This document shows, one piece after another, positions 1 through 64,000 of a stretch of DNA of 64,000 bases. The position numbers and the translations under genes were made by a program. The stretch spans positions 1 to 64,000 of the forward strand of contig JAVYMA010000008.1 in NCBI GenBank assembly GCA_038740345.1, in the 5' to 3' direction. Source of the stretch: Methanomassiliicoccales archaeon (GTDB lineage: Archaea > Thermoplasmatota > Thermoplasmata > Methanomassiliicoccales > UBA472). Each line of letters begins with the position of its first letter. Position 1 is the stretch's first letter. Under the pieces are notes generated by a model that saw only the letters and a program-made list of their open reading frames with translations, ran no database searches and had not been told where the DNA came from.

Positions 1-1869
1 CTGCCAGTGGTGAACCCGCGCTTTACGATGATATCTCCTCGTCGTCTTAAGGAAATGGGATTCAACGCTCTGATCACCAATTCATACATCATACGTAATG
101 ACCCTGCGATGAGAGAAAGAGCCCTTTCAGAGGGGCTCCACAGCATGCTTGATTATGATGGGGTCATCATGACCGATTCCGGTACATTCCAAAGCCACAT
201 GTATGGAGAAGTAGAGGTGAGCAATGCGGAAATCGTCAGTTTTCAAAGGCAGGTCGGCAGCGATATTGGCACGGTGCTGGACATCTTTTCCGAGCCTGAA
301 TGGGGTCATGATAGAGCGGCCCAGGCTGTAAAGACTACCTTGGAGCGCACCGCAGAAGCTGCCGAGATAAAAGGAAAAATGCTTCTGGCAGGGGTGGTGC
401 AAGGATCCACCTTTGCTGATTTGCGCACCGCGTGCGCCAAAGGTTTGTCCCGCTTACCAGTGGACATCTTTCCCATAGGCGGAGTAGTGCCATTGATGGA
501 AAGATATCGCTTCTCAGAACTGATTGATATCATCGTGGCCTCTAAAATGGGCCTATCACCTGACAGGCCAGTGCATCTCTTCGGTGCAGGTCATCCCATG
601 ATATTCTCTCTGGCAATACTACTAGGGTGCGACATGTTCGATTCCGCCTCCTACGCCAAATTCGCCAAAGACGGACGCATGATGTTCCCCGAGGGGACTT
701 ACCATCTAGAGGATATGAAGGGACTGGATTGCAACTGCCCTGCCTGTCAAAATCATACCATCGATTCGCTTATGGAGTTGCCAGAAGATGAAAGAATGGA
801 AGTTCTAGCTCTTCACAACCTTTACATTTCGAAAAAAGAGATTGAGAGATGCAAGAGGGCGTTGCTGGAGGGTTCACTGTGGGAGTTGGTGGAACAGCGC
901 TGTCGAGCTCATCCAGCATTACTGGACGCGTTGCGCACAATAGCTCGGTACAAGTCTTATCTGGAAAGATATGAGCCATTGAGCCGCGAGGGAGCCTTTT
1001 TTTACACCGGACCAGAATCCTTGGATCGGCCAGCAGCTCTGCGATATGAGAAGAGATATTTCGAGCGATACCAAAGACCTGCTGAGGCCGAGATCGCCAT
1101 CGTTTTTGAAGAGGGGGAAAGGCCATACTCGCGCCACTATTCCCAAGAGATAACTCAGCTATCGCAACTATCCAACATACATTTCCTCATAATGTCTCCC
1201 TTCGGCCCCGTGCCATTAGAACTGGACGAGATCTATCCTATCTCTCAGTCCGTCTTCCCCCGAATAACCGATCTAGTAATGAATGATAGAATCCGCCTTC
1301 TGATGGAGCGCTTCTCTCATGTGCACCAATATGGGCTCTCGATTTTATATGAAGGGGAGAGCACTCTGCAGATGGTATCTTCTCTGGGTGATAAAGGGAA
1401 GGCTATCGACTTCGACCTGGCTCGAGTCCGCGCCGTGGCCGATTACCAATTCGGAAGAGGGGCTGCTGACATTCTTCTGGAAGGTCGGATAGAGCTGACA
1501 AAGTCCAAGAACACTGACCGCATTAGAAATGTGTCTGTTGATGGAGAACATGTCCTCTCGATGAGGGCCACGGATGGTTTTTTCACCCTTCGCCCGGCCG
1601 GTGCCAAAAGGCTTCTGGCAGGATTCGCGCCACCTAGATTTAGGGTAATGGTGGATAGGGACAGCGCCGCATTTAACCGGGAAGGAAAGAACGTTTTCTG
1701 CCAATTCGTGAAGGATTGCGACCCGCAATTGATCCCAATGGATGAAGCAATAGTTGTGGATGAAGAGGATAGGTTGGTAGCGATCGGCCGAGTCATGCTT
1801 GTGGCTGAAGAGATGCTTCAGATGAAAAAAGGACTAGCTGTCAAGGTTAGGGAGGGGGTCAGGGCCTGA
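1..1869 (+). CDS. tgtA: Archaeosine tRNA-guanine transglycosylase (5' end outside window)
   Basis: Exchanges guanine-15 of archaeal tRNA for preQ0, the first tRNA-bound step of archaeosine synthesis. The reading frame is open to base 1 (LPVVNP...), so the true start lies upstream; 622 residues are visible. Seen: the TDSGTFQS segment with a conserved active-site Asp, the GAGHPM...FDSASYAKFAKDGR block holding the nucleophile Asp, a zinc site CNCPACQNH, and a C-terminal PUA-type domain over roughly the last 75 residues (QLIPMDEAIVVDEEDRL). This is the long archaeal TgtA form, not the short bacterial Tgt. Its 3' end overlaps the convergent Pcc1-like gene by 36 bp. The partner enzyme RaSEA is encoded at 45021. 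Confidence 0.95.
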   Translation: MPVVNPRFTMISPRRLKEMGFNALITNSYIIRNDPAMRERALSEGLHSMLDYDGVIMTDSGTFQSHMYGEVEVSNAEIVSFQRQVGSDIGTVLDIFSEPEWGHDRAAQAVKTTLERTAEAAEIKGKMLLAGVVQGSTFADLRTACAKGLSRLPVDIFPIGGVVPLMERYRFSELIDIIVASKMGLSPDRPVHLFGAGHPMIFSLAILLGCDMFDSASYAKFAKDGRMMFPEGTYHLEDMKGLDCNCPACQNHTIDSLMELPEDERMEVLALHNLYISKKEIERCKRALLEGSLWELVEQRCRAHPALLDALRTIARYKSYLERYEPLSREGAFFYTGPESLDRPAALRYEKRYFERYQRPAEAEIAIVFEEGERPYSRHYSQEITQLSQLSNIHFLIMSPFGPVPLELDEIYPISQSVFPRITDLVMNDRIRLLMERFSHVHQYGLSILYEGESTLQMVSSLGDKGKAIDFDLARVRAVADYQFGRGAADILLEGRIELTKSKNTDRIRNVSVDGEHVLSMRATDGFFTLRPAGAKRLLAGFAPPRFRVMVDRDSAAFNREGKNVFCQFVKDCDPQLIPMDEAIVVDEEDRLVAIGRVMLVAEEMLQMKKGLAVKVREGVRA

Positions 1870-2091
1870 GCCGATTCTCACCGTTTGCTCCGCCACCCTA
1901 AGACATGACAAAAGATCCTCTAAAGTGTTGAGCATTGATGGTGCCGAGTGCGACTTGACGTCAATGATCAATTCCCGGCCTCTTACTTCCGCCTCGGCGA
2001 ATTTCCCGTTGTCCAATGAGACGGATCGAGCGATGTTCTTAGCATGGTCCTCAGTCTCGTACTCGAAAACCAACCTGCATCGCAACTGCAT
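1834..2091 (-). CDS. Pcc1-family (KEOPS subunit-like) small protein
   Basis: An 85-residue protein with the Pcc1 pattern: an N-terminal beta strand (RCRLVFEYETEDHAKNIARS), a central strand pair (EAEVRGRELIIDVKS), and a C-terminal helix (SMLNTLEDLLSCLRVAEQ) where KEOPS Pcc1 has its LRAalNSyLrw helix. Pcc1 is the dimerisation subunit of KEOPS, which makes t6A37 in tRNA. A second and more typical Pcc1 lies at 38282, so this one may be the paralogue described in archaeal KEOPS, or a diverged relative. The ATG at 2091 has no Shine-Dalgarno site but a weak TATA-like TTTAACATA about 20-25 nt upstream, so the mRNA may be leaderless. It overlaps tgtA convergently. Confidence 0.7.
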   Translation of the reverse strand: MQLRCRLVFEYETEDHAKNIARSVSLDNGKFAEAEVRGRELIIDVKSHSAPSMLNTLEDLLSCLRVAEQTVRIGSGPDPLPNLDS

Positions 2092-2203
2092 GAACGAACA
2101 TTCGACTTTATGTTAAATGCCTTTCGTATCGCACTCGAACGTCTGCGAACAAGTTTTATCTATGGACCAGAACAGATTCTAAATCAGTAATGGGAGGGAA
2201 TAG

Positions 2204-2722
2204 ATGGATTTAGTAGAGGCCATTGAGAAAAGATGTAGCGTGCGCGCTTTCACCGAGGAAGATGTACCAGAAAGATTGATTGAGGAGATGTTGAGATTGG
2301 GCAACCTGGCCCCCTCTGCGGGCAATCTCCAGTCCCGAGATTTCATAGTGGTTCGCGATAAGGATATGAAAGCGAAGTTGGCCAAGGCGGCATTCGGTCA
2401 GGAATTCGTGGAGAAGGCCCCAGTGGTCGTGGTATGCTGCGCTAACCTAGCACGAGTGAGGAATTATGGTTCTAGAGGAACGGATCTATATTGTCTGCAG
2501 GATGTGGCCGCCAGCGTGGAAAACATGATGTTATTCTTGACCTCCCAGGGATACGGTTCATGCTGGGTAGGGGCATTCGACGAACTGCAAGTGGCCAAGC
2601 TCCTTGGTATTCCTGAGAAGGTAAGACCGGTAGTCCTTCTACCATTGGGACGTCCTTTGGAGCCTCCACGAAAGACACCTCGTCTCAAAATGGAGGCGAT
2701 CGTCCATCGAGAGAAATGGTGA
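2204..2722 (+). CDS. Nitroreductase-family FMN oxidoreductase
   Basis: A 172-residue NAD(P)H- and FMN-dependent oxidoreductase of the nitroreductase fold. The N-terminal EKRCSVRAFTEEDVP segment is the usual phosphate-of-FMN contact, followed by LGNLAPSAGNLQSRDF, a central QDVAASVENMML helix, and the GYGSCWVGAF block. Length is typical of the short archaeal members. The physiological substrate cannot be told from sequence; family members reduce flavins, nitroaromatics and quinones. GGGAGG lies about 6 nt before the ATG (aatgGGAGGgaatagATG). It stands alone between the Pcc1-like gene and tRNA-Gln. Confidence 0.88.
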   Translation: MDLVEAIEKRCSVRAFTEEDVPERLIEEMLRLGNLAPSAGNLQSRDFIVVRDKDMKAKLAKAAFGQEFVEKAPVVVVCCANLARVRNYGSRGTDLYCLQDVAASVENMMLFLTSQGYGSCWVGAFDELQVAKLLGIPEKVRPVVLLPLGRPLEPPRKTPRLKMEAIVHREKW

Positions 2723-2726
2723 GAGG

Positions 2727-2799
2727 TAGCCCCGGGCAGATTCGAACTGCCGTCGCTGGCTCCAAAGGCCAGCATGATTGACCACTACACCACGGGGCT
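2727..2799 (-). tRNA. tRNA-Gln (UUG)
   Basis: Read on the minus strand, the 73-nt sequence begins AGCCCCG and closes with CGGGGCT plus discriminator A, giving a perfect 7-bp acceptor stem. The anticodon arm is GCTGGC, loop CTTTGGA, GCCAGC, so positions 34-36 are TTG and read the Gln codon CAA. The T arm has GGCAG TTCGAAT CTGCC. No CCA is encoded. No intron is seen. The gene sits just after the nitroreductase stop codon, on the opposite strand. Confidence 0.95.
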
Positions 2800-2938
2800 G
2801 CGCACCCTCGATTATCTATCCTGTATTAAAGATTAGGTGCATTAATAGTATGAAAGGGGAAAAGAAAAGGAATGAGCCCTTGTCCCCGATTTTCTATTTT
2901 TTAACACGGACCTATTTCATGCCATGATGAATGAGGTG

Positions 2939-4183
2939 TCAATCTATGATCTTGCCCCACAAGTGAGTAGGGGCGCTTCCCGTTATGAGCAGATTGCACT
3001 TTGAGCCAAGTGGTAGGCGATTCGTTACGACTATGGGAATATAACGGTCATCTCTGAATATCGTGGTTCCGTTCTTGCCTTCTTCCACGGCCACAGCCGT
3101 AAGTTTCTCGCCGATCTTGGACGCGTTCTCCTCGCTGGCGATCTGGAAGCGCAATCGAGCCAGCTGACGCGAACGCTCCTTGGCGATACGGCTCACCACC
3201 TGTTCTTTGAACGCCGCTGCGCTGGTACCAGGCCGGGGTGAGAATCTAGTGATGTTGACGATGTTGGGACGGATCCTTCGCATCAAATCCATGCTAGCGG
3301 CATGATCCTCATCAGTCTCACCAGGAAATCCGACGATGATATCCGTGGAAAGAGTCAACCCTGATATTTCAGAGCGGAATAACCATACCTGCTGCTCGAA
3401 TTCACGTACGCTGTATCTACGATTCATTCGACTTAGCAATCTGTCAGATCCAGTCTGCACCGGGAGATGTAAGAACTTATAGACTTTTGGGTTATGGAAG
3501 GCCAGCATTAAAGGTTTCATTATGCTGCGCAAGGTATCAGGGTTCATCATCCCCACACGAACCTTAAAATCTCCTGGGATGCGGGTGATGCGATGAAGTA
3601 GCTCAGGCAGATCAGTTCCGATATCACGCCCATAACTTGCGGTGTCCTGCGCTGTGAGCAGGATCTCTTTGCTTCCTGCTTTGATTGCAGCGAGAACTTC
3701 CTCTTCGATCATTTCCATAGGTCGGCTGTCCAACCCTCCCCGTGCTTTTTTAGTAATACAATAAGAACAATTCCCCAAGCATCCTTGGGCAATAGGGACG
3801 ATAGCGGTCAGGGGATGATCGTCATAATTTTTCGCCTGATGGCGAAAATCTCCGAACTTAGTCATGATTTCATTTTCGAAGCTATCATAATTCCTTGGGG
3901 ATAGAATCAAAGCTCTTGGAAATTCTTTGAAAAGCTCATCGGACATCACCGAAGCCATGCAGCCAGTGATAACTAGCTTCTTTTTTTGTTTATCGAGGTA
4001 TCTCAATCGCTTCAATATCTTGAGTTCTGTCGCTTTAATCACCACGCACGTGTTAATCACTGCTATATCCGCATCCTCAGGCACTCCGACTATTTCATAG
4101 CCTAATTGAGCCAGGCGGCGCTGGAGGTCACGACCCTCACCCTGATTCATGGTGCAACCGTAGGTCTCGACGCAAGCCTTCAC
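2939..4183 (-). CDS. tRNA t6A37 methylthiotransferase (radical SAM, MtaB/CDKAL1-like)
   Basis: Adds a methylthio group to t6A37 of tRNA, making ms2t6A. Seen: the N-terminal MTTase domain with three cysteines that bind the auxiliary cluster (ETYGCTMNQGE, INTCVV, ITGCMA), the radical SAM motif CLGNCSYC (C-x3-C-x2-C), the DIIVGFPGETDEDH segment, and a C-terminal TRAM domain for tRNA binding. The family starts close to KxxVETYGC, so the GTG at 4183, preceded by GGAG at 6 nt, is preferred to the ATG at 4216, which lacks a ribosome site. This gives 414 residues. It works downstream of KEOPS, whose Pcc1-type subunits are also encoded in the window. Confidence 0.92.
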   Translation of the reverse strand: MKACVETYGCTMNQGEGRDLQRRLAQLGYEIVGVPEDADIAVINTCVVIKATELKILKRLRYLDKQKKKLVITGCMASVMSDELFKEFPRALILSPRNYDSFENEIMTKFGDFRHQAKNYDDHPLTAIVPIAQGCLGNCSYCITKKARGGLDSRPMEMIEEEVLAAIKAGSKEILLTAQDTASYGRDIGTDLPELLHRITRIPGDFKVRVGMMNPDTLRSIMKPLMLAFHNPKVYKFLHLPVQTGSDRLLSRMNRRYSVREFEQQVWLFRSEISGLTLSTDIIVGFPGETDEDHAASMDLMRRIRPNIVNITRFSPRPGTSAAAFKEQVVSRIAKERSRQLARLRFQIASEENASKIGEKLTAVAVEEGKNGTTIFRDDRYIPIVVTNRLPLGSKCNLLITGSAPTHLWGKIID

Positions 4184-4216
4184 GCTATTCTCCAAATAAC
4201 TCAGGATATTTAGCAT

Positions 4217-4897
4217 TATGAGTGATTTGCTCTGATGAGGAAACTTAAGACTTAAATCATGGATTAACTCAACGAAGGTTAATTATGCAGCTCACTCTTT
4301 CAATCAAAATAGATCATTTTCAGAACATGATAAATTTTTAAAATTTATGCGCGAAATTTCAATTGAGAAGCGAATTAATATTTCGTAGTGATGATATTTA
4401 ATGTATCAGTTATATTTGCTCCTTTATAAAATCACAAATCAAATTTCGATTTTCCACCGGCCAATTTTAAATCTTCAATGCTTGCCGAGCTCATTCATAG
4501 AAAAAGCGAAAAAATAATGAGATTGACCAGTTAGGACAAACAGATAACTGGAATAGGAAATCTTAAAGAGGAGGGAAAAGCGGAACTCTATCTTAAATCC
4601 ATCTTATCAGTAAATGGATTTAATGCAAATAGATTCCATGGATGGACGGGAAGCGTTCGAGGTCAGACCAAAATGTCACCTCTTTTTCGATTGTTTTTAA
4701 GCTAAGCAGAGGGTAAAATAGAGACCAACGCTTCTTGTATTTTGTTTGAATGTATATGTTTGCAACTAATTAATCGATATGCCCAAAGGTTTATTTTTGA
4801 AATCTTGCGATTGGCCATCATTAGGTTGCCATTTTTTTATCTGCGATGTTGAAGAAAAGGTTTCGTTCATATACCGCTCTAGCTGATTCCAGGTCAG
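4217..4897. other. Intergenic region without recognisable gene
   Basis: About 680 AT-rich bases between the divergent methylthiotransferase and aldehyde dehydrogenase genes. It should hold both promoters, but no single TATA box stands out. No tRNA, long ORF or repeat was recognised. Confidence 0.5.
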
Positions 4898-4909
4898 GTG
4901 TGGAAAAAA

Positions 4910-6493
4910 ATGCCCTTCGTTCATGAGAACACCTGGGGAAGCTTCGCCTCACGAAATGCTGAAGAAGAGCTACATGCGAAATTTGAGAATGCTGTCGATA
5001 CTTTATTGGAAGAAATCCGTTGCAAGCGTACTAAATTCTTCAACCGCGTTGGAGAGGAGAGAAGAGAAGCAATTTCATATTTTGATTCATTTAGTCCAAT
5101 CGACATCGATCTTGTGATGGGAAGATTTCCACTAGGCACATGCGAAGATGTAGAAGAGGCTGTGAAAGCGGCCGCGCGCGCCTTCAACGATTGGAGACGC
5201 ACCGATTTGAAAGAGAGAATTCGAATTTTGCGGAAAGCTGCGGATATCATCCGTAAAGAGAAGTTCAAAATCGCTGCACTTTTAACTTTGGCCAATGGGA
5301 AGGTTCGAAGAGAGGCCATTGGTGAGGTGGACATGGGGGTGGATTACATCGAATATTACACTCACGAAATGGAAAGGAACAATGGGTACAATCGTCAAAT
5401 GCCTTCCCCGTCTGCTAACGAGGACGCTAGTAATGTGTTCCTTCCTTATGGTCCATGGGCTGTGATATGCCCCTTCAATTTTCCCTTTGGCATATCCATG
5501 ACGATGATAGTAGGAACCTTGCTCACCGGGAACACCGCCATCATCAAACCCTCTTCCATAAACCCAGTGGTCTGCCATGCATTATACGACGTTCTTATTC
5601 GAGCAGGAGTTCCCGAAGGAGTATTGAACTTGATTACAGGTCCTGGCAATACAGTGGGGGAAACGCTAATCAAGCACGAGCAAATCCAAGGCGTGGTATT
5701 CACAGGCTCCAAGGATGTAGGCTATGCCATACTCAAACATATTTCTGATAGGGAATACCCCATCCCAGTCATCCTGGAACTAGGAGGCAAGAATGCCGCG
5801 ATAATTTCTGACAAAGCGGATCTGCAAAAAGCAGTACGTGGTGTGGTCTCATCGGCGTTTGGATATAGCGGTCAGAAATGCGTGGCCTGCTCGCGCGCAT
5901 ATATCCATTCCACTATATTCGATAGTTTTGTTGAGATGCTCATTAGGGAGACAGAATCGTTCAAGGTTGACGACCCGCGCCTGCGACATGCCCGAACGGG
6001 GCCCTTGATAAACGAGGAGGCTTTAAGGAAATTCGAGCATGCGGTCTCTCAGGCTGTAAAAGATGGGAAAATATTGACGGGAGGACATAGGCGGGTGGAG
6101 GGGTCGTTGTCCAAAGGATGGTATGTCGAGCCCACCGTGGTAGCGGGGCTGAATGATTCTCACGATCTAGTTAAGACGGAGCTTTTCCTGCCCTTCCTTT
6201 GCGTGCAAGAATATCGGTCGTTAGAAGATGCCGTGAGGCGGGCCAATGCTGTGCCCTATGGTCTCACCGCTGGCATTTATAGCGAAGATAAAAAGGAAGT
6301 GGATTATTTCCTTGATAATATCCAAAGTGGAATGGTCTTTGTCAACGGCATCAGAGGCGCGACGAACGGGGCCATCATCGGAACGCATTCATTTGGAGGG
6401 TGGAAGGGGAGCGGTTCTACGGGAAGAGGGTCTGGGGACATATATTATCTGATGCAATTCATGAGGCAGCAGGGAAGAGCGATAGGGCGCTAG
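4910..6493 (+). CDS. L-glutamate gamma-semialdehyde (P5C) dehydrogenase-like aldehyde dehydrogenase
   Basis: An NAD(P)-dependent aldehyde dehydrogenase. Seen: the CPFNFP nucleotide-domain segment with the catalytic Asn, the LELGGKN segment with the general-base Glu, the catalytic Cys in FGYSGQKCVACSR, and a C-terminal SFGGWKGSGSTGRGSGD / YYLMQFMRQQ block. The GQKCxACSR and GWKGSGS...YYLxQF signatures, and the roughly 50-residue N-terminal extension before the Rossmann fold, match 1-pyrroline-5-carboxylate dehydrogenase better than other families, suggesting proline or ornithine to glutamate conversion. No proline dehydrogenase is nearby, so the substrate is inferred. An in-frame GTG at 4898 is the alternative start; the ATG at 4910 has GGTG 9 nt upstream. 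Confidence 0.82.
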   Translation: MPFVHENTWGSFASRNAEEELHAKFENAVDTLLEEIRCKRTKFFNRVGEERREAISYFDSFSPIDIDLVMGRFPLGTCEDVEEAVKAAARAFNDWRRTDLKERIRILRKAADIIRKEKFKIAALLTLANGKVRREAIGEVDMGVDYIEYYTHEMERNNGYNRQMPSPSANEDASNVFLPYGPWAVICPFNFPFGISMTMIVGTLLTGNTAIIKPSSINPVVCHALYDVLIRAGVPEGVLNLITGPGNTVGETLIKHEQIQGVVFTGSKDVGYAILKHISDREYPIPVILELGGKNAAIISDKADLQKAVRGVVSSAFGYSGQKCVACSRAYIHSTIFDSFVEMLIRETESFKVDDPRLRHARTGPLINEEALRKFEHAVSQAVKDGKILTGGHRRVEGSLSKGWYVEPTVVAGLNDSHDLVKTELFLPFLCVQEYRSLEDAVRRANAVPYGLTAGIYSEDKKEVDYFLDNIQSGMVFVNGIRGATNGAIIGTHSFGGWKGSGSTGRGSGDIYYLMQFMRQQGRAIGR

Positions 6494-6530
6494 CACAGTT
6501 CCCCTTAAACAATATGCATTCATGGGGCGA

Positions 6531-7145
6531 TCATTGAAATACTATTTTGATCTCCATATCCTCCAGCTTTTTAAGAAGCTCTATCTGCTTCTTGATATCA
6601 ACCGGCTCAAAAAGAAGAGTGTCAATCGGCCCCCAAAGGGCCACCCAACCGATGATATAGAAGCCTTCACTAATGGCTCTCCAAATTATCCTATTGCTTT
6701 CTATCAATTGATCCGAAGAGAAAAGAATTCCCAGACTGGTGCAAAGAATCAGGATGAGTAATGAATAAGGTATCATGCGCAATCCCTTTCTACGGATGCG
6801 ACGTAGCCGGTTCTTGTTGTCCCGAATCAATTTTTCAGAGTACCTATGAAGCATCTCCTTCACCTGGCTCTCGGTGTCCTCGGTTACCTTATTCGATGGC
6901 ATTCTTAGGACCAATGTTAATCTAGACCTCATCCAGAAACGATCCGTTCTGAAGTTGTTCAGCATCCGTTCCATAACCGATTGCCCCAGAAAGTCCATTG
7001 GGCGTGACGAATAGGGATCTTTTTCAGGGGGCAGCATTAGATACTTTAGGTCATCGACCTCGATTTCGAATATCTGCTGATGTTTCAAATCAATGAATGA
7101 TTCTTTCCTACTTTCCTTCACGAACCGCCCCCTTGGTTGCTCCAC
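6531..7145 (-). CDS. Hypothetical protein with two membrane segments
   Basis: Not assigned to a named family. The 204-residue product has a soluble N-terminal part (1-95), a strongly basic stretch (NKNRLRRIRRKGLR near 111-123), then two hydrophobic segments at about 124-143 and 160-178 separated by a short loop, and a charged tail (VDIKKQIELLKKLEDMEIK). The basic stretch next to the first segment predicts a cytoplasmic N-terminus and C-terminus. The start is a GTG at 7145 without a clear ribosome site, so the N-terminus is uncertain. It is convergent with the aldehyde dehydrogenase. Confidence 0.7.
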   Translation of the reverse strand: MEQPRGRFVKESRKESFIDLKHQQIFEIEVDDLKYLMLPPEKDPYSSRPMDFLGQSVMERMLNNFRTDRFWMRSRLTLVLRMPSNKVTEDTESQVKEMLHRYSEKLIRDNKNRLRRIRRKGLRMIPYSLLILILCTSLGILFSSDQLIESNRIIWRAISEGFYIIGWVALWGPIDTLLFEPVDIKKQIELLKKLEDMEIKIVFQ

Positions 7146-7417
7146 ACATAAATATCAAGATTAATGTTCTCCCTTTGACAATAAGAGGCGCAGACTTATA
7201 ATTAATATTGGATTGAGAACAATTTATAATCTATAATTTCATTGGATAAATAGATTCCACCTTTTCTAACTTGACTTAGTTTAATGAGATTCGGTGAATT
7301 GTGCCTTAGATGGTGCTCATTCTATCATAAGTTCCATATCCTCGCTACAGTAGATGCCTAATTTTCCAGCATCGAGCCTTCTAACTTAGGGTAAGTTTCC
7401 CTCATAGCTTGATTGGC

Positions 7418-8272
7418 TCAAAAAATCAATGGCCAAACCAGGCTTATCCAGAGTAGGCCACCAAGAAGAGTGTTGACATAGGGGAGGAGCCAATAAGCGC
7501 GTTCTATCTTCAAATCTTTAAAGACCAAAAGAGCCACGGGAAACGCAGGATAGGTCAATGATAAGAACGAGAGGGGATGGAATTGAGCTAAGAAGATGAC
7601 TATGGCGGCCAATATAGACCACCATATGGCGCAAAGGGCCAAAGATCTTCGCTCCCCCAAGAGAACCGCGCCTGTGCGGATTCCCGCCTCTTTATCATAC
7701 TTGATGTCAGGAATGGCTGAGAACAGATGCATGGCGTACACATGAGCAAAGCCCCCGAGCATTATCAAGAGCGAAGGTAGCTCCTCTGAGGCCAAGTAAT
7801 ATCCGAAAATCCCCGGCATGATGTATAAGAAATTAGAGGCGGAGTCAAGGAAAGGTACCCCTTTGAATCTGAGGGGGGGCGCTGAATAGAAATAGGAGAG
7901 CAATAGAAAAGAGCTCATCAACAATCTTTCCATCCAGTCCTGAAAGAGCATGAGAATGAGCGATAAAACCAATACTGTAAGAACGATGATTATCAATGAA
8001 CGTCTATGGCTTATGTCCAATCGAACCTCTTTGACATCTTTTTTAGGATTCCTTCTATCCGTTTCCTCATCCCATAAATCGTTAACGCCATAGATGAAAA
8101 GGTTGGCAGGGAAGAAGAAATAGAACAAATATGCATAATACCAGGGGTTGAAGAAAATTTCTAAAGAGGATGCCCCTAGTGCAAAGCCAACTACGTACGT
8201 TCCTCCAGTATAGATCCAGAAACGGAATCGGGAGACCTTGAAAGCGAACCTAAGCGCCTCGAGCGAAGGCAT
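7418..8272 (-). CDS. UbiA-family prenyltransferase, lycopene elongase-like
   Basis: An integral membrane prenyltransferase with about eight hydrophobic segments. The two Asp-rich motifs are NDLWDEETDRRNPKKD and DIKYDKEAGIRT, which bind the Mg-diphosphate of the prenyl donor. Third gene of a crtI-crtB-UbiA operon. In haloarchaea and actinobacteria the UbiA enzyme in this setting adds C5 units to lycopene on the way to C50 carotenoids, so that role is the best inference; geranylgeranylglycerol-phosphate synthesis is the main alternative. A TTG at 8284 overlaps the crtB stop, but the ATG at 8272 has GAGGT at 5 nt and is preferred. It gives 284 residues. Confidence 0.82.
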   Translation of the reverse strand: MPSLEALRFAFKVSRFRFWIYTGGTYVVGFALGASSLEIFFNPWYYAYLFYFFFPANLFIYGVNDLWDEETDRRNPKKDVKEVRLDISHRRSLIIIVLTVLVLSLILMLFQDWMERLLMSSFLLLSYFYSAPPLRFKGVPFLDSASNFLYIMPGIFGYYLASEELPSLLIMLGGFAHVYAMHLFSAIPDIKYDKEAGIRTGAVLLGERRSLALCAIWWSILAAIVIFLAQFHPLSFLSLTYPAFPVALLVFKDLKIERAYWLLPYVNTLLGGLLWISLVWPLIF

Positions 8273-8280
8273 CCCAGACC

Positions 8281-9141
8281 TCAATCTGCTATGCAGCTTA
8301 TCTCCTGGCCATGTTGTGGCCTAGAGAGTCGATTTAAAGCATATCCAGTCATGATTCTTGGAATGGAGGGCTTCACCTTCTTACGGTAAACCACAAACGG
8401 ATCTCTCATTATTCTCATGGCAGTGAAGTTGTACATGTCGGAGGCGGTCATTATTGGCAGCCTATATTTCCAAGGTATGAAGTGAAAGCCGCGCAAAGCC
8501 TCCCCCTGCCACTTGCAATATTGGCAAAGCTGGGCGCGGATGAAGCGGCGGAAGGCTTTGGGATCGGCGCGAGCATGCTCTTCTTTTAGCGACGGTAGGC
8601 CGAACTCTTGGAGAGATTCCTCGGGAAAATATTGTCGGCCCAATGTCAGGTCCTCATTTATGTCTCTTATGAAATTGATATACTGCATAGCTCGGCCTAG
8701 CATTCGAGCGTAATGATCCGCAGCTTTGGTCAGCCCCATTATGCGAGACATGAAGAGGCCTATGACCTCAGCACTCCCGTAGAGATACACCTTGAGGTCA
8801 TCCAGTGTGCGGTAGCTTCTCACATGCAAGTCCATTTCCATGGAGCGCAAGAACGCCTCTGCCCACTCTGCCTCAAACCCTTTCCTAAGCGATAGATCCA
8901 CGAATGAATCGATCACCAGATCATTTGCCGGCTCTCCCTTCAGGGCACGCCTATACCTTTCGCAAAATTCTAAGAAACCAGCTCTATTCTGCGGAATGAC
9001 ATCGACCAGATCATCCGCCACCCTCACGAATGAATATAGACGAAAGATGTCATCCTTCACCTCACGAGGGAAGAACATAGTGCTGTAGAAATAAGTCTTC
9101 GAGCCTTTCTTGAATATGGCATGAAGTTCCTGCTCGACCAT
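8281..9141 (-). CDS. crtB: Phytoene synthase
   Basis: Condenses two geranylgeranyl diphosphates to phytoene, the first committed step of carotenoid synthesis. The 286-residue protein has the trans-isoprenyl diphosphate synthase head-to-head fold with both Asp-rich motifs: FVRVADDLVDVI near residue 40 and QYINFIRDINEDLTLGRQYFP near 155. The YSTMFFP opening is typical of phytoene or squalene synthases; the neighbouring desaturase favours phytoene. GGAGGAAATAGC precedes the ATG. It begins just beyond the crtI stop codon and is probably translated from the same message. Confidence 0.93.
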   Translation of the reverse strand: MVEQELHAIFKKGSKTYFYSTMFFPREVKDDIFRLYSFVRVADDLVDVIPQNRAGFLEFCERYRRALKGEPANDLVIDSFVDLSLRKGFEAEWAEAFLRSMEMDLHVRSYRTLDDLKVYLYGSAEVIGLFMSRIMGLTKAADHYARMLGRAMQYINFIRDINEDLTLGRQYFPEESLQEFGLPSLKEEHARADPKAFRRFIRAQLCQYCKWQGEALRGFHFIPWKYRLPIMTASDMYNFTAMRIMRDPFVVYRKKVKPSIPRIMTGYALNRLSRPQHGQEISCIAD

Positions 9142-9142
9142 G

Positions 9143-10621
9143 CTATTTCCTCCCTAAGGACTGGGCTATCTCATTGGCCACGATGGTGGAGGATATCAAC
9201 GTCATAGGAACTCCTATTCCCGGATGACAATATTGGCCAGTGTAGAATAGATTCTTTACCTTCTTCGAGGAGTGGGATGGCCGGAATAAAGCCGTTTGCC
9301 GAATGGTATGGGTCAATCCTAAAGCGGTTCCCTTGAAAGCATTATACCGAGCAGCGAAATCCTTGATGCAAAAGATCCTCTTGGTGACCACGTGGCCTAT
9401 TATGTCGTCTCCTATCGTGCTCCCCAACCGCTTAAGGATTTTCAAATAGAATTTATCCCTTAAGGCTTCGGTGTCATCAATATAAGATGATAAAGGAACG
9501 AGAATAAATAAGGCATCGCAACCTTTAGGGGCTGCCGTTAGATCTGTTCGAGATGGCACATTTACATAATAGGAAGGGTTCTCAGGCCAGGCCGCTTTAG
9601 ATTTGTCGAAGATTACATCGAACCCTTCCGCCCAATCCTTCTCAAGGAAGAGTGTGTGATGTGCCAATTCCTTGAATTGTGTGTCCACCCCTACATAGGC
9701 TACGAATGCCGATGGAGCCAGGGTCCTTTTCTCCCAATATCTCTCATCATAAGTACGATACTCTGGCTTGAGCATTTTCAATTCCGAATGGGCATAATCC
9801 GCGTTCACCACCACAGAATCTGTACGATATGTATCCCTTATTGTGGTGATCCCCTCGACCTTTCTGTCCTTAACATTAATTCTTTCCACTTCTTCATTGA
9901 GGCGAATCTCCGCTCCAAAACTTTGAGCCAAGTCTGCCACGGTGGATGCGACCTTACGCATTCCCCCGGCCGGATACCAAACACCGAGATTGAAATCTAT
10001 ATGAGACATTATATGATAGAGAGCGGGTGTGTTCTTGGGGCTCCCTCCTAAGAATCCGATACTGTATTCGACTATCTTTCGCGCCTCATCACTTTGAAAA
10101 TGCTCGTTCACGAATGACTCTAAGGACTTGAAGACCGGGACTTTCCGTCCTTGGGTTATGAGCTTCGTGTCTAGCAGGTCGGTGAAACGCCGATAGTCTC
10201 GATATAAGAGATCCCTTACGGCGAGCTCATAGATCTCCTTGGCTGAAGCCAGATATCTACGGAGCTTATCAGCACCGTTTGTCTCCAACTCATCGAAAAG
10301 TTTGAAATTCTTCTCCAGCTCGGCATGAATATCGATTACTTTTCCTCCATCAAAGAAAATACGATATGATGGATCTAACCGATAGAGATAGAACAAATCC
10401 TCAGGCTTCTTCTTGAAATTCGCATAGAACCTTTCGAACACATCTGGCATAAGATACCAAGATGGCCCCATGTCAAAAGTGAAGCCTTTATCACTATGAT
10501 ATGAGGCCCTGCCTCCCACCATCTCGTTCTTCTCAAATACCTGAACCTTATGCCCTTCTTTGGCCAATAGCGCGGCTGCAGAAAGACCTCCGAAGCCAGC
10601 GCCGATTACTTTAATGTCCAA
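9143..10621 (-). CDS. crtI: Phytoene desaturase (CrtI type)
   Basis: An FAD-dependent desaturase that converts phytoene to lycopene or related polyenes. Seen: the dinucleotide-binding N-terminus (VIGAGFGGLSAAALLAKEGH...FEKNEMVGGRASY), the DMGPSWYLMP segment and the C-terminal FAD-contact block TGQYCHPGIGVPM characteristic of CrtI. The length of 492 residues is normal. The start is TTG at 10621, supported by GGAGGG 6 nt upstream. It is the first gene of the crtI-crtB-UbiA operon, with the AT-rich gap 10622-10974 as promoter region. Confidence 0.94.
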   Translation of the reverse strand: MDIKVIGAGFGGLSAAALLAKEGHKVQVFEKNEMVGGRASYHSDKGFTFDMGPSWYLMPDVFERFYANFKKKPEDLFYLYRLDPSYRIFFDGGKVIDIHAELEKNFKLFDELETNGADKLRRYLASAKEIYELAVRDLLYRDYRRFTDLLDTKLITQGRKVPVFKSLESFVNEHFQSDEARKIVEYSIGFLGGSPKNTPALYHIMSHIDFNLGVWYPAGGMRKVASTVADLAQSFGAEIRLNEEVERINVKDRKVEGITTIRDTYRTDSVVVNADYAHSELKMLKPEYRTYDERYWEKRTLAPSAFVAYVGVDTQFKELAHHTLFLEKDWAEGFDVIFDKSKAAWPENPSYYVNVPSRTDLTAAPKGCDALFILVPLSSYIDDTEALRDKFYLKILKRLGSTIGDDIIGHVVTKRIFCIKDFAARYNAFKGTALGLTHTIRQTALFRPSHSSKKVKNLFYTGQYCHPGIGVPMTLISSTIVANEIAQSLGRK

Positions 10622-10974
10622 ATATACCCTCCTTCAAAATGGTTTTACGACATTTCGACTAAATTGGCATAAAAACTAGGTGAGCATTCCTATATTAAAG
10701 TTTATTATAACTTCTTCAAATCCAATTTTTGTATCTAATTTAAGCTTTTTAAATATTAAAATGATTTTTGATAATATAATATTTTAAATAAATTAAAATT
10801 ATTATAAATAAAAAAATATATTATCCTTAAACCAATACCATCACTTGGCCCATAAACACTCGCTATTATAAAAAACTGAAATACTAATTTTACCATTTGA
10901 ATACATATTTTTTGTTATTCCCTAATTTTTAAATACGATTAAATTTAAACTGAAACGATCTTGACTTTGACTTC
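10622..10974. other. AT-rich gap upstream of crtI
   Basis: About 350 very AT-rich bases between crtI and the DUF454 gene, with runs such as AATATAATATTTTAAATAAA near 10775. It must contain the crtI promoter, but several TATA-like sequences are equally good. Nothing coding was recognised. Confidence 0.5.
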
Positions 10975-11352
10975 TTAGTTTGCCCTCAAGAGGAGAATAT
11001 GTGCAGAGATAGCTAGACCAATCAGGACGATTAAGATCATTATAATAACTTCATCGATGAAGAAGACAATGGTTATGGACATTGCCCCCCAAAGCAATAA
11101 CAAGCTGGTCGCCTTGACGGAATAGCTGATTCCCTCGCCTTTTTCATAAGCTCTTATGTAAGCCCCCAAATATTTGTGCCGTAGAATCAAAGTATGAAGT
11201 TTTCTGGATCCCCGAGAATAGCAAAAGGCCGCGAAAAGAAGGAAAGGAGTTGTGGGGAGCAACGGTATAATGATGCCCATAATTCCGATGGCGAGAGAAA
11301 TCGTACCTATTCCGATCCAGAATCCACTTTTCCACCGACTCGGTTCTGACAT
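10975..11352 (-). CDS. DUF454 (YbaN-like) membrane protein
   Basis: A small integral membrane protein. The diagnostic DUF454 run is IIPLLPTTPFLLFAAFCYSRG, followed by LHTLILRHKYLGAYIRAYEKGEGIS, then two further hydrophobic segments at the C-terminus. Function is unknown in this family. The in-frame TTG at 11367 is possible, but the ATG at 11352 gives the usual N-terminus with a first membrane helix soon after; 125 residues. It is isolated in an AT-rich stretch. Confidence 0.82.
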   Translation of the reverse strand: MSEPSRWKSGFWIGIGTISLAIGIMGIIIPLLPTTPFLLFAAFCYSRGSRKLHTLILRHKYLGAYIRAYEKGEGISYSVKATSLLLLWGAMSITIVFFIDEVIIMILIVLIGLAISAHILLLRAN

Positions 11353-11620
11353 TAAGTAATCAATCAAGGTTGGATGGTTAATGACCCTTTCTTTACCTCT
11401 TCTTCAATCGACTTACAGTGGAACGGACTGGGAATTATCATGTGATTGAATTATAGGGCAGAGATTTCTTTTGGTGGAAAAGTACTATTAATTAGTATAA
11501 TAATATATATTTTATTAAAAATAATTATTTGAACTTCATATTATTAAATAGAAGAAGAATAAATCGATTACAAATAAATAGAAAAATTTAATAAATTGAA
11601 AGTTGAAAATATCCTGATAT

Positions 11621-12168
11621 ATGGATTTTGAAAAATTAATTGTGAAAATTATTGATGAAATTGGCATCCAATCGAACGAGCGAGCTTTCACATCAGAGGC
11701 TGAGATTTCTGGATATTTTCTTGGGCGATTAAAGTGTCTTCTACCCCCAGAGTATCATCTCGTCAGAGAGCAGTGATCCATGAAAGACAGACGCTATCAA
11801 GATTCAAGAGAAAGGCCGGAAAATTATATAGGGACAATAAAGGCAGAAAGGGACGAATCGATCTTATTATCGTTGGTCCAGATGGAATAAATTATGGAAT
11901 CGAATTTGAATATCCAAGAGGAAAAGGAAAGGAGCGTACCAATTTCATGTGTCATATTCTTAACGATGCTTATAAACTAAAAGATGCTTGTTATGCCCAA
12001 CATTCCTTCATTTTAGTTTTTTTATATCACGATTATGAAACCGCGTTCTTGGATGAGGTTGATATAAAAACAGAACTTGACCAAATTACCCTATTTCTTA
12101 TAAGATTGCCAAAAAAAGGTGAGATGAGGATTTGTCATAATTTGCCAAAAATCACAAGATATAATTAA
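11621..12168 (+). pseudogene. Frameshifted gene for a small nuclease-like protein
   Basis: Two adjoining frames together make one plausible protein of about 180 residues. Frame one starts at the ATG at 11621, runs 51 codons ending LPPEYHLVREQ and meets TGA at 11774. The second frame is open from 11734 to 12168 and continues HERQTLSRFKRK...GRIDLIIVGPDG..YGIEFEYPRG. The E...D...ExE arrangement over predicted strands resembles PD-(D/E)xK-type nuclease cores, but the usual Lys is Tyr, so the assignment is tentative. The switch occurs near 11760-11774. The DNA is AT-rich, unlike flanking conserved genes. It could be a decayed gene, a sequencing error or a recoded gene. Confidence 0.5.
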
Positions 12169-13027
12169 ATGATTTTTATATAGATTTCTATTTAAATCCT
12201 TAAGCAAAAAATTTTTCACAACAAGCTGAGACAATAAAACAAAAAAAGGATGGGACATGTCTTCGGTCTGAGTTAGACGCCTCATACAATATTTCTATGA
12301 GCAAGTTTTGAACCGAGCCACTGGTAAATCATTTTTTTATTCTTTTGAAGATTCATTCTTCTGATACACGTCAATATGAATAAGGATTCAGTAAAGTTTT
12401 AGCCATGAGACGACGTTTCGCGTTACTCACCTGTCATAAATTACGGAATGCTTGAATCTCATGATAACAAGTCAACTCTCGACAAATTTGTATTTCATGA
12501 GTTTTGGAATGAATTTGTCTGCTATATCGGGTGCTGAAGCAGATAGTCACAGAATCGATCATCCTAAAAAATTAACATGTTCTTAGCGAATGTCAGCTCG
12601 ATTATGGATTTATCATCGGAATAGCCAACGGGAAATTCGACTACGTATTTCTGAATTTATTCGATAAAATAATTTATTAACTTCCCGTATGCAAATGCTC
12701 CTCGCTTATCATGAACAGCTATCTAAATCCATTATCACATATACTTTGGCGCTACCTAATGTCTCTATGTTTAATTATCATATGATTGCCTATGACGCTA
12801 CATAGATATTTCTATTTTAACCCAATTTCGGAATTTTTATTTTAGGCGATTTAAGAGGCGAATCTTATCACCTACGTAAAGATTAAGATGAATTGACGAG
12901 AACACTGAGGCTTTGAAATATGTAAATGAAGCCAGAATGAGATCCTGTCACAGGCAAACAATCGTAAGATCAGTGGGAATTCAATTAAAAAGTACCTAAA
13001 AAAACTAATATTTATAGGAAATTAGAG
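12169..13027. other. Long AT-rich gap without recognisable gene
   Basis: About 860 bases between the frameshifted nuclease-like gene and the 3' end of tRNA-Ser. All frames are broken by frequent stops and no motif could be recognised. Short open stretches may be decayed coding DNA. The 3' side of a tRNA is a usual integration site, but no second copy of the tRNA-Ser end was found. Confidence 0.5.
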
Positions 13028-13111
13028 CGCGAAGGGGGGGATTTGAACCCCCGAGCTCTTTCGAGCATTGGATTAGCAATCCAACGCCTTGCCTGGCTGG
13101 GCCACCTCCGC
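13028..13111 (-). tRNA. tRNA-Ser (GCU)
   Basis: A class II tRNA of 84 nt on the minus strand. The acceptor stem is GCGGAGG with CCTTCGC (one G-T pair), discriminator G. The anticodon arm is TTGGA, loop TTGCTAA, TCCAA, so the anticodon is GCT and reads AGC/AGU. A long variable arm (TGCTCGAAAGAGCTC) and the T arm GGGGG TTCAAAT CCCCC follow. No CCA is encoded. Confidence 0.95.
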
Positions 13112-13335
13112 TTATGGCCTCAGGAAAGTGGCCTACTCTTTTAAAGGTTTTCTTCTCGCTTACCTTGTACCAAATCGATTTAGGTGTTACCGCTAAGATA
13201 TGTACAGGCATTACACATCAACAGATTTCTCAATCATAAATTATTATTAAAATATAGAAATAATCCTACGAACTTGATTCAGATTAGGAGGTTGAATTAA
13301 AATTAGCACTAGCTTTTTGATAGCCTATTGAAAAT

Positions 13336-13384
13336 TACTTCGGACTTTTCGAAGTATCATATTTTCCTATGTACATATATGTAC
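13336..13384. promoter_or_regulatory. Hairpin and 14-bp palindrome upstream of 16S rRNA
   Basis: TACTTCG and CGAAGTA (13336-13342, 13350-13356) form a 7-bp inverted repeat with a 7-nt spacer. Fifteen bases on is the perfect palindrome GTACATATATGTAC (13371-13384). They lie about 135-180 bp before the 16S TATA box. They could be an operator or a second promoter region; no protein is assigned. Confidence 0.4.
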
Positions 13385-13509
13385 GATGCTGCATTCTGAA
13401 CACATACAAAATGAATCATCGACATTGTGAGTTCGAAATCCTCAAATACGATGATGATGTAAAGAAATAATAGCATCATTTGAGAGATGATGATGCAAAA
13501 ATGGCCCCT

Positions 13510-13551
13510 CGAAACGGTTATATATAGGACCGAGGTTAAGGGGATACTACC
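13510..13551 (+). promoter_or_regulatory. 16S rRNA promoter
   Basis: A strong archaeal promoter: BRE-like CGAAACGG at 13510-13517 and TATA box TTATATATA at 13518-13526. The predicted start falls in GGGATACTACC at 13541-13551, about 22 nt beyond the TATA box. This would give a leader of roughly 250 nt before the mature 16S end. The same 11-nt start-site sequence occurs in the glnA promoter at 41282. Confidence 0.75.
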
Positions 13552-13679
13552 TTCAGACATGGTCTGCGTATGGGTGCTGAGGAAGGCATTGTGCCATCAA
13601 TGATGTGCCTAGATTCCAAGACCATGTACAAAGATGGAGAGGCAAGATCTCCGTTCGTGAGGACGTGTACTCTTGCTTC

Positions 13680-13743
13680 TGACGCTCGATGCATCAAGAT
13701 ATCGCGAGAAGTGGTATCGCTGGTGAAACTTGGTTGTACTGCC
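13680..13743 (+). other. 5' strand of the 16S pre-rRNA processing stem
   Basis: TGACGCTCGATGCAT at 13680-13694 is the exact reverse complement of 15338-15352 beyond the 16S gene. Inside it, GGTG (13722-13725), CTTGG (13729-13733) and CTGCC (13739-13743) pair with CACC (15331-15334), CCAAG (15326-15330) and GGCAG (15317-15321). The AAA between GGTG and CTTGG makes a 3-nt bulge, resembling one side of the bulge-helix-bulge cut by the archaeal splicing endonuclease. Confidence 0.8.
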
Positions 13744-13797
13744 AATTTCAAAAAGATACATCCTTGAGACATTTCAAGTAGATGTTTCACAGGATCG

Positions 13798-15265
<1,468 letters not shown>

Positions 15266-15280
15266 ACGAAAAATACGCAA

Positions 15281-15305
15281 GGGGATAGGCTCAGTGCCTT
15301 TCCCC
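15281..15305 (+). other. Hairpin in the 16S trailer
   Basis: GGGGATAGGC and GCCTTTCCCC fold around TCAGT: GGGGA with TCCCC and GGC with GCC, with a small internal mismatch. It lies 15 nt after the mature 16S end, inside the long processing stem. It is probably part of the precursor structure rather than a terminator, since no T run follows. Confidence 0.5.
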
Positions 15306-15316
15306 ACCAATTCCTA

Positions 15317-15352
15317 GGCAGCACACCAAGCACCAAAATGCATCGAGCGTCA
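15317..15352 (+). other. 3' strand of the 16S pre-rRNA processing stem
   Basis: Carries GGCAG, CCAAG, CACC and then ATGCATCGAGCGTCA, each the complement of the matching block upstream of the 16S gene. Together they close the 16S precursor into a loop, so the mature RNA can be cut from a transcript not linked to 23S. Confidence 0.8.
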
Positions 15353-15478
15353 TCAGCATATTTATTTTGTAACGAGAATGATATTTACATTATTGATTTT
15401 AGGTAACTATTTTTTAGGCCTCCATGCCCCTTCTGGAGAACGAAATAATAAATAGACACTACCTAATCTCCCACTCCC

Positions 15479-17095
15479 GTGGCGCAAATGAAATATATTT
15501 TTGTCACGGGAGGAGTTATATCAGGCCTAGGTAAAGGTATCACATCTTCCTCAATCGGACGCCTGCTCAAATCTCGAGGCCTAAAAGTAACAGCCATCAA
15601 GATCGACCCCTATCTCAACGTCGACGCGGGTACCATGAATCCTTTCGAACACGGAGAAGTTTTCGTGCTGGATGATGGTGGGGAAGTAGATCTGGATCTG
15701 GGTAATTATGAGAGATTCCTTGATATCTCGTTGACCAGTTCTCATAACATCACCACTGGAAAGGTATACCGTTCCGTGATTGAGAAAGAGCGTTTGGGTG
15801 AGTATCTAGGAAAGACCGTCCAGATCATCCCTCATATCACGAATGAGATAAAATGCATGATAAAATCGGTGGCTGATGCTACTGGTGCTGATGTCTGCAT
15901 CGTGGAGCTGGGAGGGACGGTAGGAGACATCGAATCCATGCCCTTCCTGGAAGCCGTTCGCCAGATGAATACCGAACTGGGGAAGGGAGAGAACTGCATG
16001 TTCGTGCATACAACCCTAGTCCCTATATTAGGAACGGTGGGAGAGCAGAAAACCAAACCAACTCAGCATTCGGTGAAGGAGCTCAGAGCCATAGGAATAC
16101 AACCAGATGTCATTGTGGCCAGGGCCAAGGAGCCATTGGAATATGGGATTAAGCGCAAGATCTCTTTGTTCTGCGATGTTCCTTTGGAGGCAGTCATCTC
16201 AGCACCTGATGCTCGTTCCATATACGAAGTCCCACTCATTTTGGAAGAGCAGGGATTGACAGATTTCATATTGAGAAGGCTTAAACTGCCCGATAGTGGC
16301 AAGGACCTTGCAGAATGGAGGGACTTCCTATCCAGAGTGATTAATCCCACAAGGAGCGTAAAGATCGCTTGCGTAGGGAAGTATACTCACCTGGCTGATT
16401 CATATATCTCGCATCTAGAAGCATTCCATCATGCTGGGGCTGAGCTTGATACAAAAGTGGAGATATTCTTCGTTGACTCGGAGATTATCCAGAGCAAAGG
16501 AATCGTGCCTGATTTAATGAATGCGGATGGGATTTTGATTCCAGGGGGATTCGGAAGCCGTGGAATCGAAGGGAAGATCATGGCCGCCCAATATGCGCGA
16601 GAGAATCAAGTCCCCTTCCTAGGCGTCTGCCTTGGTTTCCAGATGGCCACGGTGGAGATCGCGCGCCATCTTTTAGACATGGAGGGGGCCAACACCACAG
16701 AGATTGACCCAGATACGAAGTACCCTGTGATAGATCTTCTACCAGAGCAGAGAGATGTGAAGCGGAAGGGAGCCACCATGCGCTTAGGGGCTCAACCTGT
16801 TGTGATTCAGGAGGGCAGCCGCGCTCATGAGCTATATGGCAAGAATCTGGTTATGGAGAGACACCGCCATAGGTTTGAGGTCAACCCTAAGTATATCGAT
16901 GCTTTTGAAAAGGTGGGGTGGCATTTCTCTGGCAAGGCTCCAGATGGATTGAAGATGGAGATTGGAGAGCTCAAAAGTCACCCCTATTTCTTAGCATCGC
17001 AATTCCATCCTGAATTCAAGTCCCGGCCAGGAAAGCCCTCACCGTTGCACTTAGGCCTGGTCAGGGCTGCCTTGTATAGGAAGTACAAGACCTAA
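15479..17095 (+). CDS. pyrG: CTP synthase
   Basis: Makes CTP from UTP, ATP and glutamine. The N-terminal synthetase domain opens [21 protein letters not shown] (P-loop-like) with [22 protein letters not shown]; the C-terminal glutamine amidotransferase domain has the nucleophile in GVCLGFQMA and the His/Glu pair in [11 protein letters not shown]. The length of 538 residues is normal. AAATAATAAATAG at 15443-15455 lies about 30 nt before the GTG at 15479, and there is no Shine-Dalgarno site, so the message is probably leaderless. An ATG at 15488 is the alternative start. Confidence 0.97.
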
Positions 17096-17155
17096 GAGCT
17101 TCTCCTAAAGCAATGTTTATAAGTGATGTCATGCTACCAAGCGAATGACGATGCC

Positions 17156-17794
17156 ATGACCGATGACGAATATCTTTCTTTGCTGGAGCGGGCTAAGCAA
17201 AAGTTGCCTGAGAAGATTGAGAAGCACGAGCGGTTCACTGTGCCCGAGCCGGATATATTCCAAGAAGGGAAGACGACAGTGATTCGCAACTTCGGGGATA
17301 TCGTCGATGCTCTACGTCGAGATGAGGAGCATATCGTTCAGTATTTACTGCGAGAGCTCGGAACTCCGGGTCATGTAGAGGGCCAGAGGCTGATATTAAA
17401 GGCTAAGCTGCTACCTCAACAGATAATGGACCGTATCATGTCCTATACGGAGACTTTCGTCCTCTGCTCTGAGTGCGGCAGGCCAGATACTAGAATCAAC
17501 AAGGAGGACCGAGTGCTGATCCTGGAGTGCGAGGCTTGCGGGGCGCATCGACCTGTCAATGTGCGTAAGGTGGCGGCCAAGAAAGAAGAGCTTAACGCCG
17601 TGGTTGAAGGCCAGATATACGAGGTCATGATTGAAGATGTAGGTAAGAAAGGGGATGGCATAGCTAGACGTGGAGACGTCATAATCTATGTTCCCGGTAC
17701 GATCAAAGGGGCGAGGGTCCGTGTCAAGATCACCAAGAAATCTGGCAATGTGGCCTTTGCTACTATGACACAGGAGCCTGCCACCTCCCGATGA
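17156..17794 (+). CDS. Translation initiation factor aIF2 beta with C-terminal TRAM domain
   Basis: Beta subunit of the trimeric factor that brings initiator Met-tRNA to the small subunit. Residues 1-140 are the aIF2beta/IF5 domain with the C2-C2 zinc ribbon CSECGRPDT...CEACGAHRPV (C104, C107, C125, C128) and the TPGHVEGQRLILKAK segment. Residues 150-205 form a TRAM domain (GQIYEVMIEDVGKKGDGIAR...VYVPGTIKGARVRVKI-like), an RNA-binding addition seen in some euryarchaeal aIF2beta proteins. A GTG at 17123 gives a longer frame, but TTTATAAG at 17116-17123 is a TATA box whose predicted start falls beyond it. The ATG at 17156 also fits the family N-terminus. Confidence 0.93.
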   Translation: MTDDEYLSLLERAKQKLPEKIEKHERFTVPEPDIFQEGKTTVIRNFGDIVDALRRDEEHIVQYLLRELGTPGHVEGQRLILKAKLLPQQIMDRIMSYTETFVLCSECGRPDTRINKEDRVLILECEACGAHRPVNVRKVAAKKEELNAVVEGQIYEVMIEDVGKKGDGIARRGDVIIYVPGTIKGARVRVKITKKSGNVAFATMTQEPATSR

Positions 17795-17998
17795 TGCGTC
17801 GCAAATTCATGTTTAATTAATTCAAAATGTCCAACGCATATCAAGATAATGAATGCGTCAATGCCATTCAGGCCACTTGATGTGAAGCACAGTTAAGAGG
17901 TGTGAGGAAAAAGAGTGTCTGAAATTTTCTTTTAAAATAGGTGACTAGACCTATCGTTAAGAGAGGAGAGGACGGAATCACACTTTTTCAATTCATTC

Positions 17999-18520
17999 TT
18001 AATAAGTGAAATCTAGGTCAGTTTTTTCCGCAACCGATTCGATTTTAGTCCCTGCCGGTAGTTGAGCTCGTTCAGCGTAAACGATGAAAGGTAAGAGTTT
18101 GCTCATGCCGGAGGCGAGTATTGTAACCGGATGGTCCTTTCCAAAAAGATGGGTAGAGATCTCCAAGGCCCTATTACGCAAATCCTCCTCCAGCCCAACG
18201 CCAAGGGTGTGTAAATACTCATAGAGCAGGACGTGAAAAATGAATGACTTTAGCAACTCTGGTCTCAGCGACTGAACCCGGCTAAGCGCTGCTTTGTTGA
18301 GGAGGATCATGTTCGATGCCAAAGGATGCAGGCCACCCGGCATGCGGTCCTCATCTCCCTTCATGACCGCCAAACCAAGCATTAGACCATAGCGCCTAAC
18401 TCCCTCCCTCTCCTCCACCGCATCCCTAACTAATTCGAAAATTTCCGCAATCGATTGCGAAGACTCGAGCCTTCTTGCATAGCGATCAGGGAAGAAATCC
18501 CTTAAGCTGGTGGGGCGCAT
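17999..18520 (-). CDS. Hypothetical protein with a degenerate HExxH-like motif
   Basis: Not assigned to a named family. The 173-residue protein is mostly helical, with KSFIFHVLLYEYLHTLGVGLEEDLRNRA near the middle and LFGKDHPV after it. YEYLH stands where a metalloprotease would have HEYLH; the first His is replaced by Tyr, although an upstream His (FHVLL) is near. Activity is therefore doubtful. A TTG at 18559 gives a longer frame, but TTTATTTAATAAG lies about 27 nt before the ATG at 18520, which points to a leaderless message from that ATG. Confidence 0.65.
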   Translation of the reverse strand: MRPTSLRDFFPDRYARRLESSQSIAEIFELVRDAVEEREGVRRYGLMLGLAVMKGDEDRMPGGLHPLASNMILLNKAALSRVQSLRPELLKSFIFHVLLYEYLHTLGVGLEEDLRNRALEISTHLFGKDHPVTILASGMSKLLPFIVYAERAQLPAGTKIESVAEKTDLDFTY

Positions 18521-18652
18521 TGGAGATTTGAAAAGTGACTTATTAAATAAACTTATCAACGATTAAAACTGAAGGAACGAATCAAACATAGTGCATCAGG
18601 ACGTTACGATAATTGGTTAGAGTTATTTAGTGGAGGGTGAATAGGCCGTTTG

Positions 18653-19570
18653 ATGCGCTATCGTATAACTTTGATTTTCATGCTGGCGCTATTCGTTTCG
18701 GTCCAATTGTGCGCTATGTTCCTTTCAACCTTCTATCCTTCTGACATGGGAGCCTTCGAGAACCAGGACGACCCTCTCAATCCACTGATTTATGTTGTGA
18801 TGGTGCTCATCATGACTGCTCTGGTTCTGGTCATGTTGAAATTAGGACTGCAGAAGGTGATAAAAGCGATATTCCTATTCGCTGTGGCCATCACATCGGT
18901 ATTCGTTCTACTACCCTTAATATATCAAATCTATCCCAACGGTGATGTCGCAGTCCTGGTCTCGCTATTGATTGGAATAGCGCTCGCCTTAGCACTCCTC
19001 CTACGGCCAGAGTGGTATGTCATCAACCTTGTAGGCTTCATAGTAGGCGTGGGCGCTGCTGTGGTGCTGGGCATTTCCTTGGGAATATTGCCTGTGCTAA
19101 TCCTGTTGATATTGCTTGGCGTTTACGATGCGATTTCAGTGTATAGGACGAAGCATATGATTAGATTGGCTGAAGGGATGGTTCCCTTGAGACTTCCAAT
19201 CATGTTCGTGGTCCCCAAAGACAAGGACTTCACCTTGGATGGTCTTTCCACAAAGCCGTTGACGGAAGTATCTCCAGAAGAGAGGGGTGCCATGTTCATG
19301 GGTGTGGGCGACGCTGTCATCCCCTCGATTTTGAGCGTAGCCGTCCTCCTCACCCTGCCATCAACTTCCCACAGCTTTCAGAATGCGAACCTTATAGTTG
19401 CCTTGGGGACTCTGTTAGGTTCAGTGGTTGGCTTCCTGATCCTAATGGGTTACGTTGCCAAAGGAAAGCCTCAAGCAGGGCTACCTCTCCTGAACGGTGG
19501 AGCCATACTTGGCTTTTTGATCACGTACATGCTCGTTTTCAGGGATTTCAATTTTGGTATCGTAGTGTAG
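18653..19570 (+). CDS. Presenilin-family (A22) intramembrane aspartyl protease
   Basis: A polytopic membrane protein of about nine helices. The two catalytic aspartates are in GVYDAISVYRTKHM (YD motif) and MGVGDAVIPSIL (GxGD motif), and the PAL-like AGLPLLNGGAI follows, in the order shared by presenilin, signal peptide peptidase and archaeal PSH. It should cleave peptides inside the membrane; substrates are unknown. GGAGGGTGA lies upstream but somewhat far (12 nt) from the ATG; a TTG immediately precedes that ATG. It is divergent from the HExxH-like hypothetical gene. Confidence 0.92.
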   Translation: MRYRITLIFMLALFVSVQLCAMFLSTFYPSDMGAFENQDDPLNPLIYVVMVLIMTALVLVMLKLGLQKVIKAIFLFAVAITSVFVLLPLIYQIYPNGDVAVLVSLLIGIALALALLLRPEWYVINLVGFIVGVGAAVVLGISLGILPVLILLILLGVYDAISVYRTKHMIRLAEGMVPLRLPIMFVVPKDKDFTLDGLSTKPLTEVSPEERGAMFMGVGDAVIPSILSVAVLLTLPSTSHSFQNANLIVALGTLLGSVVGFLILMGYVAKGKPQAGLPLLNGGAILGFLITYMLVFRDFNFGIVV

Positions 19571-20101
19571 TGAACATATTATCTATGTCGTTTGGTCTTG
19601 AAGTTAGCGGCGACCATAAAAGAGCTGAACATAGAAAGCAGGGTCTTCTCTATGAACGTTCTTCCTTTCTCAAGGAATTTATTCAGATAACATAGGATCG
19701 TCGTTATATATGGAATGGTGAAATGGATGGTTGAAAGGGGAGTGAATATAAGATAGGTGATGAAAAATTTTGCAAAAGTCTTCTCACCCGACTATGTTGG
19801 TTCTTATGAGAACAAAAACTTGAAGAAATCTCTGTCTTGGTCCTAGATAGAAATATGAAAAATTGTGTGATTTGAACTATGAACCATACTGTCTTTGAGA
19901 AAAGCACTAGGCATTATAGGGTGGATGAGAATCGACAATCTATCCTTGATTAAAGGATGATGATGAAGGCTATGACACAGGTGGGAATCATCGTAACCTG
20001 TTTGAATGATTTATCTATAAGCTTAATCTATTTGATGGAGGGCATAATTATCTCCCAGAATTATACAAATAGTTCCAGAACCTATGTGGAGAGCGGTTCG
20101 T
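19571..20101. other. Intergenic region without recognisable gene
   Basis: About 530 AT-rich bases between the presenilin-type protease and the first phosphoesterase gene. Several short frames are broken by stops. A box-C-like ATGATGA at about 19959 has no matching D box, so no C/D guide RNA is called. Confidence 0.45.
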
Positions 20102-20746
20102 ATGAGATATCTGGTGCTCTCAGACATACATTCGCGCAACAAGGTGATTCGATTCGCCAATCGTCATATCCTTGAATTAGATTTAGATGCAGTAATAGTA
20201 TTAGGAGATATCACTCATTTTGGCCCCCCCTCATGGGCATCAGAATTTCTATCTCAGTTGGAGAAGCGCGCCTATGCCATACCTGGTAACTGTGATCCAC
20301 CAGGAACGTTGGAAGAGATAGAGCGCAGTGCTATATCCCTGCATAGAAATAGGGTAGAGGTAGGGGGGTGGACCATAGGTGGCCATGGAGGCTCCAACAT
20401 CACCATTTTTAACACCCCCAACGAACTCACCGAGGAAGAGCTGGAGAAGGGTTTGAGACCCATCATGCAAGAAGGCATGGTCCTGGTCGTCCACTGCCCT
20501 CCTTATGGGATTCTGGATATGACCTCAGTCAATAGGCATGCGGGCAGTACTGCTGTGGCTAGGATGATAGAAGAATTCTCACCCAGAGTCGTATTGAGCG
20601 GTCATATCCATGAAGCGAGAGGCATATTGCAGCAGGATGGGATTCTATACATGAATCCCGGAGCGGCAAAGGATGGTTATGCTGGCGTGCTAGAACTAGA
20701 AGACGAGCCTAAGGCTATTCTATTAGAAAAGGCTGGTGAAGAGTGA
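20102..20746 (+). CDS. Calcineurin-type metallophosphoesterase
   Basis: A soluble two-metal phosphoesterase of 214 residues. Motifs in order: SDIHS, LGDITHFGPP, GNCDPPG, VHCPP and SGHIHEARG, ending with the NPGAAK segment. The usual GNHD is GNCD here, replacing one metal-site His with Cys, a change found in some archaeal members. The substrate is unknown. The ATG at 20102 starts directly before RYLVLSDIHS and has GGAG about 10 nt upstream, so it is preferred to the ATG at 20084. One of three phosphoesterases between 20 and 25 kb. Confidence 0.85.
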   Translation: MRYLVLSDIHSRNKVIRFANRHILELDLDAVIVLGDITHFGPPSWASEFLSQLEKRAYAIPGNCDPPGTLEEIERSAISLHRNRVEVGGWTIGGHGGSNITIFNTPNELTEEELEKGLRPIMQEGMVLVVHCPPYGILDMTSVNRHAGSTAVARMIEEFSPRVVLSGHIHEARGILQQDGILYMNPGAAKDGYAGVLELEDEPKAILLEKAGEE

Positions 20747-20947
20747 AACTTCAAGATATTTAGATATCGAGGTATGAGCTTGAAAAAGAGGATTAAAGTC
20801 TGAAAGTAGGAAGAATGACTCTTTGTAATCACTTACTACATTGATTCGTACGAATGCTATTTTCAGGTGTCATCGGCCGCTTCTGGTACAAAGCCTCCAA
20901 GCCGCAAACATATTTATACCACATTCCATTTTTGCCTCCTGGTTACT

Positions 20948-21328
20948 ATGGCACTATGGCAGGGCAAGTCTAGGCGCAAGCCTTCAGGCGGGAGATTGCG
21001 CCTTGCGAGAAAGAAAAGACGTTTCGAAATCGGAAGGGACGCGGAATATACCTATCTGGGACCTGTGCGCTTAGAGAAGCTACGAGTTCGGGGTGGGAAT
21101 GTCAAGGTGAGGTTGCTCAAAGCAGATATGGCCAATGTCACCGATCCTTCGACCCGAAAGACGCAGAGGGTCAAGATTCTCACCGTTAAGGAAAACTCCG
21201 CCAACCCTAACTTCGTGCAACGCAACATCATCACCAAAGGTGCGGTGATCCAGACCGAGATAGGGCTGGCCAAGGTTACGTCGCGCCCGGGACAAGACGG
21301 TTCGGTGGACGCAGTCTTGATTAAATAA
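20948..21328 (+). CDS. rps8e: Ribosomal protein S8e
   Basis: A small-subunit protein of 126 residues, shared by archaea and eukaryotes. Seen: the basic N-terminus [17 protein letters not shown], the core [35 protein letters not shown] and the C-terminal [16 protein letters not shown] longer frame reaches 20867, but TATTTATA at 20911-20918 lies 30 nt before the ATG at 20948. That places the start of transcription just before it and makes the message leaderless. It is followed closely by srp19. Confidence 0.97.
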
Positions 21329-21365
21329 AGAAATAGCCCTGCCTGGTGCCATAAGGTGATGGGCG

Positions 21366-21653
21366 ATGGACGAGGAAAAGGCCTGGGTCCTCTGGCCAGA
21401 GTATTTTGATGTCGCCCTAAGCAGGGCAGAAGGACGCAAGGTGAGGAAGGAATTAGCGGTTTCCTCGCCTACAGTGGAGATGATCTCTAAGGCTTGTCAG
21501 AGCCTCGGCTTAGAACATAAAATTGAGATAAACAAGGCCTATCCTAGCAAATGGTACGATAAAAAAGGCAGGGTTTTAGTGGAGAGGAGCATGCCTAAGA
21601 CCCTTCTGTTGTTGAAAGTAGGGGAGCGCCTAGCAAGAACTCAACGGTCCTGA
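21366..21653 (+). CDS. srp19: Signal recognition particle 19 kDa protein
   Basis: Binds SRP RNA and helps load SRP54, for targeting of membrane and secreted proteins. The 95-residue sequence has the family pattern: [20 protein letters not shown] at the N-terminus, [20 protein letters not shown], and [16 protein letters not shown]. Start ATG at 21366 with GGTGATGGGCG just upstream. Its last 13 bp overlap the convergent DUF211 gene. Confidence 0.93.
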
Positions 21654-21931
21654 GGCGTTTCTACTTCTTCTACCAGCTTCTTCCCCGCCGATACGCTGTC
21701 GACTGAGTGAATTACTGCTCCAGACTGTGAGATCGCCTCTTCCACCGCATCGAAATCGATGGCATTCCCTTCGATGGTTATCTTAATGCTCTCTGTCTCT
21801 TGGTCCACCTCTTCCAAGGTGCAATTGACTCCCGACACTCCCTCTAGCACACTGAGCCGGCGCGCTAGCTCTACGATGTTAGGATGATGCGGCTTCAATA
21901 CGTCCAATACCAATCTTCGAATGTCAGGCAC
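21641..21931 (-). CDS. DUF211 protein
   Basis: A 96-residue archaeal ferredoxin-like-fold protein. Conserved features: the opening [20 protein letters not shown], the [17 protein letters not shown] segment, [17 protein letters not shown] and [14 protein letters not shown]. The molecular role of the family is unknown; structures form oligomeric rings. It is convergent with srp19 (13-bp overlap) and divergent from nnr. Confidence 0.88.
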
Positions 21932-22019
21932 TTATCTACCCGGTCAGAGATAGTGGCCTTTGGTTTTAAGCGTTCCTCTTAAGGAAAGGATTATTCATTA
22001 TCGTTCTCATAATCGGCAC

Positions 22020-23462
22020 ATGCTGCCGGTCAAGGAGTTTGCTGTCCTCGATATTAATGCCGAGCATTTAGGGATTCCACCTGGCTACCTGATGGAAAAT
22101 GCCGGCAAGGCCGTCGCGGACGTCATTCTGGAGAGATATGGGACAGGGAGACGCATCGCAATCCTATGTGGAACTGGTAATAATGGAGGAGACGGCTTCG
22201 TCGCGGCCAGATATCTAAAGGAGCTAAATAGTGTCTCCGTTTTCTTGGCCAAATCCCCGGACCAGATCCATTCGGACATAGCACGGGACGCCTTCGAGGC
22301 TATCAAGGACATAGTCCAGCCAGCAGATGGGGTCGACCTATCGAGCTACGACGTTATAGTTGATGCCCTGTTGGGAACTGGTGTGACAGGACGTATTCAA
22401 GAGCCTTATTCAAGGCTGATAGACCTGATAAACGACTCCTCGGCCGATGTGGTCTCAGTTGACGTGCCCTCAGGATTCGGAGGGGATGTGATGGTGCACC
22501 CCACCATCACTGTTACTTTTCATGATGTCAAGGAAGGGATGACAGAAGCGAACTCAGGGGATATCGTGATCAAGGACATAGGCATTCCTACAGAAGCAAT
22601 ACAATATGTTGGACCAGGAGAGTTCGTTTATTATCCCATACCTTCCCCTGAATCCCACAAAGGAGATAATGGCCGGGTCCTCATTTTGGGTGGAGGCCCT
22701 TACACCGGTGCTCCCGCTTTGGCAGCCATGGGGGCTTACCGAATCAAAGTGGATTTGGTACGAATCGCGGTTCCAAAGCGCGCCTTCATTCCAATCGCAG
22801 GATACTCTCCCAATTTCATAGTTCACGAACTTTCTGGCAAAGATCATCTTAACAAGAAAGATGTCAAAGAGGTGGAGAAGCTGCTTCCTTGGGCAGATGC
22901 AGTGCTCATAGGGCCTGGGCTAGGAGATGAAAAAGAGACCTTGGAAGCAGTGCGAGATATAATTGAAAGATGCAACAAGCCCATGGTAATCGATGCTGAT
23001 GCGCTGCGTGCTGTCTCTGAGAACCTTCAACTGTTGAAGGGGAAGCAAGGCATAATCACTCCGCATGCAGGCGAGTTCAAACTTCTCACTGGCATCCCAT
23101 TGCCCAAGGATACCGAGGGCAAGATCCCAAAGGTATTGGATCTGGCCAAGAAAACAGGGATGACTGTGCTGCTGAAAGGGAAAGTGGACATAATCGCTTG
23201 CGCCGAACGGGTTAAGATGAATCGAACTGGTAATGCAGGGATGACCGTAGGGGGAACAGGGGATGTTCTTGCGGGCATAGCCGTTGGTCTCTTATCGAGA
23301 GGAGTGGCACCATTCGACGCCGCTCGTCTGGCGGCATTCGTGAACGGTACCGCGGGAGATGTCGCCTTTCAGAAATGGGCATATTGCTACCTTGCCACTG
23401 ATGTCGCGGACAGCATACCGCAGGCGGTGAAACCATTCATCGACAGATTCCTATACTCGTAA
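22020..23462 (+). CDS. nnr: Bifunctional NAD(P)H-hydrate repair enzyme (epimerase and dehydratase)
   Basis: Repairs hydrated NADH/NADPH. The N-terminal half (about 1-205) is the epimerase, with PGYLMENAGKAVAD and the phosphate-binding CGTGNNGGDGFVAARYL. The C-terminal half is the ribokinase-fold ADP- or ATP-dependent dehydratase, with NGRVLILGGG...GAPALAAMGA, VIDADALRAV, ITPHAGEFKLLTG and NAGMTVGGTGDVLAGI. The frame extends back to a TTG at 21960. The ATG at 22020 matches the family N-terminus (LPVKEFAVLDINAEHLGIP), and GGATTATTCATTATC about 25 nt before it may be a promoter. It gives 480 residues. Confidence 0.93.
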   Translation: MLPVKEFAVLDINAEHLGIPPGYLMENAGKAVADVILERYGTGRRIAILCGTGNNGGDGFVAARYLKELNSVSVFLAKSPDQIHSDIARDAFEAIKDIVQPADGVDLSSYDVIVDALLGTGVTGRIQEPYSRLIDLINDSSADVVSVDVPSGFGGDVMVHPTITVTFHDVKEGMTEANSGDIVIKDIGIPTEAIQYVGPGEFVYYPIPSPESHKGDNGRVLILGGGPYTGAPALAAMGAYRIKVDLVRIAVPKRAFIPIAGYSPNFIVHELSGKDHLNKKDVKEVEKLLPWADAVLIGPGLGDEKETLEAVRDIIERCNKPMVIDADALRAVSENLQLLKGKQGIITPHAGEFKLLTGIPLPKDTEGKIPKVLDLAKKTGMTVLLKGKVDIIACAERVKMNRTGNAGMTVGGTGDVLAGIAVGLLSRGVAPFDAARLAAFVNGTAGDVAFQKWAYCYLATDVADSIPQAVKPFIDRFLYS

Positions 23463-23478
23463 AAGGAAAGGGTGAGTT

Positions 23479-24156
23479 GTGCGCTGCGCCATTATCTCTG
23501 ACATCCATTCAAACCTGCATGCCCTAAACGTCGTGCTTAGGGATATCGATGAACAGGGAGTCGATGAGGTGCTCTGCGCTGGCGATCTAGTCGGCTATGG
23601 AGCGTTTCCTAATGAGGTTATAGCCCAGATCAAGGAGCGGAAAATCATCTCCATCTGCGGCAACCATGACCGCGCCGTCCTCAACATAGATACCTCTGGA
23701 ATGAATCCTTTAGCAGCCAAAGCTGTCTATTGGACGGCGAAACAAATTTCTTTTGAGGCATTGGGCTACTTGAAAAAGCTCAAGCCCCGAGCCACTCTCA
23801 ACTTAGCTGGGATACCAGCAGCCATGTTCCATGGCTCAGTGCGTAACGACGATGAGTATGTGTATGAAGAAGACGCAGTTCCAGAGCTCCTGAATCTGGC
23901 GAGGGCGAGGGTGGTGATAAGTGGACATACACATGTTCCGTATGTTAAGAGATATTCAGAAGGAGTGCTCTTAAATCCAGGGTCGGTGGGTCAGCCCCGG
24001 GATGGAGATAGGAGAGCCAGTTATTTGATCCTCGATGGGGATGAAATGCGCTTTGAATTGAGGAGGTTGGACTATCCAGTGGAAGAGGCGGCTAAGGCTA
24101 TATCTGCCGCGGGACTTCCAGACTTTCTCGGCCTAAGGCTGTTAAGCGGTATATGA
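23479..24156 (+). CDS. Metallophosphoesterase, YfcE/MJ0936-like
   Basis: A 225-residue calcineurin-fold phosphoesterase. The metal motifs are complete: SDIHSNLHAL, AGDLVGYGAFPNEV, CGNHDRAV, FHGS and SGHTHVPY, then LNPGSVGQPRDGD. MJ0936-type enzymes are manganese or nickel phosphodiesterases; the natural substrate is not known. The start is GTG at 23479, with AAGGAAAGGGTGA upstream. It lies 16 nt after nnr and 8 nt before the next phosphoesterase, so the three probably share a message. Confidence 0.87.
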   Translation: MRCAIISDIHSNLHALNVVLRDIDEQGVDEVLCAGDLVGYGAFPNEVIAQIKERKIISICGNHDRAVLNIDTSGMNPLAAKAVYWTAKQISFEALGYLKKLKPRATLNLAGIPAAMFHGSVRNDDEYVYEEDAVPELLNLARARVVISGHTHVPYVKRYSEGVLLNPGSVGQPRDGDRRASYLILDGDEMRFELRRLDYPVEEAAKAISAAGLPDFLGLRLLSGI

Positions 24157-24164
24157 GGTAGGCT

Positions 24165-24932
24165 ATGCAGATCTCGCCTGTGGTTGATCATCCCGCTCTA
24201 CGCATCTTTGCTGATGAAGCCATCCTCTGCGCCGGCGATCTGCACATCGGCTTAGAGGATGAAATGCGCTCTAAAGGTGTTGTCGTCCCATCCCAAACCG
24301 AACGCATGTTGCGAGAATTGAAGCAGTTGGCGGATGGTTGCGAACGACTTGTCCTATTGGGAGATGTAAAGCACCAGGTACCAGGCACTAGTCGGCAAGA
24401 ATACTCTGAATTGCCACGCTTCTTCTCCGAGCTATGCACGACATACTCATCGGTGGATTTGGTTCGAGGCAACCACGATGTAGGTATAGAGGATATAGGA
24501 TTCACCGGAGTGCACATCCACCCAGCCTCTGGTTTCTCTTTGGGTGATGTTGGATTCATCCATGGCCATATATGGCCCTCGGACTCGGTCATGTCAAAGG
24601 GGACATTGATCATGGCGCACAACCACCCCGCAATTCTCTTTCGCGATGGTGTGGGGCACATCACCATAGAAAGATGCTGGCTGCGTTGCAGGCTGAAAGA
24701 GGATGCATATTCGTATTATTCTCAGATCCCAAGTGAGGTCATCGTGGTCCCGTCTATGAATCGTAGCTTGAAGGGATCTCCGATCAATATAGAAGAGGCA
24801 AGGCATATAGGGCCCCTTTTTGCCAACAGCCTGATAGAATTGGAAGATTCTCGAGTGTATCTTCTGGATGGCATTTATCTAGGGACGGTCGGCTCGCTGA
24901 TGGTGAAGGGGCCGAACAGATACCTGGATTGA
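24165..24932 (+). CDS. Archaeal SbcD-related metallophosphoesterase
   Basis: A 255-residue phosphoesterase of the archaeal group distantly related to the SbcD/Mre11 nuclease. Motifs: CAGDLHIGLEDEMRSKGV, LLGDVKHQVPG, VRGNHDVGIE, HGHIWP and MAHNHPAI, followed by a domain ending YLLDGIYLGTVGSL. It lacks the helical capping domain of real Mre11, and no rad50 is nearby, so a repair role is not supported. GAGGTAGGCT precedes the ATG. Last gene of the nnr group. Confidence 0.85.
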   Translation: MQISPVVDHPALRIFADEAILCAGDLHIGLEDEMRSKGVVVPSQTERMLRELKQLADGCERLVLLGDVKHQVPGTSRQEYSELPRFFSELCTTYSSVDLVRGNHDVGIEDIGFTGVHIHPASGFSLGDVGFIHGHIWPSDSVMSKGTLIMAHNHPAILFRDGVGHITIERCWLRCRLKEDAYSYYSQIPSEVIVVPSMNRSLKGSPINIEEARHIGPLFANSLIELEDSRVYLLDGIYLGTVGSLMVKGPNRYLD

Positions 24933-25060
24933 GCGTTTCTAAAACTAGTCATCCGGATCTTCAATCCCATCATCGTCTTACATTAAAGTTAACACATACG
25001 CTTTTCATTTTTATAAAAAATTAAAAAAAAATGAATAAAAATATTAGAGGGGAAAGAGTT

Positions 25061-26572
25061 TCAATAATTCTTGATCTGCTTGAAGATCGAGCCATCCGGC
25101 CTGCGGATGTTGACCACCAAGGCAGCCTGTCCCGGTAGCACATGAGTGGCACAGGAGTTGCAGGGATCGTAAGCGCGGTAGGCCATCTCAATCATATTCA
25201 GCAGACCTGGGGACACCTGCCAATTCTTTATGAGCGCCTTAGCAGCCGTGGCCACAGAGACGTTGATGGGAGCGTTGTTGTTCGTCGTTCCCACCACCAG
25301 ATTCACATCCGTGATGATGCCTTTCTCATCAGCCACATAGTGGTGCACCAAGGTGCCTCTGGGGGCCTCCAATATTCCCACTCCTTCGCCGGGGGTGTCC
25401 GTCTTGGCCTTTATATTGGTATCGGTTATCTCTGGATCCTCTGCCAACTCTAGCATCCTTTCCGCCGCATACATCAGCTCGATGACCCTCGCCCAATGCA
25501 TCGCCTGAGTATGCTGCACTGGACCCTTGATGCCCAGGTCGCGGAATGTCCCCTTATAGGCCTCGAAGAGCTTTTGCGCCTCTGGTGTGGAGAAGCCCTT
25601 GGCCACGTTCAAGCGGGACATGGGAGTGGCGCGGTAGATACCAGAGTCTTTCCCCGTCACGAACCCCTTCCAGCCTACTGGCTTGAAATAGCAGAACTTC
25701 TCGTAGCTCCAAGGTTCGGTGTGCTCGGCGATGTATTTCAGATAATCCTTGCCAGTATATCTCGCCACCTCATTCCCATCGGGATCTATCATGACCTGCG
25801 TACCGTCATAGAAGTTGACGTGGCCGTTCTTATCCACGGTGCCTAGATGGTAGGTCTCATTGTAGAATATGTCCTTCGACGTGATTATGTTCATGTAGTC
25901 CTTGTTCTTGAGCACTACGTCGGCGAAGAGCTGGTTGGTGAACTTGGCGAAGTCAACGCAATACTTGGCCATCTTGATCGTCTCGGCCTGCATCTCCTTG
26001 GTCATGGGTTTGGCCATGCCTCCTGGGATACCGCAGACCGGATGAGTTGCCTTTCCGCCTAACATCTCTTGGATCTTCTGAGCATAGGAGCGCGCCCTGA
26101 TGACCTGTGATCCAATCTCCACGCCCACCGCATCGACCACGCCTAAAATGTTCCTCTTGGCAGCAGGGGCAGCGGGACCGAGTACGAAGTCCGGAGCTGC
26201 CAGGGCATAGAAATGCGCGATATGGGAGTGCACATAATGAGCGGCATAGAAGAGCTCTCTCAACTTCTTTGCCGTCTCCGGGGGATCGGCCTTATAGACT
26301 GCGTCCAAGGCCTTGGTGGAGCACATGTGGTGTGCGCCCGGGCATACGCCGCATAGCCTCGAGGTGAGCTTGTTCATGTCCTCCGCCGCTCTTCCTATGC
26401 AGAACCTCTCGAAACCACGAAGCTCTGGCACCTGCCAGTATGCCTTCTCCACATTCCCATTATCATCAAGGAATATCTCTATCTTTCCATGTCCTTCGAG
26501 CCTCGTAATTGGGTCGATGGTGATGCGCTTGGATTCCGCTTTAACAGTCTTGTCGAATATTTCCGGGCTCAT
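25061..26572 (-). CDS. mvhA: F420-non-reducing [NiFe] hydrogenase large subunit
   Basis: Catalytic large subunit of the hydrogenase that passes electrons from H2 to HdrA through MvhD. The two nickel-binding motifs are intact: RLCGVCPGAHHMCS (C74, C77, H81) and DPCNSCATHVL (C471, C474, H477). Maturation should remove the C-terminal 26 residues after H477. The 503 residues are somewhat longer than in Methanothermobacter. All ligands are Cys, with no in-frame TGA. It overlaps the mvhG stop by 4 bp and is the last gene of hdrA-mvhDGA. Confidence 0.96.
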   Translation of the reverse strand: MSPEIFDKTVKAESKRITIDPITRLEGHGKIEIFLDDNGNVEKAYWQVPELRGFERFCIGRAAEDMNKLTSRLCGVCPGAHHMCSTKALDAVYKADPPETAKKLRELFYAAHYVHSHIAHFYALAAPDFVLGPAAPAAKRNILGVVDAVGVEIGSQVIRARSYAQKIQEMLGGKATHPVCGIPGGMAKPMTKEMQAETIKMAKYCVDFAKFTNQLFADVVLKNKDYMNIITSKDIFYNETYHLGTVDKNGHVNFYDGTQVMIDPDGNEVARYTGKDYLKYIAEHTEPWSYEKFCYFKPVGWKGFVTGKDSGIYRATPMSRLNVAKGFSTPEAQKLFEAYKGTFRDLGIKGPVQHTQAMHWARVIELMYAAERMLELAEDPEITDTNIKAKTDTPGEGVGILEAPRGTLVHHYVADEKGIITDVNLVVGTTNNNAPINVSVATAAKALIKNWQVSPGLLNMIEMAYRAYDPCNSCATHVLPGQAALVVNIRRPDGSIFKQIKNY

Positions 26573-27606
26573 GCCGTGGCCTCCTTAGCTTCTTTCTTTA
26601 TCTTTTTCTTCTCTTTAACGGCCTTCTTGATTATGCTCTTAGGCATGGTGTAGCAATAGAAGGTTCCCAACGGATCCTTCACCTGCGCCATGAGCTTGAG
26701 AATCTCCTCCTCGCTCAGCTGCGATTCCTTGTCCTGGACCTTATAGATGGATGCCAGCGCTGAGAGCATTGAGCCACCCTGATCCAGCACCTGATCGGTG
26801 GGGCCCATGCAACCACGGCAGGGCTGGTTGCCTTCGAGACATTTGGCACCACATCCGGCTCTTGTGGCTGGCCCAAGACATATCACGCCCTGCTCTAGCA
26901 TGCACTTCTCTGGATCGATATCTATCTCAAATGCCTCATGGACTTTTTCCACCTGTTTTACCGTTTTCTTACGCTTGCATTCATCGCATAGCGTCCTGGT
27001 GGATGCAATCACTGAGCCCTTGGGAGGCAAGGGCGCCCCTTCCTTAACGTGCTTTTCCACAATGCTCAGGAATTGGTTGATCAAATTGGTGGTTGGAGGA
27101 CATCCTGGCATGTAATAGTCCACATCCACCACTTGGTCCAAGGTCTTCACGGTATCATAAAGCACTGGAAGCTCCAAATCCCCATATTTCGTATGTGTCT
27201 CATGCTGAGGGTATACTGGATCCTTGGTGTTTTGCTGGTCTGAGGAGGGTGTCTTGGTGTAAACATACTCCAATATGTCCTTCGCATTGGTCAAATTGGC
27301 AAGGCCTGGCACACCACCATAGCATGCACAGGAGCCAAAGGAGATCAATAAAGCTGATTTCTTCCTCAGCAGCTTGGCCACATACTCATTCTCCGAGTTG
27401 CGTATGGCACCATTGTATAAAGTGGCGGTGATGTAACCATCTGGCATCGCCTCAACATCCTTCAGCTTGGTGTCCACGGCTATGGGCCAAAATGCTATGT
27501 CTGCTATCTCGGCCACACCAAGAATCTTCTCGTCTATGTCCAGCAGAGCGACATCACATCCCCCGCACCCTGCGCCCCAATATTGGGCTATCCTAATCTT
27601 ACCCAT
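26569..27606 (-). CDS. mvhG: F420-non-reducing hydrogenase small subunit
   Basis: Electron-transfer small subunit with three predicted Fe-S clusters. Proximal cluster ligands are in WGAGCGGCDVALLDI (C14, C17), GSCACYGGVPG and YMPGCPPTTNLI. Further cysteines lie in CDECKRK, CMLEQGVICLGPATRAGCGAKC and NQPCRGCMG. The C-terminus is a Lys/Ala-rich tail (KKAVKEKKKIKKEAKEATA), which is unusual for the core fold and may be flexible. The ATG at 27606 follows mvhD by 15 nt. Confidence 0.95.
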   Translation of the reverse strand: MGKIRIAQYWGAGCGGCDVALLDIDEKILGVAEIADIAFWPIAVDTKLKDVEAMPDGYITATLYNGAIRNSENEYVAKLLRKKSALLISFGSCACYGGVPGLANLTNAKDILEYVYTKTPSSDQQNTKDPVYPQHETHTKYGDLELPVLYDTVKTLDQVVDVDYYMPGCPPTTNLINQFLSIVEKHVKEGAPLPPKGSVIASTRTLCDECKRKKTVKQVEKVHEAFEIDIDPEKCMLEQGVICLGPATRAGCGAKCLEGNQPCRGCMGPTDQVLDQGGSMLSALASIYKVQDKESQLSEEEILKLMAQVKDPLGTFYCYTMPKSIIKKAVKEKKKIKKEAKEATA

Positions 27607-27621
27607 ATTATATCACGCTCC

Positions 27622-28092
27622 TCAGTGCTTCTTCTCCTCTGACTCTTCCTCTTTGAGGGGGTTCGGTCCGAGCTCTCTTATAGTCTCGGTGAACTCCTTA
27701 ATAGTCTTCTGGAACTTCGCTCCTTCTGAGGCAGACACCCATTCAAGGCGCAGCCGATTAGGATCGAAGCCATATTGCTCCAACAGCATGCGCAGCAGCG
27801 CAATGCGTCTCCTAGTGCGGTAGTTTCCTCCTATATAATGGCAGTCGGCCGGATGGCAGCCCAGCACCAGCACTCCATCCGCGCCCTTGGAGAAGGCACG
27901 GAGCACGAACTCGGGATCTACTCGCGCTGAGCACATGGTCCTGATGACCTTGAAGTTGGTAGGCATTTGCAGTCTAGAAACACCCGCAAGGTCAGCGCCG
28001 GCATAGGAGCACCAGTTGCAGCAGAACGCAAGGATGTTGGGTTCCCATTCAGCCTCCTTGGCCTCCGTCTTTGTCACTTGCACTTGGCTCAT
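27622..28092 (-). CDS. mvhD: F420-non-reducing hydrogenase iron-sulfur subunit
   Basis: A small [2Fe-2S] protein that links the MvhAG hydrogenase to HdrA. Conserved cysteines: AFCCNWCSYAGADLAG, RTMCSARVDPEFVL and LVLGCHPADCHYIGGN. The 156 residues end in a charged tail (LKEEESEEKKH). Its ATG directly follows the hdrA TAA stop, which suggests coupled translation and a fixed subunit ratio. Confidence 0.94.
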   Translation of the reverse strand: MSQVQVTKTEAKEAEWEPNILAFCCNWCSYAGADLAGVSRLQMPTNFKVIRTMCSARVDPEFVLRAFSKGADGVLVLGCHPADCHYIGGNYRTRRRIALLRMLLEQYGFDPNRLRLEWVSASEGAKFQKTIKEFTETIRELGPNPLKEEESEEKKH

Positions 28093-31000
28093 TTATTTCC
28101 CTCCTTCCAGGGCGGCGTCGATTATGGCGTACATCTGCACATTCTTGAATCCCTTCTGCTCCATGGCCCCAGAAGGACAGGCTGCGACGCAAGTGCCGCA
28201 TCCTTTGCACAGACCTTCATTAACCACCGCCTTAAGCTTGTCTGGATTCGATGGGTCCTTGACTATAGTTATCGCCTTATATTCGCAGACGGGTTCGCAA
28301 ACACCGCAACCATTGCATATCATCTCATTGACTGCAGCGATGATTCCCTCCGTCTCGAGATAGTCGCGAGAGATCACCGTCATGGCCCTGGCTGCTGCGC
28401 CCGAAGCCTGAGCTATGCTCTCATCCATGAACTTGGGCCAATGGGCTAGTCCAGCGAGGTATACGCCGTTGGTAGCGAAATCCACCGGCCTTAGTTTCAT
28501 ATGGGCCTCAAGGAAGTAGCCATCCTTGCTTAACGGAACTTTCAAAGCTTTGGCCAATTCCTCGTTGTCGTGATACGGTCTTATGCCCACGGAGAGCACT
28601 ACAGCATCCGCAGGTATGCTCAACTTTTCCCCTAGCACTACATCGTTCACCAGGACCCTTAGCCCACTGCCGTGCTTCTCTACCTTCGGATCCTCGTTGT
28701 CAGGGAAGCGGACGAACCTAACGCCTAGCTCACCGGCCTCCTTGTAGTAATCCTCTCTGAAACCATAAGTTCTGATATCTTTGTGGAGGACATAGACCTC
28801 AGTGGAGGGGGAGGACTTCTTTATCTTGATAGCATTGCGCACGGCTTCAGTGCAGCATACCCTGCTGCAATAGGGTGCCTCATTATTCCTGGAGCCGACG
28901 CACTGAATCATGACCACGTTCTTGGCATTCAAGGGCCCAGCCATCATCTTCTCCTCAAGCTCCCACTGCGTCATCACCCTGGGATCGCCATACATGAATT
29001 CGCCAGGCTTGGGCTTGTATTGCTGGGCTCCCACAGCCACAATAATGGCCCCTGTCTCCAGTTCTTCACCTTTATTGGTCTTGACCTTGAAGTTGCCTAC
29101 AAAGCCTGACACATCAGTCACAGTCGTGTTAAGGTGAACGGTAATCCTGGGGCACGCTCGCACCTTGGATATGAGCTCATCCAGTCGTTTGGATGTGGGA
29201 ATACCGTTTTCCTCCGACTTGATGTTTCTCATATTGCCGCCTAGCTCACCCGATTTCTCGATCAGGTGCACATTGAATCCCTGCTCCGCCATATCCAAGG
29301 CAGCCGTCATCCCTGCTAGACCGCCACCGATGACCATGCCTGAGTGTAGAACGCCCAACTTGCTTTTGCTGAGGGGTTCAAGCAATCTGGCCTTGGCCAC
29401 AGCCATGCGAACCAAGTCTTTGCTCTTCTCCGTGGCCTTCTCTGGCTCATGCATGTGGATCCAAGAGCATTGATCACGGATGTTAGCCATTTCGAATAGA
29501 TAGGGATTCAGCCCTGCTTCTTTTATTGTGCTCTGGAACAGTGGTTCGTGCGTGCGTGGGGTACAGCTGGCCACCACTACACGATTCAGATTCAGCTCCT
29601 TTATCTTCTTCTTGATGTTCTCTTGGAAGTCTGCCGAGCATGTGTACTTGCCCTCTTCAGCATGGACCACATTGGGGAGAGTCTTAGCATATTCGACGAC
29701 TTTAGGAACATCCACTGTGCCACGGATGTTTATGCCGCAATCGCAAACGAACACCCCAATCCTTGGCTCTTGACCCGTGACGTCGATCTCGGGTATCTCA
29801 GGCGGCACATAATGTACCCTGTTTTTGTAAACCTGGGAACCAGCCTTGCATGCAGCACCTGATGCCTCCGCTACAGATTGAGGGATATCCTTAGGGGCGC
29901 TAAATGCACCAGTGACGTATATGCCCTTGCGGTTCGTGGACAACGGGTCGAAGACCGTGGTCTCGGCGAATCCGTATTTGTTCAATTTGATCCCCAAGGC
30001 CTCGGAAAGCTTGTGTGCGTCAGAGGGGGGCTCAAATCCCACAGAAAGGACCACCATATCGAACTCTTCCTGATTGGTCTCAGCTCCATTCGAATAGCGC
30101 AGTATCAACTTCTTGGTCTCTGGATCCTCCTCGACTGACGCTACCCTCACGCCCTTGTACATTTTAATGCCATACTCATTCTCTGCCCTCGCCCTATAAT
30201 CCTCAAACTCCTTACCGAAGGCTCTGATATCCATGAAGAATATGGTCGGTTTCAGTCCCTGTGTGTGTTCCTGAGCTATGATGGCCTGCTTCAAGGCGTA
30301 CATGCAGCAAACGCTCGAGCAGTATGTGTTCCCCACCTTGTCGTCCCTGGAGCCAACGCATTGCAGGAAGGCGACCTTCTGTGGAGTCACATGATCGCTA
30401 GGCCTCACAACGTGACCCTGGAAAGGACCAGTGGCTGAGAGGATGCGCTCGAATTCTAAGGATGTTACCACATTCTTGAACTCGCCATACCCATATTCCT
30501 TTTTTAGCTTGGCATCGAAGATCTCGTACCCAGGCGCCACCACTATGGCTCCTACATGTACCTTCTCAATAGTCTCTTTTTGCTCATAATCCACTGCGTC
30601 CGCAGGACATACCTTTTTGCAGTTGCCACAACGATTCTTAGTAAGATACAAGCACTTTGAAGCGTCAATCGAATACTTCATCGGTACGGCCTGCGCATAA
30701 GGCACATAGATAGCCTTCCTTTGAACCAGGCCGAGGTCATACTCATTCAATGCTTTCGAAGGACATTTCTCTGCGCACAGACCGCAACCTACACAACGAT
30801 CTTCCCTCACATACCTTGGTTTCCTTTTCAAGGTGACTTCGAAATTTGGCGCCTCCCCTTCCACCTTGACGACCTCAGTCAAGGTCATCATGGTTATCAT
30901 TGGATTCCTAGCCGCCTCAACAAGCTTGGGAGAAAGGATGCACATGGAGCAGTCGTTCGTGGGGAACGTCTTATCCAACTGTGCCATCACACCTCCTATG

Positions 31001-31116
31001 CTTGGCTTGCTCTCAATCATATACACCTTGAATCCAGACTCTGCTAGGTCCAAGGCAGTTTGGACGCCGGAGATGCCTCCGCCGACCACCATCACCGATC
31101 CAGTCTTCTTTTCCAT
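28093..31116 (-). CDS. hdrA: HdrA-type flavoprotein with two flavin modules
   Basis: A 1007-residue HdrA, far longer than the roughly 650 of classical methanogen HdrA. Residues 1-440 are an extra module: FAD site VVGGGISG (11-17), NDCSMC (C56, C59), a [4Fe-4S] motif C108-C111-C114-C118, a second with unusual spacing C155-x7-C163-C166-C170, and CSSVCC (266-271). From 452 comes a full HdrA: the N-terminal domain with CDCG, the FAD site VIGGGLAG (595-602), YCSRVCC (749-755), and two C-terminal ferredoxin motifs (C934-C944 and C970-C980). HdrA splits electrons from H2 between a disulfide and ferredoxin. GGAGGAG precedes the ATG. No hdrB or hdrC is in the window. Confidence 0.94.
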   Translation of the reverse strand: MEKKTGSVMVVGGGISGVQTALDLAESGFKVYMIESKPSIGGVMAQLDKTFPTNDCSMCILSPKLVEAARNPMITMMTLTEVVKVEGEAPNFEVTLKRKPRYVREDRCVGCGLCAEKCPSKALNEYDLGLVQRKAIYVPYAQAVPMKYSIDASKCLYLTKNRCGNCKKVCPADAVDYEQKETIEKVHVGAIVVAPGYEIFDAKLKKEYGYGEFKNVVTSLEFERILSATGPFQGHVVRPSDHVTPQKVAFLQCVGSRDDKVGNTYCSSVCCMYALKQAIIAQEHTQGLKPTIFFMDIRAFGKEFEDYRARAENEYGIKMYKGVRVASVEEDPETKKLILRYSNGAETNQEEFDMVVLSVGFEPPSDAHKLSEALGIKLNKYGFAETTVFDPLSTNRKGIYVTGAFSAPKDIPQSVAEASGAACKAGSQVYKNRVHYVPPEIPEIDVTGQEPRIGVFVCDCGINIRGTVDVPKVVEYAKTLPNVVHAEEGKYTCSADFQENIKKKIKELNLNRVVVASCTPRTHEPLFQSTIKEAGLNPYLFEMANIRDQCSWIHMHEPEKATEKSKDLVRMAVAKARLLEPLSKSKLGVLHSGMVIGGGLAGMTAALDMAEQGFNVHLIEKSGELGGNMRNIKSEENGIPTSKRLDELISKVRACPRITVHLNTTVTDVSGFVGNFKVKTNKGEELETGAIIVAVGAQQYKPKPGEFMYGDPRVMTQWELEEKMMAGPLNAKNVVMIQCVGSRNNEAPYCSRVCCTEAVRNAIKIKKSSPSTEVYVLHKDIRTYGFREDYYKEAGELGVRFVRFPDNEDPKVEKHGSGLRVLVNDVVLGEKLSIPADAVVLSVGIRPYHDNEELAKALKVPLSKDGYFLEAHMKLRPVDFATNGVYLAGLAHWPKFMDESIAQASGAAARAMTVISRDYLETEGIIAAVNEMICNGCGVCEPVCEYKAITIVKDPSNPDKLKAVVNEGLCKGCGTCVAACPSGAMEQKGFKNVQMYAIIDAALEGGK

Positions 31117-31137
31117 CCGCGCTCCTCCTTCCTCAAC

Positions 31138-31239
31138 TCACAGAAAATCGTCCATTTGCAAAAGCCCCAGAGGGGTCGAGCGTGCTTCCTCGCAGCTCGC
31201 CTCGAAGTTGACCGATCTTGCCAAGACGAATTCGCTCAT
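31138..31239 (-). CDS. Possible 33-residue protein upstream of hdrA
   Basis: A short frame begins at ATG 31239 (MSEFVLARSVNFEASCEEAR...) and ends GLLQMDDFL at a TGA 21 nt before the hdrA ATG. The hdrA ribosome site GGAGGAG fills the gap. A GGGAGG lies 14 nt before its own ATG, which is too far to be convincing. It has one Cys and an acidic end. It could be a genuine small subunit, a leader peptide or chance. Confidence 0.35.
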   Translation of the reverse strand: MSEFVLARSVNFEASCEEARSTPLGLLQMDDFL

Positions 31240-31276
31240 GGTCAGCTAATATTCCTCCCATAACTCATGTCCACCA

Positions 31277-31425
31277 GCGCAGTCACTGCGGCTGTAAGGT
31301 ATAGTTCCTATTGCCATGCTCACATGGCATGCCGTCGACCTCGAAACCGCAATGACTTTTGCGCGTGGCCAACCTACTGGGGTAGGAAGCCCATCCACGA
31401 TGCCTGTATCATATGGGCTGCTTCC
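31277..31425 (-). promoter_or_regulatory. Hairpin-rich region upstream of the hdrA operon
   Basis: Four inverted repeats are packed in 150 bp: CGCAG-TCA-CTGCG (31278-31290), TGCCATG-CTCA-CATGGCA (31312-31329), CCTAC-TGGG-GTAGG (31373-31386), and GGAAGCCCAT with ATGGGC(TGC)TTCC (31385-31425). The last two share bases 31385-31386, so they cannot form fully at once. A structured 5' leader or a separate RNA is possible. Frames of 70-89 codons cross this stretch on both strands but match no known protein. Confidence 0.35.
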
Positions 31426-31717
31426 CCGATTAAGACTACCATATTTCAACGTTTTGAAAGTTACATTCGAAGCTTTTGATAGATGCATCGGCTCGCCTAC
31501 TTTCATCCTCTTACAATCATCATTTATAATTTCTTCGAAATTTCGTCTCCTATTTCCGAACGCCCTCTCCGAATGTGATGCATGACGGGTTCACGCAATT
31601 TCTCATCTGAACGCCAATCTTCCATTTCAGGCTGAGAGATAATGAGTACCTTCGCTGATAATCAAATTCGGTATCAGGAAGATACATAGTTTTAATTTCA
31701 ATTGAGATGGAACGCAT

Positions 31718-32491
31718 GTGTTGATAGAGTTGATATTAGCCTCTGTTGTCGGAGCTCTCTCCTTGGCCTCAGCCATGGCCATAAAGAGAACCTTCACCCA
31801 CACAGCATCACCTGGAATTCTTGAGGCCGTGGAAGTAAGGGCAGGGAACCTAAAGAGGGTTCTTTGGAGACCCGCTCGCAAAGCAGAAAGGCCTAGGGTT
31901 GTAGTGCAAGGCCCTAAAGTAAAGCCCATAGTATGCCAGATATGCATAGGGCGGATCAAGGAAGGGTTGGAATTCGCCAAATGCGGATGTGGAAGGACGT
32001 TTCATATCACCTGCCTGACACGCACTGCCTTCTGCCCTTACTGTAATGAGACTTTTAAGGATGGGGTACCTGAGGAACACATTGTGCGCCCCGCACCGCC
32101 GACAGAACTCAATGGAAGGAAAAAGCCTGAGGTGCGCATTCTCTGGGAGCCAGCGATTAGAAAATCTTGTCCGGTTTGCGGTCGAGAAATGGATGAGAAT
32201 GAAAGGGAGTGCGTCTGCGGGGCCATTATCATAGAGGAAGACGAAGTCTTCGAATGCCCCTCATGTGGGACGGAAGTGCCTGCCAATATGATGCAATGCC
32301 CTGGATGCAAAGAGAGATTCGACCTTGTAGAAGAGCCGATTTGCCCTATATGTGGGCTTTTAGTATCTTCCCAAGATGGGGTATGTGATTGCGGAGGGCT
32401 CGCTAAGGATGAGTGCCCCGAATGCGGTGCGTCGTTGGCACCGCAGGACACAAAATGCCCTTCTTGCGGGACGACTTTCGAGTTGGTTTAA
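31718..32491 (+). CDS. Membrane-anchored RING-like and zinc-ribbon protein
   Basis: Residues 1-22 are a hydrophobic anchor. Residues 73-109 hold C73-x2-C76-x12-C89-x-C91-x4-H96-x2-C99-x6-C106-x2-C109, a C4HC3 pattern like RING-CH or PHD fingers (CGCGRTFHITCLTRTAFCPYC). Four zinc ribbons follow with pairs at 151/154-165/167, 180/183-194/197, 209/212-223/225 and 233/236-247/250. RING domains mostly serve ubiquitin ligases or protein scaffolds; no ubiquitin-like, E1 or E2 gene is seen here, so a ligase role is only a possibility. The start is GTG at 31718. The next gene, on the same strand, is ftsZ. Confidence 0.75.
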   Translation: MLIELILASVVGALSLASAMAIKRTFTHTASPGILEAVEVRAGNLKRVLWRPARKAERPRVVVQGPKVKPIVCQICIGRIKEGLEFAKCGCGRTFHITCLTRTAFCPYCNETFKDGVPEEHIVRPAPPTELNGRKKPEVRILWEPAIRKSCPVCGREMDENERECVCGAIIIEEDEVFECPSCGTEVPANMMQCPGCKERFDLVEEPICPICGLLVSSQDGVCDCGGLAKDECPECGASLAPQDTKCPSCGTTFELV

Positions 32492-32551
32492 GGAGGCTGC
32501 CAGCCTCAAAACGAATTTATACGCTCCATGAGATACCCATGATAGGGATGG

Positions 32552-33646
32552 GTGCACATGAGGCCGAATAATGACTTTGCTTGCAGAAGGTCAGAAATGA
32601 GCATGGACGTTAACTCAGGAGGACCTGCTACTTCAGCTGAGGATGAAGAGCTTCGAAGACTTGTCGAACAATTCAAAGTAAAGATCACCATTATTGGATG
32701 TGGAGGCGGGGGATCAAATACCATTAGGCGCTTGGCTCAATCAGGAATATCTGATGTCACTCTGGTCGCAGCCAATAGCGATGCTCGGCATCTTCTCTCG
32801 GTGCAGGTGCCGAACAAGGTCCTTCTAGGCAGGACAAGAACGAAAGGCTTAGGTGCGGGTGCAATACCAGAAGTGGGTGCCGCAGCTGCCGAGGAAGCTA
32901 GGAATGAGCTGATGAGTTATATTGACGGCAGACAGATGGTCTTTATTACTGCTGGCATGGGGGGAGGGACCGGTACGGGCTCAGCACCAGTCATAGCAGA
33001 GATGGCGCGCATGAGGGGTGCATTGGTAATGGGAGTTGTTACCATGCCATTCAAGGCCGAGGGTAGGGTACGGATGGAGAATGCGCTTCGCGGTCTGAAC
33101 CGATTGAGGCAGCATTGCGATACCACCATCGTTATCCCGAACGACAGGCTACTAGAATTAGTTCCCAAGCTGCCATTGGAAGCCGCCTTCAAAGTGGCTG
33201 ACGAAGTATTGATGCAAAGCATAAAAGGAATAACTGAGGCATTAACTAAGCCGGGGCTAGTCAATGTCGATTTCAATGACCTCATGACCATAATGAAGAG
33301 CGGCGGCGTGGCCATGATTGGCTTGGGCGAGGGAACGAAAGAAGACGGCCGTTTGGAGAAAGTGGATAAAGCTGTGACCGAAGCTATGGGGTCGCCGCTT
33401 CTCGGAGATATCGATACCAGAGAAGCGCATGGCGCATTGATCAGAGTGGTAGGCGGACCGGATATGACAGTAAGCGAGGCAGAGAGGGCAGCTGAATTAG
33501 TAGCTCAGAAAGTCCGACCTGATGCGCGTATCATCTGGGGGTGTGCCATTGATCCTGCTATGGAGAACAGGATGAGAGTTATGGTCGTGGTTACAGGGGT
33601 GAAGTCCAATAACTTCCTCAGCCGCTATACGCTAGGGAAGTGCTAA
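32552..33646 (+). CDS. ftsZ: Cell division protein FtsZ
   Basis: A tubulin-fold GTPase that polymerises at the division site. Seen: CGGGGSNTIRRL (G1-type loop), the tubulin signature GMGGGTGTGSAP (135-146), and the T7-loop region VNVDFNDLMTIMKSGGVAMIG that completes the GTP site of the next subunit. The protein stops shortly after the GTPase/C-terminal domain with NNFLSRYTLGKC, so it lacks the long tail used by many FtsZs to bind partners. The first 30 residues vary in the family; starts at 32552 (GTG), 32558 and 32597 are possible. AATTTATACG near 32514 is a likely TATA box. Confidence 0.95.
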   Translation: MHMRPNNDFACRRSEMSMDVNSGGPATSAEDEELRRLVEQFKVKITIIGCGGGGSNTIRRLAQSGISDVTLVAANSDARHLLSVQVPNKVLLGRTRTKGLGAGAIPEVGAAAAEEARNELMSYIDGRQMVFITAGMGGGTGTGSAPVIAEMARMRGALVMGVVTMPFKAEGRVRMENALRGLNRLRQHCDTTIVIPNDRLLELVPKLPLEAAFKVADEVLMQSIKGITEALTKPGLVNVDFNDLMTIMKSGGVAMIGLGEGTKEDGRLEKVDKAVTEAMGSPLLGDIDTREAHGALIRVVGGPDMTVSEAERAAELVAQKVRPDARIIWGCAIDPAMENRMRVMVVVTGVKSNNFLSRYTLGKC

Positions 33647-33650
33647 AGAA

Positions 33651-33956
33651 ATGGTGGTGAAAGATAAGCGGGGTAGACGCCGGTATGTGGCCTTCAAATT
33701 AGTTTCAGAAAAACCTGTATCCACCGACGCCTTCATGAGCGCCTTGAAAAAATCAAGCCCTCCAGGAGGCAAGCCTCCCAAGTTGATACAATTCGATGGA
33801 AACCATGGGATAGTACGCTGCGAGCTTAAGGACCTAAATAATACTAGAGTCATATTATTAAAAATAGGCGAAGAGATGGGAGCGGAGATTCAAACCCTGA
33901 GTACATCTGGAACCCTGTTGGCTCTACGAAAAAGACTTGATCTCAAGAAAACATAG
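33651..33956 (+). CDS. rnp2: RNase P protein component 2 (Pop5-like)
   Basis: A 101-residue protein that pairs with Rpp30 to support the catalytic domain of RNase P RNA. Family features: RRRYVAFKLVSEKPVS at the start, DGNHGIVRCELKDLNNTRVILL in the centre and TLSTSGTLLALRKR at the end. It begins 5 nt after ftsZ. In many archaea pop5 precedes psmA, as it does here. Confidence 0.85.
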   Translation: MVVKDKRGRRRYVAFKLVSEKPVSTDAFMSALKKSSPPGGKPPKLIQFDGNHGIVRCELKDLNNTRVILLKIGEEMGAEIQTLSTSGTLLALRKRLDLKKT

Positions 33957-34052
33957 AATAGATATGTAAAATAAGAGCTAAATGTGAGCTAAGAAATTCC
34001 TTTTTCCCATCGAGCCAGACCAATTTTATTAATATCCACTAAGTCCCCCAAC

Positions 34053-34103
34053 AAATATATATTGGGTGTATTCTGTAGGTTGCGAATCAGCCGAGAGAAG
34101 GTG
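34053..34103 (+). promoter_or_regulatory. psmA promoter and ribosome site
   Basis: AAATATATATT at 34053-34063 is a strong TATA box. The predicted start is near 34085, and GAAGGTGA shortly before the ATG at 34106 is a good Shine-Dalgarno site. This suggests that the proteasome-exosome genes have their own promoter apart from ftsZ-rnp2. Confidence 0.65.
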
Positions 34104-34105
34104 AA

Positions 34106-34831
34106 ATGATGCAGCCGGGACAAATGGCATACGATAGAGCCATAACAGTGTTTTCCCCTGACGGGCGTTTATTCCAGGTGGAATACGCTAGGGAAGCGGT
34201 CAAACGCGGAACGACCACGGTCGGTCTCAAATTCAAGAACGGAGTGGTTCTAATCGTTGATAAGAGGATAGCTAGCCGTCTAATGGAACCTAAGTCCATC
34301 GAGAAGATATTCCAAATCGATGGACATATCGGATGTGCCACATCTGGACTCGTGGCTGACGCGAGGATTTTAGTGGATCAGGCCAGGATTATCGCTCAGA
34401 TAAACAAAATAACCTATGATGAAAATATGAGTGTAGAGGAGCTGGTAAAGCGCATTTGCGATTACAAGCAGAACTACACTCAATACGGCGGAGTGCGTCC
34501 CTTTGGCACTGCCTTGTTGGTGGCAGGTGTGGACGAGCAAGGAGAACACCTCTTCGAAACCGATCCCAGTGGTGCTCTGGTATCATATAAAGCAGGCTCT
34601 ATTGGGGCAGGGCGCAATGCTGTGATGGAGGTATTCGAGGAGGAATACAAAGAAGGAATGGATATGGAGTCCGCCATAATCCTCGGCCTTAAAGCTCTGA
34701 AAAAAGCCACTGAGGAGGAGAAGCTCAACCCTAAAGCAGTTGAAATAGGAGTGGTGGTGAGGGGCGAGAACTTCAGGCGACTTGACGAGTCGGAGGTCGA
34801 GTCCTACATCGAAAAGGCTGAAGCCTCCTGA
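34106..34831 (+). CDS. psmA: Proteasome alpha subunit
   Basis: Forms the outer seven-membered rings of the 20S proteasome and gates entry. Seen: the N-terminal gate and signature [27 protein letters not shown], the [20 protein letters not shown] strand pair, and [17 protein letters not shown]. It has no catalytic N-terminal Thr, as expected of alpha. An ATG at 34109 is an equally good start. First gene of the psmA-sbds-rrp4-rrp41-rrp42-rpl37ae-rpoP-pcc1-pfdB run. Confidence 0.97.
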
Positions 34832-34841
34832 TGAGGTATAA

Positions 34842-35537
34842 ATGGTCGACATAGAAGATGCCATTATCGCTCGCTACGAGTCCCATGGGGAAACTTTCGA
34901 GATACTCATCGACCCCAAGGTGGTTAAGGCGCTGAAGGAAGGAAAGGATGTGAATCTTTATGACCACATGGTAGTCGATGAGATCTTCAAAAATGCGCAT
35001 AAGGGCACCAGGGCAGCAGAGGAGGATATCAGAAAAGTTTTCGGCACCACCGATGTCATGCAGGTGGCAAAAACTATCGTGCTCAAAGGAGAAGTACATT
35101 TAACCGCCGAGCAGCGCAAGGAGATGCTGGCAAACAAAAAAGCCAGGATTATATCAGAAATAGCCAGGAATGCCATAAATCCACAGACTGGTGCCCCGCA
35201 TACTCCTCAGCGGATCGAAATGGCGATGGAAGAGGCCAAAGTGCACATAGACGCTTTCAAGCCTGTAGAGCAGCAAGTCAAAGAAGTATTGGATAAGCTA
35301 AGACCCATCATTCCTATTCGTTTCGACAAGCTTCGCATCGCCGTGAAGCTGAGTGGCGAGGAGTACGGCCGCTGCTATGAAGATATGATACATTTCGGCA
35401 AGATACTAAGGGAAGAATGGCAGCCCAACGGCTCCTGGATAGGTGTGGTGGAGATACCAGCTGGCTTGAGAGACGACTTCTATGCCAAACTGAATGAGAA
35501 GACAAAGGGCAATGCGGAGACAAAGCAGTTGAAGTAA
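34842..35537 (+). CDS. Ribosome maturation protein SBDS (Sdo1)
   Basis: A 231-residue SBDS protein, which in eukaryotes releases eIF6 from the 60S subunit. The FYSH domain is [24 protein letters not shown]...[11 protein letters not shown], the middle helical domain includes [22 protein letters not shown] and TPHTPQRIE-like [15 protein letters not shown], and the C-terminal ferredoxin-like domain has [25 protein letters not shown]. It starts 10 nt after psmA with GATGAGGT upstream, in its conserved place before rrp4. Confidence 0.95.
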
Positions 35538-35599
35538 TGCAGCCCTTGTCTATTAAACATGCAGAACGCTAATGTGAATGGAGTATGAGAAGTGAGAAT

Positions 35600-36313
35600 A
35601 TGAATAAAGAAGGACAGGGGTCCTCCCGAGAAATAGTCCTGCCTGGAGATATGTTGGAACCAGTAGGGCGCATGAAAGCTGGTGCCGGGACCTATGTGGA
35701 AGACGGTAAGATATTTGCCGCCCAGGTGGGGATTAAGAGTATCAAATCGAATTTCGTCAACGTCATACCTCTCAGTGGTAGATATATTCCCACACCAGGG
35801 GATACTGTGATAGGCAAAGTAGTGGACATAGGGCCTTCCAATTGGCTCATAGACATCAATTCTCCCTATCCTGCTCCCTTGCATGTAAATGAAGTACCAT
35901 GGAGGGTGGATTTTGGCGACACAGCCAGATTCATGAATGTGGGAGATACGCTTCTTGCCAAGGTGCTTATGGTGGATGAGACGAAACGTGTCCAGGTGAC
36001 TATGAAGGAGCAAGGGTTGAGGAAGCTCCAAGGGGGCCAGATTGTTGAGATTTCCTACAGTAAGGTTCCCCGCGTGATAGGTAAAGGGGGGTCCATGATA
36101 CAAATAATCAAGAACATGACCAACACGCGCATCTTCGTGGGGCAGAATGGACGCATATGGCTTGACGGTGAGATTGAGAATATAGTTTTCGCGATTAGGG
36201 CAATAAAGATGATAGAGGAAAACGCGCAGACCATGCATTTGACGGAAAGGGTGAAGGAATATCTCGAATCTGTATGTAAACCAGCCTCAGTAGGAGATTC
36301 AGGAGAAGGGTGA
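35600..36313 (+). CDS. rrp4: Exosome RNA-binding subunit Rrp4
   Basis: Cap subunit that guides RNA into the archaeal exosome ring. Three domains: N-terminal ([25 protein letters not shown]), S1 ([26 protein letters not shown]) and a C-terminal KH domain ([17 protein letters not shown], with the GxxG loop written GKGG). An ATG at 35585 lies in frame, but the ATG at 35600 has a GTGAG site just before it. Followed 4 nt later by rrp41. Confidence 0.95.
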
Positions 36314-36317
36314 TGAA

Positions 36318-37088
36318 ATGGGTGGAAACAGTGATATAAAATTGATCAGCGACGATGGTATAAGGTTCGATGGCAGGAGGGTTGATGAGCTTCGTCCCAT
36401 ACGTATCGAGGCTGGGGTGCTCAAGCGCGCCGATGGGTCGGCATATGTGGAGTTCGGCAAGAACAAGGTTCTGGCTGCAGTCTACGGCCCAAGAGAATGC
36501 CATCCCCGACATATGCAAGACCCAGCCAAGGCTATCGTACAATGCAAGTACAACATGATCGCCTTTTCGGTGAGTGACAGGAAGAGGCCAGGGCCTGACA
36601 GGAGATCGGTGGAGATATCTAAGATAATCTCTGAGGCTTTGGAGTATGTGGTATTCACAGAAAATTTCCCTAGAACCTCTATTGACGTATACATCGAAGT
36701 ACTTCAGGCCAATGCTGGGACCAGATGCGCGGGGCTTACCGCCGCTAGTGTAGCCCTAGCCGATGCTGGCATACCGATGAGAGATTTAGTTCCTGCAGTG
36801 GCCGTGGGCAAAGTAAATGATCAAGTAGTGCTCGACTTGCAAAAGGAGGAGGATAATTTTGGACAGGCGGACCTCCCCATCGCCATGATCCCGCGCACTG
36901 GTGAGATACTCCTGCTGCAGATGGATGGGCATATGACGCGAGCGGAATTCGACCGGGCCATAGAAATGGGTGTGAGGGCGTGCAAGCGCATCTACGAAAT
37001 GCAGAAGGATGCCCTAGCTAGGCGTTACGCCGTGGAGAAGGTCTTGGACGATCCAATCGAAGATACCATGCCTGAGCAGGAGGGATGA
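36318..37088 (+). CDS. rrp41: Exosome catalytic subunit Rrp41
   Basis: Phosphorolytic RNase PH-fold subunit that degrades RNA 3' to 5'. Seen: [16 protein letters not shown], the [21 protein letters not shown] strand set, the RNA-binding [10 protein letters not shown] basic loop, and [19 protein letters not shown]. The active-site Asp region is [22 protein letters not shown]. Length 256 is normal. Its stop overlaps the start of rrp42 by 4 nt (ATGA), consistent with coupled synthesis of the 1:1 ring. Confidence 0.96.
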
Positions 37089-37864
37089 GGTTGGCGCGGA
37101 CCGTAATATCTGAAATTAAACGAGATCACATCCATAAGCTGTTGGCAAAGGGCCGAAGAGTGGACGGTAGGGCTTGGGATGAGTATAGGCCTATCAGCAT
37201 CCAACCTGGTTTCTCCGAAACCGCTGAAGGCAGTGCTAGGGTGCGTCTCGGGAATACAGATGTCCTCGTGGGGGTAAAGATGTCCTTGGGAGAGCCCTTC
37301 GCCGACACCCCTAATAAAGGAGTGCTGAGCACCAATGCTGAGTTAATACCTCTAGCCTCTCCCACCTTTGAGGCCGGGCCTCCAGATGAAAATTCCATAG
37401 AACTTGCTCGGGTAGTCGACCGCGGCATTCGCGAGTCGCAGATGATCGACCTGGAAGCGCTATGCATCGAGCCAGGAAAGGAAGTCTGGATAATGTTCGT
37501 CGACATTTATGTACTGGACTATGACGGTAATCTGTTCGATGCCTCGTTCCTAGGCTCTGTGGCGGCGTTGAAGAATACCATTGTTCCTGCCAAGGCCAAT
37601 GATAGAGGTGATGATTTCCCTCTTCCAATTAAGCACATGCCCATGAGCGTGACGGCCGTGCAAATAGAAAACTCTATATTGGTCGATCCGACTCTCGACG
37701 AAGAGAAGGTCGCAGAGGCCAGGCTGACCGTCACAACCGACGAGAACGGCGATTTGAGGGCCATGCAGAAAGGGTTGGCCGGTGCGCTGACCCTGGACCA
37801 GGTATATAAGGTGATTGAGACCTCTCAACGCCTGGGGAATGACCTTAGGAAATTGATTGGGTGA
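37085..37864 (+). CDS. rrp42: Exosome subunit Rrp42
   Basis: Second RNase PH-fold subunit of the hexameric exosome ring; inactive itself but needed to shape the site in Rrp41. Seen: [74 protein letters not shown] and [13 protein letters not shown] (given in parts). It overlaps rrp41 at its start, and the next gene begins within 10 nt of its end. Confidence 0.95.
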
Positions 37865-37869
37865 TGCAA

Positions 37870-38142
37870 ATGGCAAAAGGAACGGTGAAGGCCGGTACCG
37901 CAGGGCGTTTCGGCGCTCGCTACGGTGTGGTCGTCAGGAAACTCACCAGGGATATAGAAAAGGTGGAGAAGGCTCGCTATGAGTGCCCTACTTGCCACCA
38001 TGTTTCAGTGAAGCGCAAGGCCTCGGGGATTTGGCAATGCAAACATTGTGACGCCAAGTTCGCAGCCGCCTCCTATTCCCCCTTCACTAAGAAATTGCTA
38101 GCAGAAGAAGGAATGGAGGAAAAGGCGGAGGGAAAAAAGTAA
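37870..38142 (+). CDS. rpl37ae: Ribosomal protein L37Ae (L43e)
   Basis: A zinc-ribbon large-subunit protein of 90 residues. N-terminus GTAGRFGARYGVVVRK, then the zinc site CPTCHHVSVKRKASGIWQCKHC (C2-C2, in two halves) and the GDAKFAAASYSP-type end, here CDAKFAAASYSPFTKK. The frame also opens at GTG 37861, but the ATG at 37870 has GGTGAT at 5 nt. The C-terminal extension is Glu/Lys-rich. Confidence 0.95.
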   Translation: MAKGTVKAGTAGRFGARYGVVVRKLTRDIEKVEKARYECPTCHHVSVKRKASGIWQCKHCDAKFAAASYSPFTKKLLAEEGMEEKAEGKK

Positions 38143-38277
38143 ATGTACAAATGTGGAAGCTGTGGGAAGCCTATAAGATCACATACCAACCAGGTGGGCA
38201 TGCAATGCGAGAATTGCGGCTCCAAGATATTCTATAAGGAGCGGCCCAACGTTAAGAAGACCATAAAGGCCAGGTGA
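38143..38277 (+). CDS. rpoP: RNA polymerase subunit P (Rpo12)
   Basis: A 44-residue zinc-ribbon subunit of archaeal RNA polymerase, equivalent to eukaryotic Rpb12. The sequence begins MYKCGSCGKPI and has the second pair in CENCGSKIFYKERPNVKKT, giving C-x2-C and C-x2-C. It starts at the ATG directly after the rpl37ae stop codon, its usual neighbour in archaea. The full length matches the family. Confidence 0.94.
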   Translation: MYKCGSCGKPIRSHTNQVGMQCENCGSKIFYKERPNVKKTIKAR

Positions 38278-38281
38278 GCCT

Positions 38282-38515
38282 TTGCCTACTGCTACCTTGG
38301 TCGTATCGGGAAAGTGCGCTCCCACAATTTTCGGCGCCATTTCCCCGGAAGCAGGAAGAGAGATACCCCGTACCAAGACCAAGGTCTGGTTGGAAAATGA
38401 AAATATGGTGCTGGAGATAGAGGCGAAGGACCTCTCAGCCCTCAGGGCCGCATTGAATTCATACCTCAGGTGGATTAAGATCGCTGACGATGTTAATGGT
38501 ATGGCAGGTGTTTGA
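38282..38515 (+). CDS. pcc1: KEOPS complex subunit Pcc1
   Basis: A 77-residue Pcc1, the dimerisation subunit of KEOPS (t6A37 tRNA modification). Pattern: TATLVVSGKCAPTIFGAISPE, then RTKTKVWLENENMVLEIEAKD and the signature helix LSALRAALNSYLRWIKIADDV. The start is TTG at 38282 with AGGTGA at 5 nt. Its place between rpoP and prefoldin beta is conserved in many archaea, which makes it the orthologous Pcc1; the copy at 1834 is the more diverged. Confidence 0.88.
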   Translation: MPTATLVVSGKCAPTIFGAISPEAGREIPRTKTKVWLENENMVLEIEAKDLSALRAALNSYLRWIKIADDVNGMAGV

Positions 38516-38884
38516 ATGAATGAAATATCCCCCAAACTACAGAACCAGATTGCGCAGTTCCAGCAACTTCAGCAGCAGCTGCAATCAGTTCTCCAGCAGA
38601 AGTTTCGCATGGAGGCGCAGCTCAGGGAAATCCAGATGACTATAGAAGAATTGGGAAAAACAGGCGAGGATGCGACAATATATAAAAATGTGGGCTCCTT
38701 GCTTATAAAGGCTAGAGATAAGGCCTCCGTACTGAAAGATGTGGAAGAGGACAAGGAGACATTGGAGATCAGAATCAAAGCCTTAGATCGACAGGAGAAG
38801 GCTCTCCGTGAAAAATATAATTCTATGCAAGAGCAGATCTCTAAAGCCCTCGGTCAAGCTGGCGGGCCTAGCGCTGAGAATTAA
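38516..38884 (+). CDS. pfdB: Prefoldin beta subunit
   Basis: A 122-residue chaperone subunit of the alpha2-beta4 prefoldin, which holds unfolded proteins between coiled-coil arms. Two long heptad-rich helices (LQNQIAQFQQLQQQLQSVLQ and KALDRQEKALREKYNSMQEQ) flank a beta hairpin centred on GEDATIYKNVGSLLIKA. It begins right after the pcc1 stop. T-rich CTTTTTATTTA follows and may end the operon. Confidence 0.93.
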   Translation: MNEISPKLQNQIAQFQQLQQQLQSVLQQKFRMEAQLREIQMTIEELGKTGEDATIYKNVGSLLIKARDKASVLKDVEEDKETLEIRIKALDRQEKALREKYNSMQEQISKALGQAGGPSAEN

Positions 38885-38985
38885 AGGCTGGGCCTAAATC
38901 TTTTTATTTATCGACCCAACGAAGAATATGCTCTTCTTCTAGAATCTCGAAACGTCCTTATATTTTCCTTCCTTCTCAACATCCC

Positions 38986-39933
38986 ATGCTCAAGGACATC
39001 GGGTTGCAATTGATGCACGGTCGCAAGCTAGTGCTGGTCCATGGGAATGCTGACCCTGACGCTCTGGGCAGTGCTTACGCACTCTATTCAGCCTTTCCGG
39101 ATGTCACTGTGGTCGCGCCTGACGGGTTGGACCGAGTTTCAAAGCTTATCGCGGAAAAGCTTTCCTTCATGCCAGAAAATAAGGTTGAAATCAGCCATTT
39201 CGACAAGATTGTGGTCCTTGATACCTCTTCACCTGACCAATTGGCTCCTTTTCAGGATCTGCCTGACGATTGCATCGTCCTTGACCACCATGCAAGAAAC
39301 GAACGTTGGAATCGTCACCTCTATTATTGCGATGAGAGCAAGCGCTCTTGCGCCGAGATAGTCTATGATCTGCTCAAGGTATGCAATCTGAAGCTAAGCC
39401 GAAATGCCAGCTTAGCTTTGCTAGCGGGTATGCTGACCGACAGTGGGCATTTCAAGTTCGCCACTCCTGCACTCCTTTCGGTTTTCGCGGAGATAATGGA
39501 ATCAAGCGGTATAGAGATGGATGAGATCTATGACCTGGTGGACCTGGAACAGGATATCTCAGAGCGCATTGCGCAGCTTAAAGGCGCACAGAGGTTGCGA
39601 TTCGAACGCGTAGGAGATAAATTGGTGGCCATGTCGCTGGGTAGCGCATTTGAGTCCTCAGTTTGCAAATCTCTGCTTACGATAGGAGCGGATGTGGCTT
39701 TTGTCGGCTCTCAAAGAGGGGAGCAGTTCAGAGTGAGTGCGAGAGCAAAGCCTGACCTTGTTCGCCAAGGAATGCACTTGGGAAAGATGCTGGAAGATAT
39801 CGGAATCGAGACCACGGGGGATGGTGGGGGGCACGGTGGTGCCGCTGGTCTTATCGGGCAGGGTGATGTTGAGGCTATTTTGAATATATGTGTCTCACGC
39901 ACCGTGGAATTCCTGAGAACCATTTATCGATGA
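38986..39933 (+). CDS. DHH-family phosphoesterase
   Basis: A 315-residue DHH/DHHA1 protein. The DHH domain has LVHGNADPDALGSAYAL, VVLDTSSPDQ, the name motif VLDHHARNERW and MLTDSGHFKFATP; the C-terminal DHHA1 domain ends with TGDGGGHGGAAGLIGQG. Relatives include RecJ-like nucleases, oligoribonucleases (NrnA) and pAp phosphatases; which of these applies cannot be told. CCTTATATTTTC at about 38957-38968 lies 25 nt before the ATG and there is no ribosome site, so the message is probably leaderless. Confidence 0.87.
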   Translation: MLKDIGLQLMHGRKLVLVHGNADPDALGSAYALYSAFPDVTVVAPDGLDRVSKLIAEKLSFMPENKVEISHFDKIVVLDTSSPDQLAPFQDLPDDCIVLDHHARNERWNRHLYYCDESKRSCAEIVYDLLKVCNLKLSRNASLALLAGMLTDSGHFKFATPALLSVFAEIMESSGIEMDEIYDLVDLEQDISERIAQLKGAQRLRFERVGDKLVAMSLGSAFESSVCKSLLTIGADVAFVGSQRGEQFRVSARAKPDLVRQGMHLGKMLEDIGIETTGDGGGHGGAAGLIGQGDVEAILNICVSRTVEFLRTIYR

Positions 39934-39938
39934 GTATC

Positions 39939-40979
39939 TTAGGCCATCGCATCTATTAGCGCCTTAAGATTGCTCGGGTTATTTTGGAAATACCTTCTCA
40001 CAGGCGCAAGTGCATCGATCAGTGCCTCTGCTACTCCGTTTTTCAAGTCCATAGGATGCAGCTTTCCCTCACGATAGGTGTCTTCCAATTCACGATATGA
40101 GCTGAATTCTAATTTGCCCCCGAACTTGACTGGCCTTTCGATGCTAAGAGAACCTTTCCGGGGAAAAATTACCATCTTAGCCATATCCAAAATGGGGTTC
40201 CCTTCGATCTCCTGAGGGCAAAAGGCTTTGGATATCTTCCGCCTTATTTCCTCTGGACTATCGTGAATCAGTATGCCAGAATCAGGATCGCTTTTTGACA
40301 TCTTTCCTGCCGCGGGATCCATTCTATTCGCCCCCTTCAGCCCAGGGAGCAAAGGGGTGTGCAGGGCAATGGGCTTCTTCCACTTCAATTTGTCCGCTGC
40401 ATCTCTTGCCAACATGTGAGCCCGGCGCTGATCCATGCCAGCGTAAGCGAGGTCCAAATCCATGGCGAAGATATCAGCGGCTTGCATGAGAGGATAGAGC
40501 AGCTTCGAAGAGTCTACCTCCGCCTCATCCTCCGTTCTTCCCATGATTGTCATAGCACGTTTGACTCGCATAAGGGATGACACTTTCCCTATGTTTATGA
40601 GCTTCTCCCAATAACTAATATCATTCATTATGACAGAAGCGAACTGGAATTTGACGCGATCTCGGGGAACTCCCAGAGCCTCAAAGCAATCCTGCATATA
40701 GTTAGCGCATAGTCTTATCTTCTCTATATTGCCTCCCAGCTTATCATTGATGTAAGCATGCCAGTCCGCGAAGAAAATGGTCATGTCGAAGCCCGCCTCT
40801 ATCAGATCTACAATTTTGCTGGCACAGACCATCCAACCTGCGTGAACTAAGCCTGATGGTTCGAAGCCGATATAGGCACGAGGATGGTTATTGGAAGACA
40901 ATAGACTCCTGAGTTCATCTGGCGTTACTATTTCCTCACTATTGCGAATTACCAGTTCATAGCGCGCCTCAATGTCCAT
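39939..40979 (-). CDS. tyrS: Tyrosyl-tRNA synthetase
   Basis: Class I synthetase of the archaeal/eukaryotic short type, 346 residues. Seen: the HIGH-equivalent GFEPSGLVHAGWMV, the tyrosine pocket DWHAYINDKLGG and YPLMQAADIFAMDLDLAYAGMDQRR, and KMSKSDPDSGI. It lacks a C-terminal S4-like domain, as usual for archaea. It is convergent with the DHH gene, leaving only 5 bp between stops. Confidence 0.97.
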   Translation of the reverse strand: MDIEARYELVIRNSEEIVTPDELRSLLSSNNHPRAYIGFEPSGLVHAGWMVCASKIVDLIEAGFDMTIFFADWHAYINDKLGGNIEKIRLCANYMQDCFEALGVPRDRVKFQFASVIMNDISYWEKLINIGKVSSLMRVKRAMTIMGRTEDEAEVDSSKLLYPLMQAADIFAMDLDLAYAGMDQRRAHMLARDAADKLKWKKPIALHTPLLPGLKGANRMDPAAGKMSKSDPDSGILIHDSPEEIRRKISKAFCPQEIEGNPILDMAKMVIFPRKGSLSIERPVKFGGKLEFSSYRELEDTYREGKLHPMDLKNGVAEALIDALAPVRRYFQNNPSNLKALIDAMA

Positions 40980-41262
40980 GCTATCACCCGAGGATTAGGC
41001 CCAGCTTATTTTAATGTTAGTTTCTGCAGCAGACTTCAACCCTTTTCCCTTTTTGGAGCACGAGTATAGATTCTCGAAGGATTATATATTCCTAAAAGAC
41101 TCAAAATGGCCAGACAATTCTGCGATCTAACCTTAGCTCTATCTGGCCATCTTATGATACGGATAATGTACATGATAATTTGATTCCTTCTTTACATTCG
41201 TCTATTAATTTAGAAAATATTACAATATTCATCTAAAAAAGAAAGTTTTAATTAGCAATATG
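40980..41262. other. Intergenic region between tyrS and glnA
   Basis: About 280 AT-rich bases between two divergent genes, before the glnA promoter. It should also carry the tyrS promoter; TATATATT-like TTATATATTCC near 41082 is a candidate. No coding or RNA gene was recognised. Confidence 0.45.
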
Positions 41263-41331
41263 TATATTATGCCGGCTAGAAGGGATACTACCCTCGAAAA
41301 AGAAAAAATCTTAAAAATAGGGAGATGAAAA
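41263..41331 (+). promoter_or_regulatory. glnA promoter, start-site motif and ribosome site
   Basis: TATATTAT at 41263-41270 is the TATA box, and GGGATACTACC at 41282-41292, about 19 nt beyond, covers the predicted start. This sequence recurs at the same place in the 16S promoter. Here it is flanked as AGGG-ATACTA-CCCT, a possible small hairpin at the 5' end of the message. GGGAGATG lies 5-6 nt before the ATG. Confidence 0.65.
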
Positions 41332-42831
41332 ATGATGGCAACATCAGAAGGAGATGCTCTAAAAGCATCAGGCCTTTCCTCGAAAAAGGTCAGAAAAGCC
41401 AGTGAACCTTATGAAAATGTCATGGAAATGGTGACATCGGGCAAGGTCAAGATGGTGGATTTCAAATTCATCGATCTTCCAGGAACCCTGCAACATGTCA
41501 GTATTCCAGCTAGCAAGCTTACTGTAGAAAAATTCACTGAGGGGCACGGGTTTGATGGTTCGAGCATTCGCGGTTTTTCGGCTATAAATGAGAGCGATAT
41601 GCTATTGCTGCCTGATCCACAAACGGCTGTAGTGGACCCAGTGTATAAAGTCCCAACGCTTTCTATGATTTGCAATGTGGTAGATCCTGTAACCCGTGAA
41701 AGATTCGATCGCGATCCCCGTTTCGTTGCCAGCAAAGCAGAGAATTATCTAAAGGAGACCGGTATAGCAGATACCGCTTATTTCGGGCCAGAGCTTGAGT
41801 TCTTCGTATTTGATTCCGTTCGCTTTGATCAGAATCAACACTATGGTTACTACTACATAGACTCAGATGAAGGCATTTGGAATTCTGGTCGTAGCTCTGA
41901 TAATGGAAATGGCCCTAACCTCGGGCATAGACCGAGAAATAAAGAAGGATATTTCCCGGCCCCACCAGTTGATACACTGCAGGATTTCCGCTCTGAATGT
42001 GTAATGAGGCTGATGGAAGCCGGAATCGAGTGCGAAGTGCACCATCATGAGGTGGCCACAGCCGGTCAGGGCGAGATAGGGATGCGCTTTCAGACGCTGA
42101 CAAAAATGGCTGATCAGGTAATGATGTACAAATACATCTTGAAGAACGTGGCCAGAGAGAAGGGGAAGACCATAACCTTCATGCCCAAACCGCTATTCGG
42201 TGACAACGGCACAGGTATGCATGTGCATCAGAGCCTATCACTCAAGGATGAGAATATCTTCTTCGATGAGAATGGATATGCTCTCCTCTCAGAGACTGCA
42301 TTGTATTATATTGGAGGTCTTTTGGAGCACTCCCCCGCCCTTCTTGCCCTGACCTCACCCTCGACCAATTCATATCGAAGGCTGGTACCAGGCTATGAGG
42401 CACCGGTTAATCTAGTGTATTCGATGAGGAATCGATCCGCAGCCATCCGCATACCAGTGTATTCCAGGAGTAAGAAAGCAAAGAGGATAGAGTATAGACC
42501 GCCTGACTGTACATGTAACCCCTATCTCGCCTTTTCGGCCATGCTCATGGCTGGAATAGATGGAATAAAGCGGAAGATCCATCCAGGAGAACCATACGAC
42601 ATGGACTTATTCGATCTTGACAGTGAGGAGGCCAAGAAGATAAAGCAAGTGCCAGGGAGTCTGGATAAGGCTCTGGATGCTTTGGAATCGGATCATGATT
42701 TCTTGCTGAGAGGAGGCGTATTCTCTAAGGGACTGATAGAAACATGGATAGACTATAAGAGGCGAAAAGAAAACGATGCAATAAGACTGAGACCTCATCC
42801 CTACGAGTTCTTCCTTTACTTCGATGCCTAA
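41332..42831 (+). CDS. glnA: Glutamine synthetase type I
   Basis: Makes glutamine from glutamate, ammonia and ATP; the main ammonia-assimilating enzyme. Seen: FTEGHGFDGSSIRGFSAINESDMLL, the GPELEFFVFD metal site, the ATP-site segment KPLFGDNGTGMHVHQSL, the LALTSPSTNSYRRLVPGYEAPVN block, and AIRIPVYS. The C-terminal part has no NLYDLP adenylylation motif, so control by adenylylation is unlikely. The length of 499 is somewhat above the usual 440-470, from short insertions near 170-200 (SGRSSDNGNGPNL). The ATG at 41335 is an equal start. Confidence 0.97.
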   Translation: MMATSEGDALKASGLSSKKVRKASEPYENVMEMVTSGKVKMVDFKFIDLPGTLQHVSIPASKLTVEKFTEGHGFDGSSIRGFSAINESDMLLLPDPQTAVVDPVYKVPTLSMICNVVDPVTRERFDRDPRFVASKAENYLKETGIADTAYFGPELEFFVFDSVRFDQNQHYGYYYIDSDEGIWNSGRSSDNGNGPNLGHRPRNKEGYFPAPPVDTLQDFRSECVMRLMEAGIECEVHHHEVATAGQGEIGMRFQTLTKMADQVMMYKYILKNVAREKGKTITFMPKPLFGDNGTGMHVHQSLSLKDENIFFDENGYALLSETALYYIGGLLEHSPALLALTSPSTNSYRRLVPGYEAPVNLVYSMRNRSAAIRIPVYSRSKKAKRIEYRPPDCTCNPYLAFSAMLMAGIDGIKRKIHPGEPYDMDLFDLDSEEAKKIKQVPGSLDKALDALESDHDFLLRGGVFSKGLIETWIDYKRRKENDAIRLRPHPYEFFLYFDA

Positions 42832-42879
42832 TGCACGAAATGGAAGAACAACGAGCCGTCTATGAGTTGGACGCTCGTT

Positions 42880-42909
42880 GGGGGAGGGGGTGCTCCCTGC
42901 CCCTCCCCC
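42880..42909. terminator. GC-rich hairpin between convergent glnA and the flavoprotein gene
   Basis: GGGGGAGGGG and CCCCTCCCCC form a perfect 10-bp stem around a 10-nt loop, 48 bp after the glnA stop and 15 bp before the end of the opposite gene. It can form in either transcript and may act as a two-way terminator or a 3'-end stabiliser. It is followed by TAAACCTCTTTCC, with only a weak T run. Confidence 0.6.
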
Positions 42910-42923
42910 TAAACCTCTTTCCT

Positions 42924-44279
42924 TCAGTCTTTCAATCGAGACAGAAGTTCATCAATGGCTTGATTCACTACATCCTTTACCATGGAGGTGGGCGGGCAAT
43001 AGGCATTTTCGAAGGCATTGCTGAATTCCTCAACGGTCACTCCCTTGATGATGGCTGCAGTGAGCCAATTGATTCTGCCTGTAGCTTCTTCTCCGCTCAA
43101 TATCTGAGCCCCAATCAGCTTGTGAGTTGAAGCATCAGCTATCACTTTGACTATTAATTCCTTCCCATCGGGATAGTATCGTGCTCTGGTGAGGCCTTTA
43201 GCTAAGCCTTCCACCACCCTGATGCCATAATATTCTGCCAGAGCTTTAGAAAGGCCAGTTCCAGCGACCTGGACCTCTCCCAAATAGCTGACCCATGCCG
43301 ATGCCACGCCTGGATATGTCGCATACCCACCGGCAGCATTGATTCCAGCCACTTCGCCTTGACGGACCGCGCTAGAACCCAGCTGACTCATTGTAGGTCC
43401 AGGCGCCACTGCGCTCTCACATTGGATGATGTCCCCTGCTAAATACACATCACTCACCATTCGCCCCTTCCGATAGGGTTGTAATGTTGCAGACACTCGC
43501 ACACCGCCCAATGGACCAATATCTAAGCCTATCATGTTAGGAATCTCGAGGTTAGCTCTTATCCCTGTTGCCATTATTACCATCTGGCATGGGTAATTCT
43601 CTGCTCCTGCTACCACCGCTTCCACCTTTTCCTTGCCCTTTATGGCCTTAATAGGGGCGTTCAGCACGAAGTTTATACCCAAAGACTCGAGCTTGGATTG
43701 CAGCATGTTAGCCATGTCTTGGTCCATTATCCGCGGTACCACTTGTGGGAGCATCTCTACCACTGTAACCTCTTTTCCGGTCTTGCGCATGGCGACAGCC
43801 ATTTCTAAACCTATGACACCTGCGCCAGCAATCACTACCGAGCGCACTTTAGGAAGCATTTCTTTTATTCCCTTGCCATCTGAAATAGTTCTTACAGAGA
43901 ATACGCCTTTGAGGTCGATCCCCTCAACGGGAGGCAGAAAAACAGTTCCACCAGTCGCGATAACTATGCTGTCAAAATCATATGACCGCCCTTCACTCGT
44001 GGTCAAGGTTTTTTTATCCACATCTAAAGCAATGACTTTGACTTTCGTGCGCACATCGATTTTTCTTCGTTCTTTATAGAACTCTGGAGTGTGCATCACG
44101 AGGGAATCAAAATCTTTTATCCTGCCCTCGATCACATAAGGTATGGCGCATGGCGAATAAGCAATAAATTCGTCCATGGTGAATACAGTTATCTCCGCCG
44201 TGGGATCGTGCCTCCTCGCGGCTGAGGCCGCAGTTAATCCTGCCGCTCCTGACCCTATTACCACAATTTTCCTCGCCAT
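42924..44279 (-). CDS. CoA-disulfide reductase / NADH oxidase-like flavoprotein
   Basis: A 451-residue FAD and NAD(P)H oxidoreductase of the single-cysteine class. Seen: FAD motif VVIGSGAAGLTAASAARR, the redox cysteine in AYSPCAIPYVIEG, the NAD motif VVIAGAGVIGLEMAVAMRK, and the FAD ribityl contact VYLAGDIIQCES. The C-terminal dimerisation domain is present (FENAYCPPTSMVKD). Family members reduce CoA disulfide, polysulfide or oxygen; the substrate is not determined. The frame also opens at 44309, but the ATG at 44279 has GGAAGG at about 8 nt. TTTATATG near 44314 is the likely TATA box. Confidence 0.88.
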   Translation of the reverse strand: MARKIVVIGSGAAGLTAASAARRHDPTAEITVFTMDEFIAYSPCAIPYVIEGRIKDFDSLVMHTPEFYKERRKIDVRTKVKVIALDVDKKTLTTSEGRSYDFDSIVIATGGTVFLPPVEGIDLKGVFSVRTISDGKGIKEMLPKVRSVVIAGAGVIGLEMAVAMRKTGKEVTVVEMLPQVVPRIMDQDMANMLQSKLESLGINFVLNAPIKAIKGKEKVEAVVAGAENYPCQMVIMATGIRANLEIPNMIGLDIGPLGGVRVSATLQPYRKGRMVSDVYLAGDIIQCESAVAPGPTMSQLGSSAVRQGEVAGINAAGGYATYPGVASAWVSYLGEVQVAGTGLSKALAEYYGIRVVEGLAKGLTRARYYPDGKELIVKVIADASTHKLIGAQILSGEEATGRINWLTAAIIKGVTVEEFSNAFENAYCPPTSMVKDVVNQAIDELLSRLKD

Positions 44280-45020
44280 GCTGCGAACCTTCCACGGCCG
44301 ATTCACCAAAAGGCCATATAAAGATTTGCGGTCTATGACTGAATCCAGAGTTATTATGTTTTCGATGGGTTCTCACTCTTTACTTCTACTGCGACCATCA
44401 ACCGGATAAATAACAAAGATGTAATCATGATGTTGGCTATTGTCTTAAGTCTTCACACGAGAATTTATGTTTTTATAAAATTTATATATTATAAAATTTA
44501 AATGTAAATGTTTTGCATTCATTCTTCATAAAAACTTCACCCCTACCATCCTACCATCCTGATCCATCTTCTGAAGCTTGAAATCGATAAAATTTTGATA
44601 TTAGTTAGATCCATAAGCATTTAAGGGTTGGATTATGAACTTTGAACAAGTTTTCTTTGCATATCAAAGAACGATAAACTTCATTTCAGAACCTTTACAT
44701 TTTAATCATTTGATGAAATCAAATGGATAGTTCGATTACATAAGCCTGGCTTTCTTCAAGATAGCTCTAAATTATGAAGATCATTTGCAGATTAATTCCT
44801 AGTTCAGCTTTAACCATAAAATAAATTGCTACAAGAAAAGGTCGGATACCAGTAAACGCTTTTTAAATGTTTTCTGATTGGAGGAAATTGTTTGCTTAAA
44901 ATGGAAAGGAAAATGGTACTGAACGAATCGCGTTTTAACATGCTTGAACGATTATGAAGCAGGAACACTTGAGGGATGATTTATCTATGAGAGACTCCTG
45001 CAACTTAATTAGGCATTAAT
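44280..45020. other. AT-rich gap without recognisable gene
   Basis: About 740 bases between the divergent flavoprotein and RaSEA genes. It holds the flavoprotein TATA box near 44314 and low-complexity AT stretches around 44470-44510. Only very short frames occur. Confidence 0.5.
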
Positions 45021-46025
45021 ATGGAATCGCGAGACCGTAAGCAAACTCCCCAAGCCATCTGGAAAGAGGAAGATATGATCAGTGGTCGGAAGGTCCGCAC
45101 CATGGTACTTATACTTAGAACGGTAGGTTGCTGGTGGTCGCAAAAGAAGGGGTGCCTCATGTGTGGTTATAACCAAGCAACGAGTGAAAAGGGAATCGGA
45201 ACTAAGGAACTCATGAGCCAATTGGAGGTCGCAATGGAGTCCTACGATGGGGAGGAAATGGTCAAGGTCTATACATCGGGCAGCTTTCTTGACGAGCGCG
45301 AGGTGCCTGCTGATGTGAGAGAAAGGCTGTTCAATGCATTCCCCTCATGCCAAAATTTTCTCATAGAGAGTAGACCTGAGTTTGTTACTGAAAAGGCCTT
45401 ATCCTCGTTACCCAGAGACAGAATGGAGATTGCCATTGGCCTGGAGAGCAGTAGTGATGAGATCCTGCACAATTGCATAAATAAGGGATTCGGTGTGAAG
45501 GATTATGAAAGAGCGGCCAAACTTATCCGTCAAATGGGCATGAGACTCCGTACCTATTTACTCCTGAAACCTCCATACCTTACCGAGCTCCAGGCCTTGG
45601 ATGATGCAATCTCATCCATAAGATTCGCGTCGTCGTATTCCGAAAACATCTCTCTCAATCCCGTAAATGTGCAGAAAGAAACGCATGTTGAATCCTTGTT
45701 CCGCCGCGGAGACTATCGACCTCCTTGGCTTTGGTCGGTAGTGGAGGTCTTGAAACGAGGAAAGGAGGGGTGTGATTCCAGAGTTTTTTCCATACCTAGC
45801 GGCGCTGGTACCCCCCGAGGCGCCCACAATTGTTTTCGGTGCGACCCTGATGTTATTTCAGCTTTACACCAGTTTTCATTTTCCCAAGATATAAGTGTCT
45901 TTCAGGGGCTTTCATGTGATTGTCAGAGGATTTGGAAAGCCCAGCTTGAACTTCAGAATTTCATGAGAACTTCAGTGGACATAGATAAATATCTTTCCGA
46001 TGACCTAGGATTTAATCAGGCTTAA
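45021..46025 (+). CDS. raSEA: Archaeosine biosynthesis radical SAM protein RaSEA
   Basis: Works with ArcS to convert the lysine adduct of preQ0-15 in tRNA to archaeosine. The 334-residue protein has the group's unusual radical SAM motif TVGCWWSQKKGCLMCGYNQ (C37-x7-C45-x2-C48), then VKVYTSGSFLDEREVP, IESRPEFV, IGLESSSDEI and a Cys-containing C-terminal part (CFRCDPD, GLSCDCQ). The first enzyme of the tRNA-bound pathway, TgtA, is encoded at the left edge of the window; arcS is not in the window. Confidence 0.93.
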   Translation: MESRDRKQTPQAIWKEEDMISGRKVRTMVLILRTVGCWWSQKKGCLMCGYNQATSEKGIGTKELMSQLEVAMESYDGEEMVKVYTSGSFLDEREVPADVRERLFNAFPSCQNFLIESRPEFVTEKALSSLPRDRMEIAIGLESSSDEILHNCINKGFGVKDYERAAKLIRQMGMRLRTYLLLKPPYLTELQALDDAISSIRFASSYSENISLNPVNVQKETHVESLFRRGDYRPPWLWSVVEVLKRGKEGCDSRVFSIPSGAGTPRGAHNCFRCDPDVISALHQFSFSQDISVFQGLSCDCQRIWKAQLELQNFMRTSVDIDKYLSDDLGFNQA

Positions 46026-46080
46026 CCCCAATCGATTTTAAATTATTGTTCTGATTTAAGGTTCCCTCAGAAGGGATTTT

Positions 46081-46401
46081 ATGGAATATGAGATTAGAAA
46101 GGGTCATTATCAAAAAATTGAGGGGCAAGGACTGAAAGAAGTGATGAAAAGAGCCTTCGGCAATGTTAAGGAAGAAGATGGCAAATTGGTGTCTTCTTAT
46201 GGAGCTATTATTAGGGTGGAAGCTAAACTAGTCAGCAAGACAGCCCTCGAAGTTACTTCCCAGACCGACAAGAACGCATCTGAGGATGTCCAGGTTGACA
46301 CCATCAAGCATTGGAACATGTTCCTTGAAGAGGCTACCGGTTATACGGCAAAAGAAAGATTAAAGCGCCTACAAAAGAAAGCCAAAGAAGGAAAGCTCTG
46401 A
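46081..46401 (+). CDS. DUF5611 family protein
   Basis: A 106-residue archaeal protein of unknown function. Recognised by MEYEIRKGHYQKIEGQGLKE, the central EEDGKLVSSYGAIIRVEAKL, and the basic C-terminus GYTAKERLKRLQKKAKEGK. The basic tail suggests nucleic acid contact. AGAAGGGA lies just before the ATG. It is 55 nt after RaSEA, so co-transcription is possible. Confidence 0.8.
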   Translation: MEYEIRKGHYQKIEGQGLKEVMKRAFGNVKEEDGKLVSSYGAIIRVEAKLVSKTALEVTSQTDKNASEDVQVDTIKHWNMFLEEATGYTAKERLKRLQKKAKEGKL

Positions 46402-46780
46402 AATAAATTTATATATTAAAATAATTAATTTAAAAATTCAGTCCTTATAGTATATTTCGAAAGGATGAGCGATTAGTCATGCACCTATACCAGACATGCT
46501 GGTTTGTGTCAGACAAGAGAATCAAATTGATTGGCTATACGAGCTTTCGATGACATTAAAATCAAAGAGCCCGAAAACAGTTTGTGGAAGATACTTTTAC
46601 ACCTGGAATGCGAGTGAATGTTTATTAAGATTCACTTGGGATATTGGCTAATAATGTATGTGAGGAAAAAAGATAAAATCGAGTTTCATCGAAGGAATGG
46701 TCGAACGGCCATCTTTTTATGGAAAGTTACCTTGATGTTAAGAGCCAGACATGTATATGGTAATGCTTTTCCCCACCGAA
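46402..46780. other. Intergenic region before the L3 operon
   Basis: About 380 bases. A 51-codon frame at 46496-46651 has no ribosome site and no family match and is not called. The rest is AT-rich without recognisable features. Confidence 0.45.
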
Positions 46781-46995
46781 TAGATTAAATATGGAAACCC
46801 TTATGCGACATTGCTCAACGCGCTGAGGACGTTCGACCAGACTCCATGGGCAATGCGGAAGCAACCCTCTACTTCCTGCCAACCATTCTGGCAGGCTGAA
46901 ACGGTGTCACGGTCGAAGGTTCGAACAAATGCACTCTTGCATGCGTTAGCCAATTAGAGAGTGTGCTCTCTCGCAAATTGCGCAGAGGGGGAACC
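46781..46995 (+). promoter_or_regulatory. Promoter and structured leader of the ribosomal protein operon
   Basis: TAGATTAAATATGG (46781-46794) is a TATA candidate, giving a leader of about 180 nt. In it TTCGACC (46832-46838) pairs with GGTCGAA (46911-46917) around an inner hairpin CCTGCCA-ACCATTC-TGGCAGG (46875-46895). A third hairpin AGAGAG-TGTG-CTCTCT (46956-46971) follows, just before the GAGGGGG ribosome site of rpl3. Leaders of this kind often bind a ribosomal protein for feedback; no specific ligand is assigned. Confidence 0.5.
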
Positions 46996-47994
46996 ATGCC
47001 AAACAAAAGACGTCCTAAGAAAGGATCACAAGGGTATTCGCCTCGAGTTAGGGCGAAACGCCAAGTACCCAGATTGGAGGCTTGGCCAGAGATTAGCGAA
47101 GGCCCTAAGGTGCAGGGTTTCGCCGGCTACAAGGCTGGTATGACCCATGCTTTCATAACAGACTTCCGTTCCCAGAGCACTACTGCTGGTCAGGAAATAA
47201 AAATACCAGTGACAGTGCTTGAAGTGCCACCAATGAAAGTGGCAGCGGTTAGAGTCTACGAAAATACGCGCTATGGCCTGAGGACTGCTGGGGAAGTTTG
47301 GACTTCCAGTGTCGATGAGACTTTAGCTCGACTGCTGCCCATCCCAAAGCAGGTTAATGCCGAAGAGGCATGGACCAAATTAAAGAATGTGGACATTGAA
47401 GATGTCCGCATCCTTGCATATACACAGCCAAAATTGGTCAAAGGGGTGCCGAAGAAAAAGCCTGAACTTATGGAGCTGCGGATTGGCGGTGGCAACATGG
47501 AGGCTAGGTTAGAGTATGCTAAATCCATACTGGGCAAAGAGATAACCATAAACGACTTTGCCAAGGATGGGGGAATGATTGATGTCGCCGCGATCACGAA
47601 AGGTAAAGGCTTCCAAGGCGCCATCAAAAGATGGGGCCTAAAGCTTCTTCATCACAAGAACAGTAAACACCGACGCATGATTGGGACATTGGCCCCCAAG
47701 CGACCGGGTTATGTAAGACCTACCGTTCCTCAAGCAGGTCAGATGGGATACCATCAGCGCACAGAGTTGAACAAGAGGATTATTAAGATTGGTGAAAAAG
47801 GAGAGGAAGTCACTCCCAAGGGAGGATTCCTCCATTATGGGCAGGTGGTGAATTCGTACGTACTCATTCACGGTTCTGTGCCAGGACCAGCCAAGCGATT
47901 GGTTCGCCTGCGTGATCCAGTAAGAAAGAGTCCTCCCTTGAAAGAGGCTCCGAACATCGTATACATCTCCACAGAGAGCAAGCAGGGGGCATAA
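46996..47994 (+). CDS. rpl3: Ribosomal protein L3
   Basis: First gene of the ribosomal superoperon, 332 residues. Begins PNKRRPKKGSQGYSPRVRAK and contains GFAGYKAGMTHAFITD, AITKGKGFQGAIKRWG, the HHKNSKHRRMIGTLAPKRPG loop and MGYHQRTELNKRI. Archaeal L3 starts with such a basic segment. The frame opens at 46963, but the ATG at 46996 has GAGGGGG just before it. The tip of L3 reaches the peptidyl transferase centre. Confidence 0.97.
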   Translation: MPNKRRPKKGSQGYSPRVRAKRQVPRLEAWPEISEGPKVQGFAGYKAGMTHAFITDFRSQSTTAGQEIKIPVTVLEVPPMKVAAVRVYENTRYGLRTAGEVWTSSVDETLARLLPIPKQVNAEEAWTKLKNVDIEDVRILAYTQPKLVKGVPKKKPELMELRIGGGNMEARLEYAKSILGKEITINDFAKDGGMIDVAAITKGKGFQGAIKRWGLKLLHHKNSKHRRMIGTLAPKRPGYVRPTVPQAGQMGYHQRTELNKRIIKIGEKGEEVTPKGGFLHYGQVVNSYVLIHGSVPGPAKRLVRLRDPVRKSPPLKEAPNIVYISTESKQGA

Positions 47995-47997
47995 GGA

Positions 47998-48765
47998 ATG
48001 AAAAAGAATGTCAATGTGTACTCATTGAAAGGTGAGGTCGTAGGGAAAGAGGAGTTGCCCTCTGTCTTCTCAACCGCTCACCGCCCAGATGTCATAAGGA
48101 AGGCAGTGATCGCTGAAGAATCGAACCGCCGGCAACCATATGGTTCTAAATTTGAGGCGGGGATGAGGCACGCTGTATCCACATGGGGTAAGGGAAGGGG
48201 TGTAGCCCGTGTGCAGCGCTTGAGCCAAGGGGCAAGAGCGGCAGAGTCGCCTAACAACGTGGGAGGTAGAAGGGCCTTCCCACCCAAGCCTGAGAGGTCA
48301 TGGAAGTTGAAAGTGAATAAGAAAGAAAAGGCTTTGGCCAGAAAATCAGCCCTTGCCGCTATGGCAGATATAAAGATGGTCCAGGCAAGAGGGCATCAAG
48401 TCAAAGAGGAGATAACACTACCAGTAGTATTCGAGGATGCAGTGGAGCAGTTAGATAGCACCGCGGAGGTCATCTCTGCCTTTGCATCTGTCGGCCTCCA
48501 CGATGATTTGGTCCGGGCCAAGGACAGCAAGAAGGTCCGCCCTGGCAGGGGAAAAATGCGCGGAAGGCGCTATAAGGCGGCACGATCAGTTTTAATAGTA
48601 GTGACGGACAAGAATGCTCCCCTGTACAGAAGCGCTAGGAACCTGCCTGGAGTTGAAGTGGTTGCTCCTGGGGAATTGAGCACGGGTATCTTGGCCCCAG
48701 GGGGAGCGGCGGGGAGATTGGCAGTCTTTTCACAATCCGCCCTTAAGAAGTTAGGAGAGTGGTGA
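47998..48765 (+). CDS. rpl4: Ribosomal protein L4
   Basis: Archaeal L4 (L1e) of 255 residues. Conserved elements: HRPDVIRKAVIAEESNRRQPYG, the loop GKGRGVARVQRLSQGARAAESP that lines the exit tunnel, GGRRAFPPKPERSWKLKVNKKEK, and GRGKMRGRRYKAARSVLIVV. It begins 3 nt after rpl3 and overlaps the start of rpl23. Confidence 0.97.
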   Translation: MKKNVNVYSLKGEVVGKEELPSVFSTAHRPDVIRKAVIAEESNRRQPYGSKFEAGMRHAVSTWGKGRGVARVQRLSQGARAAESPNNVGGRRAFPPKPERSWKLKVNKKEKALARKSALAAMADIKMVQARGHQVKEEITLPVVFEDAVEQLDSTAEVISAFASVGLHDDLVRAKDSKKVRPGRGKMRGRRYKAARSVLIVVTDKNAPLYRSARNLPGVEVVAPGELSTGILAPGGAAGRLAVFSQSALKKLGEW

Positions 48766-49052
48766 GCGTGTCGAAACTAGATGAGATACTATTACATCCC
48801 TATGTTACAGAGAAGACCATGAATCAGATGACGGGCACGCCCACCCAGAATTTCAAAGACGGAAATAGACTGGAGTTCATCGTCAAACGCGATGCCACCA
48901 AAGCAGAGATTAAAGCGGCTTTTGAAAGAAGGTTCGAGGTCAAGGTAGAGAAGGTCTGGACAAAGATAGACAAGGAAGGGAAGCATGCGATCATCAAACT
49001 GGCAGAAGGTTACTCTGCCGAAGATATCGGCATGAGGATAGGAGTGTTCTGA
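48759..49052 (+). CDS. rpl23: Ribosomal protein L23
   Basis: A 97-residue protein at the exit of the nascent-peptide tunnel, a docking site for SRP and the translocon. Contains LLHPYVTEKTMNQ, LEFIVKRDATKAEIKAAFER and EVKVEKVWTKID. Several GTG codons (48759, 48762, 48768) can serve as start, with GGAG at 48754-48757; the exact N-terminus is uncertain by three residues. Confidence 0.95.
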   Translation: MVSVSKLDEILLHPYVTEKTMNQMTGTPTQNFKDGNRLEFIVKRDATKAEIKAAFERRFEVKVEKVWTKIDKEGKHAIIKLAEGYSAEDIGMRIGVF

Positions 49053-49062
49053 GGTGGGATGA

Positions 49063-49764
49063 ATGGGGAAACAACTCAGACAGCAAAGACGGGGTCGAGG
49101 AGGACCAGTATATAGATCTCCCAGTCATAGGCACCTGGGTGCCGTTGGGCACCCTGAGGGTGATAACGTCATAGGTAAGATAATCGACATCGTGCACGCT
49201 CCAGGTCGCTCTGGTCCCTTGGCTAAGGTGCAATTCGCAAATTGTGTACAGCATATACTCGCCGCAGAAGGGATGATGGTAGGACAGGAAATCGTGATAG
49301 GAGGCAACGCACCGATAGCATCAGGCAATGTTCTGCCCTTGGCCTCCCTACCGGAAGGGACGTTGGTGCACAATATAGAAGCTAGGCCAGGCGATGGGGG
49401 TAAGTTCGTCAGGACGTCTGGTAGTGCAGCCACTCTGGTCAGTCGTGGCGAGAAGGTTATAGTGCTCATGCCTAGCGGAGAGTTCAAGAGTTTCGACCCT
49501 CGGTGCCGCGCATCCATCGGCACTGTTGCGGGAGGAGGGCATACAGAAAAGCCTTTCGGCAAGGCAGGTAACAAATTCCATGCCTATCGTTCGCGTGCTA
49601 AAGCCTATTTCAAAGTAAAAGGCATCGCGATGAACGCGGTCAACCATCCTCATGGAGGTGGAGGGCATCCCCATGTTGGCAAACCGAGCACAGTAGGAAG
49701 GAATGCCCCTCCAGGAAGGAAGGTAGGCCGGCTCTCGCCTAAGAAGAGGAAGAAGGAGAAGTGA
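49063..49764 (+). CDS. rpl2: Ribosomal protein L2
   Basis: A 233-residue universal protein needed for subunit joining and peptidyl transfer. Starts GKQLRQQRRGRGGPVYRSPSH, has GNVLPLASLPEGTLVHNIE, and the C-terminal MNAVNHPHGGGGHPHVGKPS segment with the conserved His near the catalytic centre. The end is very basic (KVGRLSPKKRKKEK). Confidence 0.97.
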   Translation: MGKQLRQQRRGRGGPVYRSPSHRHLGAVGHPEGDNVIGKIIDIVHAPGRSGPLAKVQFANCVQHILAAEGMMVGQEIVIGGNAPIASGNVLPLASLPEGTLVHNIEARPGDGGKFVRTSGSAATLVSRGEKVIVLMPSGEFKSFDPRCRASIGTVAGGGHTEKPFGKAGNKFHAYRSRAKAYFKVKGIAMNAVNHPHGGGGHPHVGKPSTVGRNAPPGRKVGRLSPKKRKKEK

Positions 49765-49769
49765 ACCTG

Positions 49770-50234
49770 ATGGCTGAGGAAAAACCGCTGACAGGAACCA
49801 AGGCCTCGAGAAGGAAGCAAAGAAAGAAGAAGGGCGCGATCCAAGCCAGGCGAAAGAAGGAATTCACCTATCGTGGATATACCTTGGACGAGCTCCTGGA
49901 AATGCCTTTTGAAGAGGTCCTGGGGCTCATGCCGTCACGTGTCCGCCGCACCTTCAACAGAGGCTTGAACGAGGAACAGAAGGTGACGTTCGATAAAATC
50001 GTGGCAGCTGAATCTGAGGTGGTGCGCACCCATCGTCGCGATATCCCCATTGTTCCTGCATTCGTGGGCAAGAAAGTTGCCGTACACAACGGCAAGGAGT
50101 TCAAGGAATTCGAGATCAAACCCGAGATGATTGGGCACTACCTAGGAGAGTTCGCCATGACTCGCAAGCCAGTCACCCACAGTGGCCCTGGTGTTGGTGC
50201 TACTAGATCCTCGAAGTTCCTGCCACTCAAGTGA
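49770..50234 (+). CDS. rps19: Ribosomal protein S19
   Basis: Small-subunit head protein, 154 residues. The core is FTYRGYTLDELLEMPFEE, then LMPSRVRRTFNRGL, and RRDIPIVPAFVGKKVAVHNG and MIGHYLGEFAMTRKPVTHSG. It has the archaeal N-terminal extension rich in Lys. GTG 49761 is in frame, but its GGAG is too close (2 nt), so the ATG at 49770 is preferred. Confidence 0.96.
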   Translation: MAEEKPLTGTKASRRKQRKKKGAIQARRKKEFTYRGYTLDELLEMPFEEVLGLMPSRVRRTFNRGLNEEQKVTFDKIVAAESEVVRTHRRDIPIVPAFVGKKVAVHNGKEFKEFEIKPEMIGHYLGEFAMTRKPVTHSGPGVGATRSSKFLPLK

Positions 50235-50245
50235 GGTGTTGAAAT

Positions 50246-50692
50246 ATGGCAGGGTATACTCAACAAACGGACCCCGACAAAACGGCGCGCGCGATTGGCA
50301 AGGAAATGCCTATCTCTCCCAAAGACTCGCGCGAGATATGCCGGATGATCCGTGGTAAGAACGTCACAGTGGCAATTTCTATGCTTGAAGAAGTAGAAGC
50401 TCTGAAAAGACCGGTTCCAATGGCCCGTTACAAAAAAGGGATCGCTCATAAAAAGGGGGTAGGGCCGGGGCGGTTCCCAAAAAAAGCAGCGAGAGCCATT
50501 CGCAAGGTGTTGGAGGACGCCAAGGCTAACGCTGAGTACAAAGGACTCGATGCGGACAATATGCGGATACGGGTAGTAGCGGCACATCTCGGCCGAACTA
50601 TACCCGGATACATGCCAAGGGCCTACGGACGGAGCAGCCCCTGGAATCAGCAGACGGTAAACATCGAGGTGATTCTTGAGGAGGTCGAGTGA
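50246..50692 (+). CDS. rpl22: Ribosomal protein L22
   Basis: A 148-residue protein whose beta hairpin lines the exit tunnel. Contains AIGKEMPISPKDSREICRMI, GKNVTVAISMLEEVEALKRP, GRFPKKAARAIRKVLEDAKA and the C-terminal RAYGRSSPWNQQTVNIEVIL. GAGGTGTTGAAAT precedes the ATG. Its stop lies within the start region of rps3. Confidence 0.96.
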   Translation: MAGYTQQTDPDKTARAIGKEMPISPKDSREICRMIRGKNVTVAISMLEEVEALKRPVPMARYKKGIAHKKGVGPGRFPKKAARAIRKVLEDAKANAEYKGLDADNMRIRVVAAHLGRTIPGYMPRAYGRSSPWNQQTVNIEVILEEVE

Positions 50693-50693
50693 T

Positions 50694-51440
50694 TTGGCCA
50701 ATGAAAGGAAATTCGTAACGGAGAACATTCGCAGGGTGCTGCTCAAGGAGTACCTGATGAAAGCCGTAGACCGAGCTGGTTTTGGCGGTGTTGATGTGCA
50801 GCGCACGCCTATGGGCACCAGAGTGACCTTGATTACCGAGCGGCCAGGGATAGTCATCGGCCGCCGTGGAGCGGCCATTAAAACGCTAACAACCGCCATA
50901 GAAAAGGATTTCAAGTTCGACAACCCACAGGTAGAAGTTCAGGAGGTTGACAATCCCAATCTCAACGCTCAAATCATGGCAGAGAAGCTGGCCTTTGCAT
51001 TGGAAAGAGGTTGGCATTTCCGCCGCGCCGGGCACTCTACGGTCCGTCGTGTGATGGACGCGGGCGCTAGAGGTTGCCATGTAGTCATCGCTGGAAAGCT
51101 TACAGGAGAAAGGCATCGCACAGAGAAATTCAAAGAAGGTTACATCAAGTTCTGCGGTGAGCCCAAGCTCAGGTTTGTGCGACAGGGGTTCGCCGTGGCC
51201 AAGCTAAAACCAGGAGTGATAGGCGTAAAAGTGGAGATCATGGCTCCTGACGCTCGACTTCCTGATGAGACCGATGTGGTGCCAGTGGAAGAGGCGGTAA
51301 AGATCCTGCCAGAGATGGCAGATAAGATATTGCCAAAGGAGGAGAGCGCCTTGGCAGAGGCGGTGCGGGTTGAGAGCGAGCCAAACCCAGCTTCAACAGA
51401 AGTAGCCAAGGCTGAGACGAACAAGGAGGTTACGAGCTAA
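50694..51440 (+). CDS. rps3: Ribosomal protein S3
   Basis: A 248-residue protein at the mRNA entry channel, with a KH domain (GIVIGRRGAAIKTLTTAIE, GxxG as GRRG) and the C-terminal GFAVAKLKPGVIGVKVEIMAP domain. A Glu/Ala-rich tail follows, as in many archaea. The frame reaches back to a TTG at 50676; the TTG at 50694 starts the family sequence ANERKFVTENIRR and has GAGGAGGT at 7 nt, so it is chosen. Confidence 0.96.
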   Translation: MANERKFVTENIRRVLLKEYLMKAVDRAGFGGVDVQRTPMGTRVTLITERPGIVIGRRGAAIKTLTTAIEKDFKFDNPQVEVQEVDNPNLNAQIMAEKLAFALERGWHFRRAGHSTVRRVMDAGARGCHVVIAGKLTGERHRTEKFKEGYIKFCGEPKLRFVRQGFAVAKLKPGVIGVKVEIMAPDARLPDETDVVPVEEAVKILPEMADKILPKEESALAEAVRVESEPNPASTEVAKAETNKEVTS

Positions 51441-51640
51441 TGGCGCTTCTAAGGACAAAAGAGATAAGAGAAATGTCCCCAGAGGATAGGGCCAAAAGGC
51501 TGCGGGAGCTCCGCGATGAGCTCATGCATGAGCGAGGAACAGCGGCGATGGGTGGAGCCCCGGCCAATCCCGGCAGGATCAGGGCCATCCGGACCAACAT
51601 CGCCCGTATCCTGACCGTCCAGAGGGAGGAGAAGAAGTAA
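51440..51640 (+). CDS. rpl29: Ribosomal protein L29
   Basis: A 66-residue helical hairpin protein near the tunnel exit. Sequence ALLRTKEIREMSPEDRAKRL, LRDELMHERGTAAMGG and NPGRIRAIRTNIARILTV matches the family throughout. It shares single-base overlaps with rps3 before it and with the aIF1 gene after it (TAATG junctions). Confidence 0.95.
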   Translation: MALLRTKEIREMSPEDRAKRLRELRDELMHERGTAAMGGAPANPGRIRAIRTNIARILTVQREEKK

Positions 51641-51939
51641 TGGCAGAGATTTGCTCCACGTGTGGACTGCCGAAGGAACTGTGCATGTGCGAGGAGATCG
51701 CACGTGAGCAGCAGACGGTGAAGATAAGCACCGATTCACGACGCTATGGCAAGGTCGTTACGATAGTGGAAGGATTCGACCCCAATGATATCGACATTGA
51801 GGACCTAGCGCGTAAGCTGAAGACCAAATGTGCCGCCGGTGGAACCGCCAAGGACGGCAAGATCGAACTCCAAGGCGACCACAAGAAGAAGGTGCAGAAG
51901 GCCTTGGAGGACATGGGCTTCAAGACCGAGGTCAGATGA
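51640..51939 (+). CDS. Translation initiation factor aIF1 (SUI1)
   Basis: A 99-residue SUI1-family factor that monitors start-codon pairing on the small subunit. N-terminal zinc-like knuckle CSTCGLPKELCMC, then the core RRYGKVVTIVEGFDPND, LKTKCAAGGTAKDGKIELQG and the DHKKKVQKALEDMGFK helix. Its position between rpl29 and the RNase P gene is conserved in euryarchaea. Confidence 0.95.
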   Translation: MAEICSTCGLPKELCMCEEIAREQQTVKISTDSRRYGKVVTIVEGFDPNDIDIEDLARKLKTKCAAGGTAKDGKIELQGDHKKKVQKALEDMGFKTEVR

Positions 51940-51946
51940 GGAGCGA

Positions 51947-52210
51947 ATGAAGAAGAGGGATTTCATGAGAATGGAGTTCATAGGCTTGGAAGTTGAGGTC
52001 ATCGAATCCAACCATCCCGGATATCTGCATATCGCAGGGACGGTGGTGGACGAGACCAAGAACACCATCACCATAGCCACAGGAAAGAAGGAGGTTATGG
52101 TACCCAAGCCCTCGAACACTTTCCAGTTCACATGGGGCAGCGAGAAGATAACCGTGCAGGGCACGGAAATCCAACACCGGCCCGAGGATAGGATCAAGAA
52201 AATCAGGTGA
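51947..52210 (+). CDS. rnp1: RNase P protein component 1 (Rpp29/Pop4)
   Basis: An 87-residue Sm-like barrel protein that binds the specificity domain of RNase P RNA. Contains [39 protein letters not shown] and [13 protein letters not shown] longer frame opens at 51830, but that part overlaps the aIF1 gene; the ATG at 51947 has GAGGAG just before it. It lies in the standard place before rps17. Confidence 0.94.
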
Positions 52211-52214
52211 TGTT

Positions 52215-52544
52215 ATGGAGAAAAAGGCCAGAGACATAGGCATCGACGTCAAGGCTCCAGCTACCGCTTGCCAGGATAAGCATTGCCCATTCCACGGAAG
52301 CTTATCCGTCCGCGGCCAGCTCATCGACGGTAAGGTCGTCTCCCAGAAGATGACTAACACCGCGGTGGTGGAGCGGAATTTTCTGAAGTACGACTCGAAG
52401 TATGAGAGATATGCCAAGAAGACCTCCAGATACTCCGCGCATTGCCCCCCTTGCCTGCAAGTCAAGGAGGGGGATGAGGTTCGTATAATGGAGTGCCGTC
52501 CGTTGAGTAAGACGGTTTCCTTCGTGATAGTGGAGAAGAGGTGA
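52215..52544 (+). CDS. rps17: Ribosomal protein S17
   Basis: A 109-residue OB-fold protein that binds helix 11 of 16S rRNA. Contains [20 protein letters not shown], the central [20 protein letters not shown] and the C-terminal [20 protein letters not shown]. The N-terminal extension has Cys residues ([11 protein letters not shown]) typical of archaeal S17. It overlaps rpl14 at its end. Confidence 0.96.
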
Positions 52545-52549
52545 GCGGG

Positions 52550-52948
52550 ATGAAGGGACTAGCGGGAAAACAGACTAGGGGCATAATGACTGGTACCGTT
52601 CTAGACGTTATAGATAACAGCGGTGCCAAGACCATCTCTGTCATCGCAGTTCCTGGATACCATGGTGTTAACCGAAGGCAGCCCTCGGCGGCAGTGGGCG
52701 ATATAATAGTAGCCTCTGTCAAGAAGGGAACCCCTGAGATGAGACGCCAAGTGGTATATGCCGTGATTGTCAGGCAGAGGAGACCTTTCCGTCGACCAGA
52801 CGGCACTATGGTCATGTTCGAGGACAACGCCGCGGTGATAACTACTGAGGAAGGCGAGACAAAAGGAACTGATATCAAAGGACCGGTTGCTAGAGAAGCG
52901 GCAGAAAGATGGCCACGCATCGCAGCCACCGCTTCCATGATCGTTTGA
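52550..52948 (+). CDS. rpl14: Ribosomal protein L14
   Basis: A 132-residue universal protein at the subunit interface, near the site where aIF6 binds. Contains TGTVLDVIDNSGAKTISVIA, the GDIIVASVKKGTPEMRRQVV strand pair, and MVMFEDNAAVITTEEGETKG. GTG at 52541 is in frame, but the ATG at 52550 begins the family sequence KGLAGKQTRGI and has GGTGA upstream. Confidence 0.96.
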   Translation: MKGLAGKQTRGIMTGTVLDVIDNSGAKTISVIAVPGYHGVNRRQPSAAVGDIIVASVKKGTPEMRRQVVYAVIVRQRRPFRRPDGTMVMFEDNAAVITTEEGETKGTDIKGPVAREAAERWPRIAATASMIV

Positions 52949-52959
52949 GGTGAGAGCAA

Positions 52960-53334
52960 ATGGTAAGCAAGCAGGCTAGAAAGCAGCGCAAGGCGCAGGC
53001 GAATGCTCCCTTGCATATCCGCCGCAGGATGGTGGCGTCCCACCTCAGCGAGGAGTTAAGGAAGCAATATGGAACCCGTTCGGCCATGGTGATCGTGGGC
53101 GATACTGTGAAAATAATGCGCGGTGATGAAAAGGTGAAGGGCATGGAGGGGAAGGTGACAAAAGTGGATACAAAAACGGGAAGGGTGATAGTTGAGGGCG
53201 TGACCATCGCCAAAGCCGATGGCACGCTAAAAGCCCGTCCAGTGCATTCTTCGAATCTTATGATAACGAAGTTGGACCTCACCGACGCCTGGCGTAAGGA
53301 AAGCCTTGAGAGGGGCAAGGAGGGTTCAGCGTGA
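52960..53334 (+). CDS. rpl24: Ribosomal protein L24
   Basis: A 124-residue KOW-domain protein, among the first to bind 23S rRNA. Contains HIRRRMVASHLSEELRKQYG, the KOW strand VGDTVKIMRGDEKVKGMEGK and TKVDTKTGRVIVEGVTIAKA, then ARPVHSSNLMITKLDL. The RSAMVIVGDT segment is typical of the archaeal form. It overlaps rps4e by 4 nt (GTGA). Confidence 0.96.
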   Translation: MVSKQARKQRKAQANAPLHIRRRMVASHLSEELRKQYGTRSAMVIVGDTVKIMRGDEKVKGMEGKVTKVDTKTGRVIVEGVTIAKADGTLKARPVHSSNLMITKLDLTDAWRKESLERGKEGSA

Positions 53335-54041
53335 CGAGGGATATGAAAAGATTAACCGCCCCACGCTCTTGGCCCGTGCCGAGAAAGGTCGCTCATTGGA
53401 TAGCCAAGCCCTCTCCTGGTCCACATGGAGTGGAGGAGAGCATGCCGCTGGTGGTGGTGCTGCGCGATATCCTGAAGGTAGCGGATACTGCCAAGGAGGT
53501 CAAGCGCATCCTTAGGAACAGGGACGTTTTGGTGGATGGCCGTGTTGTAACGGACCACGAATTCCCCCTAGGACTCATGGACGTGCTCTCGATACCCAAG
53601 CTGGGACAACATTACCGCATGATGTTGGACCGTAATGGCAAGTTCCGACCCGTGAAGGTGCCGGAGGGAAAGCATACCTGGAAGCTGTGTCGGATAGAAG
53701 GTAAGACCACGGTTTCCGGAGGCAGGACGCAGTTGAATCTGCATGATGGGCGCAATCTGCTCGTCTCTAAGGACGTTTACAAGGTAGGAGATGTGCTGAA
53801 GTTAGAAGTTCCTTCTCAAAAGATATTGGACACATACAAGCTGGCTAAAGGATCTACCGCGCTCATCACCTCCGGATCCAACGTCGGCCAGCTAGAAGTG
53901 GTTGAAGAATACATCGTTCAAAGGACAGTGGCTCCCAATCTGGTGAAATTCAGGGATGGAAAAGTAACTATCAAGGACAACGTCTTCGTGGTGGGGTCAA
54001 AGGCCCCTGAAGTCGAGCTTCCGGAGGCGAGCGTATTATGA
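53331..54041 (+). CDS. rps4e: Ribosomal protein S4e
   Basis: A 236-residue archaeal/eukaryotic small-subunit protein. Contains MKRLTAPRSWPVPRKVAHWI, the S4-like RNA-binding segment VKRILRNRDVLVDGRVVTDH, and a C-terminal KOW-like part (TALITSGSNVGQLEVVEEYI). The start is GTG at 53331 with GGAGGG at 6 nt. It overlaps rpl24 before and rpl5 after, both by 4 nt. Confidence 0.96.
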   Translation: MTRDMKRLTAPRSWPVPRKVAHWIAKPSPGPHGVEESMPLVVVLRDILKVADTAKEVKRILRNRDVLVDGRVVTDHEFPLGLMDVLSIPKLGQHYRMMLDRNGKFRPVKVPEGKHTWKLCRIEGKTTVSGGRTQLNLHDGRNLLVSKDVYKVGDVLKLEVPSQKILDTYKLAKGSTALITSGSNVGQLEVVEEYIVQRTVAPNLVKFRDGKVTIKDNVFVVGSKAPEVELPEASVL

Positions 54042-54550
54042 GCGAAATAATGAGACAGCCCCGCATCGTGAAGGTTGTCGTCAATATCGGAGTGGGCGAT
54101 GCCGGTGAGAGGTTGGAGAAGGCACAGAAAGTGCTTCAAATGGTTACCAACCATAAGCCAATGGTTACGCACGCCAAAATAACCAACCGTGAGCTGGGAG
54201 TGAGAAAGGGAATGCCCATCGGCTGTAAGGTGACCCTGCGCGGCGAGGAGGCCGAGAAATTCTTGGTTAAGGCGCTAAGCACCAGAGGCAGGAAAGTGGC
54301 CTGGTACTCTTTCGACCCTGAGGGCAATCTCTCCTTCGGCATTCCCGACTATACCGATTTCGAGGGCATGAAATATGACCCTGAGATCGGCATCTTCGGA
54401 ATGGATGTAAATGTCGTGATCCAGAGGCCGGGTTACCGTATAACGCAAAGGCGCGTCATGAAGAGACGCTTGCCGAAAGAGCACCGCATGACACGGGAAG
54501 AGGCCATCAATTTCATGAAGGCGAAGTTCAACGCAGAGGTGGTCGAGTGA
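54038..54550 (+). CDS. rpl5: Ribosomal protein L5
   Basis: A 170-residue protein that binds 5S rRNA in the central protuberance. Contains [56 protein letters not shown] and the C-terminal [19 protein letters not shown] lies 9 nt before the ATG. It overlaps rps14 by 4 nt (GTGA). Confidence 0.96.
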
Positions 54551-54693
54551 AGCCAAAGAAGAAGTTCGGAAGGTCAGTAGGCTGCACCCGCTGCGGTCGA
54601 AAAAGAGGCATAGTGAGGAGGTATGGCATGCATCTGTGCCGCCAGTGCTTCCGGGAGATCGCGCCGCAGATAGGATTCAAGAAATATTCGTGA
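54547..54693 (+). CDS. rps14: Ribosomal protein S14 (zinc type)
   Basis: A 48-residue small-subunit protein starting at a GTG that overlaps the rpl5 stop. Sequence [20 protein letters not shown] and [19 protein letters not shown] carries the two C-x2-C pairs of the zinc-binding S14 form. Full length for archaea. Confidence 0.94.
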
Positions 54694-54704
54694 GGTGAGC
54701 CAAG

Positions 54705-55094
54705 ATGCAGAACGACCCCCTAAACGATGCCATGTCAACAATCAAGAACGCCTCCGTAGTAGGAAAGAAGGAGTGCACCATAAAGCCCTCCTCCAAGCTC
54801 ATCGGACGCGTGCTGAAGGTCATGGAGGAATCAGGATACATTAATCAATTCGAATTCATTGAGGACGGCAAGGCCGGGCAGTTCAAGGTCACGCTGCAGG
54901 GCAAGATAAACAATTGCGGCGTCATAAAGCCCCGCTATGCTGTTAAGAAGACTGAGCTGGAAAAATGGGAGTCAAGGTACCTCCCAGCACAGGACTTCGG
55001 CGTGCTCATCCTCACCACCACGGCGGGTGTGATATCGCACACCAAGGCTAAGGAGTTGGGTGTGGGTGGCAAGCTGCTCGCATATGTGTATTGA
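54705..55094 (+). CDS. rps8: Ribosomal protein S8
   Basis: A 129-residue protein of the 16S central domain. Contains [20 protein letters not shown], the [20 protein letters not shown] helix and the C-terminal signature [20 protein letters not shown]. In bacteria S8 is a feedback regulator of this operon half; no such site is evident here. GAGGTGAGCCAAG precedes the ATG. Confidence 0.96.
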
Positions 55095-55103
55095 GGGATT
55101 GAC

Positions 55104-55655
55104 ATGACGATAACTGGCGTGATAGAGGAGAGGGTGACGATTCCCAAAGGAGTGAATGTCACCATCAACGGGCCAGAGGTTACAGTAGCTGGAAAGGCCG
55201 GGCAGCTTAAGCGCAGATTCGAGAGTCCAAGGATAGAAATACTCACCTCCGAAGGACACGTGGTGGTCCGCTGTGAGTACCCTAAAATAAAAGACAAGGC
55301 CATGGTGGGCACTATTGCCTCTCATATCCAGAACATGATAGATGGGGTACAGGGAGGATTCGAATACCATATGAAGGTGGTCTACTCCCACTTCCCCATG
55401 AAGACCTCAGTTAAGGGAGACAAGTTCGTGATCGAGAACTTCTTGGGTGAGAAGTCGCCACGATACGCCAACATCATCGGCCAGACCAAAGTAGCGGTCA
55501 AGGGCGCAGAGGTGGTGGTGTCAGGCATCAATCTGGAGGAGGTCTCCCAGACCGCAGCGAATATCGAACGCGCCTGCAGGATAAAGGGGTATGACCCCCG
55601 CGTCTTTCAGGATGGGATATACATCGTGGAGAAGGCTAGGAAGGTGAAGGCATGA
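55104..55655 (+). CDS. rpl6: Ribosomal protein L6
   Basis: A 183-residue protein near the factor-binding site. Contains EERVTIPKGVNVTINGPEVT, TIASHIQNMIDGVQGGFEYH and the second-repeat part NFLGEKSPRYANIIGQTKVA. It overlaps rpl32e by 4 nt (ATGA). Confidence 0.96.
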   Translation: MTITGVIEERVTIPKGVNVTINGPEVTVAGKAGQLKRRFESPRIEILTSEGHVVVRCEYPKIKDKAMVGTIASHIQNMIDGVQGGFEYHMKVVYSHFPMKTSVKGDKFVIENFLGEKSPRYANIIGQTKVAVKGAEVVVSGINLEEVSQTAANIERACRIKGYDPRVFQDGIYIVEKARKVKA

Positions 55656-56377
55656 GTAAACCCAAGAAGGAGATCAAACAGCTTTCCGACCTGCCTTATT
55701 ACAAGGAAGAGTTTACGGAACAGCTCAAGGGCATGGGCATAGAGACTCTAGAGCAACTTCTAGATGCCCTTAACGATGAGGCCCAGTACAAAAAAATTGT
55801 GGATGAGTTGAAAGGAGTAGGGCCTAGGGTAGCTGACCACTGGATAGAGGTAATCGAGGAGGCTTTAGCCCAGGGCGCCGAGAGCATGTCTGTGGAGATA
55901 ACTGATGTGGAAGTGGAAAAGAAGGCGGAAGTGGTGCAAGAGGCGGCTGAAGTGGTAGAGCAAAAGGCATATGTGGCCCACAAGAAGCCAGAGCTCACAC
56001 CAGAGAAAAGGAGGGCATTGGCGATCAGAGAGGAGATAGATTCTCGCCGTCCCGCTTTCCGCCGTCAGGAATGGTTCCGCTTCAAACGCCTAGGTGAGAC
56101 ATGGAGAAGGCCAAAGGGAATCCACAGCAAGATGCGCCGACATTATGGCTATCGACCCCCAGTGGTAAGCATTGGCTACCGCGGACCTAAGGAGGTGAGA
56201 GGCTATCACTCCTCAGGCTTCGAGGAAGTGATCGTGCACAACCCATCACAGCTGGAGAAGGTGAATCCCAAGACTCAGGCTGTCCGCGTAGGCGGCACGG
56301 TGGGTTATAAGAAGAGGCTCGCCATCGAGAAGCGCGCTGACGAGCTAGGAATTCGAGTTCTAAACAGGACGGGATAG
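55652..56377 (+). CDS. rpl32e: Ribosomal protein L32e with N-terminal helix-hairpin-helix extension
   Basis: The C-terminal half (about 125-241) is the conserved L32e: RRPAFRRQEWFRFKRLGETW, GIHSKMRRHYGYRPPVVSIG and GGTVGYKKRLAIEKRADELG. The first half is an extension with a helix-hairpin-helix-like fold (MGIETLEQLLDALNDE, LKGVGPRVADHWIEVI) and an acidic linker. The 241 residues are nearly twice the eukaryotic length; similar long forms are known in euryarchaea such as Haloarcula. Confidence 0.95.
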   Translation: MSKPKKEIKQLSDLPYYKEEFTEQLKGMGIETLEQLLDALNDEAQYKKIVDELKGVGPRVADHWIEVIEEALAQGAESMSVEITDVEVEKKAEVVQEAAEVVEQKAYVAHKKPELTPEKRRALAIREEIDSRRPAFRRQEWFRFKRLGETWRRPKGIHSKMRRHYGYRPPVVSIGYRGPKEVRGYHSSGFEEVIVHNPSQLEKVNPKTQAVRVGGTVGYKKRLAIEKRADELGIRVLNRTG

Positions 56378-56379
56378 AC

Positions 56380-56835
56380 ATGGATCTGAAGAACCAAAAG
56401 AGAATGGCGGCCCAGATCCTCAAATGCGGGGAATCGAGAGTATGGATCGACCCTAACAGGATAGAAGATGCTGCGGACGCCATCACTCGCGCGGATATCA
56501 GGACCGCGATCGAGTCCGGAACTATACGCGCTCTCCCTAAACAGGGAATTTCCCGCGGGAGGACCAGGTATAAGCTGGCCCAACGCAAGAAGGGGAGAAG
56601 GCGCGGACCGGGGAGCAGGAAGGGCACGTCAGGAGCCAGGAGCCCCTCCAAGGAGGACTGGATCCAGACTATCCGCCCTATCAGGAAAGAGCTGAGGAGG
56701 CTGCGGGATGAGGGCAAGATCTCGCGCTCTGTCTACCGAGAGTTCTACATGAAAGCCAAGGGAGGCATGTTCAAGAGCCGGAAGAACCTAGTCTCACACC
56801 TGCAGATGGCAGGCCACTTAAAGGAGGGGAATTGA
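56380..56835 (+). CDS. rpl19e: Ribosomal protein L19e
   Basis: A 151-residue archaeal/eukaryotic large-subunit protein. Contains NQKRMAAQILKCGESRVWID, RTAIESG-type helix DIRTAIESGTIRALPKQGIS, the basic GRTRYKLAQRKKGRRRGPGS and REFYMKAKGGMFKSRKNLVS. Starts 3 nt after rpl32e and overlaps rpl18. Confidence 0.96.
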   Translation: MDLKNQKRMAAQILKCGESRVWIDPNRIEDAADAITRADIRTAIESGTIRALPKQGISRGRTRYKLAQRKKGRRRGPGSRKGTSGARSPSKEDWIQTIRPIRKELRRLRDEGKISRSVYREFYMKAKGGMFKSRKNLVSHLQMAGHLKEGN

Positions 56836-57335
56836 TGGCTAATGGACCTAGATACAAGGTGGCCTTCCGTCGCAGGCGCGAAGGCCGGACGGACTACCGT
56901 CAGAGGGCAGCGCTCCTGCGCGCTCGCGTGCCTAGGGCAGTAGTGAGGAGCTCCCTTCGCCATATCAGTGTCCAACTGGTAAAGTTCGACGCCAAGGGGG
57001 ATTTAGTACTGGCCATGGCCCATTCCCGCGAGCTCCTCGATTTGGGGTGGAAGGCCTCAACGGGAAATTTGCCTGCGGCCTATCTGACTGGATATCTGGC
57101 AGGATTGAGAGCTAAGAAGAAGGGAGTGAGTAGGGCAGTGCTGGATATAGGGTTGAGGGAACCAGTCAAGGGTGCGGCCTGCTTCGCTTCCCTAAAGGGA
57201 CTACTGGATGCTGGACTGGATATACCTCACTCGGAGGAGATCCTTCCCCCCGAAGAAAGGATAGCTGGTAAGCATATCAACGCTGAGCTGGAAAAAATGG
57301 TTGAAGAGGTCAAGAATAGGATGGAGGCGGATTGA
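56832..57335 (+). CDS. rpl18: Ribosomal protein L18
   Basis: A 167-residue 5S rRNA-binding protein. Contains [60 protein letters not shown] and [20 protein letters not shown]. The C-terminus extends in a helix ([17 protein letters not shown]) that is longer than in bacteria. Confidence 0.96.
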
Positions 57336-57336
57336 G

Positions 57337-58035
57337 ATGGAGTGGACACCCAAGACAAGGCTAGGCAAGATGGTCATGAATGGTGAGATCACCACCATGA
57401 GCCAAGCGCTGGCCACCAAGTTACCCCTGAGGGAGCCAGAAATCGTCGATATCCTCCTCCCTGACCTTATGGACGAGGTCATCGATGTGAACATTGTGCA
57501 AAGGATGACCGACTCCGGTCGCAGGGTCAAGTTCCGCATAACCGTGGCCGTGGGAAACGGTGACGGATTCGTAGGCATCGGTCGGGCCAAGGGGAAGGAG
57601 GTTGGGCCCTCCATCCGCAAGGCCATCGACAATGCCAAGCTGAACATCATCGAAATAAAGAGAGGCTGTGGCTCCTGGGAATGCGGATGCGGTACACCAC
57701 ATTCTCTGCCATTCAACGTGGTAGGGAAGGCAGGAAGCGTAGAGGTGAATTTCAAGCCTGCTCCTCGAGGCATCGGGCTTGCCACTGGTGACGTGGCTAA
57801 GAGCATCCTGCAGCTGGCGGGCGTCAAGGATTCATGGGGATTCGTTAAAGGGCATACGAAAACGACGGTCAACTACGCCATCGCCAGCTTCGAGGCACTC
57901 AAGCAGACAGCGCAGGTGCGTGTAACAGAAGAGCAGGCCAGGAGGCTAAAGATCGTATCTGGACCGGTGAACGTGCACGTGGCTAGCGCCTTGGACATAG
58001 CCAAGGCGGTAGAGGCCCAAGAAAGGGAGGGATGA
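57337..58035 (+). CDS. rps5: Ribosomal protein S5
   Basis: A 232-residue protein that lines the mRNA entry and affects accuracy. Contains [40 protein letters not shown], and [20 protein letters not shown], the archaeal Cys-bearing loop. The end has [21 protein letters not shown]. The frame opens earlier at 57301, but that part lies within rpl18; the ATG at 57337 has GGAGG at 9 nt. Confidence 0.96.
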
Positions 58036-58037
58036 GC

Positions 58038-58502
58038 GTGGCCTATGCGGTCATCAGGGTGCGTGGACACTCCAAGATAAGATCAGATATAGAGGAGACG
58101 ATGAGGCTGATGCACCTTACACGTCCCAATCATTGCGTGGTGCTGCCAGAGAATGACACGGTGAAGGGCATGCTGCAGAAAGCCAAGGACTATATCACCT
58201 GGGGTGAGGTGGATGAAGTCACCTTGGCCAAGATGATCAAGTTCCGTGGCCGCCTTGAAGGAGATAAGCCAGTGGATGATGAGATTGTCAAAGCTGGCTC
58301 CAAATACACCAGCATTATCGCTCTGGCAAGGGCTATCAAGAAAGGAGAGGCTACCTACTCGAGCTTGAAGGGCTTCAAACCGGTGTTCCGACTCAGTCCC
58401 CCTAGAAAAGGATACGAGGGCAACAAGCGCTCATATCAGAACGGGGGCGCACTGGGATATCGCGGGAAAGATATCAACGAGCTCATAGAACGAATGTTAT
58501 AA
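58038..58502 (+). CDS. rpl30: Ribosomal protein L30
   Basis: A 154-residue archaeal L30 (eukaryotic L7 type). Starts AYAVIRVRGHSKIRSDIEET, contains LMHLTRPNHCVVLPENDTVK, MLQKAKDYITWGEVDEVTL and the PPRKGYEGNKRSYQNGGALG end. An ATG at 58032 overlaps the rps5 stop but is too close to the GGAGG; the GTG at 58038 is 7 nt from it and gives the family start. Confidence 0.95.
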   Translation: MAYAVIRVRGHSKIRSDIEETMRLMHLTRPNHCVVLPENDTVKGMLQKAKDYITWGEVDEVTLAKMIKFRGRLEGDKPVDDEIVKAGSKYTSIIALARAIKKGEATYSSLKGFKPVFRLSPPRKGYEGNKRSYQNGGALGYRGKDINELIERML

Positions 58503-58529
58503 TACCAAGGATATTGTTGGGGTCTCGAC

Positions 58530-58958
58530 ATGCCAAGCAGGACAAAGAAGTTCAGGGGGTCTCGCACCCATGGCCGTGGGAAGAAGGCTGGTAGAGGGGC
58601 CGGGCTCCATGGCGGCGTAGGTAACGCTGGACTGCATAAGCACAAGGTCATGAAGATGCTCAAATACGACCCGGAACACTTCGGGAGGCGCGGCTTCAAG
58701 CGTCCCCAAGAGGTCGTATCTGCCAAGATAACTATGAATGTAGGTGAAGTGCAGGAGAGCATCGAGAGGTTACTCGCCGAAGGTTACGCACAAAAGAAAG
58801 GAGATAGGACAATTGTAGACTTGCAGAAGATGGGCGTGGATAAGCTGTTGGGCTTTGGACAGGTGAAGGATAAGCTGGAAATCGTAGTGTCCGAGTCCTC
58901 GGCCAAGGCCAAGGAGAAGATTCAGAGCGCTGGTGGAGTGATAGTCGGACCTCAGTGA
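58530..58958 (+). CDS. rpl15: Ribosomal protein L15
   Basis: A 142-residue archaeal L15 (eukaryotic L27a type). Contains RTKKFRGSRTHGRGKKAGRG, GLHGGVGNAGLHKHKVMKML and HFGRRGFKRPQEV, with a globular C-terminal half (DKLEIVVSESSAKAKEKIQS). The 27-nt gap after rpl30 is one of the longer ones in the operon. Confidence 0.95.
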   Translation: MPSRTKKFRGSRTHGRGKKAGRGAGLHGGVGNAGLHKHKVMKMLKYDPEHFGRRGFKRPQEVVSAKITMNVGEVQESIERLLAEGYAQKKGDRTIVDLQKMGVDKLLGFGQVKDKLEIVVSESSAKAKEKIQSAGGVIVGPQ

Positions 58959-58978
58959 TGACCTGTTAAGCTGATACC

Positions 58979-60565
58979 ATGGCAGAAGAGAAGAAGAGCC
59001 TGCTCTACAAGCTCAAACCTCTCACCGACCGCCTACCAGCGGTCAGCAAGCCGGAAGGGCACGTTCACTTCCGGACCAAGATGCTATGGGTCATCGTCAT
59101 CCTGGTGTTCTACTTCGTAATGACAAACGTCTTCATCTATGGGCTGGACATGTCCAGCACCATTGACCTCTTCTCGCAATATCGCGCTATTCTAGCCGGA
59201 GCGCAGGGCTCGCTGATGCACCTGGGCATCGGTCCCATCGTCACCGCGTCCATCATCATGCAGCTTTTCGTGGGCGCCAAGATAATTCGCCTGGACCTCA
59301 CCAACTCAGAAGACAAGGCCGTATACCAGAGCACGCAGAAGTTTCTGGTGCTGATCATGATCCTGGTGGAGGCGGTTCCCCAAGTGTTCGGCTATCTCAC
59401 ACCATCCTCTGATTTCGTTAACGGGCTGGGATCCGCCCTGGGAAGCAACAGCTTCATCGATGCTGCGACACTTGCGGACATCATAATCATCTTACAGCTT
59501 TTCCTAGGCTCCTATATCGTGTTCCTCATGGATGAGGTGGTATCGAAATGGGGCATAGGATCGGGTATATCCCTGTTCATCGCCGCGGGAGTGGCCCAGG
59601 CCATATTCACAGGTACCATAAACTGGCAACCCATCGACGCCTCTCAGCCCATGAGCCTATCGAACCCTCCCGCGGGCACCATCCCTAAGACCCTCTATAT
59701 CATCCATAATTCTTCGGCTTCGCAGATGGCCAACGGAGGTTACGAGCAGATACTCCTGCAGAATCCCAACTCCATGATCGCGCTCGTAGGCACCGTGATC
59801 ATATTCCTTTTCGTCTGCTACGTGGAGAGCGTGCGCATAGAGCTGCCCCTGGCACATGGCACAGCCAGAGGGGCGAGGGGGCGATATCCCATCAAGTTGC
59901 TCTATGCCTCCAATATCCCCGTCATATTGATGGCAGCCCTGTTAGCGAACGTAAGTATGTTCTCCTTCCTCTTCTACACCAATCCCACATTGTCGCAGGT
60001 GCCGATCCTAGGAGGCAATCCTTGGTTGGGGTACTACGACCCTGTGAACCATGGCACACAGCCCTTGGGAGGTTTGGCATGGTATCTCTCAACCCCTAAT
60101 GGATTGGCTAGCTGGCTGCTCCCTATGCTCAACCCCGAGAGGTATGGCTATCTAGCCCAGGATCACGGCCCCTTGCAGATCATGATACATGTCATCGTGT
60201 TTTTCTTGGTCATGGTAGGGGGTTCGATCCTCTTCGCCAAATTCTGGATATCCACCACTAACATGGGACCAGAGGCCGTGGCCAAGCAAATCGAAGCGAG
60301 TGGCCTACAGATCCCCGGTTTCAGGCGTGATCCCCGCGTATTGAAGCGTGTGTTGGAACGCTATATACCCGTAGTGACGGTGATATCTGGTGCCGTGGTA
60401 GGCGCCCTGGCTGCTACGGCAGATCTGATCGGTACCACAGGACAGGCATCAGGTACAGGTGTTCTGTTGGCCGTGGGCATCATGATCCAATTCTATGAAG
60501 CGATCAGTCGAGAGCAGATGATGGAGATGCATCCCGTCCTAAGGCAGTTCTTCGGAGGTGAGTAA
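58979..60565 (+). CDS. secY: Protein translocase subunit SecY
   Basis: Channel subunit of the Sec translocon in the cytoplasmic membrane, 528 residues with about ten membrane segments. Contains TDRLPAVSKPEGHVHFRTKM, the plug region TIDLFSQYRAILAGAQGSLM, LGIGPIVTASIIMQLFVGA, KWGIGSGISLFIAAGVAQAI, and the cytosolic loop VRIELPLAHGTARGARGRYP. The loop between segments 5 and 6 and the region 350-400 are longer than in Methanocaldococcus SecY. Confidence 0.97.
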   Translation: MAEEKKSLLYKLKPLTDRLPAVSKPEGHVHFRTKMLWVIVILVFYFVMTNVFIYGLDMSSTIDLFSQYRAILAGAQGSLMHLGIGPIVTASIIMQLFVGAKIIRLDLTNSEDKAVYQSTQKFLVLIMILVEAVPQVFGYLTPSSDFVNGLGSALGSNSFIDAATLADIIIILQLFLGSYIVFLMDEVVSKWGIGSGISLFIAAGVAQAIFTGTINWQPIDASQPMSLSNPPAGTIPKTLYIIHNSSASQMANGGYEQILLQNPNSMIALVGTVIIFLFVCYVESVRIELPLAHGTARGARGRYPIKLLYASNIPVILMAALLANVSMFSFLFYTNPTLSQVPILGGNPWLGYYDPVNHGTQPLGGLAWYLSTPNGLASWLLPMLNPERYGYLAQDHGPLQIMIHVIVFFLVMVGGSILFAKFWISTTNMGPEAVAKQIEASGLQIPGFRRDPRVLKRVLERYIPVVTVISGAVVGALAATADLIGTTGQASGTGVLLAVGIMIQFYEAISREQMMEMHPVLRQFFGGE

Positions 60566-60567
60566 GG

Positions 60568-61242
60568 ATGGCAGCCAGTGGTGGAGGTGGCCCATCACCT
60601 ATGGCGGGGAGGAGTAGTATGAGTACTTTCGCCACTTTCTTCTTCGTCATGGTGGCCATCCTAGTGCTCTTCGATCCTGCGTTGCGCACGGCCCTCGGTG
60701 AAGTCACAGGTCTGCTGTTCATGCCCTTAGTCGGATTCGACTACCGCTATCCTGTCATAACCTTAGTCATCATGGGCATGATAATGACTGGTCTGACCAC
60801 GGTATTGAGGCACTTCTTCACTGATTATGTGGAGCAGGCAGAGAACCAGAAGATAGTCTCAGCCTTTAATCAAGAGATGAGGAAGGCCAGGTTGGAGAAT
60901 AACACCTTCAAACTCAAAAAACTGATGGAACAGCAGCCGCAGATATTACAGCGTTCCATGAAGGCCAGTGCCACGCAGCTCAAGCTCATGCCAATCACAT
61001 TATTGGTGATCATCCCTATCTTCGCTTGGCTGGCGGTGTTCATGAGCCAGGTTCATTCTCCAATAATCTCCGTACCATGGTCTTTCAATGTAAATCTCAA
61101 CTCAGCCGATTACCTCTTCCCAAACTGGATCCTTCTGTACTCAGTCATAAGCATCCCCTTTGGTCAGATCCTCGCCCGCTCCCTGAGGTTCGTGGAGTTC
61201 AGGAGAAGGCTTAAGGAGATCGCAGCGGAAGGTAAGTCATGA
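60568..61242 (+). CDS. DUF106 (EMC3/Oxa1-superfamily) membrane protein
   Basis: A 224-residue archaeal relative of YidC/Oxa1/EMC3, thought to insert membrane proteins. Hydrophobic segments near 20-35, 55-75, 140-160 and 185-205 surround a cytosolic coiled coil (SAFNQEMRKARLENNTFKLK, EQQPQILQRSMKASATQLK). It follows secY by 2 nt, which supports a joint role at the membrane. In most euryarchaea adk lies between the two; here it does not. Confidence 0.88.
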   Translation: MAASGGGGPSPMAGRSSMSTFATFFFVMVAILVLFDPALRTALGEVTGLLFMPLVGFDYRYPVITLVIMGMIMTGLTTVLRHFFTDYVEQAENQKIVSAFNQEMRKARLENNTFKLKKLMEQQPQILQRSMKASATQLKLMPITLLVIIPIFAWLAVFMSQVHSPIISVPWSFNVNLNSADYLFPNWILLYSVISIPFGQILARSLRFVEFRRRLKEIAAEGKS

Positions 61243-61787
61243 GGATCACCATTTCAGGTCCACCAGGGTCAGGCAAGACCACAATATGTAGACTTCTGGC
61301 CGACCGCTTAGGCTATGCTTACGTGATATCAGGTAATGTTTTCCGGGAAATGGCTAAGCAACATGGCATGTCCTTGGTCGAGTTCGGAGCTCTCGCCCAA
61401 CGTGATCCACGCTACGACCGCATGATCGATGAAGCCATGATCCAACGTGCCATGCAAGAGAAGGATATAATACTAGAAGGCAGGCTAGCAGCACACAATC
61501 TGACCCGTCGAGGCATCCCTGCCTTCAAGGTATACCTGGATGCCGACCCCTATACCAGGGCGAAGCGTATAGTAGAACGTGAGGGGAACGACCTCGAGCG
61601 CACCGCTCGGGAGATGCGGGAAAGGGAGGAGTGTGAGGCGCAGCGCTATCTCCAATGGTATGGCATCGACCTTAAGGACCGGGGAGTGTATGACCTTATA
61701 GTGGACACAGCGAAATTGACGCCTGAGGAGATAGTGGACCTTATCCTACGGAAGATGGGGAGGACCAATGACGCCGATGATTGTTAA
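61239..61787 (+). CDS. cmk: Cytidylate kinase
   Basis: Phosphorylates CMP and dCMP; 182 residues of the short archaeal form. P-loop SGPPGSGKTTICRLLADRLG, then SGNVFREMAKQHGMSLVEFG, DEAMIQRAMQEKDIILEGRL and the lid region RIVEREGNDLERTAREMRER. It overlaps DUF106 by 4 nt and the cbf5 start by 20 nt. Confidence 0.94.
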   Translation: MRITISGPPGSGKTTICRLLADRLGYAYVISGNVFREMAKQHGMSLVEFGALAQRDPRYDRMIDEAMIQRAMQEKDIILEGRLAAHNLTRRGIPAFKVYLDADPYTRAKRIVEREGNDLERTAREMREREECEAQRYLQWYGIDLKDRGVYDLIVDTAKLTPEEIVDLILRKMGRTNDADDC

Positions 61788-62736
61788 GGATCGCGATCCT
61801 CTCTTAACAGACAGGGGAAAGAAGCCAGAGGAACGCAGCATGAGCGAGCTCCTATCTGCTGGAGTAATTAATCTGGATAAGCCGATGGGGCCGACCTCAC
61901 ACCAAGTGACGGCTTGGGTGAGGGACATTTTAGGCGTAGAGCGCATAGGACACGGTGGCACTCTTGACCCCAAGGTCAGCGGCGTTCTTCCCATAGCTTT
62001 GGGCAAGGCCACCAAGATGACAGATCTGGTCCTACGCTCGGACAAGGAGTACGTCTGCCTTATGATGCTGCACAAAGAAGTTGATGAGGCGAAGCTCCGT
62101 CGCGTGCTTCAGACTTTCGTAGGAGAGATCTATCAAACGCCTCCAGTCAGAGCCGCTGTAAAGAGACAGATGCGCGTGCGCCGAGTGCACGCCATCAAGG
62201 TTTTACAGGTGAAGGATAGAGAGGTCCTCTTCCGCGTTGTATGCGACGCTGGTACATACATACGAACCTTATGCGTCGATATAGGCGAGGCCCTGGGCGT
62301 AGGCGCGCATATGGAAGAGCTTAGACGCATTCGTTCCGGGAGCATGCGCGAGCAGGATAGCGTTCATCTGCAGGACCTGAAGGATGCCTTCGTCTTCTGG
62401 AAAGAAGGCGATGAAACCTACCTGCGACGCATGGTGGCTCCTATGGAGATATTACTCGAGCCTTTGCGTAAAGTCGTCCTCAAAGACACGGCCGTGGACG
62501 CGGTCTGCCACGGCGCGGATCTGGCGGTAGTCGGCATCGCCAAGCTAGACCCAGAGATATCTAAAGGCGAGCTTGTGGCACTCCTGACTCAGAAGGGTGA
62601 AGCTGTGGCCTTGGCGAATGCGCTGATGAGCGGCGAGGAGATGAGACATGCGAGAGAAGGCATCGCCCTGCGCACAGACAGGGTGCTTATGGAGCCAGGT
62701 ACATATCCAAGGATGTGGGAATCAGGATCTGATTAA
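61768..62736 (+). CDS. cbf5: tRNA/rRNA pseudouridine synthase Cbf5
   Basis: Catalytic subunit of H/ACA RNPs, which turn uridines to pseudouridine in rRNA at guide-RNA-selected sites and can act on tRNA U55. The catalytic Asp is in GHGGTLDPKVSGVLPIALGK; INLDKPMGPTSHQVTAWVRD precedes it and CDAGTYIRTLCVDIGEALG follows. A PUA domain occupies about 245-322. Length 322 matches archaeal Cbf5. Last gene of the ribosomal operon; rpl14e, usually just before it, is absent. Confidence 0.95.
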   Translation: MTPMIVKDRDPLLTDRGKKPEERSMSELLSAGVINLDKPMGPTSHQVTAWVRDILGVERIGHGGTLDPKVSGVLPIALGKATKMTDLVLRSDKEYVCLMMLHKEVDEAKLRRVLQTFVGEIYQTPPVRAAVKRQMRVRRVHAIKVLQVKDREVLFRVVCDAGTYIRTLCVDIGEALGVGAHMEELRRIRSGSMREQDSVHLQDLKDAFVFWKEGDETYLRRMVAPMEILLEPLRKVVLKDTAVDAVCHGADLAVVGIAKLDPEISKGELVALLTQKGEAVALANALMSGEEMRHAREGIALRTDRVLMEPGTYPRMWESGSD

Positions 62737-62748
62737 GATCTGCCATCA

Positions 62749-63753
62749 TCAGAGAACGCTCAGCTTCGTCTGTTGCCGTTTCGGCTTTCCAGCTTCCCTC
62801 AGCTCTTTGAGCGGCATTGCCTCGATGCCCAATTCCCTGCGTATATCCTCGGCTAGATCCTTATCGAATCCATGATTGGTGTAGACCATTTTAGGAGAGC
62901 ATCCTCGCACGAATTCCAGGAGCTCAGCATGACCAGCATGATCAGAAAGGGGGAATCCCTCATCTACCCTCATATGGTTATAGAATCCTCGTCTCAAAGC
63001 CCAACCACTGACATAAGCGGTTCGTGTCCTGCCCTTCAGCAGCTGTTGCGCCACAGACCCTTTCAAGGATCCGGTGGAGAGAATATAGGCAGAGGGATGA
63101 GGAGAAGGGGACTTGCAATGCCGGTAGCGGAAGCAGCATCCTTCCTCTTCCTCTACCCACCTTGTGCTTTCCAATACCGTGTCCATGAGATAGGGGTCCA
63201 AATCATCCAAGATTTCCAAAAGGAGTTGCGACTTGCCCAGTGGATAGGTGAACAGCGCCACCGAATATCCCTGCGCCATATTGTCCTCGACCCAATCATG
63301 TATCACATTGCCCATCTCTTCCCGAGGAGGGAAATCCCAACCTTTCTTCCCATAGGTGGCCTCTATGATCAGAATATCGGTCTTTACTGGGCGAGCCCCT
63401 CTCATCCCGTAGCGGTCCTCGGGGCACATGTCGCCAGTATAGAGGACCTTGCTCCCGCCATCGACCAAGAACATCCTCGAACCATGGATATGGCCTGAGT
63501 CGAACATCGATACATGATGACATTCATCCTCGATGAGCCTCCGGCCTAGGCGCTCCGAGGCGCAGCGAAGTGTGACTTTAGATGCTATGGCTCTTTCCAC
63601 CTCAAAGCTACGGGGAAGATGATCTGAATGGGCATGCGAGATGCAGTTGACTCCATCGCCTGTGAGCCTTGCAGGATCGAATCGATATATCAACTCCCCA
63701 GATCGAAGCTCGATACCATTTCCAGGTCGTATCGAGAGCGCATCCCCTTCCAT
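62749..63753 (-). CDS. Metallo-beta-lactamase-fold hydrolase, SNM1/CPSF-like
   Basis: A 334-residue protein with the MBL metal motifs CISHAHSDHLPRS, the HHVSMFDSGHIHGSRMFLVD segment and YTGDMCPEDRYG. The later TKTDILIIEATYG-type strand (VKTDILIIEATYGKKG) and the C-terminal SDHAGHAELLEFV ...VYTNHG resemble SNM1/Artemis and mRNA-cleavage (beta-CASP) nucleases, though a full beta-CASP domain is not clear. A nucleic-acid substrate is inferred. It is convergent with cbf5, 12 nt apart. Confidence 0.82.
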   Translation of the reverse strand: MEGDALSIRPGNGIELRSGELIYRFDPARLTGDGVNCISHAHSDHLPRSFEVERAIASKVTLRCASERLGRRLIEDECHHVSMFDSGHIHGSRMFLVDGGSKVLYTGDMCPEDRYGMRGARPVKTDILIIEATYGKKGWDFPPREEMGNVIHDWVEDNMAQGYSVALFTYPLGKSQLLLEILDDLDPYLMDTVLESTRWVEEEEGCCFRYRHCKSPSPHPSAYILSTGSLKGSVAQQLLKGRTRTAYVSGWALRRGFYNHMRVDEGFPLSDHAGHAELLEFVRGCSPKMVYTNHGFDKDLAEDIRRELGIEAMPLKELREAGKPKRQQTKLSVL

Positions 63754-64000
63754 CGCTGGAGCTTATAATGGTTCAGGTATTTACTTTCACCCCTGAGTCA
63801 ACTTCTATGGTGGTTTAAGGGCATCTCTTGGAAGTGATCATGGTATGTCGCAAGGCGGCCTTGTTACACAATTATGATCATCGCTAGACGCATAGGCCAT
63901 TTCTGCACGAAATTCACTTGCTCAAGAAATATTTGTCAAAGTTAGAAGAGGAAATCATAAATTGTGCCACTGCTCATCTTGTGCCTAATTCTGCACCTAA

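Follow-up and report, generated by a model that had tools for sequence, protein, structure and literature searches.

What does a RING-like zinc finger do when it is joined to a membrane helix and four zinc ribbons, and encoded at the head of a string of proteasome and exosome genes? The question is raised by one gene in the window, by which we mean the whole stretch of DNA analysed: 64,000 nucleotides of a Methanomassiliicoccales archaeon (assembly GCA_038740345.1, contig JAVYMA010000008.1). The original prediction allowed two answers: an archaeal relative of RING-type adaptors or ligases, or a scaffold near the division machinery. Our reading, to which we give a probability of about 0.8, is that the protein is a RING-type E3 ligase of an archaeal ubiquitin-like system, tethered to the membrane in this organism; the activity is predicted from sequence and structural models.

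A membrane helix, a zinc finger and four zinc ribbons

The gene (31718-32491, + strand) begins with GTG and codes for 257 amino acids. Sequence, model and alignment together bear out the architecture first proposed for its product, namely an N-terminal membrane helix, a C4HC3 finger and four zinc ribbons:

31704..31711, + strand: likely ribosome-binding stretch, GAGATGGA, 6 nt 5' of the GTG (from direct reading of the sequence)
31718..32491, + strand: gene for the transmembrane, RING and zinc-ribbon protein, a predicted E3 ligase (open reading frame and orthologues; starts align in near relatives)
31721..31777, + strand: N-terminal transmembrane helix, residues 2-20 (Kyte-Doolittle 2.06 over 19 residues; AlphaFold2 helix 2-29)
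31934..32044, + strand: RING domain, residues 73-109, with C4HC3 ligands (alignment, AlphaFold2, Foldseek and profile)
32168..32218, + strand: zinc ribbon 1, C151, C154, C165, C167 (invariant in the alignment; zinc-ribbon/DZR class in Pfam)
32255..32308, + strand: zinc ribbon 2, C180, C183, C194, C197 (invariant in the alignment; DZR)
32342..32392, + strand: zinc ribbon 3, C209, C212, C223, C225 (not in the shorter f2 orthologues)
32414..32467, + strand: zinc ribbon 4, C233, C236, C247, C250 (Zn_ribbon_3, best stretch 232-252; not in the shorter f2 orthologues)

Residues 73-109 read CQICIGRIKEGLEFAKCGCGRTFHITCLTRTAFCPYC. The ligand spacing, C73-x2-C76-x12-C89-x-C91-x4-H96-x2-C99-x6-C106-x2-C109, is exactly that originally described, and a central helix follows H96-x2-C99. 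The ribbons alternate in form, two being C-x2-C...C-x-C-G and two C-x2-C...C-x2-C. K22-R23 come after the membrane helix, so the remainder of the protein is expected in the cytosol.

The finger is predicted to be a cross-brace RING

AlphaFold2 modelled the RING with a pLDDT of ~97 in the whole protein and ~95 for the RING alone (overall about 95-98). When the RING-only model was compared with the PDB by Foldseek, the best 50 matches were all RING E3 domains, which places it among cross-brace RING E3 ligases (RNF12, RNF165, PRC1); the match to RNF12, one of the top neighbours, has a probability of 1.00 and an rmsd of 2.0 over 47 columns. The Foldseek E-values are weak (0.007-0.07) because the domain is tiny, about 45 residues. 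In profile searches the family matched RING E3s, RNF4 (8.4e-7), RNF165 (2.1e-6) and Arkadia (2.8e-6), with matches also to AMFR and synoviolin. The zf-RING_2 profile is matched by all 37 members searched (single-member E-values down to 1.5e-6), individual members scoring under the Pfam gathering thresholds for RING domains (22.6 bits for the window RING, below a cut-off of 27.3). From the model and the structural and profile matches, a cross-brace RING fold is predicted; the modelled structure resembles RING E3s rather than two independent zinc ribbons.

The spacing had been described as very close to RING-CH and PHD fingers. It does equal that of RING-CH, but profile and structure point to RING E3s. 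The window RING matches zf-RING_2 at 1.3e-4 as against 0.054 for PHD (PF00628), and the family profile matches the Pygopus PHD at 0.0017 as against its 8.4e-7 for RNF4. Among the Pfam matches listed there is no RING-CH family; the family profile gave one weak match to DOA10 (0.02). With PHD so far under zf-RING_2, and neither RING-CH nor PHD among the best 50 Foldseek matches of the RING-only model, we rejected identity with either. More generally, that the region is no RING at all, and consists of two or more tandem zinc ribbons or of a PHD or RING-CH finger, is hardly credible: the resemblance of its C-x-C-G piece to the knuckles of the ribbons downstream, and the RING-CH spacing, are set against the AlphaFold2 model, the Foldseek and profile matches and the central helix.

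Conservation within the order

A protein search found close orthologues in most of 61 relatives, and a scan of named genomes matched only Methanomassiliicoccales and related MAG names; on sequence similarity, orthologues of the RING protein occur throughout the Methanomassiliicoccales. Nine positions (C73, C76, C89, G92, H96, C99, C106, P107 and C109) are invariant in 32 aligned orthologues. Conservation of the eight ligands accordingly holds for seven of them in this alignment but not for C91, which gives way to T or S in f6 and is otherwise changed in a few members; f6 retains E2 (see below) despite this loss. Since orthologues can be aligned across the order with seven ligands invariant, the RING pattern is not a product of chance.

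Other parts vary. Members of family f2 (by its inferred name, probably Methanomethylophilaceae) are shorter and have the first two ribbons only. The membrane helix exceeds a Kyte-Doolittle value of 1.6 in 28 of 46 orthologues and is missing in 18; f2 shows it clearly, as do many members of f1 and f3-f5, but f6 and genus g7 do not. Its presence in some lineages only makes tethering a lineage feature, the lineage of the window protein included.

The positions at which a RING docks its E2 are kept in all 46 orthologues: position 75 is I, M, V or L (I75 here), and a proline (P107) precedes the eighth ligand, C8. After that last cysteine, where a basic linchpin residue was looked for, the window protein has N110; K or R stands at C8+1 in 5 of the 46 and at C8+2 in 26. 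Such a residue favours E3 activity and does not define a RING E3. The helix tryptophan of many E3 RINGs is absent.

The RING gene heads a proteasome-exosome string

A survey of loci across the Methanomassiliicoccales showed the RING gene to be the first gene of the proteasome-exosome string. Its surroundings in the window are as follows:

28093-31116, - strand: HdrA-type gene, adjoining Mvh-type genes; it and the RING gene are divergent throughout the order
32552..33646, + strand: ftsZ, the next gene 3' of the RING gene (PF00091, 1.1e-47); linkage missing in family f2
33651..33956, + strand: Rpp14/Pop5-type RNase P subunit (PF01900, 0.0083); place conserved
34106..34831, + strand: psmA, proteasome alpha subunit (PF00227, 8.7e-66); conserved co-directional neighbour of the RING gene
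34842..38142, + strand: open reading frames that we take, from established knowledge of this superoperon, to be SBDS, Rrp4, Rrp41, Rrp42 and an L37Ae-type ribosomal protein; relatives show the same order

The neighbourhood was thus correctly described: the gene lies before ftsZ, which starts at 32552, and 2.4 kb, measured from its own start, from the proteasome alpha gene, which starts at 34106. The idea of a scaffold near the division machinery fares worse. In most families ftsZ comes straight after the RING gene, and in two families outside the order, f8 and f19, a RING-plus-ribbon gene is again found near FtsZ (in f19 it adjoins FtsZ-Pop5-PsmA), as might be expected of a cell-division scaffold or a regulator acting on FtsZ. 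Family f2, however, keeps the RING gene at the locus with no ftsZ, the RING gene running straight into Pop5-PsmA, and f6 genomes without the RING gene keep ftsZ in place (L174, L175). We consider a role of this kind very improbable.

The same genome encodes an E1, a ubiquitin-like protein, an E2 and a JAMM protease

A RING E3 would need partners, and a search for ubiquitin-like, E1 and E2 proteins found the full set in one operon of the same genome. The E2 profile (PF00179) matches contig C15 of the window's own assembly (G000), outside the window:

L126:8610-10901 (G000, contig C15), - strand: E1-Ubl(GG)-E2-Rpn11-like JAMM operon

The E1 is of ThiF type (ThiF, 1.6e-54). The Ubl (ubiquitin-like protein) has 79 amino acids and the C-terminus PDPEGG, a tail that is conserved (PDPQGG in a few members) and in some members followed by one or more residues. 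The E2 (UQ_con, 3.6e-13) has an HPN motif and a catalytic C102, both invariant in the family, and the JAMM protein (JAB, 1.8e-14) has the motif HSHPG...S..D. Family profiles relate these proteins to eukaryotic ones: the JAMM family is closest to eukaryotic Rpn11 (2.7e-27), the E2 family matches UBE2E1/Rad6-type E2s (2.4e-15), and the Ubl family matches di-ubiquitin at 1.8e-5, the value quoted here because that for polyubiquitin (3.5e-18) is inflated by its repeats. When 14 Ubl members were searched with Pfam, 11 matched YukD and 11 matched ubiquitin. The operon is conserved across the phylum, and E2 profile matches occur in other classes also.

Two kinds of candidate were discarded. An in-frame TGA in the E2 matches of G036, G264, G328 and G331 is not selenocysteine; it is the normal stop, standing at the C-terminal end of the reading frames. 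The supposed Ubl frames of L140 and L145 were left out; they are long and probably overlap the true gene or match themselves.

The RING and the E2 are lost together

If the RING protein works with this E2, then the two should share a distribution. Among 116 Methanomassiliicoccales genomes that are at least 80% complete, 74 have both, 37 have neither and 5 are discordant (Fisher p 2.5e-24, uncorrected for relatedness). Three discordant genomes have the E2 only (G021, G328 and G355, 81-87% complete) and two the RING only. One of the latter is spurious: the RING match in G213 (1.1e-4) is a 33-aa open frame spanning half of the domain. The other, G295 (91% complete), has a RING and no E2, Ubl or JAMM. 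Every positive genome of the order has exactly one RING, so that one RING goes with one E2.

On a tree of PsmA and SBDS, some nodes of which are weakly supported, the absences fall into at least five separate clades (f6/g18, f6/g12, f2/g21, f2/g13 and f2/g26); the count of losses is higher if regain is excluded. Most of these genomes without RING and E2 are also without the operon's Ubl and JAMM. In 11 genomes lacking the E2, HdrA-(FtsZ)-Pop5-PsmA is intact and the RING gene alone is missing from the locus. These genomes bear on a further explanation, in which the protein is an E2-independent zinc scaffold for assembly of the proteasome, exosome or RNase P, its RING being an interaction platform only. 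The conserved place in the proteasome-exosome string would suit a scaffold, but flanking genes that are kept where the RING is gone do not need it, and its loss tracks the Ubl operon.

RING domains in the wider phylum

The RING profile matches 163 of 300 genomes of the Thermoplasmata class, and the statement that such fingers are rare in archaea needs changing. At this level 97 of 98 E2-bearing genomes carry a RING, and 66 of the 163 RING-bearing genomes have no detectable E2; the RING domain can therefore exist without this E2. The excess seems to consist largely of giant helical proteins that end in a RING. The combination of RING and ribbons occurs in 34 further genomes of the class outside the order, of which 30 have an E2, the remaining four being 72-92% complete. 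The zinc scaffold draws some support from the 66 genomes and from RING domains carried by an exosortase, a DUF835 protein and a Kelch protein; against it stands the coincidence of the RING-plus-ribbon architecture with E2 in those 30 genomes, and overall we judge it quite improbable.

Elsewhere in the phylum RING genes lie with or near the conjugation genes. G376 (L200) has a RING-E1-Ubl-E2-JAMM string in which the RING gene overlaps the E1 gene by 4 bp; the RING protein looks secreted or transmembrane, with its RING C-terminal, and the reading frame of the JAMM is either interrupted or truncated by the end of the contig. In G362 and G371 (L186, L188) the gene of a ~3,000-aa RING protein ends 70-130 bp before Ubl-E2-JAMM, and in G384 (L202) a giant RING gene ends 4 bp before E2-JAMM. 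Three f11 genomes have a giant RING gene divergent from a Ubl-E2 fusion gene, with a gap of about 160-210 bp. A RING of the window type lies 7-8 kb from the operon in three f2/g24 genomes (G206, G292 and G314).

The giant proteins, of 1,450-3,050 aa with helical repeats and a RING at or near the C-terminus, are found across the Thermoplasmatota (L101, L103, L107, L109, L112, L114, L116, L117, L186, L188, L202); in three genomes their genes are directly upstream of Ubl-E2-JAMM or E2-JAMM, yet such proteins are also found where no E2 is detectable. The same RING is fused to an exosortase-like membrane protein (L105:641-1843), to a membrane protein with a DUF835 domain (L104:4219-7305) and to a Kelch-repeat protein with a membrane helix (L113:5674-9468). 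In RING-ribbon proteins from outside the order (L099, L100, L102, L111) a SHOCT-like segment, LxxEEKLxLLEERLLLGEISEGTY, lies between RING and ribbons.

Comparison with known systems

Caldiarchaeum subterraneum has an E1/E2/srfp (RING)/Rpn11 ubiquitylation system (PMC5654768, PMC6043591). In the reconstituted cascade the RING protein is needed for conjugation, which mutation of its I30 abolishes (PMC5654768). By its published description that system is like the present one in its full set of Ubl, E1, E2, RING protein and Rpn11-like JAMM. The E3-contact motifs of its E2, PxxPP and D/ExWSP (PMC5654768), are largely kept here as P-x-x-K-P and D/E-x-W-S-F, loop 7 ending in F where the motif has P. 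In srfp, which has an extra Cys, C3/H4 are offset by two residues (PMC5654768), comparable to a two-residue insertion in the window RING. There, however, the genes form one cluster and the RING protein is small; here it is larger (RING, four ribbons and helix) and encoded off the operon, beside psmA, the Ubl also resembles YukD, and the E1 is a short ThiF/MoeB-type protein. One operon does hold E1, GG-ended Ubl, E2 with catalytic Cys and JAMM. The RING gene is unlinked to it in the window's genome (contigs C8 and C15); elsewhere in the phylum it is co-operonic (G376) or clustered (G362, G371, G384).

The Asgard ubiquitin system is described as likewise an archaeal E1/E2/RING set (PMC5654768), in a different archaeal phylum. 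Bacterial E1/E2/JAB operons (types 6a-6e; PMC1779556) and the PADLOC E1-E2 systems also combine Ubl, E1, E2 and JAB, and the E1 of the window's genome matches PADLOC E1-E2 models at about 1e-13. Unlike theirs, the E2 here retains the HPN motif and can be aligned to eukaryotic E2s; the JAMM is Rpn11-like, there is a RING partner, and no defence context was seen. With eukaryotic RNF13, HRD1, AMFR and RNF165/RNF12 the window protein shares the RING fold and, for some, membrane tethering; it differs in that the linchpin Arg and helix Trp are not conserved, in its C4HC3 ligands with a two-residue insertion, and in a zinc-ribbon array that replaces the usual substrate domains.

A predicted E3 ligase

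By analogy with the reconstituted Caldiarchaeum cascade, the window protein would be the E3. The kinship with RING-type ligases first proposed for it is strongly supported: by the predicted fold and profile matches, and by the E1/Ubl/E2/JAMM set, the co-loss and the co-operonic relatives, all read from sequence. The weak points are the N110 at the linchpin position, the lack of the helix Trp, the loss of C91 in f6, the unlinked operon and the RING-bearing genomes without E2.

Some of these features would suit a protein that belongs to the Ubl system without being its E3: a receptor or adaptor whose ribbons bind Ubl or clients, and whose RING and helix recruit them, or perhaps the E2 instead, to the membrane or proteasome. 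The missing linchpin residue, the C91 loss, the long ribbon array and the gene string shared with psmA are in keeping with this, and the co-loss and co-operonic data fit it equally well. It would, however, leave the E2 with no RING E3, the protein being the sole RING in each E2-bearing genome of the order; moreover, the nearest structures are E3 RINGs, and srfp, the RING protein of Caldiarchaeum, acts as an E3 in vitro (PMC5654768). A receptor or adaptor is in our view unlikely.

As an E3, the protein would act in a pathway of the following kind. Where the C-terminal GG is followed by further residues, the JAMM would mature the Ubl; the ThiF-type E1 would adenylate the PDPEGG-tailed Ubl and pass it to C102 of the E2. 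The cross-brace RING would then use its hydrophobic knuckle (I75, P107) to dock E2~Ubl, and would promote transfer to substrate lysines, binding and ligase activity both being predictions. The ribbon array may hold the substrate, the Ubl or a partner, and the N-terminal helix would, given its presumed topology, confine the reaction to the inner face of the membrane. Tags would be removed by the Rpn11-like JAMM, and the probable destination of tagged clients is the 20S proteasome, the alpha subunit of which is encoded in the same string as the RING protein. We infer the substrates, the direction of the helix and delivery to the proteasome from that gene string with psmA and from the Rpn11-like JAMM. 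A broader proposal is tentative: the Methanomassiliicoccales might run a membrane-associated ubiquitin-proteasome route in which one tethered RING E3, its gene accompanying that of the proteasome alpha subunit, attaches a YukD/ubiquitin-like modifier to proteins in the membrane or bound to it, followed by Rpn11-type trimming and proteasomal degradation. If true, a methanogen outside Asgard would have its own equivalent of ER-associated degradation.

The kind of system is already known, from Aigarchaeota and Asgard: archaeal E1/E2/RING ubiquitylation has been reconstituted from an uncultured archaeon and reported in Asgard archaea (PMC5654768). In the open literature we found no report of such a system in the Methanomassiliicoccales or Thermoplasmatota, nor any description of a tethered RING-ribbon E3 whose gene lies among those of the proteasome and exosome, off the operon, in a methanogen lineage. 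Burroughs, Iyer and Aravind, surveying prokaryotic RING fingers in 2011, reportedly predicted prokaryotic RING E3s and conjugation of YukD-like Ubls; the possible coverage of these genes by their survey is the main uncertainty on novelty. The phylum includes methanogens in culture; a eukaryote-style tagging pathway is here placed in a group with cultured members, unrelated to the uncultured archaea in which such systems were first shown. Because the system is phylum-wide and repeatedly lost together with a RING gene that adjoins proteasome genes, the origin of RING E3s and the link between ubiquitin and proteasome become testable outside Asgard, genetically and biochemically.

Variants of the conjugation operon

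At L153-L157 (f2, g13) the operon JAMM is without HxHPG, a possible loss of deconjugation; at four of these loci the Ubl ends exactly in GG. Some genomes without E2 have orphan Ubl-like frames (G035:C2:10522-10740, G058:C1:774490-774723, G060:C1:212725-212940), the matches stopping before the GG tail. The E2s of L134 and L135 (G074, G084; f20) resemble eukaryotic E2s much more strongly (UQ_con, 84 and 78 bits) and lie beside E1 and JAMM genes. Fusions of Ubl and E2 occur in f11 (L146:1552-2238, L147:4408-5094, L148:9842-10504) and in G084 (L136:7339-8028); the E2 of the L146 fusion appears to be without the catalytic Cys.
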